A stretch of DNA of 64,000 nt from a bacterium (GTDB lineage: Bacteria > Sysuimicrobiota > Sysuimicrobiia > Sysuimicrobiales > Segetimicrobiaceae). The translations under genes were made by a program, and so were the position numbers. The stretch is from NCBI GenBank assembly GCA_035691305.1, contig DASSJF010000035.1:1-64000 (forward strand). Direction: 5' to 3'. The notes under the pieces are model-generated. The model was not told the origin of the DNA, did no database searches, and saw only the letters and a list, made by a program, of their open reading frames with translations. Below are positions 1 through 64,000 of the stretch, one piece after another (within the stretch, counting starts at the first letter, position 1; every line of letters starts with the position of its first letter).

Positions 1-96
1 TCTTGCCTTTCGAAGTGGACACTTGTTCGGCAGGCGATATGAGGCAACGCTGGAATACACCCATGCAAACATCCCACCGGGAAGGAGGCTGGTTTC

Positions 97-411
97 ATGC
101 ACTATGTCTTGCTGGCAACCCATGGGCCTGAAATCTGCCCCACGTCAAATGCTAAGACCCGTGAAATGATGCAAAGCCGCGCGGCGGAAATCCCAGCATT
201 AGCAAAGAGGCTAGGGGTCAATTTAGTCGCGGGTCCATTTGTAAGCCACGAACATCTTAGCGTGGTCGTCGTGGAATCAGCGAAGGCCGAATCTGTTAAT
301 CAGTTCGTCTTGGAAAGCGGGTTGGCGCAATGGAATAGCGTCAGAATTGTACCCTCGATGACGATGGAAGAGGGCATGAAGGATATGAACGCGTTAAAGC
401 CGATTTTCTAG
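97..411 (+). CDS. Small DUF3303/YCII-like hypothetical protein
   Basis: A 104-residue protein with no signal peptide and no membrane segment. The order of short strands and helices (LLATHGPE at the start, then LVAGPFVS, VVVVESA, and a WNSVRIVPS strand near the end) suggests a ferredoxin-like fold of the DUF3303/YCII kind. No catalytic residue can be assigned. A strong SD (aaggagg) lies 8-9 nt before the ATG, and a hairpin terminator follows at 431-456, so it is probably monocistronic. GC content is lower than in the rest of the window. Family assignment is by eye; that it is a gene is much surer than its family. Confidence 0.75.
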   Translation: MHYVLLATHGPEICPTSNAKTREMMQSRAAEIPALAKRLGVNLVAGPFVSHEHLSVVVVESAKAESVNQFVLESGLAQWNSVRIVPSMTMEEGMKDMNALKPIF

Positions 412-430
412 ACCCCACAATTTTCCTGAT

Positions 431-456
431 GGGAGGGTACGCAGTCGTGCCCTCCC
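431..456 (+). terminator. Hairpin terminator after the first gene
   Basis: Inverted repeat GGGAGGGTACG / CGTGCCCTCCC (11 pairs, one G-U) with a 4-nt loop, followed by a pyrimidine-rich tctctgg. It starts 19 nt after the stop codon of the 97-411 gene. Confidence 0.7.
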
Positions 457-698
457 TCTCTGGCTAGTAGTTACTACGTTGCCGGCCCGGCCTTCGATGG
501 GTCAGATGCGGCGGGTGCCGTTCGCTTGCGCACCTTTTGCTGGCCCTTGGCCACCGCCGAAGAGAAGATCTACTCGGATTTGGCCGCGAGGCGGGCGTCT
601 ATTTTCCGAGAGTGAAACTGAGCCGCGTCCAATGGCATCCAACGACAGTTGCGGTCTCAATAGCGCATAGTCCGGTGAGTCTGGATCTTCGGCTGCTC
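457..698. other. Intergenic stretch with no convincing gene
   Basis: The region lies between a plus-strand terminator and the end of the minus-strand gene at 699. One plus-strand frame (about 461-616) has a helical-looking peptide, TAEEKIYSDLAARR, but it lacks an ATG/GTG start and ends in TGA. It may be a decayed coding remnant. Nothing else is visible. Confidence 0.3.
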
Positions 699-944
699 TT
701 AATGCCGTTTCAATTGCTCGATGAGTCGGTTAGCGGCCTCATAGGTCAGCCAGACTCCCGTTTGCCTGTGAACGAGGGTCCGATAGTATCCGACGATGGA
801 CATGTATTGGGTGTCTGCGGTGTATGGGTGAAGGTTCGCGACATTGAGTGAGATGACAATCACAGCCGCTTGCGCATTCGCTGCTGAATGCCACGCTGAC
901 AGAAGAACGCTGGAGACGATGAACACGGTAAGAAATAGCCGCAT
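699..944 (-). CDS. Small secreted hypothetical protein
   Basis: An 81-residue protein starting MRLFLTVFIVSSVLLSAWHS and followed by AANAQA, a clear signal peptide with a likely signal peptidase I site after NAQA. The mature part is only about 55 residues, has no cysteines, and matches no family I recognise. The internal ATG at 944 is preferred over the ATG at 959 because GGGAGG lies 8 nt upstream of it. It is monocistronic, convergent with the gene at 97, and has low GC like its neighbours. Confidence 0.6.
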   Translation of the reverse strand: MRLFLTVFIVSSVLLSAWHSAANAQAAVIVISLNVANLHPYTADTQYMSIVGYYRTLVHRQTGVWLTYEAANRLIEQLKRH

Positions 945-1291
945 CGGGACGCCTCCCATTGCCAGAACCGTCTATCTAACATTCTAGACCTCAGGACAGC
1001 GAACGCTTATGGCCTACTCCCTTTCAACACCGCGTGCCTCAGCCGTCCTTGGGCCGGCGCTTAGAGTGTGCGCCATGTGTCGTCCGCGGGTTTTTACGCG
1101 GGCCGCCGGCTCATTAGCGAAGCGAAGGCGAGTTGTGCGATTGCGCGGGTGACGTGTCCTGAGCATATGCCGTGCGCCGCGCATCACGGTCCTTCTTGGT
1201 GAGCGTCAAAGCACATGGCGGCGATCGTTCCGACCTTTCGCCGCATATTCGACGCAACGAGACATGAAGCCTCAGAGCCTTCGACGGCAAA
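945..1291. other. Intergenic region, no gene seen
   Basis: About 350 nt upstream of the secreted-protein gene. It presumably holds that gene's minus-strand promoter. Short frames on both strands lack protein-like composition. A weak 5-bp inverted repeat around a tttttac run near 1082-1100 is the only structure noticed. Confidence 0.35.
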
Positions 1292-1316
1292 CGCCGGCCC
1301 GGACTCCGGGCCGGCG
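1292..1316 (-). terminator. Strong GC hairpin, probable minus-strand terminator
   Basis: Perfect 11-bp stem (CGCCGGCCCGG / CCGGGCCGGCG) with a 3-nt loop. On the minus strand it is followed by TTTGCCG. It starts directly after the TAG (1319-1317) that ends the minus-strand frame described at 1317-1541, which suggests that frame is or was a gene. Confidence 0.6.
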
Positions 1317-1541
1317 CTATCTGCAATTCAAACAAGAAAACGCAGTGGTGCCGGACCGAACGGTCAGGAAGGCTTCTGCGTCCCCAGCCCCGCCCCAAAC
1401 GACCGGCGAAGTTCCCTGTTGGTCGGCTTTCTGACATTCGGCATGGACAAGTCCCAGGGCAATGGCCCCGGCTGCACCCGTCCGCGTGTCGCCCAAACGG
1501 ACTCCATCTTGGTTGGCTTTGCACTACGGGCACTACCAGTT
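1317..1541 (-). pseudogene. Possible decayed zinc-ribbon-like gene with two in-frame TAG codons
   Basis: This minus-strand frame has the most protein-like composition here: a C-P-x-C pair, then CKANQDGVRLGDTRTG, HAEC, and a terminal SCLNCR before TAG, i.e. two cysteine pairs as in small zinc ribbons. It is interrupted by TAG at 1535-1533 and 1526-1524, exactly flanking C-P (reading TAG-TGC-CCG-TAG-TGC), where TAC would give Y-C-P-Y-C. There is no ATG/GTG in frame. An SD-like gagaggag precedes ATG codons in the other two frames, one giving a 66-residue frame at 1364-1564 of poor composition. This may be a pseudogene or a sequencing problem; the 66-aa frame is the alternative. Confidence 0.35.
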
Positions 1542-1641
1542 TGGCGCTGGTCTCGGCGGCGCATCGCATGACTCCTCTCGTTTATGAACCGCTAACGATG
1601 CATCAACCCTGCGGTTCGTCTTGGTTGGCGGTTGTCGAGCG

Positions 1642-2430
1642 TCAGAGCCCCGCTTCCCGGGAGCGTGTGGTGTAGGTCCGGACATGATCAAGAAGCCCCC
1701 GTTCGTCCCGCTGACTAAAGCGCAATTCAGCGCGAGGGGGTCGGCACGTCACCACCCCGGGGGCGATCCGCCAACCACGGTAGATCATCGCGTTGATGCC
1801 CGCGAGGACGGCCTCTGTTCCATAGAGCACGAGGCGATGTGACCGTGACCGTGGGACACCGGGTGTAGTCCAATTGCCGTCAAGGTATCCCCGGAGGAAG
1901 GGGGCGATGAATTCCACCGGCAGATCGTTTAAGACCGTGGGATCGTCGCCATGGACCTCCGAGGAAATGCCCCAGCGCAGGAGGACCTCACAGAGGTATC
2001 GGTCCCGAACATAGAATTGCCACCCAACCAGGTTGCTGCGGCACAGTTCGTGTCGAACCTGCGGCGTTGCGAGGTCCGACATGAAGGTTTGCATGTATTC
2101 TCGAACCCGATGACCGAGCGTTACGATGAGCGCGGAGGACGCGCCAATCCCACAGATCCGCCCCGCAGCGCTGAGGAATCCCACCCAATACAGCTGAATA
2201 TCGGTGGGGGGCAACCCCGGCGCTACGCTGACGTGGTTGAGCAGGTGGGCGGGGTCTGACAACCGCGCATCGGCAACGGGAGCGAGCATCTGCTCCACCA
2301 TTTTCAGCGGGGCGCCGCAAATCTCCGCGATTTCCGCCGGAGTCTTGCCTTTGCGGGCTGCGGAGCGAATCTGGACGGTGCGCTGTTGGACTTCGAGCAG
2401 GACGGGGGTCAGCCGCCTGTGGGGACCCAT
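1642..2430 (-). CDS. LAGLIDADG-fold DNA-binding protein with N-terminal HTH, catalytic acids lost
   Basis: A 262-residue protein. Residues 18-50 (ARKGKTPAEIAEICGAP) look like a helix-turn-helix. A duplicated LAGLIDADG fold follows: motif 1 at 82-90 (WVGFLSAAG), a strand SSALIVTL, then LLRWGIS, and motif 2 at 179-187 (LRGYLDGNW). The acidic residue that binds metal in homing endonucleases (position 8 of the motif) is Ala in the first copy and Asn in the second, so nuclease activity is unlikely. A role as a sequence-specific regulator, analogous to WhiA but with the HTH at the other end, is inference. Start ATG at 2430 follows a G-rich SD that is part of a hairpin, 10 nt after the upstream stop, implying translational coupling. 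Confidence 0.75.
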   Translation of the reverse strand: MGPHRRLTPVLLEVQQRTVQIRSAARKGKTPAEIAEICGAPLKMVEQMLAPVADARLSDPAHLLNHVSVAPGLPPTDIQLYWVGFLSAAGRICGIGASSALIVTLGHRVREYMQTFMSDLATPQVRHELCRSNLVGWQFYVRDRYLCEVLLRWGISSEVHGDDPTVLNDLPVEFIAPFLRGYLDGNWTTPGVPRSRSHRLVLYGTEAVLAGINAMIYRGWRIAPGVVTCRPPRAELRFSQRDERGLLDHVRTYTTRSREAGL

Positions 2431-2436
2431 GGAGTC

Positions 2437-2456
2437 CCCCCTACGCCCTTAGGGGG
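2437..2456 (-). promoter_or_regulatory. Stem-loop covering the SD of the LAGLIDADG gene
   Basis: Inverted repeat CCCCCTA / TAGGGGG (7 bp, 6-nt loop) spans the stop codon of the 2441-2740 gene and the G-run SD of the next gene. Translation of the upstream gene would open it. This is a plausible coupling device, read from sequence only. Confidence 0.45.
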
Positions 2457-2740
2457 TTCAACTGGCTACGGTCCGGTTGATGATTGACGGGGAGCACGGT
2501 CGCTTCGGCGATCGTTTCAACCGACATGCGGAAGTACGGTCGGAAGGAAGCATTACTGCTCTGCGCCATGATGCCGCTCCGGTGGTGGATGACGTGGACT
2601 AGAGCCACGTCTCCTTCTCCGCCAGGGACGGCTGTGTTGCTGGAAGAGCCGCCTACGTAAGAGAGGGGAAGGTTTTCAACAATACTACGGTTTATCTCGC
2701 CGTCTGTCAAATACTGAGGCGGTTCGTTCATGAAAGACAT
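2441..2740 (-). CDS. Hypothetical protein upstream of the LAGLIDADG protein
   Basis: A 99-residue frame that I do not recognise. It has no membrane segment or signal peptide; the middle is glycine/serine-rich (YVGGSSSNTAVPGGEG) and a strand-like VALVHVIHH follows. Two candidate starts exist (ATG at 2740 and, three codons later, 2731); neither has a strong SD. Its stop lies 10 nt before the next start, and a hairpin links them, which is the main reason to believe it is translated. Its function could be an accessory to the downstream regulator, but nothing in the sequence shows this. Confidence 0.5.
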   Translation of the reverse strand: MSFMNEPPQYLTDGEINRSIVENLPLSYVGGSSSNTAVPGGEGDVALVHVIHHRSGIMAQSSNASFRPYFRMSVETIAEATVLPVNHQPDRSQLNPLRA

Positions 2741-2762
2741 TGATCTTCGGGTGTGACTCCGG

Positions 2763-4160
2763 CTACGCTATGATGCGAAGCACCTCGTCGCGAGTCGGCC
2801 CGGACGGCACGGCGACCGGATGGGCAGCGACCACGTCCATGATCCGGTCGGATACGCCGGCGCGGGCCAGGACGTGCTGTGGCAAGGCAAGCAAGGAAAA
2901 GATTTCAGCGCCGGCGCGGAAGAGTTCAGCGTCGTGCATCATCGCGAACGGCAGCAGATCAGCGGGATCGTTCGTCGGCGGGGCAGTCCGACCTTCGATC
3001 ACCATTCTGATTTGCGCAGTTCGCTTTCGATCGAATTCCACCGTGTTGCGGTACCAGGGCGTCACCCGCGCTTCGGTCATATCGTCGTGTGCCAGGGCGA
3101 GTGCGAGCGGATCGCTCAGATGTTCTTGGACCACCTCAACCGTGCCGGCCGCGTGCATCAAGCCCATGCTGATCCCTCGGCCACCGACAGGATTGGTGCA
3201 TGCCCAAGAGTCGCCCACGCTTACGATACCGGTCGCCACCGGCCGGCCATCAACGATAAATCGCCGGTACCGGTCCGCGACTCCGCCCATTGGAAGTACG
3301 CTGCTAATCGGCTCCCCGTCCAGCCAGTGGGCGTGCAGCGGGCAGGCGGCGACGAGTGCCGTCCAGCGGTCCGCATCGCGCAGCGTTTTCATGACGGGGT
3401 CGCCGGAGAAGACAAAGACTGTCGTCGACCATGTGTGCGAATCGCCGGGTAGCGTGAGCAACGAAAACGAATGAAAATGGGTCAGCAGTCCCGACCGGCA
3501 CTGCGGCAACGCTCCGGTCTCCGAACGAAAAAAGCGAGTGTAGTAGAGGAATCCAGATTCTTCCGCTTCGTCAATCGGGCGCCGGCCGCCGATGGCTTCA
3601 ACCCAATCGGGGAGCTTCGAACGCCGCCCCATCGCGTCAATGACCAGATCGGCAGCAATCGTTTCTCCGTTTGTGGTCCGAACCCCGGTGATGTGGGGAA
3701 CACCGTTCGCCGCTGAAGGCCCCCTCAGCAACTCCGCCACGGTGACGCCGCGCCTGATTGATATCACTCGTTCTGCGGCACGCGCAACGGCGAACTCAAT
3801 CGTGACCCGACGGCCGGTAACCGTCACGAAACGCTCGTCGCCATCCCGCCGGGCGCGATCGGGTATCGACGGCGGCAGAAGCGCGCTCACATCGAACATG
3901 ATACAGCCGGCGTCCAACAGTTCTTGCTTGACATCAGGCAAATGGCGATCGAGAAGGTGGCGTCCGGCGGCCTGGAGGAAATGCGGTTGCCGGAACTGGG
4001 CAACCCCTCGGCGCTCCCAGCTTTGCCACGCTTCGTTCGGTGAGTTCGGAAGCGGATCATCGTCGCGTTCCAAAACGATGACATCGTGGCCCTGTTCGGC
4101 GAGCATCATTGCGGTCGAAAGACCGATGACGCCGCCACCGAGGACAAGTATCCGCGCCAT
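2763..4160 (-). CDS. FAD-dependent monooxygenase/oxidoreductase
   Basis: A 465-residue flavoprotein. The N-terminus MARILVLGGGVIGLS with GxGxxG-like glycines and the acidic end of strand 2 (VIVLERDDD) bind FAD. A second FAD motif near the C-terminal third, GDSWACTNPVGGRG, is the GD motif of aromatic hydroxylase-like monooxygenases. The substrate is unknown. An open frame extends upstream to 4409, but ATG 4160 follows a G-rich SD (gggtggtgg) and begins exactly at the Rossmann strand, so the shorter start is chosen. It is divergent from the membrane protein at 4391; no partner reductase gene is adjacent. Confidence 0.8.
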   Translation of the reverse strand: MARILVLGGGVIGLSTAMMLAEQGHDVIVLERDDDPLPNSPNEAWQSWERRGVAQFRQPHFLQAAGRHLLDRHLPDVKQELLDAGCIMFDVSALLPPSIPDRARRDGDERFVTVTGRRVTIEFAVARAAERVISIRRGVTVAELLRGPSAANGVPHITGVRTTNGETIAADLVIDAMGRRSKLPDWVEAIGGRRPIDEAEESGFLYYTRFFRSETGALPQCRSGLLTHFHSFSLLTLPGDSHTWSTTVFVFSGDPVMKTLRDADRWTALVAACPLHAHWLDGEPISSVLPMGGVADRYRRFIVDGRPVATGIVSVGDSWACTNPVGGRGISMGLMHAAGTVEVVQEHLSDPLALALAHDDMTEARVTPWYRNTVEFDRKRTAQIRMVIEGRTAPPTNDPADLLPFAMMHDAELFRAGAEIFSLLALPQHVLARAGVSDRIMDVVAAHPVAVPSGPTRDEVLRIIA

Positions 4161-4390
4161 CCCGCCACCACCCTTTAACAGACGAGTGTGGGATTCTCCA
4201 TGAACCGTGGCGCGCAAGTTTCGCGGAACACTTCGACGAGTCCTGGCATGAGGAAAAGGGAAAGAAGTTGTGGGGCATGAAAGGGGGTCACGTCTCGGGA
4301 GCCCGGGCATGACGTGCATCGGGACGAACTCGTCGTGATAAGAGGAACCATAGCGCGGCTCTCCACTCGATTCGCAGGGGGGATTGAATA

Positions 4391-4747
4391 GTGGAGAAAC
4401 TCCGGACACCGCTCCAGATCACAGCCATCTACGTCTTGCTGATCGGCCTCTCCACGCTGTCACCCGGACTCGTCCGGGCCATTTTCGGTTACGATGTTAA
4501 AGACGCGGGAGTGCTCCTCGTCCAGTCGGCCTCATTCCTCGGCTTTGGGATCGTGCTGTGGGGTATCGCCGGTAATCCGGAAAAGTACGCAGGCTTGGCA
4601 ACGCCCATTGTCATCGCGCTCGCCCTCTTCATCGTCTTTCTGCTGTGGGGCTGGATCGGAGGGCTGTTCACCGTCAGAAACGTTGTCGTGCCCGTGATCA
4701 TTAACATTATCTTGGCGGCCTGGATCTGGTCCGCGAGGCGAACCTGA
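4391..4747 (+). CDS. Small integral membrane protein (four predicted helices)
   Basis: A 118-residue very hydrophobic protein. Helices lie at about 8-28 (ITAIYVLLIGLSTLSPGLV), 41-60, 69-90 (TPIVIALALFIVFLLWGWI) and 97-114. It starts with GTG, 6 nt after a caggggg SD. There are no catalytic or metal-binding motifs. The family is not recognised; it resembles generic DoxX-size or DUF-type membrane proteins only in layout. It ends in a bidirectional terminator at 4828-4853 and is convergent with the dsrE-like gene. Confidence 0.7.
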   Translation: MEKLRTPLQITAIYVLLIGLSTLSPGLVRAIFGYDVKDAGVLLVQSASFLGFGIVLWGIAGNPEKYAGLATPIVIALALFIVFLLWGWIGGLFTVRNVVVPVIINIILAAWIWSARRT

Positions 4748-4827
4748 TCCGACCTCCAGCGAGGTCGCCGGCTGTCCGCTGCTGCACGTATTGCGCGGGC
4801 GGGTCCCGAGGCCGCGCGAGAATAGTG

Positions 4828-4853
4828 GGTGGGCCGGATAATTCCGGCCCACC
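4828..4853. terminator. Bidirectional terminator between convergent genes
   Basis: Perfect 11-bp inverted repeat GGTGGGCCGGA / TCCGGCCCACC with a TAAT loop. It sits between the 3' ends of the plus-strand membrane protein gene and the minus-strand dsrE-like gene. Confidence 0.7.
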
Positions 4854-4887
4854 GTCGTTTCGGTCTGAATGCAAGGGCTTGTCGGCT

Positions 4888-5247
4888 CTAGAAGGTGACC
4901 ACGCTCGACTCAGAAGCCATCGTCGCAAACTTGATGGGATCTATGAACGACGCGTTCAGTGTCTTGAGATCGTCTTCTGTCACCCCACGGGCGACTGAGC
5001 ACGCGCCTCAGACGTATACCGGGACTTTTCCTTTTACCACCTTGTCAATCAGTTCGGGGAGCGCCGGGAATCCTACGCCGTGTATCGTCTTGGCGACCGC
5101 GGCTTTTGCGACATACACCGCTTCCCCGAGGAGCGCGATCGTGACTTCTTTTCCGCCGCCCATGGCACCGATCGCGACGATGAACGCCAGGGTGCACTTG
5201 GTCGGGTCGTCGGTCGCGTGCGTTGTAACGGATAGGATCTTGGCCAT
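4888..5247 (-). CDS. DsrE-like candidate selenoprotein (in-frame TGA = Sec80)
   Basis: A 119-residue DsrE-family protein if TGA at 5010-5008 is decoded as selenocysteine. The first 79 residues (MAKILSVTTHATDDP, then CTLAFIVAIGAMGGG, KGKVPVYV) are a typical DsrE/DsrF half. The same frame continues after the TGA with GACSVARGVTEDDLKTLNAS and ends at a TAG, completing the expected domain length. The residue at TGA aligns with the conserved Cys after the VYV strand, giving a U-G-A-C motif. A SECIS-like hairpin follows at 4979-4995. ATG 5247 has ggggagg 6-7 nt upstream; a GTG one codon earlier is too close to it. It lies 24 nt behind tusA in one operon. Role inferred: sulfur/selenium-thiol transfer with TusA. 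If TGA is a stop, the product is a truncated 79-aa protein without the active site. Confidence 0.8.
4979..5010 (-). promoter_or_regulatory. Candidate bacterial SECIS element of the dsrE-like gene
   Basis: Downstream of the UGA, RNA bases 13-19 (GUCGCCC) pair with bases 23-29 (GGGUGAC) through 7 bp including one G-U. The apical loop is GUG. The loop begins 20 nt after UGA and opens with G, both within the accepted pattern for bacterial SECIS elements (about 16-37 nt spacing, G among the first two loop bases). Folding was done by eye. Confidence 0.65.
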
Positions 5248-5271
5248 CACGACCTCCCCATCCTTAAATTT

Positions 5272-5508
5272 CTAGGCCTTTTGAATGATCACCCGAAAGA
5301 CAGCCTGATCCACGTCTTTGAGTTCGCAAGGGTACCCCAGCTCCTGCATCAACGCTGGAATGGTTTGCTTGGCAGGATAGTAGTCTGTGACCACCTCAAG
5401 AATCTCCCCCGCCGCCATCTCATTGAGGGTCATACGGGTATCGTAGGTCGGACCGGGACAGACGGAGCCTCGAAGATCGAGGCGTCGAGTAGGCCTCTCA
5501 GTGCTCAT
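5272..5508 (-). CDS. tusA: TusA/SirA-family sulfur carrier
   Basis: A 78-residue protein with the TusA signature RLDLRGSVCPGPTYDTR; Cys17 of the CPGP motif is the persulfide carrier. The rest follows the family: GEILEVVTDYYPAKQTIPAL for the middle strand and helix, and a final FRVIIQ strand. The length is normal for the family. ATG 5508 is preceded by a G-run SD. It is the first gene of a two-gene operon with the DsrE-like protein 24 nt downstream. TusA proteins donate sulfur to DsrE-type partners in sulfur relay or sulfur oxidation; here the partner appears to carry selenocysteine at the acceptor position. Confidence 0.85.
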   Translation of the reverse strand: MSTERPTRRLDLRGSVCPGPTYDTRMTLNEMAAGEILEVVTDYYPAKQTIPALMQELGYPCELKDVDQAVFRVIIQKA

Positions 5509-5692
5509 CGCATCCCCCCCGCGCCGGGAGTCGTTGTCCGCGGACTTCGTGGCCGACATTCCTTCCCGTTGTTCCTGAACCCTTCCTGTCCATGCGCTCG
5601 CGATACGGGTGTGGTGGGCGAAATGGTCTGAGCCGCTGCCGGCTGCGACGAGCGGATACCGTGAATCGACGGCAACGCCTCGAGTCGTCACG

Positions 5693-6217
5693 TCATAGTT
5701 TCGAGGCTGCCGTGAGGAACAAAAAGATGCACAAGCCGGCCGCGACACCCAGATCAATCCCGAACCCCAGCGCGTCGCCCCCGTTGAAGGCCAGCACAGC
5801 CGACAAGGCCGCGATAGCAAGCAGGACACCGCTCACGATTTTTGCCTGCTCCACCTTGCCTTGCCTTAGCCCCTGAAACCCCGCGGCGTAGAGGACGACC
5901 GCGAGCCCGACATTGAACAAAAACCCCACGAAGCCGTATGGGTTGCCCTTTGAGACTTGAGAGAGTTCAACGAGGGCGGCAAAGCCGAACATGATCAGCG
6001 GTCCCACGAGGTAATTCGCGACCTTGGTAAGAGCCGCCGACCGGTTCTGCGCATCCGCTGGTGTCGGGCTCGCCGTCGCCGGGCGCGTGAGGGGCTGAGC
6101 GGCGACGGACTCGTTCGGCGCTGGGGGCGTGGCGCCCACGTCCGCGACAGGTGCGCCGCAGGCAGGGCAAAACTTGGCACCGGCCGGCATTCGCTTCCCG
6201 CATTGAGCACAGAACAC
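5693..6217 (-). CDS. Zinc-ribbon membrane protein
   Basis: A 174-residue protein that begins with a double CxxC zinc ribbon (FCAQCGKRMPAGAKFCPACG), then a Pro/Ala-rich linker to about residue 62, and three to four hydrophobic helices (YLVGPLIMFGFAALVEL, YGFVGFLFNVGLAVVLYAAG, IVSGVLLAIAALSAVLAF, FGIDLGVAAGLCIFLFLTA). The start is GTG 6217 after a GGGGGG SD. The layout matches generic zinc-ribbon domain membrane proteins; the function is unknown. The same strand continues with tusA after a 184-nt gap, which probably contains a separate promoter. Confidence 0.75.
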   Translation of the reverse strand: MFCAQCGKRMPAGAKFCPACGAPVADVGATPPAPNESVAAQPLTRPATASPTPADAQNRSAALTKVANYLVGPLIMFGFAALVELSQVSKGNPYGFVGFLFNVGLAVVLYAAGFQGLRQGKVEQAKIVSGVLLAIAALSAVLAFNGGDALGFGIDLGVAAGLCIFLFLTAASKL

Positions 6218-6353
6218 GCGGTACCCCCCCTGATGGAGCGCATGTTCGTCTTAGGAAAGGAATCCAAGGGCGACCGACGAGCCATTGCACGCGCGACACG
6301 CGAATCCTCCAGGCGAGCCCCGGCCGGGGGAAGCGAAGAGCTGCAACCTGCGA

Positions 6354-6752
6354 TTACGGCGACCGCACCTGATTGCGCTTGTCGGCAGGGAGGGTTCCCC
6401 GGAAGGGCATGACAAGCAGGGTTACCCGGTTCGCTTCTTGCCGGAGGCCGGTGTCCGCGGACTGGATGACGCTCGCGGTACCGATGAATTTTACGAGGTC
6501 GTGGAACTCGATCTGTTGGGTCCTGCCGAGTTCAATAACGGTGTCCGGCGTCACGTAGAATTCCTGCGTGCCCGCCTTCCCGGCGATCGTGACCGCCCCG
6601 GTGTCCGAGTCCACGGACACCAGTATCCCCTCCGCCTCGACGGTCTGGCCTCTGGGAAACGCCGCGGGTTCCTTGACCGGGGCCAACCAGGCGGCGGCCA
6701 GGATGATCACGACGATCACGACGCCGCCTGCTATTGAACTCGCGCGAACCAT
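6354..6752 (-). CDS. Membrane-anchored hypothetical protein
   Basis: A 132-residue protein with an N-terminal hydrophobic segment (residues 6-24, SIAGGVVIVVIILAAAWLA) that is either an anchor or an uncleaved signal. It is followed by a beta-rich domain (VEAEGILVSVDSDTGAVTI, FYVTPDTVIEL, LVKFIGTASV), compatible with a small OB/DUF5666-like barrel. There are no catalytic residues. It follows the 31-aa single-helix gene (6783-6878) on the same strand after 30 nt, so the two may be co-transcribed. Confidence 0.6.
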   Translation of the reverse strand: MVRASSIAGGVVIVVIILAAAWLAPVKEPAAFPRGQTVEAEGILVSVDSDTGAVTIAGKAGTQEFYVTPDTVIELGRTQQIEFHDLVKFIGTASVIQSADTGLRQEANRVTLLVMPFRGTLPADKRNQVRSP

Positions 6753-6782
6753 TCGCGGCTCTCTTTGTGGCAGCGAGTCTCG

Positions 6783-6878
6783 CTAGAACCCGAGGCTGCG
6801 CTTGGCATGACGGAACAAGATGAGATGCGCGGTGAGGGCCAGGCCTCCTCCGATGATCACGAGGAGTGTTCGAGTCAT
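6783..6878 (-). CDS. Tiny single-helix membrane peptide (31 aa)
   Basis: Short frame MTRTLLVIIGGGLALTAHLI followed by a basic tail LFRHAKRSLGF and TAG. One hydrophobic segment with a positive C-terminal tail fits a small single-pass membrane protein. The SD is weak. It lies between two same-strand genes (36 nt from the 6914-7132 gene, 30 nt from the 6354-6752 gene). Supported only by composition and position. Confidence 0.4.
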   Translation of the reverse strand: MTRTLLVIIGGGLALTAHLILFRHAKRSLGF

Positions 6879-6913
6879 GCTGGCAGAGCGCCGCGGCCTG
6901 TTCACCGTACCGG

Positions 6914-7132
6914 TCACGCGACGTAGCGCTCGATCGAAAGGACCCAGCTCTTGCGACGCAATTCCTGCGGCAGCAGCGAATGCGCCACAGCCAGTTCGCC
7001 CACGTGCGCCTGCAGGACGGCGGCGGTTTCCCTCTTGTCCTCCGCGTCCATGTAAGCGGCATTCAGTCGTCGGATCCGGCTGCGGATCTGTGTGACGCTC
7101 GGGATCATGTTGTGAATCGCCGACTTCGGCAT
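6914..7132 (-). CDS. Small charged helical hypothetical protein
   Basis: A 72-residue protein, MPKSAIHNMIPSVTQIRSRI onwards, largely helical and charged (AAYMDAEDKRETAAVLQAHV), with no cysteine or membrane segment. A longer frame reaches 7285, but ATG 7132 has a good SD (ggaggg 6 nt upstream), so the short form is chosen. The family is not recognised. It leads a run of same-strand small genes (6878, 6752). Confidence 0.55.
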   Translation of the reverse strand: MPKSAIHNMIPSVTQIRSRIRRLNAAYMDAEDKRETAAVLQAHVGELAVAHSLLPQELRRKSWVLSIERYVA

Positions 7133-7330
7133 CGAAGGCCCTCCGTAACGCGTTCGTCGTGGTTGTGCCTTAATACGTAGACCACGGCCGTGCCGAGTGA
7201 AAGAGTGGGGACACCGAACGCCGGGTGTCAGCCCCTTTGAACTCCGGCGCGAGGTGCCATCTCTTTGCGGTGAAACTGCCCGCAAACTTTGGTTGTAGTA
7301 CCGAACCCTCAGGAGTTCGTGCGGCCCAAT

Positions 7331-7699
7331 TTATCGGAGGTTGGCGTCGCGCCAGGCCGGGCGATGCCGGAAGAATCCCGTTTCCCCGACCCGATACACG
7401 TGCTCGTCCTGGTAGGCCGGCAGGTGCTCGGCTTCCGGCGCCGAGATGCGCAAGGTGATCGCCTTCTCTGTGATGCGGGCGACCATCGACGCCCGCGCCA
7501 TTCGGTTCGCGGTCCACAGGTGGTGGCGGAAGCCCACGCCGTCGAAGATGTCGAGCGCAGGATCACCGAGTACGTGGGTGACACGTCCCACCGGCGTTCC
7601 ATCCGCCGCCAGCACGGCAACCCCCGGCTGGATGAGCCGCCACGACACCTCCTCGCCACCGTCGTCGCGCGGCCGGGCGTCTTCGCGTGGATCGTCCAT
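7331..7699 (-). CDS. DUF2171/PRC-barrel-like protein
   Basis: A 122-residue soluble protein. From residue 20 it shows a PRC-barrel/DUF2171 pattern: VAVLAADGTPVGRVTHVLGD, then DIFDGVGF, MVARITEKAITLRISAPEA, and the terminal LPAYQDEHVYRV. Such domains are stress or photosynthesis-linked in some lineages, but the biochemical role is unknown. It lies 10 nt after oppF on the same strand and is probably the last gene of the long transport operon. The N-terminal 18 residues are acidic and disordered-looking. Confidence 0.65.
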   Translation of the reverse strand: MDDPREDARPRDDGGEEVSWRLIQPGVAVLAADGTPVGRVTHVLGDPALDIFDGVGFRHHLWTANRMARASMVARITEKAITLRISAPEAEHLPAYQDEHVYRVGETGFFRHRPAWRDANLR

Positions 7700-7709
7700 G
7701 CGTGGCTCC

Positions 7710-8711
7710 TTATGACGCTTCCGCAGCGGCGCCGGTCACGTAGTGACAAGCGACGCTGTGGCCGTCTTCGATGTCGCGGGCCGGCGGATCGATGTCCCGG
7801 CACGGGCCGAACGCATGCGGGCAGCGCTCCCGAAAGGGGCAGCCCTTGGCGGGAAGCGAGGTGGCGAGATCGGCGTCGCGCTCGCGGCCCTGCGACAGCC
7901 ATCCCGGCTCCAGCCGGGATCTCGACTCCAGGAGCGCTTGCGTATAGGGGTGCCGGGCCTGCTCGAGCGGCACACCGGGCGGCAGCACCTCGACGATCCG
8001 CCCGCCGAACATCACCGCGATCTTCGGCGCAATATACCGTACGACGTAGAGGTCGTGGCTGATGAAGATCATGCTCAGCGCGAGCTGCGCGCGCAGATCC
8101 GCGAGCAGGTTGAGGATCTGGGCCTGGATCGACACGTCCAGCGCGCTGACCGGTTCGTCCGCAATCAATACCTGGGGTTCGGCCGCCAGCGCGCGCGCGA
8201 TGCAGATCCGCTGGCGCTGGCCGCCTGAGAAATCGGACGGATACCGATCCGCGGCGCGGGCCGGCATGCCCACCTGATCCAGTAGCGTGGCCACCCGCCG
8301 CACGACCCCTTCGCGTGAAACCAGACGGTGAACCAGCAGCACCTCGCTCAGCGCCGACCCGACCGTGAGCCGAGGGTTGAGGGACGAGTATGGATCCTGA
8401 AAGACGACCTGAATGCGCCGTCGCGACCGGCGAAGAGGAGTCGCGCGCAACCGCGTGAGGTCGACTCCCTCGAGCAACACCCGGCCGGCATCCGGCCGCT
8501 CCAGCAGCGCGACGCAGCGGGCGAACGTCGATTTCCCGGACCCGCTCTCGCCGACGATCCCGATCGACTCGCCTCGGTCCAGGGAGAGCGATGCGTCCGT
8601 GAGGGCTGGACGCACCGCGTCGCGTCCATCGCGGTTGTCGCGGCCGCCCGGGGCGGCCCAGCCGCGCCGGTGCGCGTAGGTTTTCGTCAGGCCCTCGGCG
8701 GCGAGCAGCAT
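7710..8711 (-). CDS. oppF: Oligopeptide/dipeptide ABC transporter ATPase, OppF type
   Basis: A 333-residue cytoplasmic ATPase. Walker A GESGSGKST is at about 54-62, Q-loop FQDPYSSLNP at about 104-113, signature SGGQRQR at 162-168, Walker B VLIADEP at 181-187 and the H-loop in FISHD. The C-terminal oligo_HPY region carries several Cys (CPFRERCPHAFGPC, VACHY), a cysteine set that in related peptide ATPases can hold an iron-sulfur cluster. It starts directly at the end of oppD (0 nt). With OppD it powers the OppBC permease upstream; it may also serve the ATPase-less permeases elsewhere in the window. Confidence 0.93.
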   Translation of the reverse strand: MLLAAEGLTKTYAHRRGWAAPGGRDNRDGRDAVRPALTDASLSLDRGESIGIVGESGSGKSTFARCVALLERPDAGRVLLEGVDLTRLRATPLRRSRRRIQVVFQDPYSSLNPRLTVGSALSEVLLVHRLVSREGVVRRVATLLDQVGMPARAADRYPSDFSGGQRQRICIARALAAEPQVLIADEPVSALDVSIQAQILNLLADLRAQLALSMIFISHDLYVVRYIAPKIAVMFGGRIVEVLPPGVPLEQARHPYTQALLESRSRLEPGWLSQGRERDADLATSLPAKGCPFRERCPHAFGPCRDIDPPARDIEDGHSVACHYVTGAAAEAS

Positions 8712-9716
8712 CTAGGAGCCCGGACTCCTTGCCGCCGCGAGACCGTCGTGGAGTTTGTCGACGTCGTCGGTCCGGATGCAGCGCGACGCGTGCCCGGCCG
8801 ATGTCTCCGTCAGCGCGATCGGTGCGGCGCGACAGGCGTCGATCGCGAGCGCGCAGCGCGGGGCAAAGGCACAGCCTCTCGGCAGATGATTGGGGTCGGG
8901 CGGAGCTCCGGGAATCGCCCGCAACCGCTCGCCGGCCACCGCCTCGGGCAGGCTGTTCATCAGGCCGACGGTATAGGGATGCCCCGGCCGCCGGAGGACG
9001 GTACGCGTGGAGCCGACTTCGACGAGTTCGCCGGCGTACATTACCCCGATCCGGTCGCACAGGCCCGCGACGACGCGGAAGTCGTGGGAGACCAACAGGA
9101 GGCTCATCCCCTGCTCGCGGCGGAGGCCGTCGAGCAGGCGCAGGATCTCGGCCTGCACCACCACGTCGAGCGCGGTCGTAGGCTCGTCGGCGAGCAGCAG
9201 GGTGGGGCGCGCCGCGAGGGCCATGGCGATGTGGATGCGCTGGCGCATGCCGCCGCTGAACTCGTGAGGATAGGCGGCCGCGCGTCGGGCCGCGTCGCGG
9301 ATTCCGACCCGCTCCATCATCTCGAGCGCGCGGGTGCGGGCCGCGCGCGTCCCCGCGCCTTCGTGCGATGAGATCACTTGGGCGATCGCATCTCCGACGC
9401 GCAACACCGGGTTGAGCGCGGTCATCGGGTCCTGGAAGATCATCGCGATCGTCGACCCGCGCAGCGCCTGCATCGTCGCGTCGTCGAGGTCGAGGAGCGG
9501 GCGGCCCCCGTAGACGACCCGGCCGCCCGCCGCCGCACCGCGCGGCAGCAACCTTAGGATCGCGCGACAGGTGAGACTCTTGCCCGATCCACTCTCCCCG
9601 ACCAGGCCGAACGCCTCGCCGGGCCCGATTTCGAACGACACGCCCCGCACGACCGGGCGGCCCCCATCCCCAAAGGCGACCGTGAGATCCTCGACGCGAA
9701 GCGCGTCTTTAGGCAC
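8712..9716 (-). CDS. oppD: Oligopeptide/dipeptide ABC transporter ATPase, OppD type
   Basis: A 334-residue ATPase with Walker A GESGSGKS at about 40-47, Q-loop IFQDPMTALNP, signature SGGMRQR, Walker B LLLADEP and the H-loop LVSHD. Cysteines in the C-terminal oligo_HPY region (CAFAPRCALAIDAC, SRCIRTD) mirror those in OppF. It overlaps the end of oppC by 8 nt and abuts oppF. It couples ATP hydrolysis to import by the OppBC pore of the same operon. Confidence 0.93.
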   Translation of the reverse strand: MPKDALRVEDLTVAFGDGGRPVVRGVSFEIGPGEAFGLVGESGSGKSLTCRAILRLLPRGAAAGGRVVYGGRPLLDLDDATMQALRGSTIAMIFQDPMTALNPVLRVGDAIAQVISSHEGAGTRAARTRALEMMERVGIRDAARRAAAYPHEFSGGMRQRIHIAMALAARPTLLLADEPTTALDVVVQAEILRLLDGLRREQGMSLLLVSHDFRVVAGLCDRIGVMYAGELVEVGSTRTVLRRPGHPYTVGLMNSLPEAVAGERLRAIPGAPPDPNHLPRGCAFAPRCALAIDACRAAPIALTETSAGHASRCIRTDDVDKLHDGLAAARSPGS

Positions 9717-10569
9717 GGACGCGGCGTACGATGTCGGAGACGCTGTCGCCGACGAGGCTGACGAAAAAGCTCGTGACGATGATCGCCACGCCGGGGAAGA
9801 TGACGACCCACGGCGCGGTGATGATGAAGTTCCGTCCCTCGGCGATCATCACGCCCCACTCGGGCGTCGGCGGCTGCACGCCCAGGCCGAAGAACCCGAG
9901 CGACGCGCCCGCGAGGATGTCGAGCACGAAGTCGCTCATCCCAAAGACGAGCGCCGGGACGATGACGTTGGGCAGCAGGTGGCGGAACATGATGCGCAGG
10001 TCGCTGTAGCCGAGGCTTTTCGCGGCGAGGATGTAGCCGCGTCCTCGAGTGCCGAGCGATTCCCCGCGCACGATGCGCGCGTAGGCGACCCAGCTGACCA
10101 GCGAGATCGCGATGTAGAAATTGCGCAGCCCGGGGCCCAGCATGGCCACGATCGCGAGGACGAGCACGAGGAACGGGAAGGCGGTGACGACATCGATCAC
10201 CCGTCCGAGGACCGCGTCGGGCCAGCCCGCATAGTAGCCGGCGAACAACCCGATCACGACGCCCATGATGAGCGGAATGATCACGCCGATCGTCCCGATC
10301 TGCAGGTCGATCCGCCCGGCGTAGAGCACCCGCGTTAGGATGTCGCGGCCGAGCTGGTCCGTGCCGAACCAGTGCGCCGTGTTCGGGGGCGTGAGGGCCG
10401 CCGAGAGTCCGAGCGCCGTCGGATCGTACGGGGCGATGAGCGGCGCAAGCCACGCCAGCGCGCCGATCGCGGAGATCCCGACCAGCCCGATGCGGAGCGA
10501 CCAGCTGCCCGGCGCGCGCCACCGGCGCCGCGGGGGAGCGGCCGGCGCGGCCGCGGAGACGGCGTTCAT
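9709..10569 (-). CDS. oppC: Peptide ABC transporter permease, OppC type
   Basis: A 286-residue integral membrane permease. The N-terminal cytosolic Pro/Arg-rich tail is followed by one helix (IGLVGISAIGALAWLAPLIA), the HWFGTDQLGRDILTRV motif typical of OppC/DppC, and the BPD_transp_1 core with EAA-loop-like sequence LLPNVIVPALVFG. The end PPTPEWGVMIAEGRNF is a standard OppC element. ATG 10569 overlaps the oppB stop (ATGA). It forms the membrane pore with OppB. Confidence 0.92.
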   Translation of the reverse strand: MNAVSAAAPAAPPRRRWRAPGSWSLRIGLVGISAIGALAWLAPLIAPYDPTALGLSAALTPPNTAHWFGTDQLGRDILTRVLYAGRIDLQIGTIGVIIPLIMGVVIGLFAGYYAGWPDAVLGRVIDVVTAFPFLVLVLAIVAMLGPGLRNFYIAISLVSWVAYARIVRGESLGTRGRGYILAAKSLGYSDLRIMFRHLLPNVIVPALVFGMSDFVLDILAGASLGFFGLGVQPPTPEWGVMIAEGRNFIITAPWVVIFPGVAIIVTSFFVSLVGDSVSDIVRRVRA

Positions 10570-11504
10570 CGCTGGAACGACACCCGCGGGTCGAGGGCGG
10601 CGTACGCGAGGTCGGTCAGCAGGTTTACGAGGACGACCAGGAACGCGAGCACCAGCGTCACAAACTGGACGATCGAGTAGTCTCGGGTCAAGATCGACGT
10701 GATCAGGAGCGATCCCACGCCCGGAATGCCGAAGACCTGCTCGATGATGATCGTGCCGCCGATCAGCCAGCCGATGTTCAGGCCCAGCACGGAGATGAAC
10801 GGCGTCAGCGCGTTGCGCAACAGGTAGCTGACCAGGAGCGTGACCGGACGCAGGCCCATCGCGAGTCCGGTCGTCACGTAGTCGGAATCCATCACTCCGA
10901 TCAGGCTGCTCCTGAGCGCCCGGACGAGGATGGGCGAGATGTGCAGCGCGATCGTCAGCGCGGGCAGCGTCAGGTGCCACAGCGTGTCGAACCCGCCCGC
11001 CCCGGCCCCGCCGAGGGCGAACAGCCGCACCTTCACGCTGAGGAGCAGCGCCAGCACGATGCCGAGCCAGAACGACGGGATTCCAATCGTCGCCGTGAAC
11101 GCGAGCCGGATGACGTGATCGACCGGGGTCTCCCGCCGCACGGCCGCGAGCGTGGCGAACGGGACGGCGATGATCAACCCGAGCAGGGCGGCGTAGCCGA
11201 TCAGCGTCAGCGTGATCGGGATCCGTTCAAACGTCAGCGTGGAGGCGTTCTGGCCGTAGAAAAACGACAGGCCAAAGTCCCCGTGCCACGCGTTGCCGAG
11301 GAAATGCAGGTACTGACGCCAGAACGGGAGGTTGAGCCCGAGCTGGTTCTCGACGCGCGCGACCAGCTCCGGGGTCGCGCGCTCCCCCAGGATCGCCACC
11401 GCGGGGTTGCCGGGGATCAGGCGGATCAGCATGAACGCGACGATGCTGACGCCGAACAGCACGGGCAGGATCAGCAGCAGCCGACCCGCGATGTAGCGAA
11501 TCAT
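10566..11504 (-). CDS. oppB: Peptide ABC transporter permease, OppB type
   Basis: A 312-residue permease. N-terminal helix MIRYIAGRLLLILPVLFGVS, then the conserved IRLIPGNPAVAILGE and a six-helix BPD_transp_1 core including the EAA-like segment LLRNALTPFISVLGL. The C-terminus AYAALDPRVSF is the normal OppB end. It lies 70 nt after the binding-protein gene and is separated from it by a small hairpin (11522-11536). Confidence 0.92.
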   Translation of the reverse strand: MIRYIAGRLLLILPVLFGVSIVAFMLIRLIPGNPAVAILGERATPELVARVENQLGLNLPFWRQYLHFLGNAWHGDFGLSFFYGQNASTLTFERIPITLTLIGYAALLGLIIAVPFATLAAVRRETPVDHVIRLAFTATIGIPSFWLGIVLALLLSVKVRLFALGGAGAGGFDTLWHLTLPALTIALHISPILVRALRSSLIGVMDSDYVTTGLAMGLRPVTLLVSYLLRNALTPFISVLGLNIGWLIGGTIIIEQVFGIPGVGSLLITSILTRDYSIVQFVTLVLAFLVVLVNLLTDLAYAALDPRVSFQR

Positions 11505-11521
11505 CCTGCGATCGCGGTCCC

Positions 11522-11536
11522 CGGGCCCCCGGCCCG
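11522..11536 (-). promoter_or_regulatory. Small stem-loop between binding-protein and permease genes
   Basis: CGGGCC / GGCCCG with a 3-nt loop (15 nt in all), in the 70-nt gap after the binding-protein stop. Similar structures occur at other binding-protein/permease junctions in this window. A 3'-end stabilising or partial termination role is inferred. Confidence 0.4.
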
Positions 11537-11574
11537 CGGCTACACGTCGGCCTCCCGGCCGGGCGCGGCGCGGC

Positions 11575-13113
11575 TCACCGCTTGCTCACGTTCTCGAACG
11601 AGTACTTGCCCTGGGAATTGGGCTGGAACCCGATCACACTCGGCGAGCTGGCGTAGAGGCGCGGTACGTCCACAACGTAAATCTGCGGCGCGTCGCGGCT
11701 CTCGATCCGCTGCAGCTGAGTGTAGAGCGCCTGTCGCTTCTTGGGGTCCAGTTCCCGGCGGGCCATGGCGACGAGCCGCTGCGCCTCCGGGTTGTTGTAG
11801 AACGTGTGCGCGGCGTGCTGCGACTTGAAGTCCATGGCGACGCCCATCAGCTCGTCGGGATCCGGCGTGTCGTTCGTCCAGGCCGCGTTGTAGATGGTAT
11901 AGTGTTCGGCGTTCCGCATTTGGATCAGCGTCGTCGTCTCGAGCCGGTCGATCTTCAAGGTGACGCCGATCTGCTTGAGGCCGCTGGCCCAGATGGTGGC
12001 GGCGTCGAGGTACGTCTGGTTGCCCGCGGGCAGCTGAACCGTGATGGTGGCGCCGTTGGGCACGGACGACTTGGCGAGAAATGCCTTCGCCTTGGCCAGG
12101 TCGAACGTCATCGGGCCGGCGTTCGGATCGTAGTACAGCGTCGTCTCGGGCAGCAGCGACCTGGCCACGGTGGCCAGGCCGAAGAACACGTTCTTCGCGA
12201 CGGCCGCACGGTCGATCGCGTGCCCGAGCGCGGCGCGGAAGTTGACTTCGTCGAACGGCTTGATGGTTTCATTCAGCGTGTACCGCAGCACCGCCGTCCC
12301 GTTCACGGCGTAGACTTTGAGACCCGCGCCGCGGACCTGCTGCACTTGGTTAGGCGGCACGAAGTCGATGAGATCGACCTGGCCCGACTGCAGCTGCAAG
12401 ACCCGCGTGTTGTCGTCGCCGACGACCCGCATGATGATCCGGTCGACCTTGGGCTTCCCGGACTGCCAGTAGTTCTGGTTCCTCACGAGCGTGAGCTGCG
12501 ACCCTTTCTGCCAGCTGTCGAGCATGTACGCGCCGGTTCCGATCGGGTGCTGGCCCATATCGGGGCCGTACTTGTCGAACTGCGCCTTGGGGTAGATGTT
12601 CGCGGCGAACGTCGAGAGCGCCGCGAGGAGCGGCGCGAACGGCTCCGACATGTGCACGGCGACCGTCTTGTCGTCGACTTTGCTCACGGATTTCACGGGA
12701 GAGAAGAGGAAGCCCCAGTCTCCCTTCTGGTCGATCGCCCGCGTCAGGGAAAGCACGACGTCGTCCGCCGTCAGCGGCGATCCGTCCGAAAACTTCACGC
12801 CCGGCCGCAGCGTGAACGTGGCGGTCAGCCCGTCCGGCGACATCTTCCAGGACGTCGCCAATTCGGGCTCGACGTCCTTGTTCGAAGGGGCCAGCTTCAC
12901 GAGGCGGTCGTAGACCGCCATCTGAGTGAAGATCGAGGGGTCATCCCCCGTGTGGTACGGGTCCCACGTCAGCATGTCCGCGTTCCGCGCCATCGTGAGC
13001 GTGACGGCGCCGGCGCCGGCGGACGGACGCGGCGCGATCACGGCTATCGGAACTGCCAGTGCCATCACGGCGAAGCAGCTGACCGCGCGGGACACCGTTT
13101 CGCGAATCCGCAT
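11575..13113 (-). CDS. Peptide-type ABC substrate-binding protein (SBP family 5)
   Basis: A 512-residue extracellular solute-binding protein. Signal peptide at residues 1-35 (SCFAVMALAVPIAVIAP, cleavage near SAGAGA). The family-5 hallmarks follow: VEPELATSWKMSPDGLTATF, then TFTLRPGVKFSDGSPLTADDV, and later EVNFRAALGHAIDRAAVAK. There is no lipobox cysteine, so it is probably free or anchored by an uncleaved signal. It is placed between dadA and oppB in one operon. The ligand is unknown; the neighbouring genes point to peptides, D-amino acids or amino sugars. Confidence 0.9.
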   Translation of the reverse strand: MRIRETVSRAVSCFAVMALAVPIAVIAPRPSAGAGAVTLTMARNADMLTWDPYHTGDDPSIFTQMAVYDRLVKLAPSNKDVEPELATSWKMSPDGLTATFTLRPGVKFSDGSPLTADDVVLSLTRAIDQKGDWGFLFSPVKSVSKVDDKTVAVHMSEPFAPLLAALSTFAANIYPKAQFDKYGPDMGQHPIGTGAYMLDSWQKGSQLTLVRNQNYWQSGKPKVDRIIMRVVGDDNTRVLQLQSGQVDLIDFVPPNQVQQVRGAGLKVYAVNGTAVLRYTLNETIKPFDEVNFRAALGHAIDRAAVAKNVFFGLATVARSLLPETTLYYDPNAGPMTFDLAKAKAFLAKSSVPNGATITVQLPAGNQTYLDAATIWASGLKQIGVTLKIDRLETTTLIQMRNAEHYTIYNAAWTNDTPDPDELMGVAMDFKSQHAAHTFYNNPEAQRLVAMARRELDPKKRQALYTQLQRIESRDAPQIYVVDVPRLYASSPSVIGFQPNSQGKYSFENVSKR

Positions 13114-13176
13114 CTTGCCGGGCCCCCTCTCGTGGGCGGCCGCGGGGCGCGGCCGCCGGCCTCTAACGGTTCCCCC

Positions 13177-14463
13177 CTACTTAGGGTGCTCTACGGCAAG
13201 TCCTGCTGCGATCGGCGGCCGAAGCGCGAGTCCTTCGAGGTCGATCTCGGGCGTGCGCTCGAGGACGAGGTCCGCCACGACGCGTCCCGAGCCGCACGCC
13301 ATCGTCCACCCCATGTGTCCGTGCCCGGTGTTGAAGAACAGGTTGTCGTGGCGGCCCGCACCCAGGATCGGCGGGCCGGCCGGCGTCATCGGGCGAAGGC
13401 ACGCTTTGTACTCGCCGCGGCTGAAGTCTACCGCGTCGGGGAAGAGGTCCCCCGCGAGCTGACGGATGTCCGCGAAGTTCTGCGGGGTCCAGTTCCAGTC
13501 GTACCCCGTGAACTCGGCCGTCGAGGTGAGGCGCAGCCGGTCGCCCATGCGCGACCACGCGACCAGCCACCGCTCGTCGACGCACGGGACCGTCGGCGCC
13601 GTCGCCCCGGGCCGCAGCGGAAACGTCGACGAGTATCCCTTGGCCGGATACACCGGGATGCTCACTCCAATCGTGCGCGCGACGATCGGGCTCTGCACGC
13701 CGAGCGCGAGCACGTAGCGGTCCGCGGTCAATTCGCCGCGGTCGGTCACGGCCGCGGTCACGCGGCCGCCCTCCGCGCGGAGCGCGCGTATCCGGACGCC
13801 GGTCCGCACGGCGGCGCCGTACTTCTCGCGGCAGATCCGGGCCAGTTCTTCCGTAAACAGCCGCGAGTCCCCGCTGAAGTCGCCGAGGTCGAGCACGCCG
13901 CCCGCGATCTTGTGTTTGACCGGCTCGAAGACCGGATCGAGCTTCGCGACGCCGTCCGGATCGAGGATCTCCTGGCGCTGTCCGTGCTCGGCGAGCAGCC
14001 GCATCTTCTTCACGCCGAGCTCCAGCTCCGCCGGATCGCGGTAGAGATACAGCGCGCCGCGCGTGCTCGCGTGGTAGGCGATGTTCTCGCCGCGCACGAG
14101 ATCCGCCATCACCGCGAGGCTGTACTGGGAGAGGCGCAGCTTGACGAGGGTGTTCCGGCGCGCGCGGTCGGCCGTGCACTCGCGGAGAAACCGCAGTCCC
14201 CACGCGTAAAGGCGCGGGTCCGGCCGCAGCCGCAGCCGGATCGCGGTCTGCCGGCCGAGGAGCGACCTGAACAGCATCAGCGGCGCCCGCGGCGAGGCCC
14301 ACGCGAACGCGTGTCCCGCGGCGAGTATGCCGGCATTGCTGCCGCTGGCTTCGCGGCCGACTCCGTCCGCCTGCTCGAGCAGCGTTACCTCGCAGCCGTC
14401 GCGCGCCAGGTAGTAGGCGGTCGTGACGCCGATGACGCCGCCGCCGAGGACGAGCACCTTCAT
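13177..14463 (-). CDS. dadA: D-amino-acid dehydrogenase (DadA-like FAD oxidoreductase)
   Basis: A 428-residue FAD/DAO-family enzyme. The N-terminus VLVLGGGVIGVTTAYYLARD binds FAD; REASGSNAGILAAGHAFAWA is the DadA second motif; the C-terminal FFNTGHGHMGWTMACGSG is diagnostic for DadA. It oxidises D-amino acids to 2-oxo acids and ammonia, passing electrons to the respiratory chain. ATG 14463 has the SD ggaggg; nine codons of open frame upstream are not needed. It sits 28 nt downstream of the M24 peptidase gene and 63 nt before the binding-protein gene. Confidence 0.88.
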   Translation of the reverse strand: MKVLVLGGGVIGVTTAYYLARDGCEVTLLEQADGVGREASGSNAGILAAGHAFAWASPRAPLMLFRSLLGRQTAIRLRLRPDPRLYAWGLRFLRECTADRARRNTLVKLRLSQYSLAVMADLVRGENIAYHASTRGALYLYRDPAELELGVKKMRLLAEHGQRQEILDPDGVAKLDPVFEPVKHKIAGGVLDLGDFSGDSRLFTEELARICREKYGAAVRTGVRIRALRAEGGRVTAAVTDRGELTADRYVLALGVQSPIVARTIGVSIPVYPAKGYSSTFPLRPGATAPTVPCVDERWLVAWSRMGDRLRLTSTAEFTGYDWNWTPQNFADIRQLAGDLFPDAVDFSRGEYKACLRPMTPAGPPILGAGRHDNLFFNTGHGHMGWTMACGSGRVVADLVLERTPEIDLEGLALRPPIAAGLAVEHPK

Positions 14464-14491
14464 GGGCCCTCCGATCTTCGCGCCCGCCACG

Positions 14492-15664
14492 CTATCGGAT
14501 CGTCCACATCTCCTTGGGCGCGCGCGGGGTCAGGAGTTCGCATCCACCGGGCGTGATGACGACGTCTTCCTCGTGGACGATCATTTTCCCGGGCGCGTAT
14601 TCCATCCCCGGCTCGATCGTCAGGACCATGCCGGGGTGCAGCACCGTCCGGTCGCCCGGCATGTTGGAGGGCGGCTCGGTCAACTGGAGGCCGAGGCCGT
14701 GCCCCAGCCGGCCGACGTTGTTTCCGATCGATCCGCCCGCGGACAGCACGGCGGCCATGCTGCGCCACACGTCCTCCGCCGTCGCCCCGGGCCGCGCGGC
14801 CCGAATGCCGGCCTCGGTCGCGTCCCACACCGTTTCGTGCGCCTTCACGGCGCGCGCCGAAATCTTCCCGACGGCGTAGTTGCGATCGAAGTCGCAGAAG
14901 TACCCGTCGCACGTCGCGCCGATATCGATGAACAGCACGTCGCCGTTCCGCAGGCGCCGATCGGTCGGGGCGCCGATGATCTCCGGGACGCCGCCCGGGC
15001 CGGACACGCCCGCGATGTACGGGATCGCGTCCGCGCCGCGCCCGACGAGATCCGCGCGCAGGCGCCGGCAGGCGTCGCGCTCCGAGTCGCCCGCGCGGCC
15101 GGCGGCCGGCAGCGCCGCGTAGGCCTCGCCGGCCATCCCGCAGATGCGCCGGATCCGCTCGACCTCCGCCTCCGTCTTGACCATGCGGCTCTCCCAGAGG
15201 CACGGCGACCCGTCGGCGAGTTCCACCGGGACACGCTCGCGCAGATCCAGGAACTGCGTCACCGGCATCCGCAGGGACATCTCACGGCCGAGTTCGGCGC
15301 CGGCCCGGCCGAACCGCCGTGTGAGCCCGGCGAGCGCCGCGGCGAGGAGCGTCGTGCCGTCGTCGTCCGGACGGGGCGCGGGCCACGTACGAATGTCCCG
15401 CGCCCACGTGCGCGCCATTACGGACGCGCCGACCTCGGGAACGACGGCGATTAGGTCCTCCACGAGCGGGACCACGACGAACCATGGACGCGTGGGACTC
15501 TCCCAGAACCGCGTGTCGAAGCCCGTGAAGTACCGGATGTTGGCCGGCGCGGTGCACAACAGCGCGTCGAACCGGTGCCGGATCATGAGTGCCCGCGCCC
15601 GCTCGAGCCGCCGCTCGAACTCGGCCCGCTCGAACGGTTCCGCGCCTGCCGCGCCTCGGTCCAC
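14492..15664 (-). CDS. M24-family Xaa-Pro peptidase/creatinase-like hydrolase
   Basis: A 390-residue pita-bread-fold protein: creatinase N-domain to about residue 160, then the M24 catalytic domain. The five metal ligands are visible: Asp in LFIDIGATCDG and again in FCDFDRNY, His in GHGLGLQLTEPP, Glu in LTIEPGMEY and Glu in HEEDVVITPGG. So it is probably an active dinuclear metallohydrolase that cleaves Xaa-Pro or related amide bonds. It is co-oriented between the DUF1989 gene (19 nt) and dadA, consistent with processing of imported peptides in the cytoplasm. Confidence 0.88.
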   Translation of the reverse strand: MDRGAAGAEPFERAEFERRLERARALMIRHRFDALLCTAPANIRYFTGFDTRFWESPTRPWFVVVPLVEDLIAVVPEVGASVMARTWARDIRTWPAPRPDDDGTTLLAAALAGLTRRFGRAGAELGREMSLRMPVTQFLDLRERVPVELADGSPCLWESRMVKTEAEVERIRRICGMAGEAYAALPAAGRAGDSERDACRRLRADLVGRGADAIPYIAGVSGPGGVPEIIGAPTDRRLRNGDVLFIDIGATCDGYFCDFDRNYAVGKISARAVKAHETVWDATEAGIRAARPGATAEDVWRSMAAVLSAGGSIGNNVGRLGHGLGLQLTEPPSNMPGDRTVLHPGMVLTIEPGMEYAPGKMIVHEEDVVITPGGCELLTPRAPKEMWTIR

Positions 15665-15683
15665 TGTGGCCTCCTTCGGCGAC

Positions 15684-16292
15684 TTACCGGTCGACGATCT
15701 CCAGCTGCAGCGGCGTGATGCGGTACCCGTTGCAGGCGTTCTGGTCCTGCGGGCAGGCGGTCATCGCGACGAGGCAGTCCACGTCCGCTTCGAACTCGAT
15801 GTAGTCGCCCGGCTTCGACAACGGCGCGCGCACCTCGATGCGCCCGTCCGCCGAGATTTCCGTGTTCATGAATACGTTGAAGGGATCCGGAATCAAGTAT
15901 TCCGGGACGCCGTGCGGCTCGAGGACGTCCGAGAGAATGGCCAGACAGCTGGGGTGATCCGTGACGCCGAAGCGGATCGGATAGTCGTAGGGGCTGCAGG
16001 CGGATGACTGCAGGTCGTGGCGCCCGACGGTGTCGGCCACGATCGTGAGCAGCGGGCGGCACTTGGTGCTGTAGAGCCGGTGGCCGGTCGTGAGCAGCCA
16101 CGTGTTGTTGAGCTTCCGGGTGTTGCCCTGGGACAGGCGCTCGGTCGGATCGTCTTTCGAGAAGACGACGAGGTCGCTGACCTGCCGGCCTTCGAGGTCG
16201 GTGATGCGGAACCGCCCGCCGCGCCGCACGAAGAACGCCGCGCCGCCGCGCGGCGGAACCACCTGCCGGCTCTCCGCGCGCCGCTCCGTCAC
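15684..16292 (-). CDS. DUF1989 urea-carboxylase-associated-like protein
   Basis: A 202-residue protein of the DUF1989 family (urea carboxylase-associated): RITDLEGRQVSDLVVFS at about 28-44, SQGNTRKLNNTWLLTTGH, then PDPFNVFMNTEIS and a terminal VAMTACPQDQNACNGY with conserved cysteines. Homologues accompany urea carboxylase and amino-acid or amine catabolism; the enzymatic role is not established. The start is GTG 16292, inside a GTGA overlap with the nagB stop, so translation is coupled. No urea carboxylase gene is nearby. Confidence 0.85.
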   Translation of the reverse strand: MTERRAESRQVVPPRGGAAFFVRRGGRFRITDLEGRQVSDLVVFSKDDPTERLSQGNTRKLNNTWLLTTGHRLYSTKCRPLLTIVADTVGRHDLQSSACSPYDYPIRFGVTDHPSCLAILSDVLEPHGVPEYLIPDPFNVFMNTEISADGRIEVRAPLSKPGDYIEFEADVDCLVAMTACPQDQNACNGYRITPLQLEIVDR

Positions 16293-17059
16293 GACACCCC
16301 GGCGGCGGCCTCCACGTCCGCGTACAGCACGGCGTCCGGGTGGCGGCGCAGCACCGACGCCGGGCACCCCGGCGAGATCGGGCCGCGCAGCATCTCTCTG
16401 ACGGCCGCGCGTTTGGACGGCCCCGGCACGACGCAGGCGATCGCCGCGGCCCGCATGATCGCCGGCACGGTCAGGGTGAGCGCCTGCGCCGGGACCGCGT
16501 CCGGCGTTTCGAAGCAGCCGTCGGTCACCTGCTGCCGCCGCGACCGGTCGTTCAGCGCCACGACGCGCAGGAGACGGGGGTCGTCGAAGTCGGTGTCGCC
16601 GGGCTCGTTGAACGCGATGTGGCCGTTCTCGCCGACGCCGATGCAGGCGAGGTCGATCGGGCCGGCTCGCAGCAGACCGGTGTAGCGCGCGGCCTCCGCC
16701 GGCGGGTCGGGGGCGTTTCCGTCGATGAAATGCACGGCGCCGGGATGCACGCGGTCGAAGATCCGCTCGCGCAGAAACTGCCCGAACGCCTGCGGCGCCC
16801 GGGCCGGGAAGCCCAGGTATTCGTCGACGTGGAACGCCGTGACCCGACCCCAGTCGATGCCCGGCGTTTCGGAGAGCGCGCGCAGAAATTCGATCTGCGA
16901 CGGGGCGGACGCGAAGAGGGCGCGCGCCCCGCCGCGTTCGTCGAGCGCGGCGCGCAGCCGGGCCGCGGCGCGGGCGGCGGCCGCCCGTCCCATCTCGCCG
17001 CGCGTCGCGTGCACTTCCACAGCCAGCCGGTCCACGCGCAGGGTGCGCACGGCGGTCAC
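16289..17059 (-). CDS. nagB: Glucosamine-6-phosphate deaminase
   Basis: A 256-residue NagB/SIS-fold deaminase. Family motifs: TAFHVDEYLGF (catalytic Asp), IGVGENGHIAFNEPG (active-site loop), and the phosphate-binding SAPSQIEFL segment near the N-terminus. It converts glucosamine-6-phosphate to fructose-6-phosphate and ammonia. It is the first clear gene of the long minus-strand operon, divergent from the hydrolase at 17240 across 180 nt that should contain both promoters. Its presence with a peptide transporter and DadA suggests use of amino-sugar- and D-amino-acid-containing material. Confidence 0.9.
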   Translation of the reverse strand: MTAVRTLRVDRLAVEVHATRGEMGRAAAARAAARLRAALDERGGARALFASAPSQIEFLRALSETPGIDWGRVTAFHVDEYLGFPARAPQAFGQFLRERIFDRVHPGAVHFIDGNAPDPPAEAARYTGLLRAGPIDLACIGVGENGHIAFNEPGDTDFDDPRLLRVVALNDRSRRQQVTDGCFETPDAVPAQALTLTVPAIMRAAAIACVVPGPSKRAAVREMLRGPISPGCPASVLRRHPDAVLYADVEAAAGVS

Positions 17060-17239
17060 GGCGCGGTCGCGCCGCGGAGTCCTTCGAGAACATCCACGGC
17101 GGCGTTCAGGGTCGCATCGATGTCACGGACACAAGAGTCGCCTCCTCCGCCGCGTTGCGGCTTCGGCGATGTCGAACTCGTTCCTCCGCCGAACGGCGCG
17201 CCACAGGGTTTTGGCCGGTCGGTGGAACAAGAGGGAGGC

Positions 17240-17971
17240 ATGAGCCCAGCTTGCGCCGGCCCCGTCCGCGGCCCGGACTGGCTGCCGATCGTCCTCGTCC
17301 CCGGCCTGCTCTGTACGCCGCGGCTGTACGCCGATCAGCTGACGGCGCTCTGGCGCTTCGGCCAGGTGACCGTCGCCGACCATGCGCGCGACGACAGTGT
17401 TGCCGGCATCGCGCGCCGGCTCCTCGCCGCCGCGCCCCCGCGGTTCGCGCTCGTGGGCCTGTCCATGGGCGGCTACACGGCGTTCGAGGTGATGCGGCAG
17501 GAGCCGGACCGCGTCGTGCGGCTGGCGCTCCTCGACACGGCGGCCCGCGCGGACACGCCGGAGCAGAGCGAACGCCGCCGCGGCCTGATGGCGCTGGCCC
17601 GGGACGGGCGCTTCGCCGAAGTGCTGGAGCCGCTGTTCCTCTCGTGGGTCCACCGGGATCACCGCGCCGACGACGGCCTCCGCCGGATCGTGCGCCGGAT
17701 GGCGGAGGACACCGGTCCCGACGCTTTCATCCGGCAGCAGACGGCGATCATGTCGCGTCCCGACTCACGCCCCGGCCTCGGCGCGATTCGCTGTCCGACC
17801 CTGGTGCTCGTCGGCGACGGAGATGAGTCGACGCCGCCTGACCGCGCGGTCGAGATCGCCGAGGGGATACCGGGCTCCCGGCTCGTGACGATCCCGGAGG
17901 CCGGTCATTTGACTACGCTGGAGCAGCCCGGGCGCGTCAACCAGGCGCTGCTCGGCTGGCTGCAATCCTGA
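17240..17971 (+). CDS. Alpha/beta-hydrolase
   Basis: A 243-residue alpha/beta hydrolase. The oxyanion/early strand is IVLVPGLLCTPRL, the nucleophile elbow is GLSMGG (Ser about 78), the acid lies in LVGDGDESTPP, and the His is in PEAGHLTTLEQP, so the catalytic triad is complete. It resembles the 3-oxoadipate enol-lactonase/BioH-like esterase group; the substrate is unknown. ATG 17240 follows gagggagg. It is followed after 17 nt by a RidA-family gene, probably in the same operon. Confidence 0.85.
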   Translation: MSPACAGPVRGPDWLPIVLVPGLLCTPRLYADQLTALWRFGQVTVADHARDDSVAGIARRLLAAAPPRFALVGLSMGGYTAFEVMRQEPDRVVRLALLDTAARADTPEQSERRRGLMALARDGRFAEVLEPLFLSWVHRDHRADDGLRRIVRRMAEDTGPDAFIRQQTAIMSRPDSRPGLGAIRCPTLVLVGDGDESTPPDRAVEIAEGIPGSRLVTIPEAGHLTTLEQPGRVNQALLGWLQS

Positions 17972-17988
17972 CGGGAGGCCAAGACTCA

Positions 17989-18384
17989 ATGACCGGGATC
18001 GAACGGATCAGCCTCGAGGGGGTGCTGCCGCCGCCCGTCAGCCACTACTGCGACGCCGTGCGCGCGGGCGACATCGTTTACATCTCCGGGATGGTGGCGA
18101 TGGATCGGGACGCCCGCGTGGTCGGCGCGGGCGACGCGGCCCGGCAGACGGAACAGATCTTCGAGAACATCGCGAAGGTGCTGGCGCGCGTCGGGGCCGA
18201 CGCGTCGCGGATCACGAGCGTGCTGATCCATCTCACCAACATGGCGGACCGGACCCGGATCAACCCGGTGCGGATCCGGTTCTTCGGCGAGCACCGGCCG
18301 GCCAGCACGCTGGTTCAGGTTGGGGCGCTGATTCATCCCGACCTGCTGGTCGAGGTCACCTGCACGGCCTACCTTGGTCCGTAG
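17989..18384 (+). CDS. RidA/YjgF-family protein
   Basis: A 131-residue RidA-family protein: ISGMVAMDRDARVVGAGDAA is the usual N-terminal part, IAKVLARVGADASRITSVLI the helix-strand, and the end carries LVEVTCTAYLGP. RidA proteins hydrolyse reactive enamine/imine intermediates. The usual active-site arginine position is occupied here within MADRTRINPV or by a shifted residue, so whether it deaminates is uncertain. It has SD gggagg and sits 17 nt behind the hydrolase gene. Confidence 0.85.
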   Translation: MTGIERISLEGVLPPPVSHYCDAVRAGDIVYISGMVAMDRDARVVGAGDAARQTEQIFENIAKVLARVGADASRITSVLIHLTNMADRTRINPVRIRFFGEHRPASTLVQVGALIHPDLLVEVTCTAYLGP

Positions 18385-18410
18385 GCCGAGGGAACCCCGC
18401 GCGCGCCCCG

Positions 18411-18695
18411 GCGCGTACCAACTCCCCGGACGGCAGGACGATGCTGTTGATCGCCGTGGACGGCCGCCAGCGACACCTCAGCGTCGGGCTGACGCAGCCG
18501 CAACTCGCCGGCTACATGCGGTGGCTGGGAGCGTACCAGGCGATGGAGTTCGACAGCGGGGGGTCGGTGACGATGGCTCTGCGCCTGCCGTGGCGTTCCG
18601 CGCCGGCCGTCGTGAATTCGCCGTCGGACGGCCACGAGCGTCCGGTGGCAAACGCCCTGCTGATCTTCAGCATGCCGGCGGCGAACTCGCGCTAG
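18411..18695 (+). pseudogene. C-terminal remnant of a phosphodiester glycosidase (NAGPA family)
   Basis: An open frame reading ARTNSPDGRTMLLIAVDGRQ, then LTQPQLAGYMRWLGAYQAME, FDSGGSVTM and VNSPSDGHERPVANALLIF. This matches the last third of the NAGPA/DUF2233 phosphodiester glycosidase domain, including the DGGGS loop (here DSGGS) and the conserved ERPVxNALL end. The two-thirds that should precede it are absent: the frame abuts the ridA stop, and no SD precedes the internal ATG at 18441. I read it as a truncated, inactive remnant left by a deletion. Confidence 0.6.
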
Positions 18696-18697
18696 GG

Positions 18698-19108
18698 CTA
18701 CCTCGACCGCACCGTCCGCCGCCCCGCGCCGCCTCCCGCGCCGCGCGCGGGCAGGCGCCGTTTGGCAGCCTTCGGCGGGATCGAGCGCGCGTAGTCGAGC
18801 GACCGCCGGATCCAGGGCGCAAGGGATTTGGGCCGCGTCAACAGGGCGGGAGGGGCGGTCACGTACTCGCGCATCGCGCGGCCGGGCATGGGCTCGAAGT
18901 GCGACGCTCCGTCGAGTTTCAGAAACACGGCGCGATCCTCGTCCCCGAGACGCAGCACCAGCGACTCTTGGAACAGCGACATGAACAGGTTCCCCGCGAC
19001 GAACGCCGCAGGATAGCCGAACATCTTCCGGCGCTCGACGTCCGGGTCGCCCGGCACCATCGTGTTGAACGTTCGCACCAACGCCTCCGGCGATTTCTTC
19101 CATTTCAT
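18698..19108 (-). CDS. TfoX N-terminal-domain protein
   Basis: A 136-residue protein with the TfoX_N pattern: VERRKMFGYPAAFVAGNLFM, then LRLGDEDRAVFLKLDGA, and FEPMPGRAMREYVTAP. The long basic C-terminal tail (KAAKRRLPARGAGGGAGRR) is unusual. TfoX-N domain proteins are small cytosolic proteins of unsettled function. The start is ambiguous (ATG 19108, or GTG 19114/19123); 19108 is chosen because the SD ggagg overlaps the GTG codons. It is divergent from the osmC-like gene at 19192. Confidence 0.8.
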   Translation of the reverse strand: MKWKKSPEALVRTFNTMVPGDPDVERRKMFGYPAAFVAGNLFMSLFQESLVLRLGDEDRAVFLKLDGASHFEPMPGRAMREYVTAPPALLTRPKSLAPWIRRSLDYARSIPPKAAKRRLPARGAGGGAGRRTVRSR

Positions 19109-19191
19109 CGCCACCGCCGCCACCTCCGTTCTGTCCGTGCCGCGCCTTCCACTATAATGAACCTATCTCAACGGACAGGGAGGTCGCCGGG

Positions 19192-19635
19192 ATGCCCGCG
19201 GTTCGACGCGCCGATGTGGTGTGGCAGGGGGATCTGTTCTCCGGATCCGGTGCAGTGTCCGCCGGATCGAGCGGAGTCTTCAAGGAGCTGCCGGTGAGCT
19301 GGGCCTCGCGGACCGAGGCGCCGGGCGGCCGCACCAGCCCCGAAGAGTTGCTCGCGGCGGCCCACGCCGGCTGCTTTGCGATGGCCCTGTCGTTTGGGCT
19401 GGCGAACGCGAAGACCCCGCCCACCCGGCTCGAAGTGAGCGCGTCGGTCACGTTCGACCGGGTCGGCGAGGGCTTCAAGGTCGTCTCGAGCGCGCTCACC
19501 GTGCGGGGACGAGTGTCCGGTCTGGATCAGGAGGGCTTTCGCAAGGCGGCGGAGGCGGCCAAGGACGGCTGCCCGATCTCGCAGGCGCTCAAGGGTAACG
19601 TGCAGTTGAGCGTCCAGGCCACGCTCGAGAAGTAG
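19192..19635 (+). CDS. OsmC-family peroxiredoxin-like protein
   Basis: A 147-residue OsmC/Ohr-family protein. Both catalytic cysteines are present: Cys61 in AAHAGCFAMA and Cys127 in KDGCPIS. TSPEELLAAAHAG is the family signature. These enzymes reduce organic or lipoyl-coupled hydroperoxides. A strong SD (gggagg) precedes ATG 19192. It begins a plus-strand run with aspartate dehydrogenase and the Sec-containing oxidoreductase, whose disulfide chemistry could support it. Confidence 0.9.
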   Translation: MPAVRRADVVWQGDLFSGSGAVSAGSSGVFKELPVSWASRTEAPGGRTSPEELLAAAHAGCFAMALSFGLANAKTPPTRLEVSASVTFDRVGEGFKVVSSALTVRGRVSGLDQEGFRKAAEAAKDGCPISQALKGNVQLSVQATLEK

Positions 19636-19643
19636 GAGCCGCC

Positions 19644-20459
19644 CTGGACCTGCCCGCGCGGGTCGGGATTGCGGGCTTCGGCGCGATCGGCCGCGCCGTC
19701 GCGGGGGGTCTCGACCGCGGCGTGCCGGGCGCGACCCTCGCCGCGGTCACGAGCCGCGATCTCGAGAAAACGCGCGACGCGGCGCAGGCGTTCTTGCGGC
19801 GCGTTCCGCCTGTGGTGCCGCTCGACGAGCTCGTCCGGCGTTCAGGCGTGATCGTGGAGGCGGCGCCGGCCGCGGCGTTCGACGAGATCGCCACCGCCGC
19901 GCTCGGCGCGGGGAAGGTCCTGCTCGTCGCGAGCGTCGGCGCCCTCGTGGCGGACCACGAACGTTACGCCGGCCTGGCGCGCCGCGGCGGCGGCACGCTC
20001 CACGTGGTGTCCGGCGCGATCGGCGGGCTCGACGCGATCTCGGCCGCGGCGGTGGGCTCCGTCGAGTCGGTCACGATGACGACCCGGAAGCCGCCCCGGG
20101 GCCTCGCCGGGGCGCCGTATCTCGAGGCGCACGGCATCGACGTCGCCGCGCTGACCGAGCCGCGGGTCGTCTTCGAGGGGAGCGCGCGCGAGGCGTGCCG
20201 TGGCTTTCCGGCCAACGTCAACGTGTCCGCCGCGGTGAGCCTGGCCGGCATCGGACCGGACAGGACGCGGGTGCGGATTATCGCGGATCCGTCGCTCGAT
20301 CGCAACACGCACGACGTGGAGGTCGCGGGCGACTTCGGGCGCTTCACCGTCCATATCGAGAACCGCCCGAGCGCGAACCCGCGCACGGGCGTGCTGACCG
20401 CGATGTCGATCCTGGCGACGATCCGCAAGCTCACGTCTCCGTTCCGGGTCGGATCGTAA
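19644..20459 (+). CDS. Aspartate dehydrogenase-like (DUF108) NAD(P) enzyme
   Basis: A 271-residue protein if it starts at CTG 19644. Rossmann motif VGIAGFGAIGRAVAGG at the N-terminus; VVSGAIGGLDAISAA and FPANVNVSAAVSLAG are the DUF108 substrate-side motifs; the catalytic His is in NTHDVEV. Homologues make L-aspartate from oxaloacetate and ammonia, or the reverse for NAD synthesis. No ATG/GTG/TTG lies in frame between the upstream stop (19596) and the Rossmann strand, and AGGAG ends 5 nt before CTG 19644, so a CTG start is the best reading. It follows the osmC-like stop by 8 nt. Confidence 0.85.
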   Translation: MDLPARVGIAGFGAIGRAVAGGLDRGVPGATLAAVTSRDLEKTRDAAQAFLRRVPPVVPLDELVRRSGVIVEAAPAAAFDEIATAALGAGKVLLVASVGALVADHERYAGLARRGGGTLHVVSGAIGGLDAISAAAVGSVESVTMTTRKPPRGLAGAPYLEAHGIDVAALTEPRVVFEGSAREACRGFPANVNVSAAVSLAGIGPDRTRVRIIADPSLDRNTHDVEVAGDFGRFTVHIENRPSANPRTGVLTAMSILATIRKLTSPFRVGS

Positions 20460-20514
20460 CGCGGCGTGCACGTCGCGCCGGTGGCAGCAGGCCGTGACGC
20501 GGTGCTAAGGGGCG

Positions 20515-21234
20515 ATGAGGATGCCGGTATTGGGAGACAGAGACCGCCAGGCACTGTCGGAGCTCTTCGCGAAGCAGCTGACGGGTTCGATCACGGTCGA
20601 TCTATTTACGCAGCGTACCTCCCCGATTGTCCTGCCGTCCTCCGTACAGCCGTCTTACGACTGCCAGACTTGCCGTGAGACCGAGGAACTGATGCGCGAG
20701 GTGGCGGCCCTCTCGGACCGCGTCACCCTCCAAGTGCACGATTTCGTGGCCGAGGGGGAGACGGCGCGGCGCGCCGGCGTGGACCGGATTCCTGCGCTCG
20801 TGTTCCGCGGGAAGAACAAGGGGACGATGCGGTATTTCGGGGCGCCGGCCGGCTACGAGTTCGCCGTGCTGGTGGCGGGCCTGCTCGAGGCGGCCAGCGG
20901 CGCCACGTCGCTCGCGCAGGCGACCCGCGAACAGGCCGCCGCTCTATCGTCGCCGGTCCACATCAAGGTGCTCGTCACGCCGACCTGACCGCACTGTCCG
21001 GGTGCGGCCAGGCTGGCCCACGAGCTCGCGATCGAAAGCCCGCACGTGACCGCCGACGTGATCGAGGTTGCCGAATTTCCGGACGTGGCCCAGCGATACC
21101 AGGTGTACGGTGTTCCCAAGACGATCATCAACGAACAGGTGAACATCGAAGGCGCCGTGCCCGAGGCGCGGTTCCTGAGCCTCGTGCTCGATGCCGTCGG
21201 CCCGGGCACCCCGCCGGCCGCCCCGCGCCCGTAG
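20515..21234 (+). CDS. Two-domain glutaredoxin-like oxidoreductase, candidate selenoprotein (Sec158)
   Basis: A 239-residue protein if TGA 20986-20988 encodes selenocysteine. It has two thioredoxin-fold units as in protein disulfide oxidoreductase (PDO) / AhpF N-terminal-domain homologues. Unit 1 carries C50-Q-T-C53 (SYDCQTCRE) with a cis-Pro-like segment VDRIPALVF. Unit 2 reads KVLVTPT-U-PHCPGAARLA, giving U158-P-H-C161 where the family has CPxC, and later YGVPKTIINEQ (cis-Pro loop) and GAVPEARF. The frame stays open without another stop from ATG 20515 (SD aagggg) to TAG 21234. A SECIS-like hairpin lies at 21002-21021. It acts as a cytosolic thiol-disulfide or peroxide-linked reductase by inference. 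A stop at TGA would remove the entire second domain. Confidence 0.85.
20986..21021 (+). promoter_or_regulatory. Candidate bacterial SECIS element of the PDO-like gene
   Basis: After UGA, GUG (bases 14-16), a bulged C, and GGCCA (18-22) pair with UGGCC (26-30) and CAC (31-33). The apical loop GGC begins 23 nt after UGA and starts with G. The 8 bp, spacing and loop G all fit the bacterial SECIS pattern. Folding by eye. Confidence 0.65.
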
Positions 21235-21241
21235 CGGCGGG

Positions 21242-22231
21242 CTAGCACGCGATCGTCAGTACCGCGGTGCCCTTGACGCGACCGTGCCGCAGCGCGTCGA
21301 GCGCTTCGTTGGCGTCCTCGAGCGAAAACGTGTGAATATCGGCGCGGACCGGCACCCGCGGGGCGAGGTCGAGGAACTCGAGGCCGTCCTGCCGCGTCAG
21401 GTTCGCGACGGAGCGCACGACGCGCTCCTCCCACAGGAGGTCGTACGGAAACGCCGGGATGTCGCTCATGTGAATTCCGGCGCACACGACGCTCCCGCCC
21501 TTCGCGACGGCGCGCAGCGCCGCGGGCACGAGCGGCCCCACCGGCGCGAAGATGATCGCCGCGTCGAGCGGCTCCGGCGGCGCCTCCAGCGAGCCGCCGG
21601 CCCACGTGGCGCCGAGGCTCCGCGCGAACTGCTGCGCCGCCGCATCACCGGGGCTCGTGAACGCGTACACCCGCCGGTTCTGCCACCGGGCCACCTGGAT
21701 GATCATGTGCGCGGCCGATCCGAAGCCGTAGAGGCCGAGGCGCTTCGCCCCGTCCGTCATCCGCAGCGCCCGGTACCCGATCAGCCCTCCGCACAGAAGC
21801 GGCGCCGCCGCGAGGTCGGGGTATCCGGCGGGGATAGGGAAGCAGTAACGGTGGTCGGCGGCCGTGTACTCCGCGTATCCCCCGTCGATCTGGTAGCCGG
21901 TGAACCGGGCGTTGTCGCAGAGATTCTCGCGGCCGCCGCGGCAGTAGGCACAGGTGCCGTCCGTCCATCCCAGCCACGGCACGCCAACGCGGTCGCCGGC
22001 CCTGAAAGGCGCGGCCTCGGCGCCGGCGCTGACGACCGTGCCGACGATTTGATGGCCGAGGATCAGCGGCAGCTTGGGGCGGGGGAGTTCGCCGTCGAGG
22101 ATGTGCAGGTCGGTTCGGCACACGGCGCAGGCATGGACGCGGAGCAGTACCTGCGAGGCGGATGGCTCCGGCGGCGGGACGTCTGCCGGCCGCAGCCGAG
22201 TCTTCGGGGCATCGAGCAGCATGGCGCGCAT
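21242..22231 (-). CDS. Zinc-dependent alcohol dehydrogenase family protein
   Basis: A 329-residue MDR-family enzyme. Catalytic zinc ligands are in ACAVCRTDLHILDG (Cys) and LILGHQIVG (His). The structural zinc site reads TDGTCAYCRGGRENLC, three cysteines plus Asp where four Cys are usual. GxGxxA-type NAD-binding loop LYGFGSAAHMIIQVA. It probably oxidises or reduces alcohols/aldehydes. ATG 22231 with gaggcagg upstream is chosen over an open frame reaching 22483. It is convergent with the Sec-oxidoreductase gene, 7 nt apart at the 3' ends. Confidence 0.85.
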   Translation of the reverse strand: MRAMLLDAPKTRLRPADVPPPEPSASQVLLRVHACAVCRTDLHILDGELPRPKLPLILGHQIVGTVVSAGAEAAPFRAGDRVGVPWLGWTDGTCAYCRGGRENLCDNARFTGYQIDGGYAEYTAADHRYCFPIPAGYPDLAAAPLLCGGLIGYRALRMTDGAKRLGLYGFGSAAHMIIQVARWQNRRVYAFTSPGDAAAQQFARSLGATWAGGSLEAPPEPLDAAIIFAPVGPLVPAALRAVAKGGSVVCAGIHMSDIPAFPYDLLWEERVVRSVANLTRQDGLEFLDLAPRVPVRADIHTFSLEDANEALDALRHGRVKGTAVLTIAC

Positions 22232-22347
22232 CGGCCTGCCTCTATCGTGCGTGGGCGCTGGGCGGAAACACGGGGGGCAAAAACTCCGGGCGCTTCGGCC
22301 GCGCCGTGGATCCCGGCGGACCAAAACGCCCGGATAACTGCGGGTGC

Positions 22348-22551
22348 TTAGCGGCCCGCGCGCTTCGCCTTGACCGCTGTCAGCGAGACGATACGGCCGC
22401 GGCCGGTCGTCCCGTAGGACCGTCCGCTCGCGGTCCGTCCGGTGCTGCTTCCGTAATGCTGCCGAGCGCACTCGGTCGAGCAAAACTCATCGCGGTGCTG
22501 GATCGCGACGGGTGGAAGCGGCATTCCGCAGGCTTTGCAGCGATTCGACAT
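22348..22551 (-). CDS. Small zinc-ribbon protein
   Basis: A 67-residue protein starting MSNRCKACGMPLPPVAIQHR, then EFCSTECARQHYG: a C-x2-C ... C-x3-C treble-clef-like zinc site typical of small zinc-finger proteins. The tail is basic and Gly/Ser/Thr-rich. ggag lies 9-10 nt upstream of ATG 22551; two in-frame ATGs further up (22578, 22566) lack an SD. It is on the same strand as cspA but separated from it by a strong terminator. The function could be a nucleic-acid-associated accessory; unknown. Confidence 0.7.
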   Translation of the reverse strand: MSNRCKACGMPLPPVAIQHRDEFCSTECARQHYGSSTGRTASGRSYGTTGRGRIVSLTAVKAKRAGR

Positions 22552-22581
22552 AAGGTCACGCTCCATGTGCTGGTTCAAATT

Positions 22582-22613
22582 GGGAGAGCAACCGGTTGTC
22601 CGGCTGCTCTCCC
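22582..22613 (-). terminator. Terminator after cspA
   Basis: Stem GGGAGAGCA / TGCTCTCCC (9 bp) enclosing an inner CCGG / CCGG pair with a 4-nt loop. It is followed on the minus strand by aatttgaa. It lies about 40 nt after the cspA stop. Confidence 0.75.
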
Positions 22614-22653
22614 GTGATTCTTGTCGGCGTCTGAAGACAGCGTTCTCGGTTAG

Positions 22654-22860
22654 TTAGCCGATGACGCGGACGTTGCTCGCTTGGGGGCCCTTCTGCCCCT
22701 GCGTGGCCTCGTACTCGACCTTTTGACCCTCGGTGAGGGTCTTGTAGCCGTCGGCCTGGATCGCGCTGAAATGCACGAACAGATCCTTGGCGCCGTTCTC
22801 GGGGGTAATAAATCCATACCCCTTCTCAGCATTGAACCATTTGACCGTGCCCGTTGCCAT
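22654..22860 (-). CDS. cspA: Cold shock protein
   Basis: A 68-residue CSD-fold RNA chaperone: [15 protein letters not shown] includes RNP-1 (KGYGFI), and [12 protein letters not shown] includes RNP-2. The acidic [18 protein letters not shown] and the terminal ASNVRVI strand are standard. Length is normal. It binds single-stranded RNA/DNA and is usually regulated through its 5' leader. SD ggcaggtgcagg precedes ATG 22860. It is monocistronic, ending at the terminator 22582-22613. Confidence 0.95.
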
Positions 22861-23052
22861 CCTGCACCTGCCTTGTACATCGTGCTACCAACCGACTTTG
22901 CAGTCTGCTGATGCGTCCATCATTATGACAGGTTTGAGGCCGCTTCGCAACGCGGATTCCGGCCTCCACACGCTCTCCACATCGCCTCCATGCGCGCTCC
23001 ATGGCCCCGCCGCAGAGTGAAGACGAAGACAAACGACATGGAGGGTCGATCG

Positions 23053-23442
23053 ATGCGAATCGTCGTTGGTGTGCTGCTCGTCCTCGCCGTCGCGGCGGCC
23101 GTGTTCGGGATCTACGGCTACTCGTACCACCTCGGTTTCGCGCAGGGCGCGGCCCAGAGCGGCCAGACGCCGGCACCGGGCGCGCCGTATCCGATGCATC
23201 CATACGGGTACGGCTGGTACGGACCGTACGGCTACGGTTTTCACCCGTTCGGTTTCTTCGGGTTCCTGTTCCCGCTGCTCTGGATCGCGCTCCTCGTGGT
23301 GCTGTTCCGCGCGCTCTGGCGGCGCGGGAGGTGTGGGCGCGGTCCGTGGGGCCCCGGTTCGAGCGGCGAAGGGGGCCCTCGCTGGCTCGAAGAATGGCAC
23401 CGGCGTCAGCACGAGCCGAAGAGCCAGTCGAGCACGGTGTGA
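23053..23442 (+). CDS. Gly/Tyr-rich membrane protein upstream of a two-component system
   Basis: A 129-residue protein. The N-terminal helix MRIVVGVLLVLAVAAAVFGI is followed by a Gly/Tyr/Pro-rich stretch (MHPYGYGWYGPYGYGFHP), a second helix (FFGFLFPLLWIALLVVLF) and a basic/acidic cytosolic tail ending RQHEPKSQSSTV. ATG 23053 is preceded by ggaggg. It lies 67 nt before the response regulator gene. Not a recognised family; membrane proteins of this composition often precede OmpR-type systems, so a sensing or envelope role is a guess. Confidence 0.65.
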   Translation: MRIVVGVLLVLAVAAAVFGIYGYSYHLGFAQGAAQSGQTPAPGAPYPMHPYGYGWYGPYGYGFHPFGFFGFLFPLLWIALLVVLFRALWRRGRCGRGPWGPGSSGEGGPRWLEEWHRRQHEPKSQSSTV

Positions 23443-23509
23443 GCCCGCGCGGGCGGGCGCGCTAGCCAACCGGCGCCGCGTCCGCCCGCGTGTCCGCTTC
23501 CCGACTCCG

Positions 23510-24190
23510 ATGCCAAAGATCCTCGTCGTCGACGATGAGCCGAAGATCGTCAAGATCGCGCGGGACTACCTCGAGCGCGCGGGTTTTCGCGTGGTGACCG
23601 CCTCCGACGGGCCCGCGGTGCTCCCGGCGGTCCGCGCCGAGAAGCCCGACCTCGTCGTCCTCGATCTCGCGCTGCCCGGGCAGGACGGACTCGACGTGAC
23701 GCGGGCGCTCCGCCGCGAGTCGGACGTGCCGGTGATCATGCTGACCGCGCGCGCCGACGAAGCGGACCGGCTCATCGGACTCGAGCTCGGCGCCGACGAC
23801 TACATCGTCAAGCCGTTCAGCCCGAAGGAGCTGGTCGCGCGGGTGCGCGCCGTGCTCCGCCGGTGGGACGGCGCCCGCGGCGGGCCCGCGGCGATCCGCG
23901 CCGGCGATCTCGTGCTCGACGTCGCGAAGATGGAGGCGACGCTCGCCGGCCGTGTGCTCGCGCTGACCCCCACGGAGTTTCAGCTCCTCGCGTACCTCGC
24001 GCGTCAGCCCGGCCGCGTTTTCACCCGCGGTCAGATGCTGGAAGCTGTCCGGGGCTTTGCGGTCGAGTCGTACGAGCGGGCGATCGACTCGCACGTCAAG
24101 AACATCCGCCGCAAAGTCGAAGCCGATCCGCACCGTCCCCGGTACGTCCTGACCGTTCCGGGCATCGGATACAAGTTCGCGGACCTGTGA
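23510..24190 (+). CDS. OmpR/PhoB-family response regulator
   Basis: A 226-residue regulator. The receiver domain has acidic pocket Asp8/Asp9 (VVDDE), phosphoacceptor Asp52 (VVLDLALPG), Thr79 and Lys101 (IVKPFSP). The C-terminal winged helix begins near residue 130 (LALTPTEFQLLAYLARQPG) and ends with the recognition helix/wing SYERAIDSHVKNIRRKVE and PGIGYKF. Its stop overlaps the kinase start (TGATG). It is likely to control the downstream tcu-type operon or its own membrane neighbours. Confidence 0.93.
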   Translation: MPKILVVDDEPKIVKIARDYLERAGFRVVTASDGPAVLPAVRAEKPDLVVLDLALPGQDGLDVTRALRRESDVPVIMLTARADEADRLIGLELGADDYIVKPFSPKELVARVRAVLRRWDGARGGPAAIRAGDLVLDVAKMEATLAGRVLALTPTEFQLLAYLARQPGRVFTRGQMLEAVRGFAVESYERAIDSHVKNIRRKVEADPHRPRYVLTVPGIGYKFADL

Positions 24191-25362
24191 TGCGGCGCGG
24201 CTGTCCCGACCCGTCGTTCGGCTGGAGGCGCCCCTACCACGGCGGCCGGCCGCCGTGGTGGCCGGAAGGAGAGCCCTGGCCGCCAAGCGGCCGTCCCGCG
24301 ACCGAGGCGTGGCGGCGGATGCGGGCGCGATTCCTCCGCCGCGCCGTCCTGTTCATCGCCGCGGTCGTCGTGTTTGCGACGGCCCTTTCGTTCTTCGTCC
24401 AGTGGACGATGCACGCCGCGTTGCATCTCGGGCCCGCGATGCCGGGAGGTCCGCCCGGGTGGATGTTTGTCCGCCCGCTGTTCGTCGCGCTCGTCATCTT
24501 CGTCCTCGCGGTGGCCTTCGGGGGACCCCGCGCCGTGCGCCGCATGGCGGGTCCGATCGAGGACGTGCTGGCGGCGTTCGGCCGCGCGGCGGACGGCGAC
24601 TTCGCGGCCCGCGTGGCGGAGCAGGGTCCGCCCGAAGCCCGGATCCTCGCGCATGCTTTTAATTCAATGGCGGAGCGTCTGCAGCGGGAGGACGAACAGC
24701 GCCGCGACCTGCTGACCGACATCTCGCACGAGCTGCGCACGCCGCTCGCGGTCCTGCAGGGGACCCTCGAGGGCATGCTCGACGGCGTCTACCCGCGCGA
24801 CAACGAACACCTCGCGATGAGCCTCGAGGAGACGCGGACGCTGGCGCGCCTCATCGAGGACCTGCGCGCCCTCGCCACCGCGGAGCGCGCGGCGCTTCAA
24901 TTGACCAGGGCCCCTCTCGATCTCCGGGACCCCGCCCGGGACGCGGTCGCGTCGTTCGGCGACCAGGCGGCCGCGGACGGCGTGGCGCTGGCGCTCGCGG
25001 ACGAAGCGGGACCGCCGCCGGTTGTCGACGCGGATGCCGAGCGCATCCGGCAGGTCTTGAACAACCTCATCGGCAACGCGCTGCGCTACACGCCGCGCGG
25101 AGGAGCCGTCACCGTTCGGGCCCGCGCGGCCGGCGACCGGGTGGAGCTGATCGTCGAGGACACCGGCACCGGGATCTCCCCCGAGGACCTGCCCCACGTG
25201 TTCGACCGCTTCTACAAGGCGAAGGATTCGCGCGGCAGCGGGCTCGGGCTCGCGATCGTCAAAAGCCTTGTCGACGCGCACGGCGGCACGGCCTCGGCGG
25301 AGCGCCGGCCCGGCGGGGGGACGTCGATCAAGATCGTCCTGCCGCGGCGCGGCGCGGCCTGA
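24190..25362 (+). CDS. Sensor histidine kinase
   Basis: A 390-residue HAMP-containing kinase. The first 45 residues are Pro/Trp-rich and cytosolic; TM1 is about 50-70 (AVLFIAAVVVFATALSFFV), TM2 about 92-112, with only a short external loop between them; HAMP to about 165. H-box DISHELRTPLAVLQG, N-box RQVLNNLIGNALRYTP, G1 VEDTGTGIS, F-box FDRFYK, G2 GSGLGLAIVKSL. The lack of a sizeable sensor domain suggests it reads a membrane or partner-protein signal. One-nt overlaps join it to the regulator upstream and to the tcuA-like gene downstream. Confidence 0.92.
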   Translation: MRRGCPDPSFGWRRPYHGGRPPWWPEGEPWPPSGRPATEAWRRMRARFLRRAVLFIAAVVVFATALSFFVQWTMHAALHLGPAMPGGPPGWMFVRPLFVALVIFVLAVAFGGPRAVRRMAGPIEDVLAAFGRAADGDFAARVAEQGPPEARILAHAFNSMAERLQREDEQRRDLLTDISHELRTPLAVLQGTLEGMLDGVYPRDNEHLAMSLEETRTLARLIEDLRALATAERAALQLTRAPLDLRDPARDAVASFGDQAAADGVALALADEAGPPPVVDADAERIRQVLNNLIGNALRYTPRGGAVTVRARAAGDRVELIVEDTGTGISPEDLPHVFDRFYKAKDSRGSGLGLAIVKSLVDAHGGTASAERRPGGGTSIKIVLPRRGAA

Positions 25363-26900
25363 TGGCGGCGGTCGGGTCCGCGGGGCCGTCCGGATTCGAG
25401 GGTCCGTCCGGCGCGGCCGAGAACAGACAGTTGTTGATGGCCGCGCTCCGCACCGACGGTCAACCGCCCCTCGCCGCCGACGTCGTCGTCGCCGGCGGCG
25501 GCAACGCCGCGCTCTGCGCCGCGATCGAGGCCTCGCTGCGCGGCGCCCGCGTGCTGCTGCTTGAGCGCGCGCCGGAGTACCTGCGCGGCGGCAACAGCCG
25601 GCACACCCGCAACATCCGCTACCTCCACGACGAGCGCACGGCGTACGTGACGGGCCCGTACCCGCGGGAGGAGTTCCTCGACGACCTGCTGCGGGTCGGC
25701 GGCAGCGCGACCAACACGCCGTTCGCCGAGACGACGATCGAGGAGTCGCGCCGCGTCCCGGAGTGGATGGCCCGCCAGGGTGTGCGCTGGCAGCAGCCGC
25801 TGCGCGGGACGCTGCACCTGTCGCGGACCAATCTGTTTTTTTTGGGCGGCGGGAAGGCGCTCGTCAACACCTATTACGACCGGGTGCTGCGGCTCGGCGT
25901 CCGCGTCTGCTACAACGCCGCGGTCACCGGTGTCGAGGACCGCGGCGGGGCGGGATGCGCGGCGCTCGCGGAGATCGCCGGCGTCCGGCGCACGATTCCG
26001 TGCCGGGCGCTGATCGCCGCGGCCGGCGGGTTCGAGGCCAACATCGGCTGGCTGACCCGCTACTGGGGCGAGGCGGCCCGCCGGTTTTTGATCCGCGGCA
26101 CACCGTACAACGACGGCACGCTCCTCGCCGCGCTGCTCGAGCGCGGGGCGCAACCGGTGGGCGATCCGAAGGGGTTTCACGCGCTCGCGATCGACGCGCG
26201 GTCCCCGCAGTTCGACGGCGGCATCGTCACGCGGGTCGACTCGCTGCCGTTCGGCATCGTCGTGAACCGTGAGGGCCGGCGCTTCTACGACGAGGGCGAA
26301 GACATCTGGCCGAAACGCTACGCGATCTGGGGCGGGCTCGTCGCCGCGCAGCCGGACCAGACCGCCTACTCCGTGTTCGACGCGAAGGCGTGGGGCCGGT
26401 TCATCCCTCCCGCCTACCCGCCGTACCGCGCGGAAACGATCCCGGCCCTCGCCGCGCAGCTCGACCTCAACCGGGACCAGTTCCTAGCGACGGTGGAGGA
26501 CTTCAACCGCGGCGCGCCGGCGGTGCGGCGGATTGACATGAGCAGGCTGGACGGCTCGGCCACGTCCGGCGTCGCGCCGCCGAAGACCAACTGGGCGTCG
26601 CGCCTCGACACGCCGCCGTTCTTCGCGTTTCCGGTGCGGCCGGGGATCACCTTTACCTACCTTGGTGTGACGGTGGACGCGCGGACGCGCGTCCTCACCG
26701 CGTCCGGCGCGGCGATGCCGCACGTCTACGCCGCCGGCGAGTGCATGTCCGGCAACATTCTGCTCCGCGGATACCTCGGCGGCTTCGGCCTGACGATCGG
26801 CACCGTGTCGGGGCGGATCGCCGGCCGCGAGGCCGCGGCGCACGCGATGGGCCGCGACGCCGGGGCGGCCGCGGGCGCGGTGGACCGTGTACGAGCCTGA
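25362..26900 (+). CDS. tcuA: TcuA-like FAD-dependent tricarballylate dehydrogenase
   Basis: A 512-residue fumarate-reductase-type flavoprotein. FAD site ADVVVAGGGNAALCAAIEAS at about 45-64 with LLLERAPEYLRGGNSRHTRN, the segment characteristic of TcuA. PFGIVVNREGRRFYDEGED and YAAGECMSGNILLRGYLGG are the later family motifs. Known members oxidise tricarballylate to cis-aconitate. The ATG at 25362 overlaps the kinase stop; an internal start at 25437 (before the conserved domain) is possible. It is paired with tcuB, overlapping it by 14 nt. Confidence 0.88.
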   Translation: MAAVGSAGPSGFEGPSGAAENRQLLMAALRTDGQPPLAADVVVAGGGNAALCAAIEASLRGARVLLLERAPEYLRGGNSRHTRNIRYLHDERTAYVTGPYPREEFLDDLLRVGGSATNTPFAETTIEESRRVPEWMARQGVRWQQPLRGTLHLSRTNLFFLGGGKALVNTYYDRVLRLGVRVCYNAAVTGVEDRGGAGCAALAEIAGVRRTIPCRALIAAAGGFEANIGWLTRYWGEAARRFLIRGTPYNDGTLLAALLERGAQPVGDPKGFHALAIDARSPQFDGGIVTRVDSLPFGIVVNREGRRFYDEGEDIWPKRYAIWGGLVAAQPDQTAYSVFDAKAWGRFIPPAYPPYRAETIPALAAQLDLNRDQFLATVEDFNRGAPAVRRIDMSRLDGSATSGVAPPKTNWASRLDTPPFFAFPVRPGITFTYLGVTVDARTRVLTASGAAMPHVYAAGECMSGNILLRGYLGGFGLTIGTVSGRIAGREAAAHAMGRDAGAAAGAVDRVRA

Positions 26901-28023
26901 GTTTCTGCGCGAGGCGCAGCGCCAGCTCGGTGTCTGCAACGCGTGCCGCTACTGCGAGGGCTTCTGCGCGGTGTTTCCGGCGCTCGAGCTGCGCGCGGAG
27001 GTCGCCGCGGGCGACCTGACGTATCTCGCCAACCTCTGTCACGACTGCCGGGACTGCTACACCGCGTGCATGTTCACGCCGCCGCACGAGTTCGCCGTCA
27101 ACATTCCGAAGGTGCTGGCGGACGCGCGCGTGCGGACATACGAGCACTACAGCCGGCCCCGCGGGGCGGCGGGGTTGTTCCGGCGGAGCGTCGCGGGCAC
27201 GGCCGCGTTCTCCCTCGGCGGGATCGCCGCGGTGTGGCTGCTCGTCGCCGCGTTCATGGGCCCGGGCGTTCTCACCGCGGCCCACCGCGGGCCGGGCGCG
27301 TTCTACGCGGTGGCGCCGTGGCTCGCCATCACCGTGCCGGCCCTCGCGGTCGGGCTCTACGGCGCGTGGGTCGCGCTTGCCGGCGCGGCGGAGTTTGCCC
27401 GCGATATTCGGGCCAGGCCGGGGCCGCCGGGTGCGGCACCGAACGCGGCGGCCGCCGTCTGGCGGGCGACGCTGGACGCGGTGACGCTGCGGTTTCTCAA
27501 AGGCGGCGGCGCGGGCTGCTACTATCCGCGGGAGCGAGGGTCATCGCGGCGGCGCCTCCTGCACCACTGCGTCGCCGGCGGATTCGGGCTGGCGTTCGTC
27601 TCGACGACGATCGCGGCGATCGAGCAGGACATCGTCGGCCGCATGCCGCCCTATCCGCTGCTGAGCCTGCCGGTGGTGTTCGGCACGGCGGGCGGCGTGC
27701 TGCTGATCGCCGGGACCACCGGGTTGCTGGTCCTGAAGGCGCGCAGCGAGGCGGAGCCGGCGTCGGCGGTAATGACGGCGATGGACTACGCGTTCCTGGT
27801 GCTCCTCGACCTCGTCGCGATCACCGGGATGCTGCTGCTCGTGCTGCGCGACACACGCCTCATGCCGCCGCTGCTGGTGGTGCACCTCGGTCTGCTGGCG
27901 GGATTGTTCATCACGGCGCCGTACGGCAAGTTCATCCACTTCGTCTACCGGTACCTCGCGCTCGCCCGGCACGCGTCCGAAGAGATGCTCGACGCGGCGC
28001 AGGCGACCGGGACCGGCGCCTGA
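26887..28023 (+). CDS. tcuB: TcuB-like iron-sulfur/cytochrome membrane protein
   Basis: A 378-residue protein, the electron-transfer partner of TcuA. The N-terminal domain has two 4Fe-4S cysteine clusters (CNACRYCEGFC and CHDCRDCYTAC). At least six hydrophobic helices follow (FSLGGIAAVWLLVAAFMG, APWLAITVPALAVGLYGAWV, FLVLLDLVAITGMLLLVL, LLVVHLGLLAGLFITA). It reoxidises reduced TcuA and passes electrons to the quinone pool. GTG start inside the end of tcuA; the binding-protein gene follows after 23 nt. Confidence 0.88.
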   Translation: MYEPEFLREAQRQLGVCNACRYCEGFCAVFPALELRAEVAAGDLTYLANLCHDCRDCYTACMFTPPHEFAVNIPKVLADARVRTYEHYSRPRGAAGLFRRSVAGTAAFSLGGIAAVWLLVAAFMGPGVLTAAHRGPGAFYAVAPWLAITVPALAVGLYGAWVALAGAAEFARDIRARPGPPGAAPNAAAAVWRATLDAVTLRFLKGGGAGCYYPRERGSSRRRLLHHCVAGGFGLAFVSTTIAAIEQDIVGRMPPYPLLSLPVVFGTAGGVLLIAGTTGLLVLKARSEAEPASAVMTAMDYAFLVLLDLVAITGMLLLVLRDTRLMPPLLVVHLGLLAGLFITAPYGKFIHFVYRYLALARHASEEMLDAAQATGTGA

Positions 28024-28046
28024 AGGCGGGATCAGGGGGGACGCGC

Positions 28047-29621
28047 ATGCGCTGGATTGCCACGGCAACGGGTGCCGTCGTCTTTATCGCGGTGATCTCG
28101 GGTGCGGCGGTCGGCCAGCAGCCGATCCGCGGCGGGACGGCCGTCTTCGCGGTGGACACCGATCCGCCGACGCTCAACACCGCGCTCACGACCGGGGCGA
28201 CGGACGACCAGATCGGCACCCCGATCGAAGGCCAGCTGCTGCTCCTCAACGCCGACGGCAGCGTCCACCCGGCGCTGGCCGAGTCGTGGCTCGTCACGGC
28301 GGACGGCAAGACGATCACGTTCCGGATCCGCCGCGGCGTCACGTTTCAGGACGGAACGCCGCTCACGTCCGCGGACGTGAAGTACACGTTCGAGAGCGTG
28401 CTCGGCAGGTACCATCCGCAGGCGTCCAAGGCCTTCGCGTTCGTCGCGTCGGTCGAGACGCTGGATCCCTACACGGTCGTCGTCCGCTTCAAAGAACCGT
28501 ACGGCCCGTTCCTGCACCTGGTCGCCGGGGCGCCGGTGCTGTCGCGGAAGCTGTACGAAGGGACCGACGTCGTGACCAACCCCTACAACCTGAAGCCGAA
28601 CGGCGCGGGACCCTTCAAGCTGCAGGAATGGGTGCGCGGCGACCATATCACGCTCGTCCGAAACGACGGCTATTACGAGCGCGGGCTCCCGTACCTCGAC
28701 CGGATCGTGTTCAAGATGATCCCAAACCCGCACGCGCGGACCGTCGCGATCCAGACCGGCGACATCGATTACATCCACGACTATTACTTCAACCGGGCGG
28801 ATTACAATCTCGTCGCCCACCGGCGGGACATCGTCACGAAGCTCGACCCGGGCTTTCCGGAGGACGATCTGATGATCTTCAACATTCGCAAGGCGCCGCT
28901 TTCGGACCGGCGCGTGCGGCAGGCGATCGCCCGCGCGATCGACCGGCAGGCGCTGATCGACCGGGTATATCGCGGGCTCGGCGGCGTGAGCCGCAGCGCG
29001 ATCGACGCCCGCATCGGCTGGGCCTACAACCCGCAGGTCGACCTGCAAAAACTCTACGCCTACAACCCGAAAGCCGCGGAGGCGCTCCTCGACGAGGCCG
29101 GGCTCCCGCGCAAGGGGGGCGGGGCCAGATTCCAGATGCGCCTCGTGTTCGACCCCGGCCACTCGGGATTTCTCGACATGGGGCAGGTGATCCGCGAGCA
29201 GTTGCGGCAGGTCGGCATCGACGTGCAGCTCGAGGCGGTCGAGCGCAACGTGATGATCGACAAGGTGTTCCGGAATTGGGACTTCGACGCCACCCTGCAG
29301 AACTACGCGACGGGCGGCGATCCCGCGGTCGGCGTGCAGCGTCTCTACATCTGCTCGGACGTGCGCCGGGCGCCGTTCGTGAACGCCTCCGGCTACTGCA
29401 GCAAGGACGTCGACGCGCTGTTTGCGCAGGGCGCGGGGCAGGCGGTGGAGTCGCAGCGCGTGGCGCCCTACCGGAAGGTGCAGGAGCTGCTCGCGCCCGA
29501 GATCCCGAGCCTTCCGCTCGTGCAGCTTGCGGAAATAGACGTCGCGCGCAGCACCGTGCACGGTCTGTGGGGTGACGGTTCGGCCTCGTACTACTACGGC
29601 CGCGTCTGGCTGAGCAAGTGA
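28047..29621 (+). CDS. Peptide-type ABC substrate-binding protein (SBP family 5)
   Basis: A 524-residue periplasmic-type binding protein: signal peptide MRWIATATGAVVFIAVISGA with cleavage near AVGQQ. Family-5 motifs: VHPALAESWLVTADGKTITF, RIRRGVTFQDGTPLTSADV, and SDRRVRQAIARAIDRQALI. SD caggggggacgcgc. Its position behind tcuAB and before permeases and lyase genes suggests a carboxylate or aminopolycarboxylate ligand rather than a plain peptide (inference). A perfect 12-bp hairpin follows the stop codon. Confidence 0.9.
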   Translation: MRWIATATGAVVFIAVISGAAVGQQPIRGGTAVFAVDTDPPTLNTALTTGATDDQIGTPIEGQLLLLNADGSVHPALAESWLVTADGKTITFRIRRGVTFQDGTPLTSADVKYTFESVLGRYHPQASKAFAFVASVETLDPYTVVVRFKEPYGPFLHLVAGAPVLSRKLYEGTDVVTNPYNLKPNGAGPFKLQEWVRGDHITLVRNDGYYERGLPYLDRIVFKMIPNPHARTVAIQTGDIDYIHDYYFNRADYNLVAHRRDIVTKLDPGFPEDDLMIFNIRKAPLSDRRVRQAIARAIDRQALIDRVYRGLGGVSRSAIDARIGWAYNPQVDLQKLYAYNPKAAEALLDEAGLPRKGGGARFQMRLVFDPGHSGFLDMGQVIREQLRQVGIDVQLEAVERNVMIDKVFRNWDFDATLQNYATGGDPAVGVQRLYICSDVRRAPFVNASGYCSKDVDALFAQGAGQAVESQRVAPYRKVQELLAPEIPSLPLVQLAEIDVARSTVHGLWGDGSASYYYGRVWLSK

Positions 29622-29633
29622 GCGGCGGCGGCG

Positions 29634-29660
29634 GGGCCCGGAGGCGCAGCCTCCGGGCCC
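29634..29660 (+). promoter_or_regulatory. Perfect 12-bp stem-loop between binding-protein and permease genes
   Basis: GGGCCCGGAGGC / GCCTCCGGGCCC with loop GCA, starting 12 nt after the binding-protein stop and ending 16 nt before the CTG start proposed for the permease. There is no T-run after it, so partial termination or 3'-end stabilisation of the upstream message is more likely than full termination. Confidence 0.65.
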
Positions 29661-29676
29661 GCCGCGGGCGCCTGCG

Positions 29677-30642
29677 CTGAGCCGCTACATCCTGCACCGG
29701 GCCGTCCAGACGGTCCCGCTTCTCCTTGGGGTCATCGTCGTCAACTTTCTGCTGATCCATCTCGCCCCGGGCGATCCCGTCCAGGCGCTGGTCGGCGACT
29801 TCCCGGCGCCGGCGGCCTACGTCCAGGCGGTGCGCCACGAGTTCGGGCTCGACCGGCCGCTCGGGGTCCAGCTCGTGCGGTATCTCGAGCACGCGGGTGC
29901 CGGCGATTTCGGCTATTCGTTCGCGCAGCGCCGGCCGGTCCTCCGCGTGATCCTCGAGCGCGCGCCGGCCACGGCGCTGCTCGTGCTGACCGCGTGGGCC
30001 GCGGCGGCGGTCCTCGGGCCGCTCCTCGGCATCGCGGCCGCGCTGCGGCGCAATTCCGTGTTGGACCACCTCGTCATGACGTCGGCCCTCGCCGGTTACT
30101 CGATCCCGGTCTTCTGGCTCGGCCAGCTGCTCGTGCTGGCGTTCGCGCTCTGGCTCGGCTGGCTGCCGGCGGAGGGGATGCAGGTGGTGCGGCGGCAGCT
30201 CACCGGCGGCGCGCACCTGGCCGACGTCGGCCGGCACCTGATCCTGCCCGCGATCGCGCTGTGTCCCCGGTACCTGGCCGTCAACGCGCGGTTGATGCGC
30301 ACGAGCCTGATCGACGCGCTGCACCGGGACTACGTGACGACGGCCCGGGCGAAAGGGTTGCCGGCGTCGCGCGTCGTGACGCGGCACGCCGTCCGCAACG
30401 CGGTGCTGCCCGTGGTGACGATCATGGGGTTCGATCTCGGGTTCCTGCTCACGGGCTCCGCCCTCGTCGAGACCGTGTTCGCCTGGCCGGGGGTGGGGCT
30501 GCTGCTCTTTACGTCCCTCTCGACGCGCGACTATCCGGTCTTGCTCGGCATCTTCTCCCTCGCCGCGGCCGTCGCGGTCGCGGCGAACCTCGTCACCGAC
30601 ATCGTGTATGGCTACCTCGATCCCAGAATCCGCTACACCTAG
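29677..30642 (+). CDS. Peptide-type ABC permease, OppB/DppB type
   Basis: A 321-residue permease if it begins at CTG 29677: SRYILHRAVQTVPLLLGVIV forms the usual first helix, then LIHLAPGDPVQALVGDFPAP, a conserved OppB element. The EAA-like segment RHAVRNAVLPVVTIMG and the end VYGYLDPRIRY are normal. No ATG, GTG or TTG is in frame between the upstream stop (29611) and GTG 29830, and starting at 29830 would delete the first helix and the LAPGDP motif. The SD is weak (gcgggcg). It forms a pore with the OppC-type protein that overlaps its 3' end by 35 nt. Confidence 0.88.
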   Translation: MSRYILHRAVQTVPLLLGVIVVNFLLIHLAPGDPVQALVGDFPAPAAYVQAVRHEFGLDRPLGVQLVRYLEHAGAGDFGYSFAQRRPVLRVILERAPATALLVLTAWAAAAVLGPLLGIAAALRRNSVLDHLVMTSALAGYSIPVFWLGQLLVLAFALWLGWLPAEGMQVVRRQLTGGAHLADVGRHLILPAIALCPRYLAVNARLMRTSLIDALHRDYVTTARAKGLPASRVVTRHAVRNAVLPVVTIMGFDLGFLLTGSALVETVFAWPGVGLLLFTSLSTRDYPVLLGIFSLAAAVAVAANLVTDIVYGYLDPRIRYT

Positions 30643-31504
30643 CGCACCGGCCCGGCGCGGCGCCGCGGTGTCAGGCGGCGCCCGGCGCTGGCGCCGGTTT
30701 GCGCGGCATCGGGGCGCGGTCGCGGGCGGGGCCGCGCTGGCGCTGGTGGCGGCGGCCGCCGTGCTCGCGCCGTGGATCGCGCCGCACGACCCGCGGTCGC
30801 TGGCGGGGGCGCCGTTCGTCTCCCCGGGCGCGCGGTTCTGGCTCGGCACCGACAACCTCGGGCGCGACGTGCTGAGCGAGATCCTGCACGGTGCCCGCAT
30901 CTCCCTCGCCGTCGGCGTGCTCGCGGCCGCGTCGTCGACGCTGATCGGCGTGGCGGTGGGCGCGGTCGCGGGGTTCTTCGGCGGCGGGACCGACGCGGCG
31001 CTGATGCGGACGGCCGAGTTCTTCCAGATCGTGCCGCGCTTCTTTCTCGCGCTCGTCATCATCGCGCTGTCGGGGCCCGGGCTCGCCAAGATCATCGTCG
31101 TCATCGCCGTTCTCGGCTGGCCGGCGGTGGCGCGCCTCGTGCGGGGGGAGTTTCTTCGGCTGCGCACGTATGAGTTCGTCGAGGCCGCCCGCGCGGTGGG
31201 GGCGTCCCCGTTCCTGATCATCGTGCGCGAGATCCTGCCGAACGCGATCGCCCCGGCGGTCGTCGCGGGATCGCTCGACGTCGCGCAGGCGATCCTGCTC
31301 GAGGCGGGGCTCAGCTTCTTCGGCCTGGGCGACCCCAATCACGTGAGCTGGGGCACGATGATCAACACGGCGCAGGCGTTCTTGGGCGAAGCCTGGTGGC
31401 TCTCCACCTTTCCCGGCCTCGCCATTCTTGTGAGCGTGTTGAGCGTCAACCTCGTCGGCGACGGATTGAACGACGCGCTGAATCCGCGCGCGGCGCAGCG
31501 GTGA
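30608..31504 (+). CDS. Peptide-type ABC permease, OppC/DppC type
   Basis: A 298-residue permease. A basic cytosolic N-terminus (residues 1-35) leads into helix AVAGGAALALVAAAAVLAPW, then WLGTDNLGRDVLSEILHG (OppC motif), and EAA-like REILPNAIAPAVVAG. The C-terminus LVGDGLNDALNPRAAQR is typical. It pairs with the upstream OppB-type protein; no ATPase gene is in this operon, so ATP hydrolysis must come from elsewhere, for example OppDF at 7.7-9.7 kb. Confidence 0.9.
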   Translation: MATSIPESATPSAPARRGAAVSGGARRWRRFARHRGAVAGGAALALVAAAAVLAPWIAPHDPRSLAGAPFVSPGARFWLGTDNLGRDVLSEILHGARISLAVGVLAAASSTLIGVAVGAVAGFFGGGTDAALMRTAEFFQIVPRFFLALVIIALSGPGLAKIIVVIAVLGWPAVARLVRGEFLRLRTYEFVEAARAVGASPFLIIVREILPNAIAPAVVAGSLDVAQAILLEAGLSFFGLGDPNHVSWGTMINTAQAFLGEAWWLSTFPGLAILVSVLSVNLVGDGLNDALNPRAAQR

Positions 31505-31519
31505 CCGCGAGGGGAGGCG

Positions 31520-32914
31520 ATGACGATGCAGGTCCGTGAGCGCGTGACGCTGACCGGGCGCCTCGGGGCGTTCGTCGCCGGTCTGCGGTACGAGGATCTG
31601 CCGGCCGACGTGGCCGGCCGCGCCAAGTCGGCGGTGCTGGACACGCTCGGCGCCGCGCTCGCGGGGGCGGGCACCGAGGAAGGCGACCGCGCGCTCGCGG
31701 CCCTCGCGATCTGCGCGCCGGGGGACCTGTGCACCGTGTGGGGCACCCGGGCGCGCAGCGGCGTCACGGGCGCGGCGCTCGCGAACGGCACGCGCGCGCA
31801 CGCGCGGGAACTGGACGACTACGGCGGCTGCGGCCACTCCGGCGCGGTCGTCGTGCCGGCCGCGGTCGCGGCCGGCGAGCACCGGCGGATTTCCGGGAGG
31901 GCGCTGCTCGCCGCGGTCGTCGCCGGCTACGACGTCGCCGCGCGGGTGATGAACGCCGCGGGAACGTACAAGCCCCACAACGCGCGGGGCTGGCACTCGA
32001 CCGGCACGGTGGGCAGTTTCGGCGCCGCGGCCGCCGCGGCCAAGGCGCTGGGGCTGGACGGCGCCGCGACGGCCCAGGCGATGGGCATCGCGGGCTCGTT
32101 CACCGGCGGCGTGTGGGCCTTCATCCGCGACGGCGCGATGACGAAGCGGCTGCATCCCGGCAAGGCGGCCGAAAACGGCGTGCTCGCGGCGTATCTGGCG
32201 GAGCAGCGGTTCACCGGGCCGTCGGAGATTCTCGAGGCGCCGTGGGGGGGATTCCTGTCCACCTACGGCGCGGGGACGCCGGACCCCGGGGCCGTCACCG
32301 CGGACCTCGGCCGGGACTTTCTCATCATGCGCTCGGGCATCAAGCCGTTCGCGTGCTGCGCGGCGATCCACGCGCCGCTCGGCGCCCTGCAGGACCTCCT
32401 GGCGCGGCACGGGCTGTCCGCCGGCCAAGTGGCCAAGGTCACGGTGCGCGGCACCGCCTACGCCGTGCGCCAGCTCGGCAAGCACGACGTCGGCACGACC
32501 CTCGACGCGCAAATGAGCCTGCCCTACAGCTTCGCCGTGGCGCTGCGCACCGGACGCGCCGGACGAGAGGAGTACGGCGAGCCCCTGCTGAGCGATCCGG
32601 CGGTGCGCGCGCTGGCGTCCCGCGTCGACGTGGTCGAGGATCCGGCCTTCACCGAAGAGACGCCGAAGGCGGTGGAGATCGAGACGACGGACGGACGGCG
32701 CCTCGCGGGCGCCCAGGAATTCCCGCGCGGCCACGCGCGCAACCCGCTGAGCGCCGCCGACGTCGAGGCAAAGTTCGTCACGCTCGCGACACCGGTGCTG
32801 GGCGCGTCCGGCGCCGAGCGCGTCCGCGACATCGTCGCCGGACTCGAGGCGCAGCCCGCGCTGGCCCCGCTGTTGGAGGCCGTCACGCCGGCGCAGACAC
32901 GGTCAAGGGGGTAA
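31520..32914 (+). CDS. MmgE/PrpD-family protein
   Basis: A 464-residue protein of the MmgE/PrpD fold: LDTLGAALAGAGTEEGDRAL at about 37-56, NGTRAHARELDDYGGCGHSG (active-site region), LHPGKAAENGVLAAYLAEQ, and the C-terminal lid domain from about 270 (VTVRGTAYAVRQ). Members include 2-methylcitrate dehydratase, cis-aconitate decarboxylase and iminodisuccinate epimerase. Given the lyase gene 3 nt downstream and tcuAB upstream, action on a tricarboxylate or an iminodisuccinate-like aminopolycarboxylate is plausible; the exact reaction cannot be read from the sequence. Confidence 0.87.
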   Translation: MTMQVRERVTLTGRLGAFVAGLRYEDLPADVAGRAKSAVLDTLGAALAGAGTEEGDRALAALAICAPGDLCTVWGTRARSGVTGAALANGTRAHARELDDYGGCGHSGAVVVPAAVAAGEHRRISGRALLAAVVAGYDVAARVMNAAGTYKPHNARGWHSTGTVGSFGAAAAAAKALGLDGAATAQAMGIAGSFTGGVWAFIRDGAMTKRLHPGKAAENGVLAAYLAEQRFTGPSEILEAPWGGFLSTYGAGTPDPGAVTADLGRDFLIMRSGIKPFACCAAIHAPLGALQDLLARHGLSAGQVAKVTVRGTAYAVRQLGKHDVGTTLDAQMSLPYSFAVALRTGRAGREEYGEPLLSDPAVRALASRVDVVEDPAFTEETPKAVEIETTDGRRLAGAQEFPRGHARNPLSAADVEAKFVTLATPVLGASGAERVRDIVAGLEAQPALAPLLEAVTPAQTRSRG

Positions 32915-32917
32915 GGC

Positions 32918-34429
32918 ATGCGCAAGCAGCGTTCGTCCGAATACCGCGGCTTTCGCACCGCGGGCATCCGTCTCGACGAAGACGTTCTACCCGACGTCGA
33001 GGAGCACCGCAGCGACCGCGTGCTCAAGACCCTATACTCGGTGCACGCCTTCGACAAGGCTCATCTCGTGATGCTCGTCGAGGAGGGCCTGATTCCGAAG
33101 GCCGACGCCGCGGCGATGCTCTCCGTCCTCCGCGAGTCCGAGCAGGAAGGAACGGAGAAGGTCCGCCTCCGCGTCGGCGGCGGCAACCACTCCGGCGAGC
33201 AGATGCTGATCCGCCGGCTCGGCGAGGAGGTCGGCGGGCGCATCCACCTCGGGCGGAGTTCCGGCGACCTCGGCGCGATCTCCCGGCGCATTCCCCAGCG
33301 CGACCGCGTGCTCGAGGTGCTCGGGGAGATCAACCGGCTGCGCGAGACGTTCCTCGGGATGGCGGCGGGGCACGTCGAGACGATCATGCCGGGGTACACG
33401 TTCGGGCAGCACGGCCAGCCGATCACGCTGGCCCACTACCTGATCGCTTCGGCCGAGGTGCTGGGACGGGACTTCGAGCGCGGCCTCGCGCTTTACCGGC
33501 GGACGAACCGGAGCCCGGCCGGGGCGGCGATCATGACGGGATCCGACTTTCCGCTAAACCGCCACCGGACGTCCGAACTGCTCGGCTTCGACGAGCCGAT
33601 CCGCAACACGTTCGACGCGATCCAGACCGGCGACGTCTCGCTGGAAGCGTTCTGCGTTCTCGCCGTCCTCAACAACAGCATCGGCCGCTGGGCCGACGAC
33701 CTCGTGCTGTGGAGCACATCGGAGTTCGGCATGGTCGACATCCCCGACCGGTTCTGCGGCACCAGCAGCATCATGATGCAGAAGAAGAACCCGTACGGGC
33801 CGCAGTACGTGAAGGGCATGGCCTCGCTGAGCCTCGGCGCGCTCGTCGTCGGCTTCCACGTCGACAAGGGGCCCACGGGGGTGCCGGCGCTCGAGCGGCA
33901 GTATGCGGGCGAGCTGCTGTGGCGGCTGTTCGACGACACGGTGCGGGACCTCAAATGGTGGCGGCAGCTGATGCCGGAGGTGCGGTGGAATACAAAGCTG
34001 ATGCGCCGCCGGGCCGGCGAGTTCTGGGCGCAGGCCACGGACATCGCCGGGGCGCTGGTCCGCGACAAGAACCTGCCCTGGCGCACCGCGCACCAGATCG
34101 TCGGCATCCTCGTCCGGTACGGATACGAGCGCGGCTTCGGGCCGGACGGCGTCACGCCGGCGCTGCTTGACGAGGCCGCGGTCGAGTACATGGGCGAGCC
34201 CGTGCACCTGAGCAAGGAGAGTCTCCGCCGCGCGCTCGACCCGGAGCACTTCGTCAAGAGCCGGACGCTCTACGGCGGTCCGGCGCCGGAGGAAGCCCGC
34301 GGCCAGATCGAGGAATCGCGCGCCCGGCTCGCGCGTGACGACGCCGAGGTCGCCGCGGCCCAGCGTCATCTCGAAGAGGCGCGCGCCAAACTCGAAGCCG
34401 CGGTGGACGCGGTGCTGGCTTCGGCGTAA
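32918..34429 (+). CDS. Argininosuccinate lyase/EDDS-lyase-like C-N lyase
   Basis: A 503-residue fumarase/aspartase-superfamily enzyme. The signature loop is CGTSSIMMQKKNPYGPQYVK with the catalytic Ser; GGGNHSGEQM and HLGRSSGDLGAISRR are the C1 and C2-type conserved regions, and MTGSDFPLNRHRTSELLGF fits the ASL-like subfamily. It is longer than typical ASL (about 460) because of a charged coiled-coil tail after residue 440 (RLARDDAEVAAAQRHLEEAR). No other arginine genes are nearby, so a catabolic C-N lyase releasing fumarate is more likely than arginine synthesis. The operon ends in a strong terminator 27 nt downstream. Confidence 0.85.
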   Translation: MRKQRSSEYRGFRTAGIRLDEDVLPDVEEHRSDRVLKTLYSVHAFDKAHLVMLVEEGLIPKADAAAMLSVLRESEQEGTEKVRLRVGGGNHSGEQMLIRRLGEEVGGRIHLGRSSGDLGAISRRIPQRDRVLEVLGEINRLRETFLGMAAGHVETIMPGYTFGQHGQPITLAHYLIASAEVLGRDFERGLALYRRTNRSPAGAAIMTGSDFPLNRHRTSELLGFDEPIRNTFDAIQTGDVSLEAFCVLAVLNNSIGRWADDLVLWSTSEFGMVDIPDRFCGTSSIMMQKKNPYGPQYVKGMASLSLGALVVGFHVDKGPTGVPALERQYAGELLWRLFDDTVRDLKWWRQLMPEVRWNTKLMRRRAGEFWAQATDIAGALVRDKNLPWRTAHQIVGILVRYGYERGFGPDGVTPALLDEAAVEYMGEPVHLSKESLRRALDPEHFVKSRTLYGGPAPEEARGQIEESRARLARDDAEVAAAQRHLEEARAKLEAAVDAVLASA

Positions 34430-34455
34430 CCCCGCCGCCAGGAACGCGGCGCCGT

Positions 34456-34487
34456 CCGGGACCCGGGAACCTTCGCCCGGGTCCCGG
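34456..34487 (+). terminator. Rho-independent-like terminator of the tcu/ABC/lyase operon
   Basis: CCGGGACCCGGG / CCCGGGTCCCGG, 12 perfect base pairs with an 8-nt loop, followed by cgctttgatgtctt. It lies 27 nt after the lyase stop codon. Confidence 0.75.
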
Positions 34488-34541
34488 CGCTTTGATGTCT
34501 TGGTCGCAGGAAACGTCGGCGCCGCGGGAGGTTTGATCGAC

Positions 34542-34871
34542 ATGGTGAGACGGATCGCAGCCTTCGCCCTTCTCGTCGCGATCGGAAGCGGGGGGCTCGT
34601 CATGAGCACTCCGGCTCCGGGGCGCGCCGAGGTGGAGGTCAATTTTGTGTTCGCACCCATCGCGCCGCCCGTTGCGCCGGTTGAGGTCATCGGCATCGCG
34701 CCGCGACCGGGCTACATCTGGATCGGCGGGCACTATGTGTGGCGCGGCCGTTGGGTGTGGGTCCCCGGGTACTGGGGCCGGCCCCCGGTCGGGTACGCGG
34801 TGTGGGTGCCGGGCCATTGGGATCGCCGTCCGGGCGGATGGATCTGGGTGGAAGGCCACTGGCGGCGGTAA
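34542..34871 (+). CDS. Secreted WxxGxW-repeat protein
   Basis: A 109-residue exported protein. Signal peptide MVRRIAAFALLVAIGSGGLV with cleavage near GRAEV. The mature part carries tandem YxWxxGxW-type repeats: GYIWIGGHYVWRG, RWVWVPGYWGRPP, YAVWVPGHWDRRP and GWIWVEGHWRR. Such repeats are common in small envelope proteins of proteobacteria and others; the function is unknown. SD gggaggtttg. It lies between two terminators, so it is a single-gene unit. Confidence 0.8.
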   Translation: MVRRIAAFALLVAIGSGGLVMSTPAPGRAEVEVNFVFAPIAPPVAPVEVIGIAPRPGYIWIGGHYVWRGRWVWVPGYWGRPPVGYAVWVPGHWDRRPGGWIWVEGHWRR

Positions 34872-34898
34872 GCGGCGACACAGAAACGCCGCCAATCG

Positions 34899-34930
34899 AA
34901 GAAGGCGAGGCGGTGCCGCCTCGCCTTCTT
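34899..34930 (+). terminator. Strong terminator after the WxxGxW-repeat gene
   Basis: AAGAAGGCGAGGCGG / CCGCCTCGCCTTCTT, 15 complementary bases each side around a TG centre, with a T-rich right end (TTCTTATC). The A-rich left end makes it potentially bidirectional. Confidence 0.85.
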
Positions 34931-35051
34931 ATCGAGTCCGGCGCCTGGGGGAATCACTGGGGCCGGGTCGAACCGACTCTCCGATAGCCCTCGCTCAACC
35001 CTGCTCCAATCATAAGGCGACCGGCGCCGATCGGCCGGCAGAGGTGTCCGC

Positions 35052-35876
35052 GTGAAACTGCGCGACGAATGGATCACCTTCGATTCCGGCGGCAGCGGTG
35101 TGCGCGCGTATCAGGCGTGGCCCGATCACGGGAGCGAGTTCCTTCCCGCCATCATCGTGATCATGGAGATCTGGGGCGTCGAGGACCATATCGAAGATCT
35201 CGTCCGCCGCTTCGCGACCGCGGGCTACCTCGCGTGCGCGCCGGAGCTGTACTCGCAGAGCGGCACCATCCCGGAGGCGCTCTCCCAAGAGCGCATCCAG
35301 GCGGTGAAGGCGTTTCTGGACACGGTGCCGCCGTCGGTCTGGCAGAATCCCGCCGAGCGCGACGCCGCCGTCGCCGGGCTGCCGGAGAAGCAGGGCGGGC
35401 CGCTCCGGGCGACGATGGGCCTGCTGTTCAACCCGAACCGGCCCATGGACCGCTACGTCGGCCACCTGCGCGCGGCGGTCCGCCACGTGCAGGCGCACCC
35501 GCGCGCGCGCGGCATGAAAGTCGGAGCGACAGGCTACTGCATGGGCGGCGCGCTCTCGGGCCGCCTCGCCTGCGCGGAGCCGCATCTGGCCGCCGCGGCG
35601 ATCTACTACGGCGCCGCGCCGCCCGCCGAGCAGATTGGGAACATCCGCTGCCCGGTCATCGGCTTCTACGGCGGCGACGACCCGAGGATCACGGAGGGCG
35701 TCCCGGCGTTTGCGGAGGTCATGAGGGCGGCCGGCAAACCGTTCGAGCACCACGTCTACCTGGGCGCGCCGCACGCGTTTTTCAACGACACGCGCCGCTC
35801 GTTCCGGCTCGGCGCCTCCCGCGACGCGTGGGCCCGTACGCTGGCCTTCTTCGCGCACCACCTGGCGGCGGCGTGA
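35052..35876 (+). CDS. Dienelactone hydrolase family protein
   Basis: A 274-residue DLH-family enzyme. The triad is visible: Cys in GATGYCMGGALSG, Asp in GFYGGDDPRI, His in LGAPHAFFND. The DLH-specific Glu is in VIMEIWGVEDHI. It hydrolyses dienelactones or related esters in aromatic catabolism, or acts as a general carboxyl hydrolase. GTG start. Its stop overlaps the DsbA-like gene (TGATG), so the two are translationally coupled. Confidence 0.88.
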   Translation: MKLRDEWITFDSGGSGVRAYQAWPDHGSEFLPAIIVIMEIWGVEDHIEDLVRRFATAGYLACAPELYSQSGTIPEALSQERIQAVKAFLDTVPPSVWQNPAERDAAVAGLPEKQGGPLRATMGLLFNPNRPMDRYVGHLRAAVRHVQAHPRARGMKVGATGYCMGGALSGRLACAEPHLAAAAIYYGAAPPAEQIGNIRCPVIGFYGGDDPRITEGVPAFAEVMRAAGKPFEHHVYLGAPHAFFNDTRRSFRLGASRDAWARTLAFFAHHLAAA

Positions 35877-36535
35877 TGGTGCGCGTCGACGTCGTCTCCG
35901 ACGTGGTATGCCCGTGGTGTTTCGTCGGCAAGCGGCGCCTCGAGCAGGCGCTCGGGGCGCTGCGCGCCGCGCGTCCCGGCCGCGACCTCGGCGTCCGGGT
36001 GACCTTCAAGCCGTTCGAGCTCAATCCCGGGCTGCCGCGCGAGGGAATCGACCGCGCCGCCTACCGCCGGGCGAAGTTCGGCAGCGCGGAGCGGATCCAG
36101 CTCATGGACGCGCGGCTCGCCGCCGTGGGGGACAGCGCCGGCATCCACTTCGCGTTCGACAAGATCCGGCGCACGCCCAACACGTTCGACGCCCACCGGC
36201 TCCTGTGGCTCGCGGAGTCTCTCGGCCGGCAGGATGCGCTCGCCGAGGCCCTGTTCCGCGCGTACTTCCTCGAGGGCCTCGACGTGGGCGATCACGGCGT
36301 GCTCGCCGATCTGGCCGCGGCGTCCGGTGTCCCGCGCGCGCGGGCGGCGGCGCTGCTCGCCGGCCGCGACGGCGAAGCCGAGGTCCGCACGGAGGAAGAC
36401 CGCGCCTACCGGTCCGGCATCCAGGGCGTGCCGCATTTCTCCATCGACGGCGTGCACGAGATCTCGGGCGCGCAGGACTCCGCGCTCATCGCGGCGGCGA
36501 TCGAAGACCGGCTCGGCTTGGCCGCCGAGGCGTAA
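35876..36535 (+). CDS. FrnE-type DsbA family oxidoreductase
   Basis: A 219-residue thioredoxin-fold protein with active site CPWC (SDVVCPWCFVGKRRLE) near residue 12, a helical insertion (RRAKFGSAERIQ, TPNTFDAHRLLWLAESLG) and cis-Pro loop GIQGVPHFSIDG. It has no signal peptide, so it is cytosolic like FrnE proteins linked to oxidative stress. The active-site codons are TGC, not TGA, unlike the Sec candidates. It is coupled to the DLH gene by TGATG and followed at once by chrA. Confidence 0.88.
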   Translation: MVRVDVVSDVVCPWCFVGKRRLEQALGALRAARPGRDLGVRVTFKPFELNPGLPREGIDRAAYRRAKFGSAERIQLMDARLAAVGDSAGIHFAFDKIRRTPNTFDAHRLLWLAESLGRQDALAEALFRAYFLEGLDVGDHGVLADLAAASGVPRARAAALLAGRDGEAEVRTEEDRAYRSGIQGVPHFSIDGVHEISGAQDSALIAAAIEDRLGLAAEA

Positions 36536-36537
36536 CG

Positions 36538-37083
36538 CTGGCGCACGTCCGGCCGTCGCTCGCCGAGATCTTCTGGGCGTTCCTGCTCGTGGGCTGCACC
36601 GCCTTCGGCGGCGCGCTGTACTGGGCGCAGCGGATGCTCGTCCGGCGGCGGCGCTGGCTCAGCCCCGAGGAGTTCGCCGACCTGCTCGCGCTGTGCCAAT
36701 TTCTCCCCGGCCCAAACATCGTCAATCTCGCGACGGTGCTCGGCGAGGGCTACCGCGGCATCGCGGGCGCCGCGGCGGCGCTCGCCGGCCTGCTCGTCCT
36801 TCCGATGCTCATCGTCACCGCGATCGCGGCGCTCTACGCGCGGTTCGGAGGCCTCGCGCTCGTGCACGGGATCTTTTCCGGCGTCGCGGCGTCGGCGGCC
36901 GGGCTGGCGCTCGCGCTGGCCGGCCACGTCGCGCGGCCCGTGGTCTCCCGGCGTCCGGGGATCTCGCTGCCGATCATCGCCGCGGCGTTTGCCGCCGCCG
37001 GCCTGCTGCGCTGGCCGGTCGTCTGGACGCTGTTCGCGCTCGCGCCGGTCAGCATCATTCTCGCGTGGCGGCGGATGGCATGA
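36538..37083 (+). CDS. chrA: Chromate transporter ChrA, N-terminal-type half
   Basis: A 181-residue CHR-domain membrane protein starting at CTG 36538 (AHVRPSLAEIFWAFLLVGCT), since no ATG/GTG/TTG lies in frame nearby; gagg is 8-9 nt upstream. Diagnostic CHR motifs: FGGALYWAQRM, FLPGPNIVNLATVLG. Five to six helices. Together with the next gene it forms the split, heterodimeric short-chain ChrA, exporting chromate or a related oxyanion. ATGA overlap with the second half. Confidence 0.88.
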   Translation: MAHVRPSLAEIFWAFLLVGCTAFGGALYWAQRMLVRRRRWLSPEEFADLLALCQFLPGPNIVNLATVLGEGYRGIAGAAAALAGLLVLPMLIVTAIAALYARFGGLALVHGIFSGVAASAAGLALALAGHVARPVVSRRPGISLPIIAAAFAAAGLLRWPVVWTLFALAPVSIILAWRRMA

Positions 37084-37610
37084 CGGCGGCCGGGACGCTC
37101 GCCGCGCTCGCCCGCGTGTTCGCCGGCGTCTCGCTGCTCGGGTTCGGCGGCATCAACTCCGTGCTGCCGGAAGTCCACCGCGAGGCGGTCGACGTCGCGC
37201 GCTGGATCACCGACCGGCAGTTCGCGGATCTCTACGCGCTCAGCCAGGCGGAGCCGGGACCCAACTCGTTTATCGCAACGCTGATCGGGTTCCAGGCGGC
37301 CGGCGCGGCCGGGGCCGCCGTCTCGACCGCGGCGATCTGCCTGCCGCCGGCGGTGCTCGCGTATCTGGTGGCGCGCGTGTGGGGCCGGATCCGCGGCTCC
37401 GCCTGGCAGCTCGCGATCCAATCCGGCCTGACGCCGGTGATGGTCGGGTTGATCCTGGCGAGCGCCTACATCCTGATCCGCGCGGCGGACCGCAGCGCCG
37501 CGGCGTTCGCGGTGACCGCCGCGACCGTGTGGCTCGCGTACGCGACGAACATCAATCCGCTCTGGGCGTTTGCGGCGGCCGGGCTCCTCGGCGCGGCCGG
37601 GGTGATCTAG
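37080..37610 (+). CDS. chrA: Chromate transporter ChrA, C-terminal-type half
   Basis: A 176-residue CHR-domain protein: GVSLLGFGGINSVLPEVHRE is the conserved first motif and ALSQAEPGPNSFIATLIGFQ the second, then four hydrophobic helices to AFAAAGLLGAAGVI. Both halves carry a full CHR motif set, so this is a natural gene pair rather than a frameshifted gene. It ends 59 nt from the convergent ThiO-like gene. Confidence 0.88.
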   Translation: MTAAGTLAALARVFAGVSLLGFGGINSVLPEVHREAVDVARWITDRQFADLYALSQAEPGPNSFIATLIGFQAAGAAGAAVSTAAICLPPAVLAYLVARVWGRIRGSAWQLAIQSGLTPVMVGLILASAYILIRAADRSAAAFAVTAATVWLAYATNINPLWAFAAAGLLGAAGVI

Positions 37611-37669
37611 GCGCCTCAGCCGCCGACACCTCGACGTCGGTTCCCGCGTCGTCCCGGACGAAGTCCCCC

Positions 37670-38812
37670 TTAGATCGCCGCGGTCCCCGGTGTCAGCGCG
37701 CCGGCCCGGTCGAGCAGACCGAGCGCGGCTAGGCCCTCATCGAATCCGCCGCGGAGAATGATTTCGGCCACCGCCTCGCCGGTGAGCGGCCCGAGCAGAA
37801 TACCGTTTCGGTAGTGGGCGGTCGCGGCGATGAGGCCGCGGGACTCCGGAACAGGCCCGACGATCGGCACGAACGCCGGCGAGGCGGGCCGCAGGCCGGC
37901 GCGGGTTTCGAGCAGCGCGAGGGACGCGGCGCCGGGCACGAGGCGGTCCGCGCCCCTGATGCGCCCGGCGATCTCGCCGAGCGTCGGCCGCGTGTCGAAC
38001 CCCGCGTCCTCCAGCGTGGCGCCGATGTAGACCTGCCCGCCGCGGCGCGGCACGAGCGAGGCGGCGGTGCCGTAGACCACGTGGCGCACGAACCCGGCCG
38101 GCGCCGCCGCGAGGAGCGACTGTCCTTTGACCGGGCGCACCAGCACCGGGCGCGGCAGCGCGCTCGAGAGCGGCCCCGACCACGCGCCGGCCGCGAGCAC
38201 GACGTATCCGGCCGCGAGCGTGCCTTCGGGGGTGCGCACGCCTGTGACCTCGTCCCCGCGACGCTCGAAGCCGAGGACGGCGGTGTTCTCCCGGACGTCG
38301 GCGCCGCGAAGGGCGGCCGCGCGCCCCAACGCCGCGGCCATCAGATCGCCGCGCACCTGTCCCGCGGACGGAAGCCACAGCGCCCCGGCGAGGTCCGGCG
38401 CCAGGCCGGGTTCCAGCCGGCGCGCTTCGCCGATCTCGAGCCACGCGGCGTCGACGCCGGCGGCGCGCATCCACTCGCTCTTGGCGCGCAACTCATCGCG
38501 CTCCGCCGGTCCGTCGGCGACCCGCAGCGCTCCGCCCACACTGAACTCCACGTCCGTGCCCGTTTCTGCGCGGAGCCGCACCGCCACGCCGGCGTAGGCG
38601 GTCGAGGCCGCGAGGCAGAGATCGAACCACGCGTCGCGGGTCGCCGTCCGCAGCGACGGCCACACCATCCCCGCCGCGGCCCGCGGCGCTCCCTCGCCGA
38701 TGCGGCCGCGCTCGAGCACCGTGACGGCCGCCCCGCGGCGCGCGAGGGTCTCCGCGACGGAGCAGCCGATCATGCCTCCGCCGATCACGACGACGTCCGG
38801 CGACCGCGGCAT
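37670..38812 (-). CDS. ThiO/glycine oxidase-like FAD oxidoreductase
   Basis: A 380-residue DAO-superfamily enzyme: VVVIGGGMIGCSVAETLARR binds FAD, RAAAGMVWPSL is the second motif, GALWLPSAGQVRGDLMAAAL is the substrate-side loop, and the C-terminal ATAHYRNGILLGPLTGEAVA is typical of ThiO/glycine oxidase. It would oxidise glycine or another small amine/amino acid. No thiazole genes are adjacent, so a thiamine role is not shown. ATG 38812, weak SD; divergent from the acyl-CoA dehydrogenase gene, 49 nt apart. Confidence 0.82.
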   Translation of the reverse strand: MPRSPDVVVIGGGMIGCSVAETLARRGAAVTVLERGRIGEGAPRAAAGMVWPSLRTATRDAWFDLCLAASTAYAGVAVRLRAETGTDVEFSVGGALRVADGPAERDELRAKSEWMRAAGVDAAWLEIGEARRLEPGLAPDLAGALWLPSAGQVRGDLMAAALGRAAALRGADVRENTAVLGFERRGDEVTGVRTPEGTLAAGYVVLAAGAWSGPLSSALPRPVLVRPVKGQSLLAAAPAGFVRHVVYGTAASLVPRRGGQVYIGATLEDAGFDTRPTLGEIAGRIRGADRLVPGAASLALLETRAGLRPASPAFVPIVGPVPESRGLIAATAHYRNGILLGPLTGEAVAEIILRGGFDEGLAALGLLDRAGALTPGTAAI

Positions 38813-38861
38813 GGAGTCACATCTTACAGGACAATGCCGCGCTTCCTCCGTAGTGGCCGGT

Positions 38862-40028
38862 ATGCACTTCGAACTCACCGTCGACCAGCGGCAGATCGTC
38901 GACGCGGTTCGCGCGCTCTGCCGGCAGTATCCTGACGCCTACTGGCGCGAGCTGGACCGTACCGGCGGCTATCCCGACGCCTTCGTCAAGGCGTTGACGC
39001 AGGGCGGCTGGCTGGCGGCGCTGATCCCGGAAGCCTACGGCGGCACCGGCCTCGGCATTACCGAAGCGTCCCTCGTCCTGGAAGAGGTCAACCGGTCCGG
39101 CGGCAACTCCGGCGCCTGCCACGCGCAGATGTACATCATGGGGACGCTCCTGCGGCACGGCGGCGAAGCCCAGAAGCAACGCTGGCTGCCGCGGATCGCG
39201 TCGGGGGAACTGCGCCTGCAGGCGTTTGGGGTGACGGAGCCCGCGGCTGGTTCCGAGACGACGAAGATTCAGACGACGGCGGTGCGCCGCGGCGACCGCT
39301 ACGTCGTGAACGGGCAGAAAGTGTTCATCTCGCGCACCGAGCATTCGGATCTCATGCTGCTGCTCGCGCGAACGACGCCCTACGAGGAGCTGACCGATAA
39401 GACCCGGGGACTGTCCGTCTTCGTCGTCGATCTCAAGGAGGCGGTCGAGCGGGGGACGGTCCAGGTCAAGCCGATCCGCCTCATGATCAACCATCATTCG
39501 ACCGAGCTCTTCATCAACGACCTCGAGGTGCCGGCGGAGAACCTGATCGGCGAAGAGGGGCTCGGTTTCCGCTACATCATCGACGGCTGGAACGCCGAAC
39601 GCATCCTGATCGCCGCGGAGTCGATCGGCGACGGCCGGTGGTTCGTCGACCGCGCGGCGAAGTACGCGAAGGAGCGCGTCGTATTCGGCCGGCCGCTCGG
39701 CGCCAACCAAGGTGTGCAGTTTCCGCTCGCGCTCGCGCATGCCCACATCGAGGCGGCGAGCCTGGTGCGGTTCCAGGCGGCGTGGCTGTTCGACCACGGG
39801 CGGCGGTGCGGGGCCGAGGCGAACACGGCGAAACTGCTCGCCGCGAACGCGGCGTGGGAGGCGGCGAACGCGTGCCTGGACACGCACGGGGGGTTCGGGT
39901 TCGCCGCCGACTACGACATCGAGCGGAAGTTCCGGGAGACCCGCCTCTACACCACGGCGCCCGTCGCGAACAACCTTGTGCTCGCCTATCTCGGGCAGCA
40001 CGTGCTCGGGCTGCCGAAGTCGTACTGA
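38862..40028 (+). CDS. Acyl-CoA dehydrogenase
   Basis: A 388-residue ACAD. Typical segments: LIPEAYGGTGLGITEASLVL, FGVTEPAAGSETTKIQTTA, NGQKVFISRTEHSDL, FGRPLGANQGVQFPLA, and THGGFGFAADYDIERKFRET. The usual catalytic Glu position in medium-chain enzymes (the YEGT motif) is replaced by Y363-T-T-A. A Glu at 246 (WNAERILIA) aligns with the base of isovaleryl-CoA/long-chain type enzymes, suggesting a branched or unusual acyl-CoA substrate. It is followed by maoC-like and caiB-like genes in the same operon. Confidence 0.9.
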   Translation: MHFELTVDQRQIVDAVRALCRQYPDAYWRELDRTGGYPDAFVKALTQGGWLAALIPEAYGGTGLGITEASLVLEEVNRSGGNSGACHAQMYIMGTLLRHGGEAQKQRWLPRIASGELRLQAFGVTEPAAGSETTKIQTTAVRRGDRYVVNGQKVFISRTEHSDLMLLLARTTPYEELTDKTRGLSVFVVDLKEAVERGTVQVKPIRLMINHHSTELFINDLEVPAENLIGEEGLGFRYIIDGWNAERILIAAESIGDGRWFVDRAAKYAKERVVFGRPLGANQGVQFPLALAHAHIEAASLVRFQAAWLFDHGRRCGAEANTAKLLAANAAWEAANACLDTHGGFGFAADYDIERKFRETRLYTTAPVANNLVLAYLGQHVLGLPKSY

Positions 40029-40052
40029 GCGCGATACACCACGGGGGCTCTG

Positions 40053-40556
40053 ATGACCCGCACCACCGGCGAAGGGCGTTTCTTCGAAGACTTCGAGCCG
40101 GGCCAGATCTTCGAACACCCGTACGGGCGCACGATCACGGACACCGACAACGTATGGTTCACCAACCTGACGATGAACACGAACCCGGTGCACTTCGACT
40201 ACCACTACGCGTCGAAGACCGAGTTCGGGAAGCCGCTCGTCAACAGCGCCTTCACGCTGGCGCTCGTGACCGGCCAGTCCGTCATCGACCTCAGCGAGAA
40301 CGCCTTCGCAAACCTCGGTTGGGACAAGGTGACGTTGCCCGCGCCGGTGTTCGTCGGCGACACGCTGTACGCGGAGACCGAGGTGCTCGAGAAGCGCGAG
40401 TCGCGCTCGCGGCCGAACGTCGGCATCCTGAAATTCAAGACGCGCGGCTACAAGCAGGACGGGACGGTGGTGATCGAGTTTGAACGCACGATCCTGATCT
40501 ACAAGCGCGGGAAGTCGCCTCGGCGCGAGCGGCCCCGCCCCAAGACGGCCACGTGA
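40053..40556 (+). CDS. MaoC-family hot-dog dehydratase
   Basis: A 167-residue hot-dog protein: FFEDFEPGQIFEHPYGRTIT, then NTNPVHFDYHYASKTEFGKP carrying the hydratase-2-like N-x-H/D region, and PAPVFVGDTLYAETEVLEKR. Such single-domain MaoC proteins hydrate enoyl-CoA or mesaconyl-CoA. Position 24 nt after the acyl-CoA dehydrogenase and GTGA-overlapping the CoA transferase points to a dehydrogenation-hydration sequence on a CoA ester. Confidence 0.88.
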   Translation: MTRTTGEGRFFEDFEPGQIFEHPYGRTITDTDNVWFTNLTMNTNPVHFDYHYASKTEFGKPLVNSAFTLALVTGQSVIDLSENAFANLGWDKVTLPAPVFVGDTLYAETEVLEKRESRSRPNVGILKFKTRGYKQDGTVVIEFERTILIYKRGKSPRRERPRPKTAT

Positions 40557-41767
40557 CGGGCCCCCACGCCCCCCTGCCCGGCGGCGTGCTGCGGGGTATC
40601 CGCGTCCTCGACCTGACCCGCAATATCGCCGGGCCGTACTGCGCGATGATCCTCGGCGACCTCGGGGCCGAGGTGATCAAGATCGAGCGGCCCGGGGCGG
40701 GCGACGACACCCGCGAGTGGCGCCCGCCGGCCTGGAACGGCATCGCCACCACGTTTCTCGCCTTCAACCGGAACAAGAAGAGCGTGGCCGTCGATCTCGA
40801 CCGCGACGAGGGGCGCGACGTGATCTTGCGGATGGCCCGGCGGAGCGACGTGCTGCTCGAGAGCTTCCGCCGCGGCAGCCTCGAACGGCGCGGGCTCGAC
40901 TACGCGCGCGTCAGCGCCGAGAACCCGCGCATCGTCTACTGCACGATCACCGGCTTCGGCACCGTGGGGCCGCACCGGGACCGCCCGGGCTACGACCCGG
41001 TGGTCCAGGCGTACTCCGGCATCATGAGCATCACGGGGGAGCCCGGCGGGCGGCCGGTCCGCACGGGCCCGTCGATCGTCGACAACGGGACCGGCATGTG
41101 GGCGGCGCTCGGCGTCGTCTGTTCGCTGCTGTCGCGCGAGCATACCGGCCGCGGGGCGCACGTGGAGACGAGTTTGCTCGACACGGGCGTCACGTGGATC
41201 GGCTACTATCTGCTCGGATACCTCGCTACCGGGAAAGTGCCGAAGCCGGTCGGCACCACCGCGACGATGATCGCGCCGTACGAGAGCTTCGCGACCAAAG
41301 ACAGTTATCTGCAGCTCGCGGCCGGCAACAACCGGATCTGGCTGAAGTTGTGCGACGTGCTCAACCTGCCGGAACTGCCGGCGGACCCGCGCTTCCGGAC
41401 GAACGCGGACCGCGTGGCGCACCGCGACGCGCTGCACGAGATTCTGGAAGCGCGCTTTCGGACCGAAGGCGCGGCGCACTGGGAAGACGTGCTGCTCGCC
41501 CAGGGCGTACCGTGCAGCCGCGTGCGCAATCTCGCCGACGTTGCCGCCGATCCACAGGTTGCGGCGCTCGAACTGCTCGCCCCGGTGGCGCACTCGAAGA
41601 TCCCGAACCTCCGGATGGTCGACTTCCCGGTGAAGATCGACGGCCGGCGCGCCGCCGCGCAGCTGCCCCCGCCGGCGGTCGGCGAACACACGGACGAGGT
41701 GCTCGGCGGGCTCGGCTATACCGCCGCGGAGATCGCCGCGCTGAGGGCGGCCGGGGTGGTCGGCTAG
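40553..41767 (+). CDS. CaiB/BaiF family III CoA-transferase
   Basis: A 404-residue family III CoA-transferase: GIRVLDLTRNIAGPYCAMIL, DLGAEVIKIERPGAGDDTRE, NRNKKSVAVDLDRDEGRDV, and the catalytic Asp in RPGYDPVVQAYSGIMSITGE. GTG start overlapping the maoC-like stop. With ACAD and MaoC proteins upstream it would activate a carboxylic acid by CoA transfer; related trios act on itaconate, mesaconate or methylsuccinate-type acids, but the substrate here is not determined. Confidence 0.9.
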   Translation: MTGPHAPLPGGVLRGIRVLDLTRNIAGPYCAMILGDLGAEVIKIERPGAGDDTREWRPPAWNGIATTFLAFNRNKKSVAVDLDRDEGRDVILRMARRSDVLLESFRRGSLERRGLDYARVSAENPRIVYCTITGFGTVGPHRDRPGYDPVVQAYSGIMSITGEPGGRPVRTGPSIVDNGTGMWAALGVVCSLLSREHTGRGAHVETSLLDTGVTWIGYYLLGYLATGKVPKPVGTTATMIAPYESFATKDSYLQLAAGNNRIWLKLCDVLNLPELPADPRFRTNADRVAHRDALHEILEARFRTEGAAHWEDVLLAQGVPCSRVRNLADVAADPQVAALELLAPVAHSKIPNLRMVDFPVKIDGRRAAAQLPPPAVGEHTDEVLGGLGYTAAEIAALRAAGVVG

Positions 41768-41786
41768 CGGGAAGCGCCGTCGGATC

Positions 41787-42188
41787 CTACATCCTGTCGC
41801 TGGCTTTGAAGTACCTCCTCGCGTAGGCGACCATCTCTCGGTCGGTTAGATGGTCGACCGTCTCGACGCCGGCCACCTTTGCGCGCAGGGGCTTGTCGCG
41901 GGTTTCGAGATACTGCACAAACTCCGTCTTGGCCGACGCCGGCCCCGCGATCAAGAGGCTGTCGGCGTCCGCGACGGAACGCGCGATCTGCTGAAAGAAG
42001 TGGGTCGCGTCCTGCGGGTGCTCGCGGGCCTCGCCCTGACCCTTGGAATGCCGGTGAATGACGTGTCGCGGAGAGAGGATCGTCGTCTCGTCGACGGGCT
42101 CCGGTTGCGGATGGCCGGGCGTCTCCGGCCGTACGTGGAAGACACGGGCCTCGGTGTGATCGAGCCAGACCGCGATGTGCGTTCGCAT
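41787..42188 (-). CDS. eRF1-like/baeRF-type small protein
   Basis: A 133-residue protein: MRTHIAVWLDHTEARVFHVR is a beta-strand start typical of bacterial archaeo-eRF1-like (baeRF, 'translational machinery') proteins. DATHFFQQIARSVADADSLL, IAGPASAKTEFVQYL and VETVDHLTDREMVAYAR complete the fold. Family proteins are often near stress genes; their function is not settled. ATG 42188 has ggagg 7 nt upstream. It is followed by no gene on the same strand; alkA lies 37 nt upstream on the same strand and may share a transcript. Confidence 0.75.
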   Translation of the reverse strand: MRTHIAVWLDHTEARVFHVRPETPGHPQPEPVDETTILSPRHVIHRHSKGQGEAREHPQDATHFFQQIARSVADADSLLIAGPASAKTEFVQYLETRDKPLRAKVAGVETVDHLTDREMVAYARRYFKASDRM

Positions 42189-42225
42189 CACGTCGCCTCC
42201 GTCAGCCGGTCGCCCGGGCCGGGCG

Positions 42226-42864
42226 TCACGGCGCCGCCTTCCGCTTCTCGCGAACGGCCTGCCAGCAGTACCACGCCGCGACGGTCCGGTAGGGCCGGAA
42301 CCGCTCGCCCCGCTCGTACAGCTGCTTCGGCGTGAGGAGCCCGCGCAGGCCGTAGGCGATCGAATAGCCCTGGCGCACGCCGTAATCGTCGACCGGCCAC
42401 ACGTCGAGCCGGCGCAGCTGGAAGATCAGAAACATCTCCGCGGTCCACCGCCCGATGCCCCGCACGACCGATAGGCGCGTGATGACTTCCTCGTCGGGGA
42501 GCCGGCCGATGCGGCGCAGCGGGACGGTCCCGTCGGCGGCCTTCCTTGCGAGGTCTCGAATGGATAACACCTTGCCGCGCGAGAGCCCGACCGATCGAAG
42601 CTTCCTCGGCGTGAGCGCCAGGACCGCCGCCGGGGAGGGGCCGCCGTCGAACAGGGCGACGAACCGGCTGTGGATCGCGCGCGCGGCCGCGCCGGCCAGT
42701 TGTTGGTGGAAGATGCTCTCCGCGAGCGCCCCGAAGTGGTCGGTGCCGGGCCTCGGCAGGCGGAACGGGCCGGTCCGCTTCATGAGCGCGCCCATCACCT
42801 TGTCGCGGCGCGCCACCGCCGCCGCGGCGGCGCCAAAGCGCGTTCGGGGTGGATCGGTGTTCAT
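42226..42864 (-). CDS. alkA: DNA-3-methyladenine glycosylase II-like (HhH-GPD)
   Basis: A 212-residue HhH-GPD glycosylase. SIFHQQLAGAAARAIHSRFV is the helix carrying the conserved QQ; VVRGIGRWTAEMFLIFQL is the helix-hairpin-helix; the catalytic Asp is in WPVDDYGVRQGY. It removes alkylated purines from DNA. Length suits the short AlkA type lacking the N-terminal AlkA domain. It is divergent from the dioxygenase gene at 42993, with 128 nt between. Confidence 0.9.
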   Translation of the reverse strand: MNTDPPRTRFGAAAAAVARRDKVMGALMKRTGPFRLPRPGTDHFGALAESIFHQQLAGAAARAIHSRFVALFDGGPSPAAVLALTPRKLRSVGLSRGKVLSIRDLARKAADGTVPLRRIGRLPDEEVITRLSVVRGIGRWTAEMFLIFQLRRLDVWPVDDYGVRQGYSIAYGLRGLLTPKQLYERGERFRPYRTVAAWYCWQAVREKRKAAP

Positions 42865-42992
42865 ACGGTACCATCCATGATACGCCGAACGAGGGCGGCG
42901 CGACGCGGAATTCCTTCGACCGCCCGGTCGTACTATTTCTTGCCCCGGCCGCGCGGCACGCCGGGGACACGGGGCACGGGAGGGACGCGAAC

Positions 42993-43952
42993 ATGAATTC
43001 GGGCGGCGGGCTCGGCGGCATCCATCACGTCACCGCGATCGCGGGCGACCCGCAGCAGAACGTGGACTTCTACGCGGGGCTGCTCGGGCTGCGTCTCATC
43101 AAGCGGACCGTGAATTTCGACGACCCCGGCACCTATCATCTGTACTTCGGCGACGAAGCCGGCCACCCGGGCACGATCCTCACGTTCTTCCCGTGGCCGG
43201 GCGCACCGCGAGGCCGCCACGGCGCCGGGCAGGTGACCGCGGTGTCGTTCTCCGTCCCGCCCGGATCGCTCGCCTATTGGGAGGAGCGGCTCCGCGGCCG
43301 CGATGTCGCCTTCGAGGCCAAGGAGTCTCCGTTCGGCGAATCGATCCTCGAACTGCCGGATCCGGACGGGCTGCCGCTGGAACTGGTGGCGGATCCGCGC
43401 GCGGGACTCGGCCGCCCGTGGCCGGGTGCCGCGGTCCCGGCCGCGCAGGCGATCCGCGGATTTCACAGCGTTTCGTTGCTCGAGCACGAGCACACCGGCA
43501 CCGAACGCATGCTGACCGAAGTCATGGGCCTGCAGTGCGCGCAGATCGTGGGCCATCGCCGGCGGTATGTTTTTGGAAACGGCGGAGCGGCGGCCTACGT
43601 GGACATCGTCGGCGCCCCGGACGCCTCGCCCGCGGTGGTGGCGGTCGGCACGGTGCACCACGTCGCGTGGCGGGTTGCGTCCGACGACGCCCAGGCGGCG
43701 TGGCGGCGACGCCTCCTGGAGGCGCGCGTCAACGTGACGCCGGTCCGCGACCGGCAGTATTTCCATTCGATCTACTACCACGAGCCGGGCGGGGTGCTGT
43801 TCGAGATCGCGACCGACCCGCCGGGGTTCGCGATCGACGAAACGCCGGGCACGCTCGGCACCACGCTGCGGCTGCCGCCGTGGCTCGAGCCTCGCCGCGC
43901 CGCCCTCGAGGAGCGTCTTCCGGTTCTACGTCTCCCCTCCGGCCGCGGGTAG
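42993..43952 (+). CDS. Ring-cleaving dioxygenase (VOC, MhqO/LinE-like)
   Basis: A 319-residue two-module vicinal-oxygen-chelate protein. Metal ligands: His in GIHHVTAIAGDPQQ, His in TVHHVAWRVASD, Glu in GVLFEIATDPPGF. TVNFDDPGTYHLYFGDEAGH and TFFPWPGA are hallmarks of the MhqO/hydroquinone dioxygenase group. It probably cleaves hydroquinones or is a glyoxalase-like quinone detoxifier. SD gggaggg, ATG 42993. Confidence 0.88.
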   Translation: MNSGGGLGGIHHVTAIAGDPQQNVDFYAGLLGLRLIKRTVNFDDPGTYHLYFGDEAGHPGTILTFFPWPGAPRGRHGAGQVTAVSFSVPPGSLAYWEERLRGRDVAFEAKESPFGESILELPDPDGLPLELVADPRAGLGRPWPGAAVPAAQAIRGFHSVSLLEHEHTGTERMLTEVMGLQCAQIVGHRRRYVFGNGGAAAYVDIVGAPDASPAVVAVGTVHHVAWRVASDDAQAAWRRRLLEARVNVTPVRDRQYFHSIYYHEPGGVLFEIATDPPGFAIDETPGTLGTTLRLPPWLEPRRAALEERLPVLRLPSGRG

Positions 43953-44002
43953 CCGTCCTTCCGGTCCTCGACGTTCGTTCACCGCTTTATGCCGGGCCCG
44001 GC

Positions 44003-44803
44003 TCACCCGAGGTACAGCGCCTCCAGGCCGACGAGCCGCTCCGTGATCAGCACGACCAGCACCGCCATCGCGATGCTGATCGTGCCGGCGACGGCGAGCG
44101 TCGGATCGAATGAAAACCGGAGATAGTCGAACAGCTCGATCGGCAGCGGCACCGTGCCGACGCCGTGCAGCAACAGCGAGATGTTGAACTCGTCGTAGCT
44201 CGTCACGAACGCAAAGATCGCGCCCGAGATGACCGCCCCCTTGATCAGCGGGAGCGTGATCCGGCGGAACGTCACGAACGGTCCCGCGCCGAGATTGCGC
44301 GCCGCCTCTTCGAGGCTGCGGTCGAACCGGACGAGGACGGCGCTCACGATCAGCACGACGTACGGGATGCAGATGAGCGTGTGGCCGGCGACGAGCTGCC
44401 ACAGCCCGCCCGACTTTCCCCATCCGACCGCGTAGAAGTAGATCAGCAGCGCGATTCCGGTGAGGATGCCCGGCACCGCGATCGGCGCGATCATCAAGAG
44501 GCGCATCGCCGTCCGGAACCGGCCGGAGAAGCGCACCAGCCACAGGCTCGCGGTGGTGCCGATCACTGTCGCGATCGCCGTGACGATCGCGGCCAGCTCG
44601 ACGCTGAACTTGAACGACCGTACCATCGTGCGGCTGTGGGCGAACGCCTGGAACCAGCGCAGCGAAATCCCTTCCGGCGGAAAGCGCAGATACGTGCCCG
44701 CGTTGAGCGCGGCGATCACGACGATCACCACCGGGGCGAGCAGAAAGACGTAGAGCAGGATCGCCGCGAGAGCGAGCCAGCGCCGTTCGCCGGTCTTGAC
44801 CAC
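44003..44803 (-). CDS. potC: Spermidine/putrescine-type ABC permease, PotC type
   Basis: A 266-residue permease: helix LALAAILLYVFLLAPVVIVV, the PotC motif GISLRWFQAFAHS, EAA loop EAARNLGAGPFVTFRRITLP, and last helix ISIAMAVLVVLITERLVG. The GTG start at 44803 follows the potB stop (44806) by 2 nt. It is the last gene of the pot operon. The transported polyamine or other small cation/anion is not determinable from the permease. Confidence 0.9.
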   Translation of the reverse strand: MVKTGERRWLALAAILLYVFLLAPVVIVVIAALNAGTYLRFPPEGISLRWFQAFAHSRTMVRSFKFSVELAAIVTAIATVIGTTASLWLVRFSGRFRTAMRLLMIAPIAVPGILTGIALLIYFYAVGWGKSGGLWQLVAGHTLICIPYVVLIVSAVLVRFDRSLEEAARNLGAGPFVTFRRITLPLIKGAVISGAIFAFVTSYDEFNISLLLHGVGTVPLPIELFDYLRFSFDPTLAVAGTISIAMAVLVVLITERLVGLEALYLG

Positions 44804-44805
44804 GG

Positions 44806-45648
44806 TCAGGCCGCCGGGTGGGCCGCGCGGCCGAGCACGCGGAGATAGGCCCACAGCACCGCGATCGTGATCGCGAAAAACAGGATCGCGAACGCGCTGC
44901 CGCCCGGCCAGTTGAACAGCTCCGTGATCGTGCGGATCACGAGGATCGGCACCGTCAGGACCTTGAAGCCGCCGAGCAGCGACGGGATGACGTAGGAGCT
45001 GATCGTCAGCACGAAGACGAGGATCGTGCCCGCGATCACGCCCGGCATGCTCAGCGGGAACGTGACCCGCCAGAAGGTGCGCCAGAAGCCCGCCCCGAGC
45101 GAGCGCGCCGCGAGCTCGACTTCCGGGTCGACCGCGCGGATCGGCCCGGCGATCGCGAGGACCATGAACGGGATGAAGACGTGGACCAGGCCGATCTCGA
45201 CGCCGAGGTCGTTGTACATCAGCGGCAGCGCGTGCAGCCCGAGCGCCTGCAGCGCCTGGTTGATGAGGCCGGTGTCCTGGAGCAGGATCATCCAGCCGTA
45301 CGTGCGGATCAGCACCCCGACGAGCAGCGGGGAAATGACGAGCGCCATGAGGAGGCTCTTGTAGGCGCGGCCGGCGCGGGCGAGATGGTAGGCGAGCGGG
45401 TATGAAACCGCGAGCGCAACGAGGGTCGTCAGGACGCCGATCTGCAGCGTGTGGAGGATCACCCCCCACGTGAACGCGTCGCCCGCGATGCGGCCGTAGT
45501 TGGCGAGCGTGAACACCCTCAAGTACGCGGCCGTCGGGCTCGGCGTCATCGTGCTGATCACCACAAGATTCAGGTAGGGGAGCACGAAGAACCCGAGGAG
45601 CAGCAGCGCGACCGGCGCCACCAGCAGGTGCCGGGAGGGGGTGCTCAC
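44806..45648 (-). CDS. potB: Spermidine/putrescine-type ABC permease, PotB type
   Basis: A 280-residue permease: LLVAPVALLLLGFFVLPYLN forms the first helix, the EAA-like loop is ELAARSLGAGFWRTFWRVTF with PLSMPGVIAGTILVF, and helix FAILFFAITIAVLWAYLRV is near the end. Its ATG overlaps the potA stop (ATGA). With PotC it forms the pore. Confidence 0.9.
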   Translation of the reverse strand: MSTPSRHLLVAPVALLLLGFFVLPYLNLVVISTMTPSPTAAYLRVFTLANYGRIAGDAFTWGVILHTLQIGVLTTLVALAVSYPLAYHLARAGRAYKSLLMALVISPLLVGVLIRTYGWMILLQDTGLINQALQALGLHALPLMYNDLGVEIGLVHVFIPFMVLAIAGPIRAVDPEVELAARSLGAGFWRTFWRVTFPLSMPGVIAGTILVFVLTISSYVIPSLLGGFKVLTVPILVIRTITELFNWPGGSAFAILFFAITIAVLWAYLRVLGRAAHPAA

Positions 45649-46766
45649 GGAGACGCGGCCGCCTGGGCCGGCAGGGGCGTGTCGCCGGCGGGAACGGCCC
45701 AGGCGTCGGCCTCGGCAAACGAGACCGCGACGCGATCCCCGGGCCGAAGCCTCGAGGCGGCCCGTCCCTGCACGCGGAGGGTCACACCTCCGCCGAGGTC
45801 GATCCGGAAGTCGGTGATGGCTCCGAGAAACGTCCGTTCGGCCACGCGCCCCCGCAACCGGTTCGGCCCGTCCGGTTGGAGGCCGGCCGGTGCCGCCACC
45901 GCCTGTTCGAGCTCGATATGCTCCGGCCGCACGCTCAGCGCCGCGCGGGCCCCGGGCGCGAGTTCCGGCAGCCCGCGCCCCCGGATCCGGCCGGCCGGCG
46001 TCTCGACGTCCACCGTATCTCCGGTGCGAGCCGCGACCCGGCCGGGCAGCAGATTGGTGAGGCCGATGAACGCGGCGACGGCCGCGGATTTCGGCCGGTG
46101 ATAGATCTCCTCCGGCGCGTCGAACTGCCGCAGCACGCCGTCCATCATCACCGCAACGCGGTCGGCGAGCACGAGCGCCTCGGCCTGATCGTGGGTGACG
46201 TACAGCGTCGTGATCCCGAACTCGCGCTGGAGCGACCGGATATAGAAGCGCATCTCTTCGCGCAGCTTCGCGTCCAGGTTGGCGAGCGGTTCGTCGAGCA
46301 GCAGGACGCTTGGATTGATCACGAGGGCCCGGGCGAGGGCGGTGCGCTGCTGTTGCCCGCCGGAGAGCTGGCGGGGGAAGCGGCCCCCGAGGCCGCCGAG
46401 CCCGACGCGGTCGAGGATCTCGGCCGCGCGCCGCGCGATCTCCGCCCGCGGCACCTGCCGCATCTCGAGGCCGAACGCGACGTTCTGCGCGACGGTGAGG
46501 TGCGGGAAGAGCGCGTAGTGTTGGAACACCATGCCGCAGTTCCGGCGCTCCGGCGCGACGCCGGTGACATCCCGGTCGTCGAGCAGAATCTGCCCCGCGG
46601 TCGGGGTTTCGAAGCCGGCGACCATCCGCAGGGTCGTCGTCTTGCCGCAGCCGGACGGTCCGAGCAGCGCGACGAGCTCGCCCGACGCCGCGTCGAGGGT
46701 CAGGCCGTCGACCGCGACGACGTCGCCGAAGCGCTTCGTCAGGCCGCGGAGGCGGATCTCAGCCAA
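45645..46766 (-). CDS. potA: Spermidine/putrescine-type ABC ATPase, PotA type
   Basis: A 373-residue ATPase: Walker A GPSGCGKTT at about 35-43, Q-loop VFQHYALFPH, signature LSGGQQQR, Walker B VLLLDEP, H-loop YVTHDQ. The C-terminal TOBE domain runs from about residue 240 (LPGRVAARTGDTVDVETPAG). It is preceded by a hairpin separating it from the binding-protein gene and overlaps potB by 4 nt. Confidence 0.93.
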   Translation of the reverse strand: MAEIRLRGLTKRFGDVVAVDGLTLDAASGELVALLGPSGCGKTTTLRMVAGFETPTAGQILLDDRDVTGVAPERRNCGMVFQHYALFPHLTVAQNVAFGLEMRQVPRAEIARRAAEILDRVGLGGLGGRFPRQLSGGQQQRTALARALVINPSVLLLDEPLANLDAKLREEMRFYIRSLQREFGITTLYVTHDQAEALVLADRVAVMMDGVLRQFDAPEEIYHRPKSAAVAAFIGLTNLLPGRVAARTGDTVDVETPAGRIRGRGLPELAPGARAALSVRPEHIELEQAVAAPAGLQPDGPNRLRGRVAERTFLGAITDFRIDLGGGVTLRVQGRAASRLRPGDRVAVSFAEADAWAVPAGDTPLPAQAAASP

Positions 46767-46782
46767 CGCCGGTGCCGACGAA

Positions 46783-46809
46783 GGGCCGCGTCGGCATGCG
46801 ACGCGGCCC
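46783..46809 (-). promoter_or_regulatory. 11-bp stem-loop between binding-protein gene and ATPase gene
   Basis: GGGCCGCGTCG / CGACGCGGCCC with a 5-nt loop, located between the potD-like stop (46848) and the potA start (46766). There is no U-run. It resembles the structure after the binding-protein gene at 29634-29660. Confidence 0.6.
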
Positions 46810-46847
46810 CCGTGATTTCGCGTTCGGCCGGCCGGTGCGCGCGCGGC

Positions 46848-48002
46848 TCAGCAGCTTTTCACCTGCCGGTTCCAGGCGTCCGTCATCTGATCGCGGGCGC
46901 CGGACGTGTTCAGCCACACGTAGTCCCACCGCGGGATCTTGCCGAGCTGGTCCTGAGTCACCGGGATCAGCGGCGCGACGCTCGCCGAGATCTTGACGTG
47001 GGGGTTGGCCGGCGTCCAGTAGAACTTCTCCGCCCATTTCTGCTGGATCGGCGGGCTGAGCCAGTAGTTGATGAAGGCGTAGCCGAGGTCCTTGGCCTTG
47101 CTGCCGGCGGTGACGTTCATGTCCTGCTCGAACATGCCGCAGTAGCCTTCCTTCGGCAGGACCCACGCCACCGGCAGACCCTTCGCCTTCATGAGCGCCC
47201 AGTCCGGCGAATCGATCAGGCCGACGTTGACCTCGCCCTGGGTCATCATGTTGAGCTCGGTGCCGCTGAAGTCCACCTGCCGCGCGGCGCACATGTTCTT
47301 GGCGACCCAGTCGACCGCGGGCTTCCAGTTCTTGTAGTCGCGGGTGAGGACTTGCGCCAGCTTCATGATGTGCTGCGGTTCGCCGGAGTTGCCGATCTGG
47401 AAGAAGCAGGTCTTGCTGCCGTACTTGCCGAGGTCGAGCCATGAGGAGGGCGGATTCTTCACCTGGTCCGTCCGGTAGGCGATGCCGAGCGGGCCGACGA
47501 GGCCGAGCACGCCGACGTCCTTCGGCTGGCGCAGTTCTTTGGGCACGAATTGAAGGTTCGGGACCTTGTCCGCCGGCAGAGGGGCGAAGTAGCCTTCCAA
47601 CCGCAGCTGTGCGAGGTAGGTCTCGTTGGTGACGAAGACGTCGTACGGCGGATTCTTCGTGCCGGCGGCCCGCATCTTCGCGAACCAGTCCTTCGCGAGG
47701 CCGATCGCCAGCTCGACTTTCGCGCCGGTCAGCGCCTCGAACGCGGGGATGTGCTCGTCTTCCATGAACTGCTGCCACGTACCGCCGTAGCTCGTCACCA
47801 CGAGCGTCTGGCCCTTGAAGGACTGCTGCGCGGCCACCCTGCCGGACTCGCCGAAGGCGCCGATCACCGCCGAGGCGGCGGCCGCGCCGATGCCGAGGGT
47901 GCCCAGTCCGCGGAATAGTTCGCGCCTCGTCAGAGTGCCGTCCAGCCAGCGCCCAACCGTCGCGCGCACGGCGGGATCGCGCAGCAGCTTGCCGGTGCTC
48001 AT
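46848..48002 (-). CDS. potD: Spermidine/putrescine-type substrate-binding protein
   Basis: A 384-residue binding protein of the PotD/extracellular SBP type. The N-terminus has a twin-arginine-like export signal (LTRRELFRGLGTLGIGAAAA) ending near VAAQQ. Then QTLVVTSYGGTWQQFMEDEH is the conserved first domain, YDVFVTNETYLAQL the hinge region, and LGYAFINYWLSPPIQQKWAE the C-terminal lobe. A longer frame to 48155 exists; ATG 48002 fits the signal start and has agggggcc upstream. It is the first gene of the pot operon, divergent from the VOC operon. Confidence 0.88.
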   Translation of the reverse strand: MSTGKLLRDPAVRATVGRWLDGTLTRRELFRGLGTLGIGAAAASAVIGAFGESGRVAAQQSFKGQTLVVTSYGGTWQQFMEDEHIPAFEALTGAKVELAIGLAKDWFAKMRAAGTKNPPYDVFVTNETYLAQLRLEGYFAPLPADKVPNLQFVPKELRQPKDVGVLGLVGPLGIAYRTDQVKNPPSSWLDLGKYGSKTCFFQIGNSGEPQHIMKLAQVLTRDYKNWKPAVDWVAKNMCAARQVDFSGTELNMMTQGEVNVGLIDSPDWALMKAKGLPVAWVLPKEGYCGMFEQDMNVTAGSKAKDLGYAFINYWLSPPIQQKWAEKFYWTPANPHVKISASVAPLIPVTQDQLGKIPRWDYVWLNTSGARDQMTDAWNRQVKSC

Positions 48003-48177
48003 CCGTGGCCCCCTGGATGTGACCTCCCGGTAGGTACGACGCGGGCAAGGCCAAGGGTTCCACCCGCCCGGAACGCCCTCCTCTACGCGGGCCCCGGCCG
48101 CGTCGCGTGATCCCGCGCAGGTCTCCTCCGCGCCGCGGAGGTAGTCAATACTCATCCAGGCTGCGGAGGTGGGGATC

Positions 48178-48588
48178 GTGGCACCGCTCTTTCAGCGTAT
48201 CGATCACATCGGCGTGATCGTCGCCGATCTGGGCGAGCAGAAGAAGTGGCTCGGTGAGATCTTCGGACTGCCCGTGATGCGCGAGATCAACCTCAGTAAC
48301 AACACGCTGCATGCCGCGTTCTACGGCGTGTCCGGCGTCGACATCGAGGTGATCCAGCTCGACGATCCCGAGGTGCGCCGCAAGCGGCTCGGCGAGGGCG
48401 GGCACCGCGCCCGGATCGAGCACATCGCGGTCGAGGTGCGGAGCATTCCGGAGGTGCTGACGACGCTCGCGCCGCTCGGGGTCCGCACGACCGAGCCGGA
48501 GCCGCGGAAAATCGGCGACCGCCTGAACATCTGGACCGTGGCCGAGACGACGGGCGGCGTCTCCTATCAGTTCATTCAGCGGGTCTAG
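48178..48588 (+). CDS. VOC-family protein (methylmalonyl-CoA epimerase-like)
   Basis: A 136-residue single VOC domain: QRIDHIGVIVADLGEQKKWL has the first metal-ligand His, IEHIAVEVRSIPEVLTTLAP the second half, and the ending is GVSYQFIQRV. It resembles methylmalonyl-CoA epimerase/lactoylglutathione lyase proteins. The expected C-terminal Glu ligand is replaced by Gln (YQFIQ), so metal binding may be altered. GTG 48178 is chosen with ggaggtgggg just upstream; GTG 48169 lies inside the SD. It is the first gene of a four-gene operon. Confidence 0.8.
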   Translation: MAPLFQRIDHIGVIVADLGEQKKWLGEIFGLPVMREINLSNNTLHAAFYGVSGVDIEVIQLDDPEVRRKRLGEGGHRARIEHIAVEVRSIPEVLTTLAPLGVRTTEPEPRKIGDRLNIWTVAETTGGVSYQFIQRV

Positions 48589-48597
48589 GAGCGGGCG

Positions 48598-49797
48598 ATG
48601 GAAGATCTCGACGCGCTCAAGGACCGTGTCTGCGGGGAGATCGACGCCGCGCGCGACGAGTTCGTCGGCCTCAGCCGCCGGATCCACCAGAATCCCGAGC
48701 TCGGTCTACAAGAGCGGCAGGCGGCGGACTGGCTCGGGGCGCTCCTGCGCGAGGCCGGCTTCTCGGTCGAGCGCCCGATCGCGGGCATGGAGACCGCGTT
48801 TCGGGCCGAGGTGCGGGGGCGCGGCGCCCGGCCGCGCGTCGCGCTGATCGCGGAGTACGACGCCCTGGCAGGGCTCGGCCACGCGTGCGGCCACAACCTG
48901 ATCTGTATGGCCAGCGTGGGCGCCGCCGTCGCGCTGCGCCGCGCGGTGCCGGCGTTGCCGGGCACCCTGACCGTCCTCGGGACGCCGGCCGAGGAGACCA
49001 TGGGCGGCAAGATCCCCATGGTCGAGCAGGGGGCGTTCGAGGGCGTCGACGCGGCGATGATGTTTCACCCGTCGAGGAACAACTGGTGGACGCGCGGCGC
49101 GCTCGCGGCCCAGTCGCTCCTCGTGAAGTTCCACGGCAAGCCCGCGCACGCGGCGGCGATGCCGGAGAAAGGCATCAACGCGCTCAACGCCCTGCTCCTC
49201 ACGTACCACGCGATCGACTCGCTCCGCCAGCACGTGCCGAGCGATGTCCGCATCCACGGGATCATCACGAAGGGCGGCGATGCGCCGAACGTCGTGCCCG
49301 CCTACGCCGAAGGCGACTTCCTCGTCCGCGCGGCCGCCCGCTCGACGATGGCCGACGTGCTGGCGAAGGTGAAGCGGTGCGCCGAGGGGGCCGCGGCGCA
49401 GACGGGCGCCAAGGTGGAGTTCGAGCAGGGCCTGGTCTACGCCGAGCGCTACAACAATCAGGCGCTCGCGGCGCTGTTCGCCGGCAACATGGGCCGGATC
49501 GGGATCGCGGGGGAGCAGCCACCGAGCGAAGGCGGCGTCGGCTCGTCGGATATCGGGAACGTCAGCATGGCGTGCCCGACGATCCACCCGTACCTCAAGA
49601 TCGCCGACGGCGTCTCCGGGCACACGGTCGAATTCCGGGAAGCCGCGGCGTCCCCGCGGGGCTACGAGGCGATGCTGGCCGCGGCGAAGGGCCTCGCCAT
49701 GACCTCGCTCGACGTGTTGTACCGGCCCGAGGCGGTCAAGGCGATGTGGGATGAGTTCAAGGCGACGGTCCCCCCCGGCGGGGACCGGCCCGCGTAG
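48598..49797 (+). CDS. M20-family amidohydrolase
   Basis: A 399-residue M20 peptidase/amidohydrolase: RRIHQNPELGLQERQAADWL, metal-binding GHACGHNLICMASVG, the Glu pair in LGTPAEETMGGKIPMVE, and GKPAHAAAMPEKGINALNA in the dimerisation domain. Similar to p-aminobenzoyl-glutamate or hippurate/indole-acyl amidohydrolases. It cleaves an amide-linked amino acid in the cytosol. It lies 9 nt after the VOC gene and 10 nt before the deacetylase gene. Confidence 0.9.
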   Translation: MEDLDALKDRVCGEIDAARDEFVGLSRRIHQNPELGLQERQAADWLGALLREAGFSVERPIAGMETAFRAEVRGRGARPRVALIAEYDALAGLGHACGHNLICMASVGAAVALRRAVPALPGTLTVLGTPAEETMGGKIPMVEQGAFEGVDAAMMFHPSRNNWWTRGALAAQSLLVKFHGKPAHAAAMPEKGINALNALLLTYHAIDSLRQHVPSDVRIHGIITKGGDAPNVVPAYAEGDFLVRAAARSTMADVLAKVKRCAEGAAAQTGAKVEFEQGLVYAERYNNQALAALFAGNMGRIGIAGEQPPSEGGVGSSDIGNVSMACPTIHPYLKIADGVSGHTVEFREAAASPRGYEAMLAAAKGLAMTSLDVLYRPEAVKAMWDEFKATVPPGGDRPA

Positions 49798-49807
49798 GAG
49801 GGAGCCG

Positions 49808-50656
49808 ATGCGATATCCCTGGCCCGAGGGTTGCGACTGCGCGGTCGCGCTGAGCTTCGACGTCGACGCCGAGTCGGCCCTGATCTTTCGCGAGCCGGAG
49901 CGCGCCGCGCGCTCGCTCGCGGCGAACGAGGAGCGCCGGTTCGGCGTCCGAACGGGCGTGGCGCGGATTCTGCGCCTCCTCGAGCGCTACGGGATGCGCG
50001 GGACCTTCTACGTTCCGGGCTGGACGATCGCGCACCACGCGGAGGCGATCCGGCCGATCCGCGACGCCGGGCACGAGCTCGCCGCCCACGGCAACGTGCA
50101 CGAGTCGCTCGATACGCTGAGCGCCGGCGAAGAGGCGGGGGTCCTCGAGGCCCAGCTCGACATCTGGAAGTCGTACCTCGACCTCCGGCCCACGGGCTAC
50201 CGGTCGCCGTCGTGGGAGCTCAACGCGGGCACCCCGGCGCTGCTCAAGTCGCGCGGCTTCGTCTACGACAGCTCGCTCATGGGTGACGACGTCCCGTACG
50301 GGCTGACGACGCCGTCCGGGCCGCTCGTCGAGGTGCCGGTGCAGTGGCTCCTCGACGACGCGCCGATGTACCGGCACGTCTACGGGGCGAGCAATCAGAT
50401 CTCCGACCCGGACCGCGTGATCCGGATGTGGGCGCAGGAGTTCGACGGGATGCGCCGGGAGAACGGCTGCTTCGTGCTCACGATGCACCCGTGGATCTCG
50501 GGCCGCGCCGGGCGGCTGCTCGGGCTCGAGCAGCTGATCCAGCACATGCGGCGTGTCCCGGGCGTCTGGTTCGCGACGGTCGCCGAGATCGCCGCGTGGG
50601 CCGCCAAACAGGAGTCGCGGGTGATCGATCCCGAGAGAGGCACGACGCGACCCTAG
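49808..50656 (+). CDS. Polysaccharide deacetylase (PuuE/HpPgdA-like)
   Basis: A 282-residue NodB-fold enzyme. Metal/catalytic residues: Asp pair in ALSFDVDAES, His pair in LAAHGNVHESLDTLS, Arg in GYRSPSWELN, and His in CFVLTMHPWISGRAGR. The last motif is characteristic of the PuuE allantoinase/H. pylori PgdA branch, so a cyclic imide or amide may be the substrate rather than chitin. No signal peptide. SD aggaggg. In an operon with M20 and GNAT genes. Confidence 0.88.
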   Translation: MRYPWPEGCDCAVALSFDVDAESALIFREPERAARSLAANEERRFGVRTGVARILRLLERYGMRGTFYVPGWTIAHHAEAIRPIRDAGHELAAHGNVHESLDTLSAGEEAGVLEAQLDIWKSYLDLRPTGYRSPSWELNAGTPALLKSRGFVYDSSLMGDDVPYGLTTPSGPLVEVPVQWLLDDAPMYRHVYGASNQISDPDRVIRMWAQEFDGMRRENGCFVLTMHPWISGRAGRLLGLEQLIQHMRRVPGVWFATVAEIAAWAAKQESRVIDPERGTTRP

Positions 50657-50660
50657 CGTC

Positions 50661-51464
50661 GTGACAGCAGCGGCGCCGCGCGCCGACCGTCATCCCGAGC
50701 ACGATCGTCTCGTGCCGGAGGTCCGAAGCTGGTATAGGACCTCGGATCCGCGCACCGGATACCACGTGGAACGCCGCCGGTACGGCTTCTACGGCCGGGC
50801 CGGCCGTGAGCGGTTCGACCGGGTCACCGTCACCGATCTGGCGGCCGCGGACGCCGCGCGGTTCGTGCGAGACCTCCGCGAGTACTTCGACGGCGCGCCG
50901 GTCCGCATCGTCGTGGACGATCCCGCCGCCGGCCGCGAGATCGGGAGCGCGCTCCTCGCCGCCGGCTGCACCGCGGACCACGCGCTCGCCTACCTGGCCC
51001 ACGTCGGCGCCGTGCCCGCGCCTCCGGACGTTCCGGGCATGAGCGTCGAGGCGGTCACCGAGGAAACGCTCCGCGAATTCGTGACTGCCCGGATCAAGGG
51101 CTTCGCCGACAGCGAGGACGAGCCACCGGCCGCGCAGGTGGATGCGGAAGCCGCCCGCCGGCGCGTGGTGCTCGGCGCGGGCTCGCATTTCTTCATCGCT
51201 CGGATCGGGGGCACGGCCGCGAGCGTCGTGGGCTGGCGGGAGGGCCGAGACCGTTTCGTCTTTCAGCTGGCTACGCGTGTGCCTTTCCGCGGACGCGGGA
51301 TCGCGACCGCGCTCCTGTGTGGAATCCTGACGGATGCCTATGCGGGCGGGTGCGCGTCCGTGGTCATCAACGCCGACCCCGAGGATCTAGCGATCCATCT
51401 CTACCGGCGGCTCGGTTTTGTCGATGAAGTCTATCGTCAGCAGCGCTATACGTTCCGAGGCTGA
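50661..51464 (+). CDS. GNAT-family N-acetyltransferase
   Basis: A 267-residue protein. The N-terminal half (RYGFYGRAGRERFDRVTVTD, FDGAPVRIVVDD) is a degenerate GNAT-like unit; the C-terminal half has the acetyl-CoA loop RVPFRGRGIATALLCGIL and SVVINADPEDLAIHLYRRLG. So it is a tandem GNAT. GTG start 4 nt after the deacetylase stop. The substrate is unknown; the operon context suggests an amino compound. Confidence 0.82.
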   Translation: MTAAAPRADRHPEHDRLVPEVRSWYRTSDPRTGYHVERRRYGFYGRAGRERFDRVTVTDLAAADAARFVRDLREYFDGAPVRIVVDDPAAGREIGSALLAAGCTADHALAYLAHVGAVPAPPDVPGMSVEAVTEETLREFVTARIKGFADSEDEPPAAQVDAEAARRRVVLGAGSHFFIARIGGTAASVVGWREGRDRFVFQLATRVPFRGRGIATALLCGILTDAYAGGCASVVINADPEDLAIHLYRRLGFVDEVYRQQRYTFRG

Positions 51465-51465
51465 A

Positions 51466-51987
51466 TCAGCCGATCTCCACCACCATTTCGATCTCGACCG
51501 CGATGCTGAAGGGCAGGGAGCCCATGCCGACCGCGGAGCGCGCGTGGCGGCCCCGCTCGCCGAAGATCGCGACCAGCAGGTCGGAGGCGCCGTCGATCAC
51601 CTGCGGCTGCTCCGTGAACTCCGGGGTGCCGTTCACCATGCCGAGCAGCTTGACGACGCGCCGCACCCGGTCGAGGCTCCCGATCGCCGCCTTGAGCGAC
51701 GCGAGGCAGTTGAGCATGACGAGCCGCGCGGCGTCCCGGCCTTGGGCGGTCGTGAACTCGCGCCCCAGTTTCCCGCGGTAGATCAGCTCGCCGTCCTGGA
51801 CCGGGCCGTGCCCGGAGACAAAGACGAGGTTGCCGGCGACGACCGCGCCCACGTAGTTCGCCACCGCGCGCGGCGCGGGGGGCAGGGCGAGGTCCATCCC
51901 GGCGAGCGCCCGTTCCACCCGACCGGCGGTGGCTTTCGCGGCGGACGCCGAGCGTGCTCGCGACGCGCGCTTGCGTGCCCGGGGCAT
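51466..51987 (-). CDS. RidA-like protein (YjgF/AidA-type) with basic N-terminal tail
   Basis: A 173-residue RidA-superfamily protein. A basic low-complexity N-terminus (PRARKRASRARSASAAKATA) is followed by LVFVSGHGPVQDGELIYRGK, LNCLASLKAAIGSLDRVRRV, and GERGRHARSAVGMGSLPFSI (active-site Arg region in RSAVG). Endoribonuclease L-PSP-like, probably an imine deaminase. It is the last gene of the minus-strand operon that starts with the binding protein at 56887; an internal start near residue 31 is possible. Confidence 0.85.
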   Translation of the reverse strand: MPRARKRASRARSASAAKATAGRVERALAGMDLALPPAPRAVANYVGAVVAGNLVFVSGHGPVQDGELIYRGKLGREFTTAQGRDAARLVMLNCLASLKAAIGSLDRVRRVVKLLGMVNGTPEFTEQPQVIDGASDLLVAIFGERGRHARSAVGMGSLPFSIAVEIEMVVEIG

Positions 51988-52012
51988 GATGAACCTCCGA
52001 TGCGTTTGGACG

Positions 52013-52624
52013 TCAGACCTCGAGCGCGAGATGGCTCGCGATGTAGGGCGCGACGATCTCGGCCCGCTCTTCGGCGAACATGTGCGAGCCCCCCGGGACG
52101 ACGATCAGCGTCGACCGCGGGAGCAGGCCGGCGAGGTACTCGCCGGCGGCGACCGGGCTGATCGGATCGTTGTCTCCCCACAAGAGCAGCGTGGGGGCCG
52201 TGATCGTCCGGATGCGCTCGCTGAAATCGTCCCCGTGCTTCAGCAGCGACGCCGCGGCGGCCTGCGGGTGCTCCCGCCGGTAGGGCGGCCGCCAGTCTTC
52301 GGCGCCGAAGCGCGACAGGTCGATCCCGCCCGACGTCGCGGTCAGGACCAGACGGCGGACCATCGCCGGACGGTCGAGCGCGGCGCGGATCGCGACGGCG
52401 CCGCCCATCGACTGCGCGACAAGGTCGGCCGGCCGGTCCATGCGATCGAGCACGAGCGCGACGAGATCGTCGAACGACGACACGCGCGGGTCCGGCGGCA
52501 CCGTCCCATGGCCGGGCCATTCCAGGAAGACCCGCTCGTAGTGCGCGGGGAGGAGGTCCGCGACCGGGCGCCAGAACGTCCGCTTCCCGCCCGCTCCCGG
52601 CAGAAACAGGATCCGGCGCGCCAC
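52013..52624 (-). CDS. Alpha/beta-hydrolase
   Basis: A 203-residue compact alpha/beta hydrolase: RILFLPGAGGKRTFWRPVAD, nucleophile VAQSMGGAVAIR (Ser about 94), Asp in LLLWGDNDPISP, His in VPGGSHMFAEE. Complete triad, short lid. It lies 1 nt after the SDR gene in the same operon; the substrate is not known. Confidence 0.86.
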   Translation of the reverse strand: MARRILFLPGAGGKRTFWRPVADLLPAHYERVFLEWPGHGTVPPDPRVSSFDDLVALVLDRMDRPADLVAQSMGGAVAIRAALDRPAMVRRLVLTATSGGIDLSRFGAEDWRPPYRREHPQAAAASLLKHGDDFSERIRTITAPTLLLWGDNDPISPVAAGEYLAGLLPRSTLIVVPGGSHMFAEERAEIVAPYIASHLALEV

Positions 52625-52625
52625 C

Positions 52626-53384
52626 TCAGTGCGCGAGGTAGCCTCCGTCTACCGGGAGGGTCACGCCCGTGATCCCCGAGGCGGCCGGGGACGCCAGGTA
52701 CAGCACCGTCCTGGCGACCTCGTCGACGTCGAGCACGCGCCCGAGCGGAATGCGGCCGATGATCTGCGAGCGGATGTCCGGATTGCGCAGCACCTCGGCC
52801 GTCATGTCCGTCTCGACGAACGTCGGCGCCACGGCGTTCACGCGGATGCCCCGCGGCGCCCACTCCACCGCGAGCTGTTTGGTGAGGGTCGCGACCCCGC
52901 CCTTGCTCGCGCAGTAGGTGGCGCGGTTCGGCAGCGCGACGAAGCTCATCGTCGAGCCGACGTTCACGATCGCGCCGCCGCCGGCCGCCGGCATGGCGCG
53001 CGCGGCCGCCTGGGCGCAGAAGAACACGGCCTTCAGGTTGGTGTCGAGGACCTCGTCCCACTCGGCCTCGCTCACGTCGAGCGCCGGGGTCCGGTGATTG
53101 ATGCCGGCGTTGTTCACCAGCACGTCGAGGCGGCCGTAGGCGGAGACCGCGCGGTCGACGATCCGCCGGCACGCCTGCGCCTCGCGCACGTCCGCGGCCA
53201 CCGTGACGCACCGGCGGCCCAGCCGCTCGATCGCCGCGTGCGCCGCGTCGAGCGCCTTCGCGTCGCGTCCCGCGAGCACGAGGTCCGCGCCGGCGCGCGC
53301 GAAGCGCTCCGCGATGCCGCGCCCGATGCCTTTGCCGCCGCCGGTCACGACCGCCGCCTTCCCGTCAAGACGAATCTCGTCCAT
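52626..53384 (-). CDS. Short-chain dehydrogenase/reductase
   Basis: A 252-residue classical SDR: VVTGGGKGIGRGIAERFARA (TGxxxGxG), NNAG in LDVLVNNAGINH, catalytic Ser in NVGSTMSFVALP and YxxxK in ATYCASKGGVA. FabG-like. It oxidises or reduces an alcohol/ketone using NAD(P). It lies between the permease gene (33 nt) and the hydrolase gene. ATG 53384 chosen over 53399. Confidence 0.92.
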   Translation of the reverse strand: MDEIRLDGKAAVVTGGGKGIGRGIAERFARAGADLVLAGRDAKALDAAHAAIERLGRRCVTVAADVREAQACRRIVDRAVSAYGRLDVLVNNAGINHRTPALDVSEAEWDEVLDTNLKAVFFCAQAAARAMPAAGGGAIVNVGSTMSFVALPNRATYCASKGGVATLTKQLAVEWAPRGIRVNAVAPTFVETDMTAEVLRNPDIRSQIIGRIPLGRVLDVDEVARTVLYLASPAASGITGVTLPVDGGYLAH

Positions 53385-53417
53385 GACGCCCCCCCCCAAT
53401 GAATCGGCCCCGCCGGG

Positions 53418-54323
53418 CTACCGGTAGAGCCGCGGATCGAGCGCGTCCCGAAGGCCGTCCCCGAGAAAGTTGAAGCCGAGAATCGTCACGAAGATCGCCG
53501 CGATCGGGAAAAACGCCTGGTGCGGCGCGATGTCCAGGTAGTTGCGCGCGGCGAGGACCATCGCACCCCATTCCGGCGTGGGCGGCTGCGCGCCGAGGCC
53601 GAGGAACGACAGCGCCGCCGCGAACAGGATCGCCGACGCCATGCCGAGCGTCGCCGTGACGATGATCTCCGACGAGACGTTCGGCAGGACGTACCGCACG
53701 AGCAGCCGGGCGTCGCGCACGCCGACCGCGCGCGCCGCGTCGACGTATTCGTTGGAGCCGACGCGCAGCACCGCGCTGCGCACGATCCGCACGAAGCCGG
53801 GGATCGTCGCGATGCCGACGGCGATCATCGCGTTCTCGAGGCTGGGGCCGAGCGCGCCGACGATCGCGATCGCCAGCAGCAGGCCGGGAAACGCCAGCAG
53901 CACGTCGATCACGCGCATGATCGGATTGTCGAGCCGGCGGTAGAAGCCGGCGAGCAGCCCGAGCGTGATGCCGAAGGCCGCGGCGATGCCGACGGAGATC
54001 AGGCCGATGCTGAGCGAGATGCGGCTGCCGTAGACGATCTGGCTGAAGATGTCGCGGCCGAGATTGTCCGTCCCGAACGGGTGGGCGTGCGATGGGCGGC
54101 CGAAGCGCGCCAGGATGTCCGGCTGCGTCGGATCGGCGACCGCAAGAAATGGGGCGGCGGCGACGGTGAACAGGAGCACCGCGACGATGGCGCCGCCGAT
54201 GCGCACCTGCCACGATTTGCCGAGGCGCCGCCGGAGCGTGGCCCGCCGCGAGCGCGGCGCCGGAACGCCCGCGCGGCCGTCGGCCGGGGCCGCGCCCAGA
54301 CCCGTTTCGCGCGCCGTCGCCAC
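53418..54323 (-). CDS. Peptide-type ABC permease, OppC/DppC type
   Basis: A 301-residue permease. Arg-rich cytosolic N-terminus, helix IGGAIVAVLLFTVAAAPFLA, motif HPFGTDNLGRDIFSQIVYGS, EAA-like VRYVLPNVSSEIIVTATLG and C-terminus NFLGDGLRDALDPRLYR. GTG start whose first base overlaps the oppB-type stop. No ATPase gene is in this operon. Confidence 0.92.
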   Translation of the reverse strand: MATARETGLGAAPADGRAGVPAPRSRRATLRRRLGKSWQVRIGGAIVAVLLFTVAAAPFLAVADPTQPDILARFGRPSHAHPFGTDNLGRDIFSQIVYGSRISLSIGLISVGIAAAFGITLGLLAGFYRRLDNPIMRVIDVLLAFPGLLLAIAIVGALGPSLENAMIAVGIATIPGFVRIVRSAVLRVGSNEYVDAARAVGVRDARLLVRYVLPNVSSEIIVTATLGMASAILFAAALSFLGLGAQPPTPEWGAMVLAARNYLDIAPHQAFFPIAAIFVTILGFNFLGDGLRDALDPRLYR

Positions 54324-55261
54324 TAGCCGTACCTGATCCGCGGGTCGGCCGCGGCGTAGCCGATATCGACCAGGATGTTCGTCAGGACGAACGTCACGGC
54401 GAACAACAGCACGCCGCCCTGCACGATCGGGAAATCGCGCCCGAGAATCGCCTGCACGACCAGCCGTCCCATCCCCGGCAGCGAAAAGATCGACTCCGTG
54501 ATGAACGCGCCGGTCAGGAGGCCCCCGAACTGCAGCCCGATGATCGTGATGACCGGCAGCAGCGCGTTGCGGAAGGCGTGGCGGACGACGACCGCCGCCT
54601 CGCGCACGCCCTTCGCGCGGGCGCTCCGGACGTAGTCTTGATGAAGCACTTCGAGCATGGAGGACCGCGTGAGGCGCGTCAGCAGCGGAATCACCCCGCT
54701 GCTCACCGTGATCGCGGGGAGCGCGATGTGCCGCCACCCCTCCAGGGTCCGCAGCGATTCGTAGCCCGTCAACGGGAGCCACCGGAGGTGAACCGCGAAC
54801 ACGTAGAGCAGGACGAGGCCGATCGCGAACACCGGCATCGCGTTGCCGGCCAGCACGACGAAGATCGTCGAGATGTCGAGCAGCGAGTTGCGGCGGTACG
54901 CGGCCAGGATGCCCATCGGTACGCTGACGAGGGTGGTCCACACGACACCGACCGTCGCCAGGCCGAGCGTGACCGGGAACGTGTCCAGCAGCCGTTCCAG
55001 CACGGGTTCGCGGGATCGGATCGACCGGCCGAAGTCTCCCCGGGCCATCCGCCCGACGTAGCGGCCGTACTGCACGTAGAGCGGTTGGTCGAGGCCGAGC
55101 GTACGCTCGATGTCGCGCACGACCGACGGCGGCGCGTCGGGCCCCGCCACGACGAGCGCGGGATTGCCGGGCGTGAGGTGCAGGATCAGGAAGACCAGCA
55201 CCGACACGCCCAGCAGCACGGGCACCGCCTGCACGAGGCGCCCCGCGATGTACGAGGCCAC
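54323..55261 (-). CDS. Peptide-type ABC permease, OppB/DppB type
   Basis: A 312-residue permease: MASYIAGRLVQAVPVLLGVS, LILHLTPGNPALVVAGPDAP, EAA-like RHAFRNALLPVITIIGLQFG, and end GYAAADPRIRYG. It lies 33 nt after the binding-protein stop; a 5-bp CCGCC / GGCGG inverted repeat is in the gap. Confidence 0.92.
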   Translation of the reverse strand: MASYIAGRLVQAVPVLLGVSVLVFLILHLTPGNPALVVAGPDAPPSVVRDIERTLGLDQPLYVQYGRYVGRMARGDFGRSIRSREPVLERLLDTFPVTLGLATVGVVWTTLVSVPMGILAAYRRNSLLDISTIFVVLAGNAMPVFAIGLVLLYVFAVHLRWLPLTGYESLRTLEGWRHIALPAITVSSGVIPLLTRLTRSSMLEVLHQDYVRSARAKGVREAAVVVRHAFRNALLPVITIIGLQFGGLLTGAFITESIFSLPGMGRLVVQAILGRDFPIVQGGVLLFAVTFVLTNILVDIGYAAADPRIRYG

Positions 55262-55294
55262 CGCCGCCTCCGCGACCGCCGGTGCCCGAGGCGG

Positions 55295-56887
55295 CTACTT
55301 CAGATCGAGATCGAGCATCTTGTAGAGCACGTTGGCGGAGTACATCTTCGGCACGGACAACCGCTTCGACGCGACGACGACCCGCTTCTGGTGGACGAGC
55401 GGGATCCAGACCGCGTTGCCGACCACGATCTGCTGCAGCTTCTGGTAGGCCGTCATGCGCTCGCCCTCGTTGGTGCTCGAGCGGCTGAGGTCGAGCAGAC
55501 GGTCCGTCTCCGCGTCCGCCCAGTCGAACCGGTTGGGGGCCGGCCGCTGCGTGCTCTTGAAGTAGAAGTAGAGGACGTCCGGCGTCGTGTAGCGCACGTT
55601 GATCAGGAACATGTCGTGCTGGCCCGCGCGCAGCGCGGCCAGGAACGCGGTCCATTCCATCTGCTGCGGCCGCACGTTGATGCCGATGCCGGACAGTTCG
55701 GCTTGGACGAGCGGTACGACGTCGTCAAACGCCGCGCCGGGCGTCCAGAGGAACAGCAGCGAGAGCGGCTGCCCGTTCTTCGTTCGCGCGGCGCCGGGCC
55801 GCGCCTGGGTCCAGCCGTCCTCGTCGAGCATTCGCTTTGCGGTGCTCGGGTTGTAGTGGTAGGCGATGTTCTTGACGCCGCTCCAGTATCCCGGAGTGCC
55901 CGGGGACAGCGGCCCGAAGGCCTCTTCGGCCAGGCCGTAGTAGGCTCCCTGAATGATTTCCTGCCGGTTGACGCCGTAGTTGATCGCCTGGCGCACCTTG
56001 AGATCGTCGAGCGGCTTGTGGCCCAGCTTGAAGCCGATGAACGCGGTGTTGAGGTCCGCGTAGCGAATGACCTGCAGCTTGCCCTCGCGGGTCAGCCGCT
56101 CCACCGCCTGCCCGGGGACGGTGGCGTCGAACTGCGCGTCGCCGACCTGGACGGCGGCGAGGCGCGGCGCGTCTTCCGTGATCACCTTCATCACGATGGT
56201 GCCGAGGTGCGCGGGCCCGTGATTCTGAAAGACCGGCGGGCCCCAGTTGTAATTGGGATTGCGCGCGACGACGAGGCGGTCGTTGCGGACCCACTCCCGC
56301 AGAATGAACGGGCCGCTGCCGTCCACCTTGCCGACGGCGGTGCCGTAACCGTCCCCGGCGCTGTTCACGGCCGCCGAGTTGAGGATGCTCGACGAATAGT
56401 CGGAAAGATTGACGAGCAGGATCGACAGGGGATCCTTCAAGTGCAGCACGACCGTCTGCGGGTTGGGCGCGTCCACGCTCTCGATCGGCGAGATGTTGAA
56501 CGCCGTCGGGGAGCCCTTGAGCGAGCGCCAGCGGTCGAGCGTGAACTTCACGTCGGCCGACGTCAGCGGTTTGCCGGACGCGAAGCGGACGCCCTGCCTG
56601 AGCGTGAAGGTGTACGTCTTGCCGTCCGGTGCGATCGTCCATTTTTCGGCCAGCCCCGGCTTCACGGTGTTATCCGCGTCGAGCGACGTCAGCGTATCGT
56701 AGAGCAGGAAGTCGACCTCCGCCGACGACACCGCGGTCGTCCGCTCGGGGTCCAGCGTTTCGGTTTCCTGCGACCGCGCGATCGTGAACGTCGGTCCGGC
56801 GCCGGGCGCCCCGAGCGCGAGCGCGGGCATGGCGGCCAGGACGAGCGCGACGAAGGCGCAGACGAGCCAGCGGCCGATCGGACGCAT
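55295..56887 (-). CDS. Peptide-type ABC substrate-binding protein (SBP family 5)
   Basis: A 530-residue binding protein with signal peptide MRPIGRWLVCAFVALVLAAM cleaved near ALGAPG. Family-5 motifs: ARSQETETLDPERTTAVSSA, KTYTFTLRQGVRFASGKPLT, DLKVRQAINYGVNRQEIIQG. ATG 56887 with ggaggggg upstream; a TTG one codon earlier is less likely. It is the first gene of a six-gene minus-strand operon (SBP, OppB, OppC, SDR, hydrolase, RidA) and divergent from a Gfo/Idh/MocA gene. Confidence 0.9.
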   Translation of the reverse strand: MRPIGRWLVCAFVALVLAAMPALALGAPGAGPTFTIARSQETETLDPERTTAVSSAEVDFLLYDTLTSLDADNTVKPGLAEKWTIAPDGKTYTFTLRQGVRFASGKPLTSADVKFTLDRWRSLKGSPTAFNISPIESVDAPNPQTVVLHLKDPLSILLVNLSDYSSSILNSAAVNSAGDGYGTAVGKVDGSGPFILREWVRNDRLVVARNPNYNWGPPVFQNHGPAHLGTIVMKVITEDAPRLAAVQVGDAQFDATVPGQAVERLTREGKLQVIRYADLNTAFIGFKLGHKPLDDLKVRQAINYGVNRQEIIQGAYYGLAEEAFGPLSPGTPGYWSGVKNIAYHYNPSTAKRMLDEDGWTQARPGAARTKNGQPLSLLFLWTPGAAFDDVVPLVQAELSGIGINVRPQQMEWTAFLAALRAGQHDMFLINVRYTTPDVLYFYFKSTQRPAPNRFDWADAETDRLLDLSRSSTNEGERMTAYQKLQQIVVGNAVWIPLVHQKRVVVASKRLSVPKMYSANVLYKMLDLDLK

Positions 56888-57046
56888 CAAGATTCCCCCT
56901 CCCCGACCTGATGCAGGCGCCGCTCAGGTTCGGCGGGCTGCAAGAGGCTCCCTTCGGCGCGGCCGGCGCGGGCGTGTCACAGGTGTGTATCTCGCGGCGG
57001 CGCGCGGCCGGCAGGCAGTTGGGTCGCGGCTCCAGAACCTAGCCTC

Positions 57047-58174
57047 ATGACGCCTCCTCTCTCCGAACTGCGCATCGCCGTGCTCGGCGCCGGTCGCTGG
57101 GCGGCCGGCGCCCACATTCCCGGCTGGAAGCGCGACCCGCGCTGCCGCGTCGTGGCGGTGTGCGATGTCGAGGCCGACCGCGCGGAAGCGTGCGCCCGCG
57201 AGTTCGCAATCCCGACCGCGACGACCGACTGGCATGCGACCGTGGCGCGGACCGACGTCGACATCGTGGACGTGGTGACCCCGTCGCACACTCACCACGA
57301 GCTCGCGGTTGCGGCGATCGAGGCCGGCAAGCACGTTCTCTGCGAAAAGCCGGTCGCCTACGACTTCCGGGACACGATGCGCGCGGCGGAGCTCGCGAAG
57401 CGGAAGGGCCTCAAGACGAAGCTCGGCTTTACCTTTCGGTACAGCCCCGGCGTGCAGTATGCACGGTTGCTGATGGACGAGGGCTTTGTCGGGACCCCGT
57501 TCATCTTCAACGGCTACGAGCAGAACTCGCAATGGCTCAACCCGGCGACGCCGCTGCGGCAGGTCGATCCCACCTGGGATCCGGCCGTCCTGCACGTGTC
57601 ATCGGTCGAGGGATACGGCGCGCCGATCATCGACATCGGCCAGTGGTGGGTCGGCGCGGGCTACGACCGCGTCGTCGGGACGATGCGCAACTTCATCCCG
57701 GAGCGGATGGTCCGCGCAACCGGCCGGGTGATGCGGATGAACATCGACGACGGCGACGTCTTCATCGGCGAGTACGCGAACGGGGCGATCGGCTCGATCC
57801 AGACCGGCTACGTGACGATCGGCAACTATCCGGGCGTGGAAGCCCGGATCTACGGCCGGGAGGGGGCGATCATCTGCCGGCTGGTCGAGGAGAACGGCAT
57901 CGCGGAGACGATCCGGATCGCCACGCCGGACCGGGTGGAGTTCCGCGAGGTCGAAGTCCCCAAACACTTCTACCCGGCCGGGGGGCACCCGCGCGAATCG
58001 TGGCGCACGCTGTTCTACGCGAACCTGATCCGCAACTTCATCGACGAGATCGTCGCGGGCGGCGAGACGAACCAGGGCAACTTCTTCGACGGCGCCCGCG
58101 TCCAGGAAGTGATCAACGCGGTCGCCCTGTCGGTGCGCGAGCGCCGGTGGGTCGACCTGCCGCTCCCGCGCTAG
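57047..58174 (+). CDS. Gfo/Idh/MocA-family oxidoreductase
   Basis: A 375-residue NAD(P)-dependent oxidoreductase: Rossmann IAVLGAGRWAAGAHIPGW, the EKP motif in HVLCEKPVAYDF, and a C-terminal beta-sheet domain with YGAPIIDIGQWWVGAG (Asp/His region, here DIGQW). It oxidises or reduces a sugar, inositol or amine-derived substrate. The first gene of the plus-strand operon continuing with DUF885, binding protein and permeases. Confidence 0.88.
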   Translation: MTPPLSELRIAVLGAGRWAAGAHIPGWKRDPRCRVVAVCDVEADRAEACAREFAIPTATTDWHATVARTDVDIVDVVTPSHTHHELAVAAIEAGKHVLCEKPVAYDFRDTMRAAELAKRKGLKTKLGFTFRYSPGVQYARLLMDEGFVGTPFIFNGYEQNSQWLNPATPLRQVDPTWDPAVLHVSSVEGYGAPIIDIGQWWVGAGYDRVVGTMRNFIPERMVRATGRVMRMNIDDGDVFIGEYANGAIGSIQTGYVTIGNYPGVEARIYGREGAIICRLVEENGIAETIRIATPDRVEFREVEVPKHFYPAGGHPRESWRTLFYANLIRNFIDEIVAGGETNQGNFFDGARVQEVINAVALSVRERRWVDLPLPR

Positions 58175-58176
58175 GC

Positions 58177-59859
58177 GTGCCGGCCCCCGCGCTGCGCTCC
58201 ACGCTGGACGCGTTTTTCGACGCGTACTACCGCCGCCGCCCGGTCAACGCGACCTTCATCGGCGTGCACGGGGGGGACGGCCGGCTGCCGGATCACTCCG
58301 AGGAGGGGCTCGCCGCGTCGCAGGCCGAGATGGAGGACCTCCGGCGCCGCTTCCGCGGTCTTCCGAAGGAGTCCGCCTCACCCGTCGAGGCGCTCGACCG
58401 GGACCTTGCCGAGGGCTTTCTCGAGATCGAGCTGTGGGAGCGCCGGGCGCCGCACGGTCCGCGCGGCAACCCGTGCGTGTGGACCGGCGAGGCGGTCTTC
58501 GGCGTCATCGCGCTGCTGCTGCGGCCGTTCGCGCCGCTCGAGGAGCGGGTGGACGCCGCGGTCGCACGCCTGGCCGCGATTCCGGCGTTCCTCGAGCAGG
58601 GCCGGGTGCAGGTGCGGTCGGCGCCGGCGGCGTGGATCGAGCGCGCGGCTCGTGAGTGCACCGCGGCCGCGGCGCTGTTTGGGCGCGGCATCGAGACGTT
58701 CATCGCCGACGAAGACGTCACGGCGCACGGCGTCGATCCGGGCCGCCTCCGGGCCGCGGCGGCCGGAGCGGGCGCGGCGTTCGCGCGGTTTCGCGATCAC
58801 CTGATGACCGAAATCCGGCCCGGGGGCGAAGCGGCGTACGCCTGCGGGGAGGCGGCGCTCGAGCTCCTGATGCGGTGCGGCCACGGCGTAACGCTCCGGG
58901 CCTCCGAGGTGCGCCGGCTCGCCGAAGCGCGCGCGGAGGCGGCCGAGGCGGCGCTCCGCGAACGGGCGGCCGAGGCTGGGTTCGCCGACTGGCGGGCCGC
59001 GCTGGCGAGCCTCGGGGCGCACCACCCGACGGCGGCGCGGTATTACGCAAGATACCAGGAAGTGTGGGACGCCGCCCGCCGCGCGGTCGAGGAGCACCGT
59101 CTCGTGACCTGGCCGGATTATCCGATTCGGTTCGTGCCGCGTCCGCGTTGGACGCGCGAGGCCGCGCCGTCGCTGTATTTTCTCGCGTACCGGGCGCCCG
59201 CGGCGTTCGACCGCGTGCCGGTCGTCGACTATCTCGTGGCCCCGGTCGAGCCGGAGATGCCGGTGGACGAGCAGGCGCGACTCCTCCGGGCCGCCAACGA
59301 CGCGGCGATCGCGCTCAACCACGTGATCCATCACGCCGGGCTCGGTCACCACGTGCAGAACTGGTGGGCCTACCGGGCGCCCTCGCGGATCGGCCGGATC
59401 GCCGCAGTGGACTGCGCCTCGAGGATCGCCATGTTCTGCGGCGGCACGATGGCCGAGGGATGGGCCTGCTACGCGGTCGACCTCATGGAAGAGATCGGCT
59501 TTCTCTCGCCGCTGCAGCGGGTCGCGCAGGCGCACACACGCCTGCGCATCGCGTTGCGCGCCGCCGCCGACGTCGCCCTCCACACCGGCGCGTGGACGCT
59601 CGAGCAGGCGGCGGACGCCTATGCTTCCCGCGGCGGGATGGACGCGGGAGCGGCGCGCGGGGAAGCCCTCAAGAACTCGCTACACCCCGGGACGGCCATG
59701 ATGTACCTGCTCGGCGTGGACCGCATCCACGCTCTCCGGCGGGAAGAGGCCGCGAGGGCGGGCCGCGCCTTCGACCTCCGCGCGTTCCACGATCGGCTGC
59801 TCGCCTGCGGGTCGATCCCGGTGGCCCGCGCGGCGGACCTGCTCGCCGCGGGATCATAG
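58177..59859 (+). CDS. DUF885-family protein with altered metallopeptidase motif
   Basis: A 560-residue all-helical protein of the DUF885 family. The usual zinc motif HEAxPGHH reads here H385-H-A-G-L-G-H-H392 (VIHHAGLGHHVQNW): the catalytic Glu position is His. The downstream EGWA motif is kept (MAEGWACYAVDLMEEIGF, Glu427). So it may not be a standard metallopeptidase. GTG start 2 nt after the oxidoreductase stop; N-terminus STLDAFFDAYYRRRPVNATF matches family starts. No signal peptide, so cytosolic. Confidence 0.82.
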   Translation: MPAPALRSTLDAFFDAYYRRRPVNATFIGVHGGDGRLPDHSEEGLAASQAEMEDLRRRFRGLPKESASPVEALDRDLAEGFLEIELWERRAPHGPRGNPCVWTGEAVFGVIALLLRPFAPLEERVDAAVARLAAIPAFLEQGRVQVRSAPAAWIERAARECTAAAALFGRGIETFIADEDVTAHGVDPGRLRAAAAGAGAAFARFRDHLMTEIRPGGEAAYACGEAALELLMRCGHGVTLRASEVRRLAEARAEAAEAALRERAAEAGFADWRAALASLGAHHPTAARYYARYQEVWDAARRAVEEHRLVTWPDYPIRFVPRPRWTREAAPSLYFLAYRAPAAFDRVPVVDYLVAPVEPEMPVDEQARLLRAANDAAIALNHVIHHAGLGHHVQNWWAYRAPSRIGRIAAVDCASRIAMFCGGTMAEGWACYAVDLMEEIGFLSPLQRVAQAHTRLRIALRAAADVALHTGAWTLEQAADAYASRGGMDAGAARGEALKNSLHPGTAMMYLLGVDRIHALRREEAARAGRAFDLRAFHDRLLACGSIPVARAADLLAAGS

Positions 59860-59970
59860 CGCGGGGGCCGCGGTAGAGGAGCGAACCCGGGCGCCGTGAA
59901 AGAGAGCCGGACCGTGCCGCCCGGGCGGCCGGCCGAGGTGCGGAATCGCTTCCAACTAGGGGAGGTCGGC

Positions 59971-61608
59971 ATGGCGCGGATGGTTCGGTTTGGACGGCGG
60001 CGGCTGCTCGCGGGAGCGGGAACACTGGCGGGGGCGGCGGCGCTCGGCGCGTACGACCCGCTGGTTCGGAGCCTGGGGATCACCACGGCGGAGGCCGCGG
60101 CGGCGGGCGGTACGCTCACTGTCGGCGGTCTGGACCTGGACGACACGCTGGACCCGCAGGTCACCAACTTCGACTCGGTGATCAGAATCACGTTGAACGT
60201 CTGCGAGCCCCTGATCTGGGAACCGACGCCGGGCCGCTTCGTGCCGGCGCTCGCGGAGTCGTGGTCGATCTCGCCCGACGCGAAAGTCTACACGTTCAAG
60301 CTGCGCCGCGGCGTGAAGTTCCACGACGGGACGCCGTTCAACGGGGACGCGGTGAAGTTTACGATGGATCGGGTCGTCGCGCCCGAGACGAAGGCCGGCC
60401 AGTCGCACGACCAGTTGGGGCCGTACGATCACACCGAGGTGGTCGACGAGTCCACCGTCCGGATCGTGATGAAGGAAGGCTACGCGCCGCTGCTCACCAA
60501 CCTCAACGGGTACCTCGGCATCGTGTCGCCCACCGCGGTCAAGAAGATGGGGCTCGCCGACTTCGCGCGGCATCCCGTCGGCACCGGACCGTTCATGTTC
60601 AAGGAGTGGGTGGCGAAGGACCACGTGACGCTCGTGCGCAACCCGGACTACGCGTGGCCGTCGTCCCTCTTCAAGCACAAGGGGCAGGCGTACCTCGACG
60701 AGCTCGTGTTCAAGATCATCCCCGACGCTTCCGTTCGCACGGGGACGCTGAAGAGCGGCGAGACGCAGTATGTCAACGACGCGGATCCGCTGGAGATCGG
60801 CGCGCTGCGCGCCGACAAGCGCTTCGCCGTGATCGAGCGGCCGCAGCCGGGGTCCGGCTGGGTGCTGCTGCTCAACGTGACCGGGTCGCCGCAGATCCGC
60901 GACATCGCCGTGCGGCGCGCGTTCGAGTGGGGCGTCGACCGCGAGGGCATCAACAAGACCGTGTTCAACGGCCTGATGAAGGTGGCCTGGAGCCCGCTCA
61001 TGCGTCCGACGCTCGGCTACGACGCGTCGGCGGAGAAGATGTACCGGTACGATCCCGCGCAGGCCAAAAAGGTACTCGAGGAGGCGGGATGGCGGGCCGG
61101 CGCGGACGGCATCCGCGAGAAAGGCGGCCAGAAGCTCAGCGTCAACTTCCTCATCATCGGCCGGACGCGCGACAAGGCGATGGCCGAGGCGGTCCAGGCC
61201 AGCATGCGCGACGTCGGCGTCGACGTGCAGGTCAACGCGCTGGAGCGCGCCGCCTTCCGCGCCCAGGTCAGCCAGAACAAGTACGACATCAATTTCATGT
61301 GGTTTTCGTACGGCGATCCGGACGTGATGAGAACGCTGTTCCACTCGTCGAACGTGAACGCGTTCAACCGCGCGCGCTACCAGGTCCCGGAGGTGGACCG
61401 GATGCTCGAGGCGGCCGCGGCCACGATCGACCGGGCCAAGCGCATCGACCTGTACAGGCAGCTTCAACAGCGCGTGCTGCGCGACGCGGTGTGCGTGCCG
61501 CTGGTCGACACCATCACCTACAACGCCAAGCGCGCCGAGGTCGGCGGCGATTCGATCGACGCGCTGGCCTCGTACGTCTGGATGTACGACGTGCAGGTGC
61601 GGCGCTAG
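59971..61608 (+). CDS. Peptide-type ABC substrate-binding protein with Tat-like signal
   Basis: A 545-residue family-5 binding protein. Tat-like signal: RFGRRRLLAGAGTLAGAAAL; cleavage probably near TTAEAAA. Then FVPALAESWSISPDAKVYTF, KLRRGVKFHDGTPFNGDAVK, and IRDIAVRRAFEWGVDREGIN. ATG 59971 follows ggggagg; a frame extends to 59896 but lacks an SD. It lies 111 nt after the DUF885 gene. It delivers an unknown ligand to the permeases downstream. Confidence 0.9.
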   Translation: MARMVRFGRRRLLAGAGTLAGAAALGAYDPLVRSLGITTAEAAAAGGTLTVGGLDLDDTLDPQVTNFDSVIRITLNVCEPLIWEPTPGRFVPALAESWSISPDAKVYTFKLRRGVKFHDGTPFNGDAVKFTMDRVVAPETKAGQSHDQLGPYDHTEVVDESTVRIVMKEGYAPLLTNLNGYLGIVSPTAVKKMGLADFARHPVGTGPFMFKEWVAKDHVTLVRNPDYAWPSSLFKHKGQAYLDELVFKIIPDASVRTGTLKSGETQYVNDADPLEIGALRADKRFAVIERPQPGSGWVLLLNVTGSPQIRDIAVRRAFEWGVDREGINKTVFNGLMKVAWSPLMRPTLGYDASAEKMYRYDPAQAKKVLEEAGWRAGADGIREKGGQKLSVNFLIIGRTRDKAMAEAVQASMRDVGVDVQVNALERAAFRAQVSQNKYDINFMWFSYGDPDVMRTLFHSSNVNAFNRARYQVPEVDRMLEAAAATIDRAKRIDLYRQLQQRVLRDAVCVPLVDTITYNAKRAEVGGDSIDALASYVWMYDVQVRR

Positions 61609-61646
61609 GGGCCGGATTCTCGGACCCCATACCCCGTACCCGGCCC
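61609..61646 (+). promoter_or_regulatory. Inverted repeat between binding-protein and permease genes
   Basis: GGGCCGG directly after the binding-protein stop pairs with CCGGCCC 24 nt later. Weaker than the equivalents at 29634 and 46783 because of the long loop, but at the same operon position. Confidence 0.4.
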
Positions 61647-61668
61647 GCGCGGTCTTGACGGCGGCCGC

Positions 61669-62592
61669 ATGTTAAGGTACATGGCGCAGCGGACGCTGCA
61701 GGCCGTGCCGGTGCTCGTGGGGATCACCGTCGTCACGTTCCTGATGCTGCACCTGGTCCCCGGCGACCCGGTGCTGCTGTTCGCGGGCGACAAGCCGATG
61801 ACCGAGACCCAGGCGGCGGAGATTCGCCACGAGCTCGGGCTGGACCGGCCGCTGCTCACTCAGTACGAGGACTACGCGGGCCATCTGCTGCGGGGCGATC
61901 TGGGCCGGGCACTGCGAAGCCAGCGCCCGGTGCTCGACAGCATTCTCGAGGTGCTGCCGGCCACGGTGCAGCTGACGCTCGCGGCGCTCGCGCTCGCGGT
62001 GGCCCTGGGGCTGACCCTCGGCGTGGTGGCGGCGTTGGCCCACCGGACCTGGCTCGACACCGCGGCGATGGCCGTGGCGATTCTCGGCGTTTCGATGCCG
62101 GTCTTCTACTCGAGCCTGCTGCTGTTGATGCTCTTCTCGTTCACGCTCGGCTGGTTCCCGGCGACGGGCGAGGGCGGCCTGGACCACCTCGTCCTGCCGG
62201 CAACCGCGCTCGGGCTCATCTCCTCGGCCGTACTCGCGCGCCTGGTCCGCTCCGGTATGCTCGGTGTGCTGCGGCAGGACTACATCGTGACCGCGAGCGC
62301 GAAAGGGTTGTCCAGGGCGCTGGTCGTCTGGCGGCACGCGTTGCGCAACGCCTTGATCCCCGTGATCACGATGCTGGGTCTGCAGCTCGGCGCACTCCTC
62401 GGCGGCGCGGTGGTGACCGAGACGATCTTCTCGCGGCCCGGATTGGGCCGCCTCGCGGTCGACGCGATCCTGAGCCGCGACTTCCCGCTCGTGCAGGGCA
62501 CCGTGCTCGTCGCCGCGTTCGTGTACGTGGCCGTCAATCTCGTGGTCGACATCGCCTATGCCGCCGTCGATCCCCGCATCCGCTACGGATAG
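61669..62592 (+). CDS. Peptide-type ABC permease, OppB/DppB type
   Basis: A 307-residue permease: MLRYMAQRTLQAVPVLVGIT, LMLHLVPGDPVLLFAGDKPM, EAA-like RHALRNALIPVITMLGLQLG, ending AYAAVDPRIRYG. Its 3' end overlaps the OppC-type gene by 35 nt, the same overlap length as at 30608-30642. Confidence 0.92.
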   Translation: MLRYMAQRTLQAVPVLVGITVVTFLMLHLVPGDPVLLFAGDKPMTETQAAEIRHELGLDRPLLTQYEDYAGHLLRGDLGRALRSQRPVLDSILEVLPATVQLTLAALALAVALGLTLGVVAALAHRTWLDTAAMAVAILGVSMPVFYSSLLLLMLFSFTLGWFPATGEGGLDHLVLPATALGLISSAVLARLVRSGMLGVLRQDYIVTASAKGLSRALVVWRHALRNALIPVITMLGLQLGALLGGAVVTETIFSRPGLGRLAVDAILSRDFPLVQGTVLVAAFVYVAVNLVVDIAYAAVDPRIRYG

Positions 62593-63511
62593 CGGGCGCC
62601 CGGCGCCGGGGGCGCGGCCGTCAGCGGCGTCGCCGTTACGCGGTGCCGCCGCCGGACCGGGGGCGCGCACGGCGACGCCCGCGCGCATCGTCGTGCGCCG
62701 CCTGCTGCGTCATCCGAGCGTGCTGGCCGGCGGGACGCTGTTCCTGATCGTGGTCCTCTGCGCCGTGCTCGCACCGTGGCTGAGCCCGTACGCGCCCTTC
62801 AAGGCCAACCTGCGGGCCCCGCTGGATCCGCCGGGCGCCGCGCATCTCATGGGCACGGACCGGTTCGGTCGGGACGTCTTCTCGCGGGTGCTCTGGGGCG
62901 GACGGCTTTCGCTGACCGTCGGCGTCGTCTCGGTCGGCATCGCGGCGGCCTGCGGCGTGACGCTCGGCCTCGTGGCCGGCTATACCGGCCGCCGGACCGA
63001 GGCCGTGATCATGCGCACGATGGACCTGCTGCAGGCGTTTCCCGGCATTCTCCTCGCCCTCGCCGTGATCGCGACCCTCGGCAGCAGCCTGCCCAACCTG
63101 ATGATCGCGGTCGGGATTTCGGCGATCCCCGACTACGTGCGCATCGCGCGCGGGGCGGTGTTGAGCGTGAAGGAGCGGGAGTTCGTGCTGGCGGCGCGCG
63201 TCGTCGGGTGCCGCGACCGTGCGATCGTGCTGCGCCACATTCTCCCGAACGTGACGGCGCCGCTCGTGGTGATCGCGACGCTCGGGATCGCCGGCGCCAT
63301 CATCACCGGCTCCGCCCTGAGCTTTCTCGGGCTCGGCGTGCGGCCGCCGACCCCGGAGTGGGGCAACATGCTCGCGGAGGGCCGCGAGTTTCTCGCGCGC
63401 GCGTGGTGGGTGGCCTTTTTCCCCGGCCTCGCGATCATGGCGGCCGTGTTCGCCGTGAATCTCCTCGGCGACGGCCTGCGCGACGTGCTGGATCCGAGGT
63501 TTCGCAGCTAG
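62558..63511 (+). CDS. Peptide-type ABC permease, OppC/DppC type
   Basis: A 317-residue permease. A disordered Ala/Pro/Gly-rich cytosolic N-terminus of about 50 residues, helix LAGGTLFLIVVLCAVLAPWL, motif LMGTDRFGRDVFSRVLWGGR, EAA-like RHILPNVTAPLVVIATLG, and PPTPEWGNMLAEGREF. No ATPase gene follows; a terminator lies 32 nt downstream. Confidence 0.92.
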   Translation: MPPSIPASATDSGRPAPGARPSAASPLRGAAAGPGARTATPARIVVRRLLRHPSVLAGGTLFLIVVLCAVLAPWLSPYAPFKANLRAPLDPPGAAHLMGTDRFGRDVFSRVLWGGRLSLTVGVVSVGIAAACGVTLGLVAGYTGRRTEAVIMRTMDLLQAFPGILLALAVIATLGSSLPNLMIAVGISAIPDYVRIARGAVLSVKEREFVLAARVVGCRDRAIVLRHILPNVTAPLVVIATLGIAGAIITGSALSFLGLGVRPPTPEWGNMLAEGREFLARAWWVAFFPGLAIMAAVFAVNLLGDGLRDVLDPRFRS

Positions 63512-63543
63512 GGCGTTCCGGGTAACGTAAGAGATTGATTCGG

Positions 63544-63570
63544 CGGAGGGGGGCCGCGGGCGCCCCTCCG
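63544..63570 (+). terminator. Terminator after the last permease gene
   Basis: CGGAGGGG / CCCCTCCG (8 bp) with an 11-nt GC-rich loop, followed by tccgtttctc. It separates the transport operon from the CuAO-domain gene. Confidence 0.65.
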
Positions 63571-63606
63571 TCCGTTTCTCATCACCTGATAGGAGGTAGT
63601 GATCGT

Positions 63607-64000
63607 ATGCGACAGATGCGCAACACCATCGCCGGCGCGGCGCTGTTGCTGGCCGTCGTGCTGGCGGCCGGCGTGGTCACGGCCGGCGCGCAGACCCCGG
63701 CGCCGTACGTGCGGGTCTTCGTCGACGGCCGGCCGGTGGCGTTCGACGTGCCGCCGCAGATCGCGGACGGCCGCGTGCTGGTCCCGCTGCGGGGCGTGTT
63801 TGAGCGCCTCGGCGCGACCGTGGGCTGGGACGACCGGAGCCAGACCGTGCTCGCGCAGCGCGGCGCGACCGGCGTCTCGCTGCAGATCGGCAACACCCAG
63901 GCGATGATCAACGGGCGGCCCGCCGTCATGGACGTGCCCGCGATGCTCGTGGGCGGCCGGACGATGGTGCCGCTGCGGTTTGTCAGCCAGACGCTCGGCG
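63607..64000 (+). CDS. Copper amine oxidase N-terminal-domain (stalk domain) protein, partial
   Basis: Start of a secreted protein; 131 residues are visible and the gene runs off the window. Signal peptide (IAGAALLLAVVLAAGVVTAG, cleavage near AGAQ). Then a Cu_amine_oxidN1 / stalk domain: VFVDGRPVAFDVPPQIADGR, VLVPLRGVFERLGATVGWDD, and a second repeat strand set INGRPAVMDVPAMLVGGRTM and VPLRFVSQTLG. This domain is common on surface proteins of Firmicutes-like and related phyla. Excellent SD (aggagg) 11-12 nt upstream of ATG 63607. Confidence 0.88.
   Translation, partial: MRQMRNTIAGAALLLAVVLAAGVVTAGAQTPAPYVRVFVDGRPVAFDVPPQIADGRVLVPLRGVFERLGATVGWDDRSQTVLAQRGATGVSLQIGNTQAMINGRPAVMDVPAMLVGGRTMVPLRFVSQTLG

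Follow-up and report, generated by a model that had tools for sequence, protein, structure and literature searches.

A DsrE-like gene interrupted by a single TGA

The stretch of DNA analysed here (the window, 64,000 nucleotides) carries on its minus strand a DsrE-like reading frame with a TGA in its interior. Is this codon the end of a gene or is it translated, and if it is read as selenocysteine (Sec), what might the protein do? The gene (Sec-DsrE) extends over positions 4888..5247 (minus strand), from an ATG at 5247-5245 to a TAG at 4890-4888. It comprises 119 codons and one in-frame TGA, which lies at 5008..5010 (minus strand) and corresponds to residue 80. The likely start is the ATG at 5247, which is preceded by GGGGAGG; a GTG at 5250 lies directly upstream of it. 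When 5247-4888 was translated with the TGA as U, the product continued after U80 as GACSVARGVTEDDLKTLNASFIDPIKFATMASESSVVTF before the TAG was reached. Three residues beyond the TGA a TGC codon (4999..5001, minus strand) encodes Cys83, a possible resolving cysteine that completes a U-G-A-C motif.

The full product matched the DsrE profile PF02635 over positions 2-116 of 116 with 50.5 bits (cut-off 22.7; E = 2.7e-13). Divided at the TGA, the 79 residues before it covered profile positions 2-76 and the 40 residues from it onwards positions 77-116, with scores of 20.1 and 16.6 bits, both below the cut-off. Because the halves match adjoining stretches of the profile and neither passes alone, the TGA sits inside one domain. 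Translation and profile thus bore out the sequence-only reading, which had described one TGA and, beyond it, 39 more codons in the same frame that complete the domain and end in TAG. Both parts of the protein were equally conserved, the identity to the relative L010 being 0.84 after the TGA and 0.82 before it. The part after the TGA is under purifying selection, with dN/dS of about 0.03-0.14 in most of the comparisons with relatives for which it was computable. No NCBIfam model, TIGR03527 included, matched the members of the DsrE alignment, so standard annotation would probably truncate the gene.

The TGA in related genes

Peptide patterns chosen so as to leave out residue 80 were used to search genome contigs of bacteria and archaea for relatives, which yielded 19 loci. 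Every Sec-clade locus that included the site (16/16) had TGA there and a frame that continued, the opposite of close relatives that all end at this stop. These loci came from Rokubacteria/Rokuibacteriota, Desulfobacterales, Chloroflexi/Anaerolineales, Deltaproteobacteria, Acidobacteria, Aquicultor and Acidimicrobiia. The three other loci were L021, which ends before the site, and two SAR116 loci with Ser. Five more distant DsrE genes from the phylum of the window's genome (L035-L039) had TGA too. The UxxC motif was conserved throughout the Sec clade with the exception of two UGGU forms (L053 and L067). Homologues outside this group, L069-L078 and others, had Cys at position 80, many of them as CxxC.

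The hairpin downstream of the TGA

A hairpin of 7 bp, GUCGCCC-GUG-GGGUGAC, occupies bases 13-29 after the UGA (4979..4995, minus strand), and folding confirmed that its GUG loop starts at base 20, as had been proposed from the letters alone. Bacterial SECIS elements are described as having a loop of 3-9 nt, a stem of 4-16 bp, a minimum free energy of at most -7.5, a G within the first two loop positions and a distance of 16-37 nt from the UGA (PMC13188914). With a 3-nt loop, a distance of 19 nt and -9.7 kcal/mol for the hairpin alone, the element of Sec-DsrE lies within all of these published limits. The fold of 51 nt was only moderately better than shuffled sequences (z = -1.89; 7/200 shuffles equally good), so that it is the comparison of related genes that carries the argument for the hairpin.

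Among 20 distinct sequences 97.1% of the hairpin cells were paired, against at most 66% when the structure was slid by 1-3 columns and 86% in a shuffle control that may be inflated by the kinship of the sequences. Both partners had changed in three pairs, among them replacements of UA by AU and of CG by GC. Covariation in the same sequences scored 0.273, compared with 0.071 +/- 0.024 in shuffles. In 12/12 core genes the UGA was followed at codons +6 to +9 by GCC CGT GGG GTG, while upstream codons for the same residue were identical in only 50% of pairs. The slid control and this synonymous freeze point the same way as the covariation and suggest that the hairpin is maintained at the RNA level.

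Selenocysteine machinery of the genome

The genome to which the window belongs (3.58 Mb in 87 contigs, 96% complete) contains selA, selB, selD and tRNA-Sec, the four genes for which a search had been proposed. The tRNA-Sec scored 68.7 bits, above the Rfam cut-off, and was confirmed by ARAGORN with the anticodon tca; the majority of genomes in the phylum likewise had a tRNA-Sec. SelB and SelA share a contig with tRNA-Sec. SelD, with 393 bits, itself carries one TGA in frame (L029, G000:C40:8198-9118), where its active-site motif reads CAGU, and is therefore probably a selenoprotein as well.

The conserved UGA within a coding frame, the hairpin, the machinery and the homology together make it very probable that the gene encodes a genuine selenoprotein, a single-domain sulfurtransferase of the DsrE family with selenocysteine at UGA codon 80. 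SelB and tRNA-Sec would read this codon with the hairpin just downstream as a guide. Incorporation of selenocysteine in this organism, an inference when only the letters had been seen, is now supported by the machinery, the TGA in 16/16 relatives, the covariation of the hairpin and the alignment with catalytic cysteines.

Fold and catalytic position

An AlphaFold model built from the family alignment had a mean pLDDT of 93.4 and matched the structures of YchN, DsrEFH, 3mc3 and TusBCD. In a profile alignment that included the Cys homologues, U80 fell on the Cys of TusD (2d1p_A), YchN, 3mc3 and 3pnx; for TusD and YchN this is the active-site cysteine. The earlier placement of the TGA at a conserved DsrE cysteine was borne out by this alignment and by the homologues with Cys at position 80. 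In TusD/DsrE sulfur is bound at Cys78, which is essential (PMC3397948), and it is this position that Sec80 occupies in the alignment. In a well-studied sulfurtransferase fold, selenocysteine would thus take the very place of the catalytic residue that carries the sulfur.

The protein shares its fold with TusD of the Escherichia coli TusBCD complex and DsrE of the DsrEFH complex of Allochromatium. It differs from both in having Sec for Cys, an additional Cys at +3 and a length of 119 aa standing alone. Its gene also lacks an adjoining partner of the TusB/TusC or DsrF/DsrH type; a PF02635 search of the genome found no such gene next to Sec-DsrE. Only two PF02635 genes were present in this genome, on different contigs.

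The TusA neighbour

Upstream of Sec-DsrE lies a gene for a TusA-like sulfur carrier (5272..5508, minus strand; 78 aa; PF01206, 65 bits) with a CPGP motif; 24 bases separate its end from the start codon of Sec-DsrE. This neighbour, which the sequence-only reading of the Sec-DsrE gene left out, has a bearing on function. TusA was directly upstream in 8 of the 11 core relatives (L009-L014, L016 and L019). It was not found near the gene in the core relatives L015, L017 and L018 nor beside more distant Sec-DsrE copies, so the pairing is not obligatory. In the window the two genes probably form a two-gene operon. A longer conserved operon was considered and rejected, since on inspection the open reading frames beyond TusA differed between relatives. 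A Pfam scan of the near neighbours in the window revealed no Hdr-like genes.

The second PF02635 gene of the genome belongs to another TusA-DsrE pair, with an ordinary Cys (L102, G000:C77:6690-7255). Its neighbour is an FAD/NAD-dependent oxidoreductase which by eye resembles sulfide:quinone reductase. With this Cys-type pair the cell has another sulfur relay at its disposal, and the Sec pair is therefore probably specialised.

Possible functions of the Sec-DsrE protein

The function that we consider best is that of a TusA-linked persulfide or redox sulfurtransferase in which Sec would serve as the nucleophile. A sulfur (or selenium) atom would pass, in one direction or the other, between the cysteine of the TusA CPxP motif and Sec80. 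Cys83, the likely resolving thiol, could then release the atom through a selenenyl-sulfide. We give this relay between TusA and Sec80 about even chances. A more far-reaching version, tentative and in our judgement rather unlikely, is that TusA and Sec-DsrE form a horizontally moving relay of two genes, in which Sec replaced the cysteine of a sulfurtransferase across a clade spanning many phyla and confers a chemistry beyond that of the Cys enzyme. If it were true, a clade in which no Cys form was found would imply selenium transfer or a fast reductive release of sulfur that the Cys enzyme does not perform.

It might be thought that the UxxC motif, a classic redox motif, marks the protein as a thiol-disulfide type of redox enzyme which reduces, for example, peroxide or low-molecular disulfides and takes no part in sulfur transfer. 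Surveys of selenoproteins group DsrE-like proteins with homologues of thiol redox proteins (PMC1088965, PMC2398784). However, both the fold and the catalytic residue in the alignment match sulfurtransferases that carry persulfide, and a sulfur carrier is what usually lies beside the gene in the core clade, which makes a purely redox role rather unlikely.

A supply of selenium is the next alternative: as a split analogue of YedF, TusA and Sec-DsrE would deliver reduced selenium and not sulfur. YedF is a fusion of TusA and DsrE domains with a CGxC motif and is linked to SelD (PMC5322559), and the best NCBIfam match of the window's TusA was the YedF-type model PRK11018, at 47 bits below the cut-off of 79 bits. 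Against this, TusA scored only 25.8 bits for TIGR03527 (cut-off 110), the members of the DsrE alignment match neither that model nor others of NCBIfam, and SelA, SelB and tRNA-Sec are encoded on a contig other than that of TusA and Sec-DsrE. The pair resembles YedF in its two domains, with UGxC in place of CGxC, but consists of separate genes whose profile matches fall far below the YedF cut-offs, and a role in selenium supply is improbable.

A genuine stop codon, or an error of sequencing or assembly in an ordinary Cys gene, with a decayed frame behind it, is a scarcely credible account of the TGA, which is only one base from TGC or TGT: the same TGA in 16/16 separately assembled Sec-clade relatives argues decisively against it, as do the purifying selection downstream and the covariation of the hairpin.

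Comparison with known DsrE-like selenoproteins

DsrE-like selenoproteins with a UxxC motif have been known since 2005. They were described from the Sargasso Sea (n=2), Desulfovibrio vulgaris (n=1) and the GOS data, where DsrE 1 (n=2) and DsrE 2 (n=19, with 15 Cys forms) were distinguished (PMC1088965, PMC1794560, PMC2398784), and they are included in a 2026 review (PMC13188914). The sequence-only reading was right that such proteins had been reported from marine metagenomes (PMC1088965, PMC2398784). The protein of the window resembles the Sargasso, D. vulgaris and GOS proteins, as they are described, in belonging to the DsrE family and in carrying Sec first in UxxC. PF02635 is common to it and to the Sargasso and DsrE 2 proteins, and a bSECIS just downstream is reported for the Sargasso form as well. 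Compared by description, which implies no placement in a subclade, it differs from all of these in its host, a member of a phylum of 43 genomes, and in the TusA gene upstream.

The accounts of the Sargasso, D. vulgaris and GOS proteins, in the published text available, mention no TusA partner. Among the papers searched, the terms DsrE, TusA and selenoprotein occur together in only one, on selenium use in Methanococcus maripaludis. DsrE-like UxxC selenoproteins are thus already known, and what is added here is the linkage to TusA and the breadth of the Sec clade. TusA is a concrete candidate partner for proteins which, judging by the literature available, have gone two decades without a function. 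A parallel exists in Metallosphaera cuprina, where DsrE3A passes thiosulfate to TusA and the two genes likewise lie in one cluster (PMC4175335); that system differs in being Cys-based, archaeal and linked to Hdr-like genes.

Phylogeny and probable horizontal acquisition

A tree was built of 49 sequences, and a branch with support of 98/93 divided it into 28 of the 29 Sec rows together with 4 Ser rows on one side and 16 Cys rows with the remaining Sec row, L079, on the other. In the few hundred genomes searched with a profile derived from the Sec clade, no Cys form turned up within that clade, a result that is provisional given this sampling. The Ser rows (L026, L027, L042 and L066; YVS or YLS) form a side lineage from SAR116, Deinococcus deserti and a genome from the order to which the window belongs. 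Their Ser at the Sec position suggests that the nucleophile may have been lost there, and a nucleophile at position 80 is accordingly not indispensable for every member of the wider clade.

The window's Sec-DsrE grouped with Rokubacteria and others, with identities of up to 83%. Elsewhere in the phylum (42 further genomes) no close copy was found, the copies present having only 36-39% identity. The G+C content of the TusA/Sec-DsrE module was 56%, compared with 61-64% in the nearest flanks and 69% in the window. The lack of a close copy in the phylum and the low G+C content of the module argue for acquisition and not for contamination, and the simplest reading would be that the gene was acquired horizontally. 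Contamination of the genome bin was also considered and rejected. The surrounding DNA is 69-79% identical to genomes within the same genus and family, and the contig is therefore most likely part of the lineage. Viral carriage was rejected in the same way, no relatives being found in viral contigs, and the plasmid search gave one distant match only, from Deinococcus and with Ser.

L079 (G278:C23:18867-19199), the Sec row among the Cys homologues, is a DsrE gene with a single TGA and a UGNC motif, and may represent an independent gain of Sec. L053 and L067 possess two in-frame TGAs nine bases apart (L053:1738-1749, L067:1738-1749), UGGU replacing UGxC. L053 comes from a member of the Rokuibacteriota, and in both genes a hairpin lies at the same distance, weaker in L067. 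For DsrE-like proteins the 2026 review gives only UxxC with one Sec (PMC13188914).
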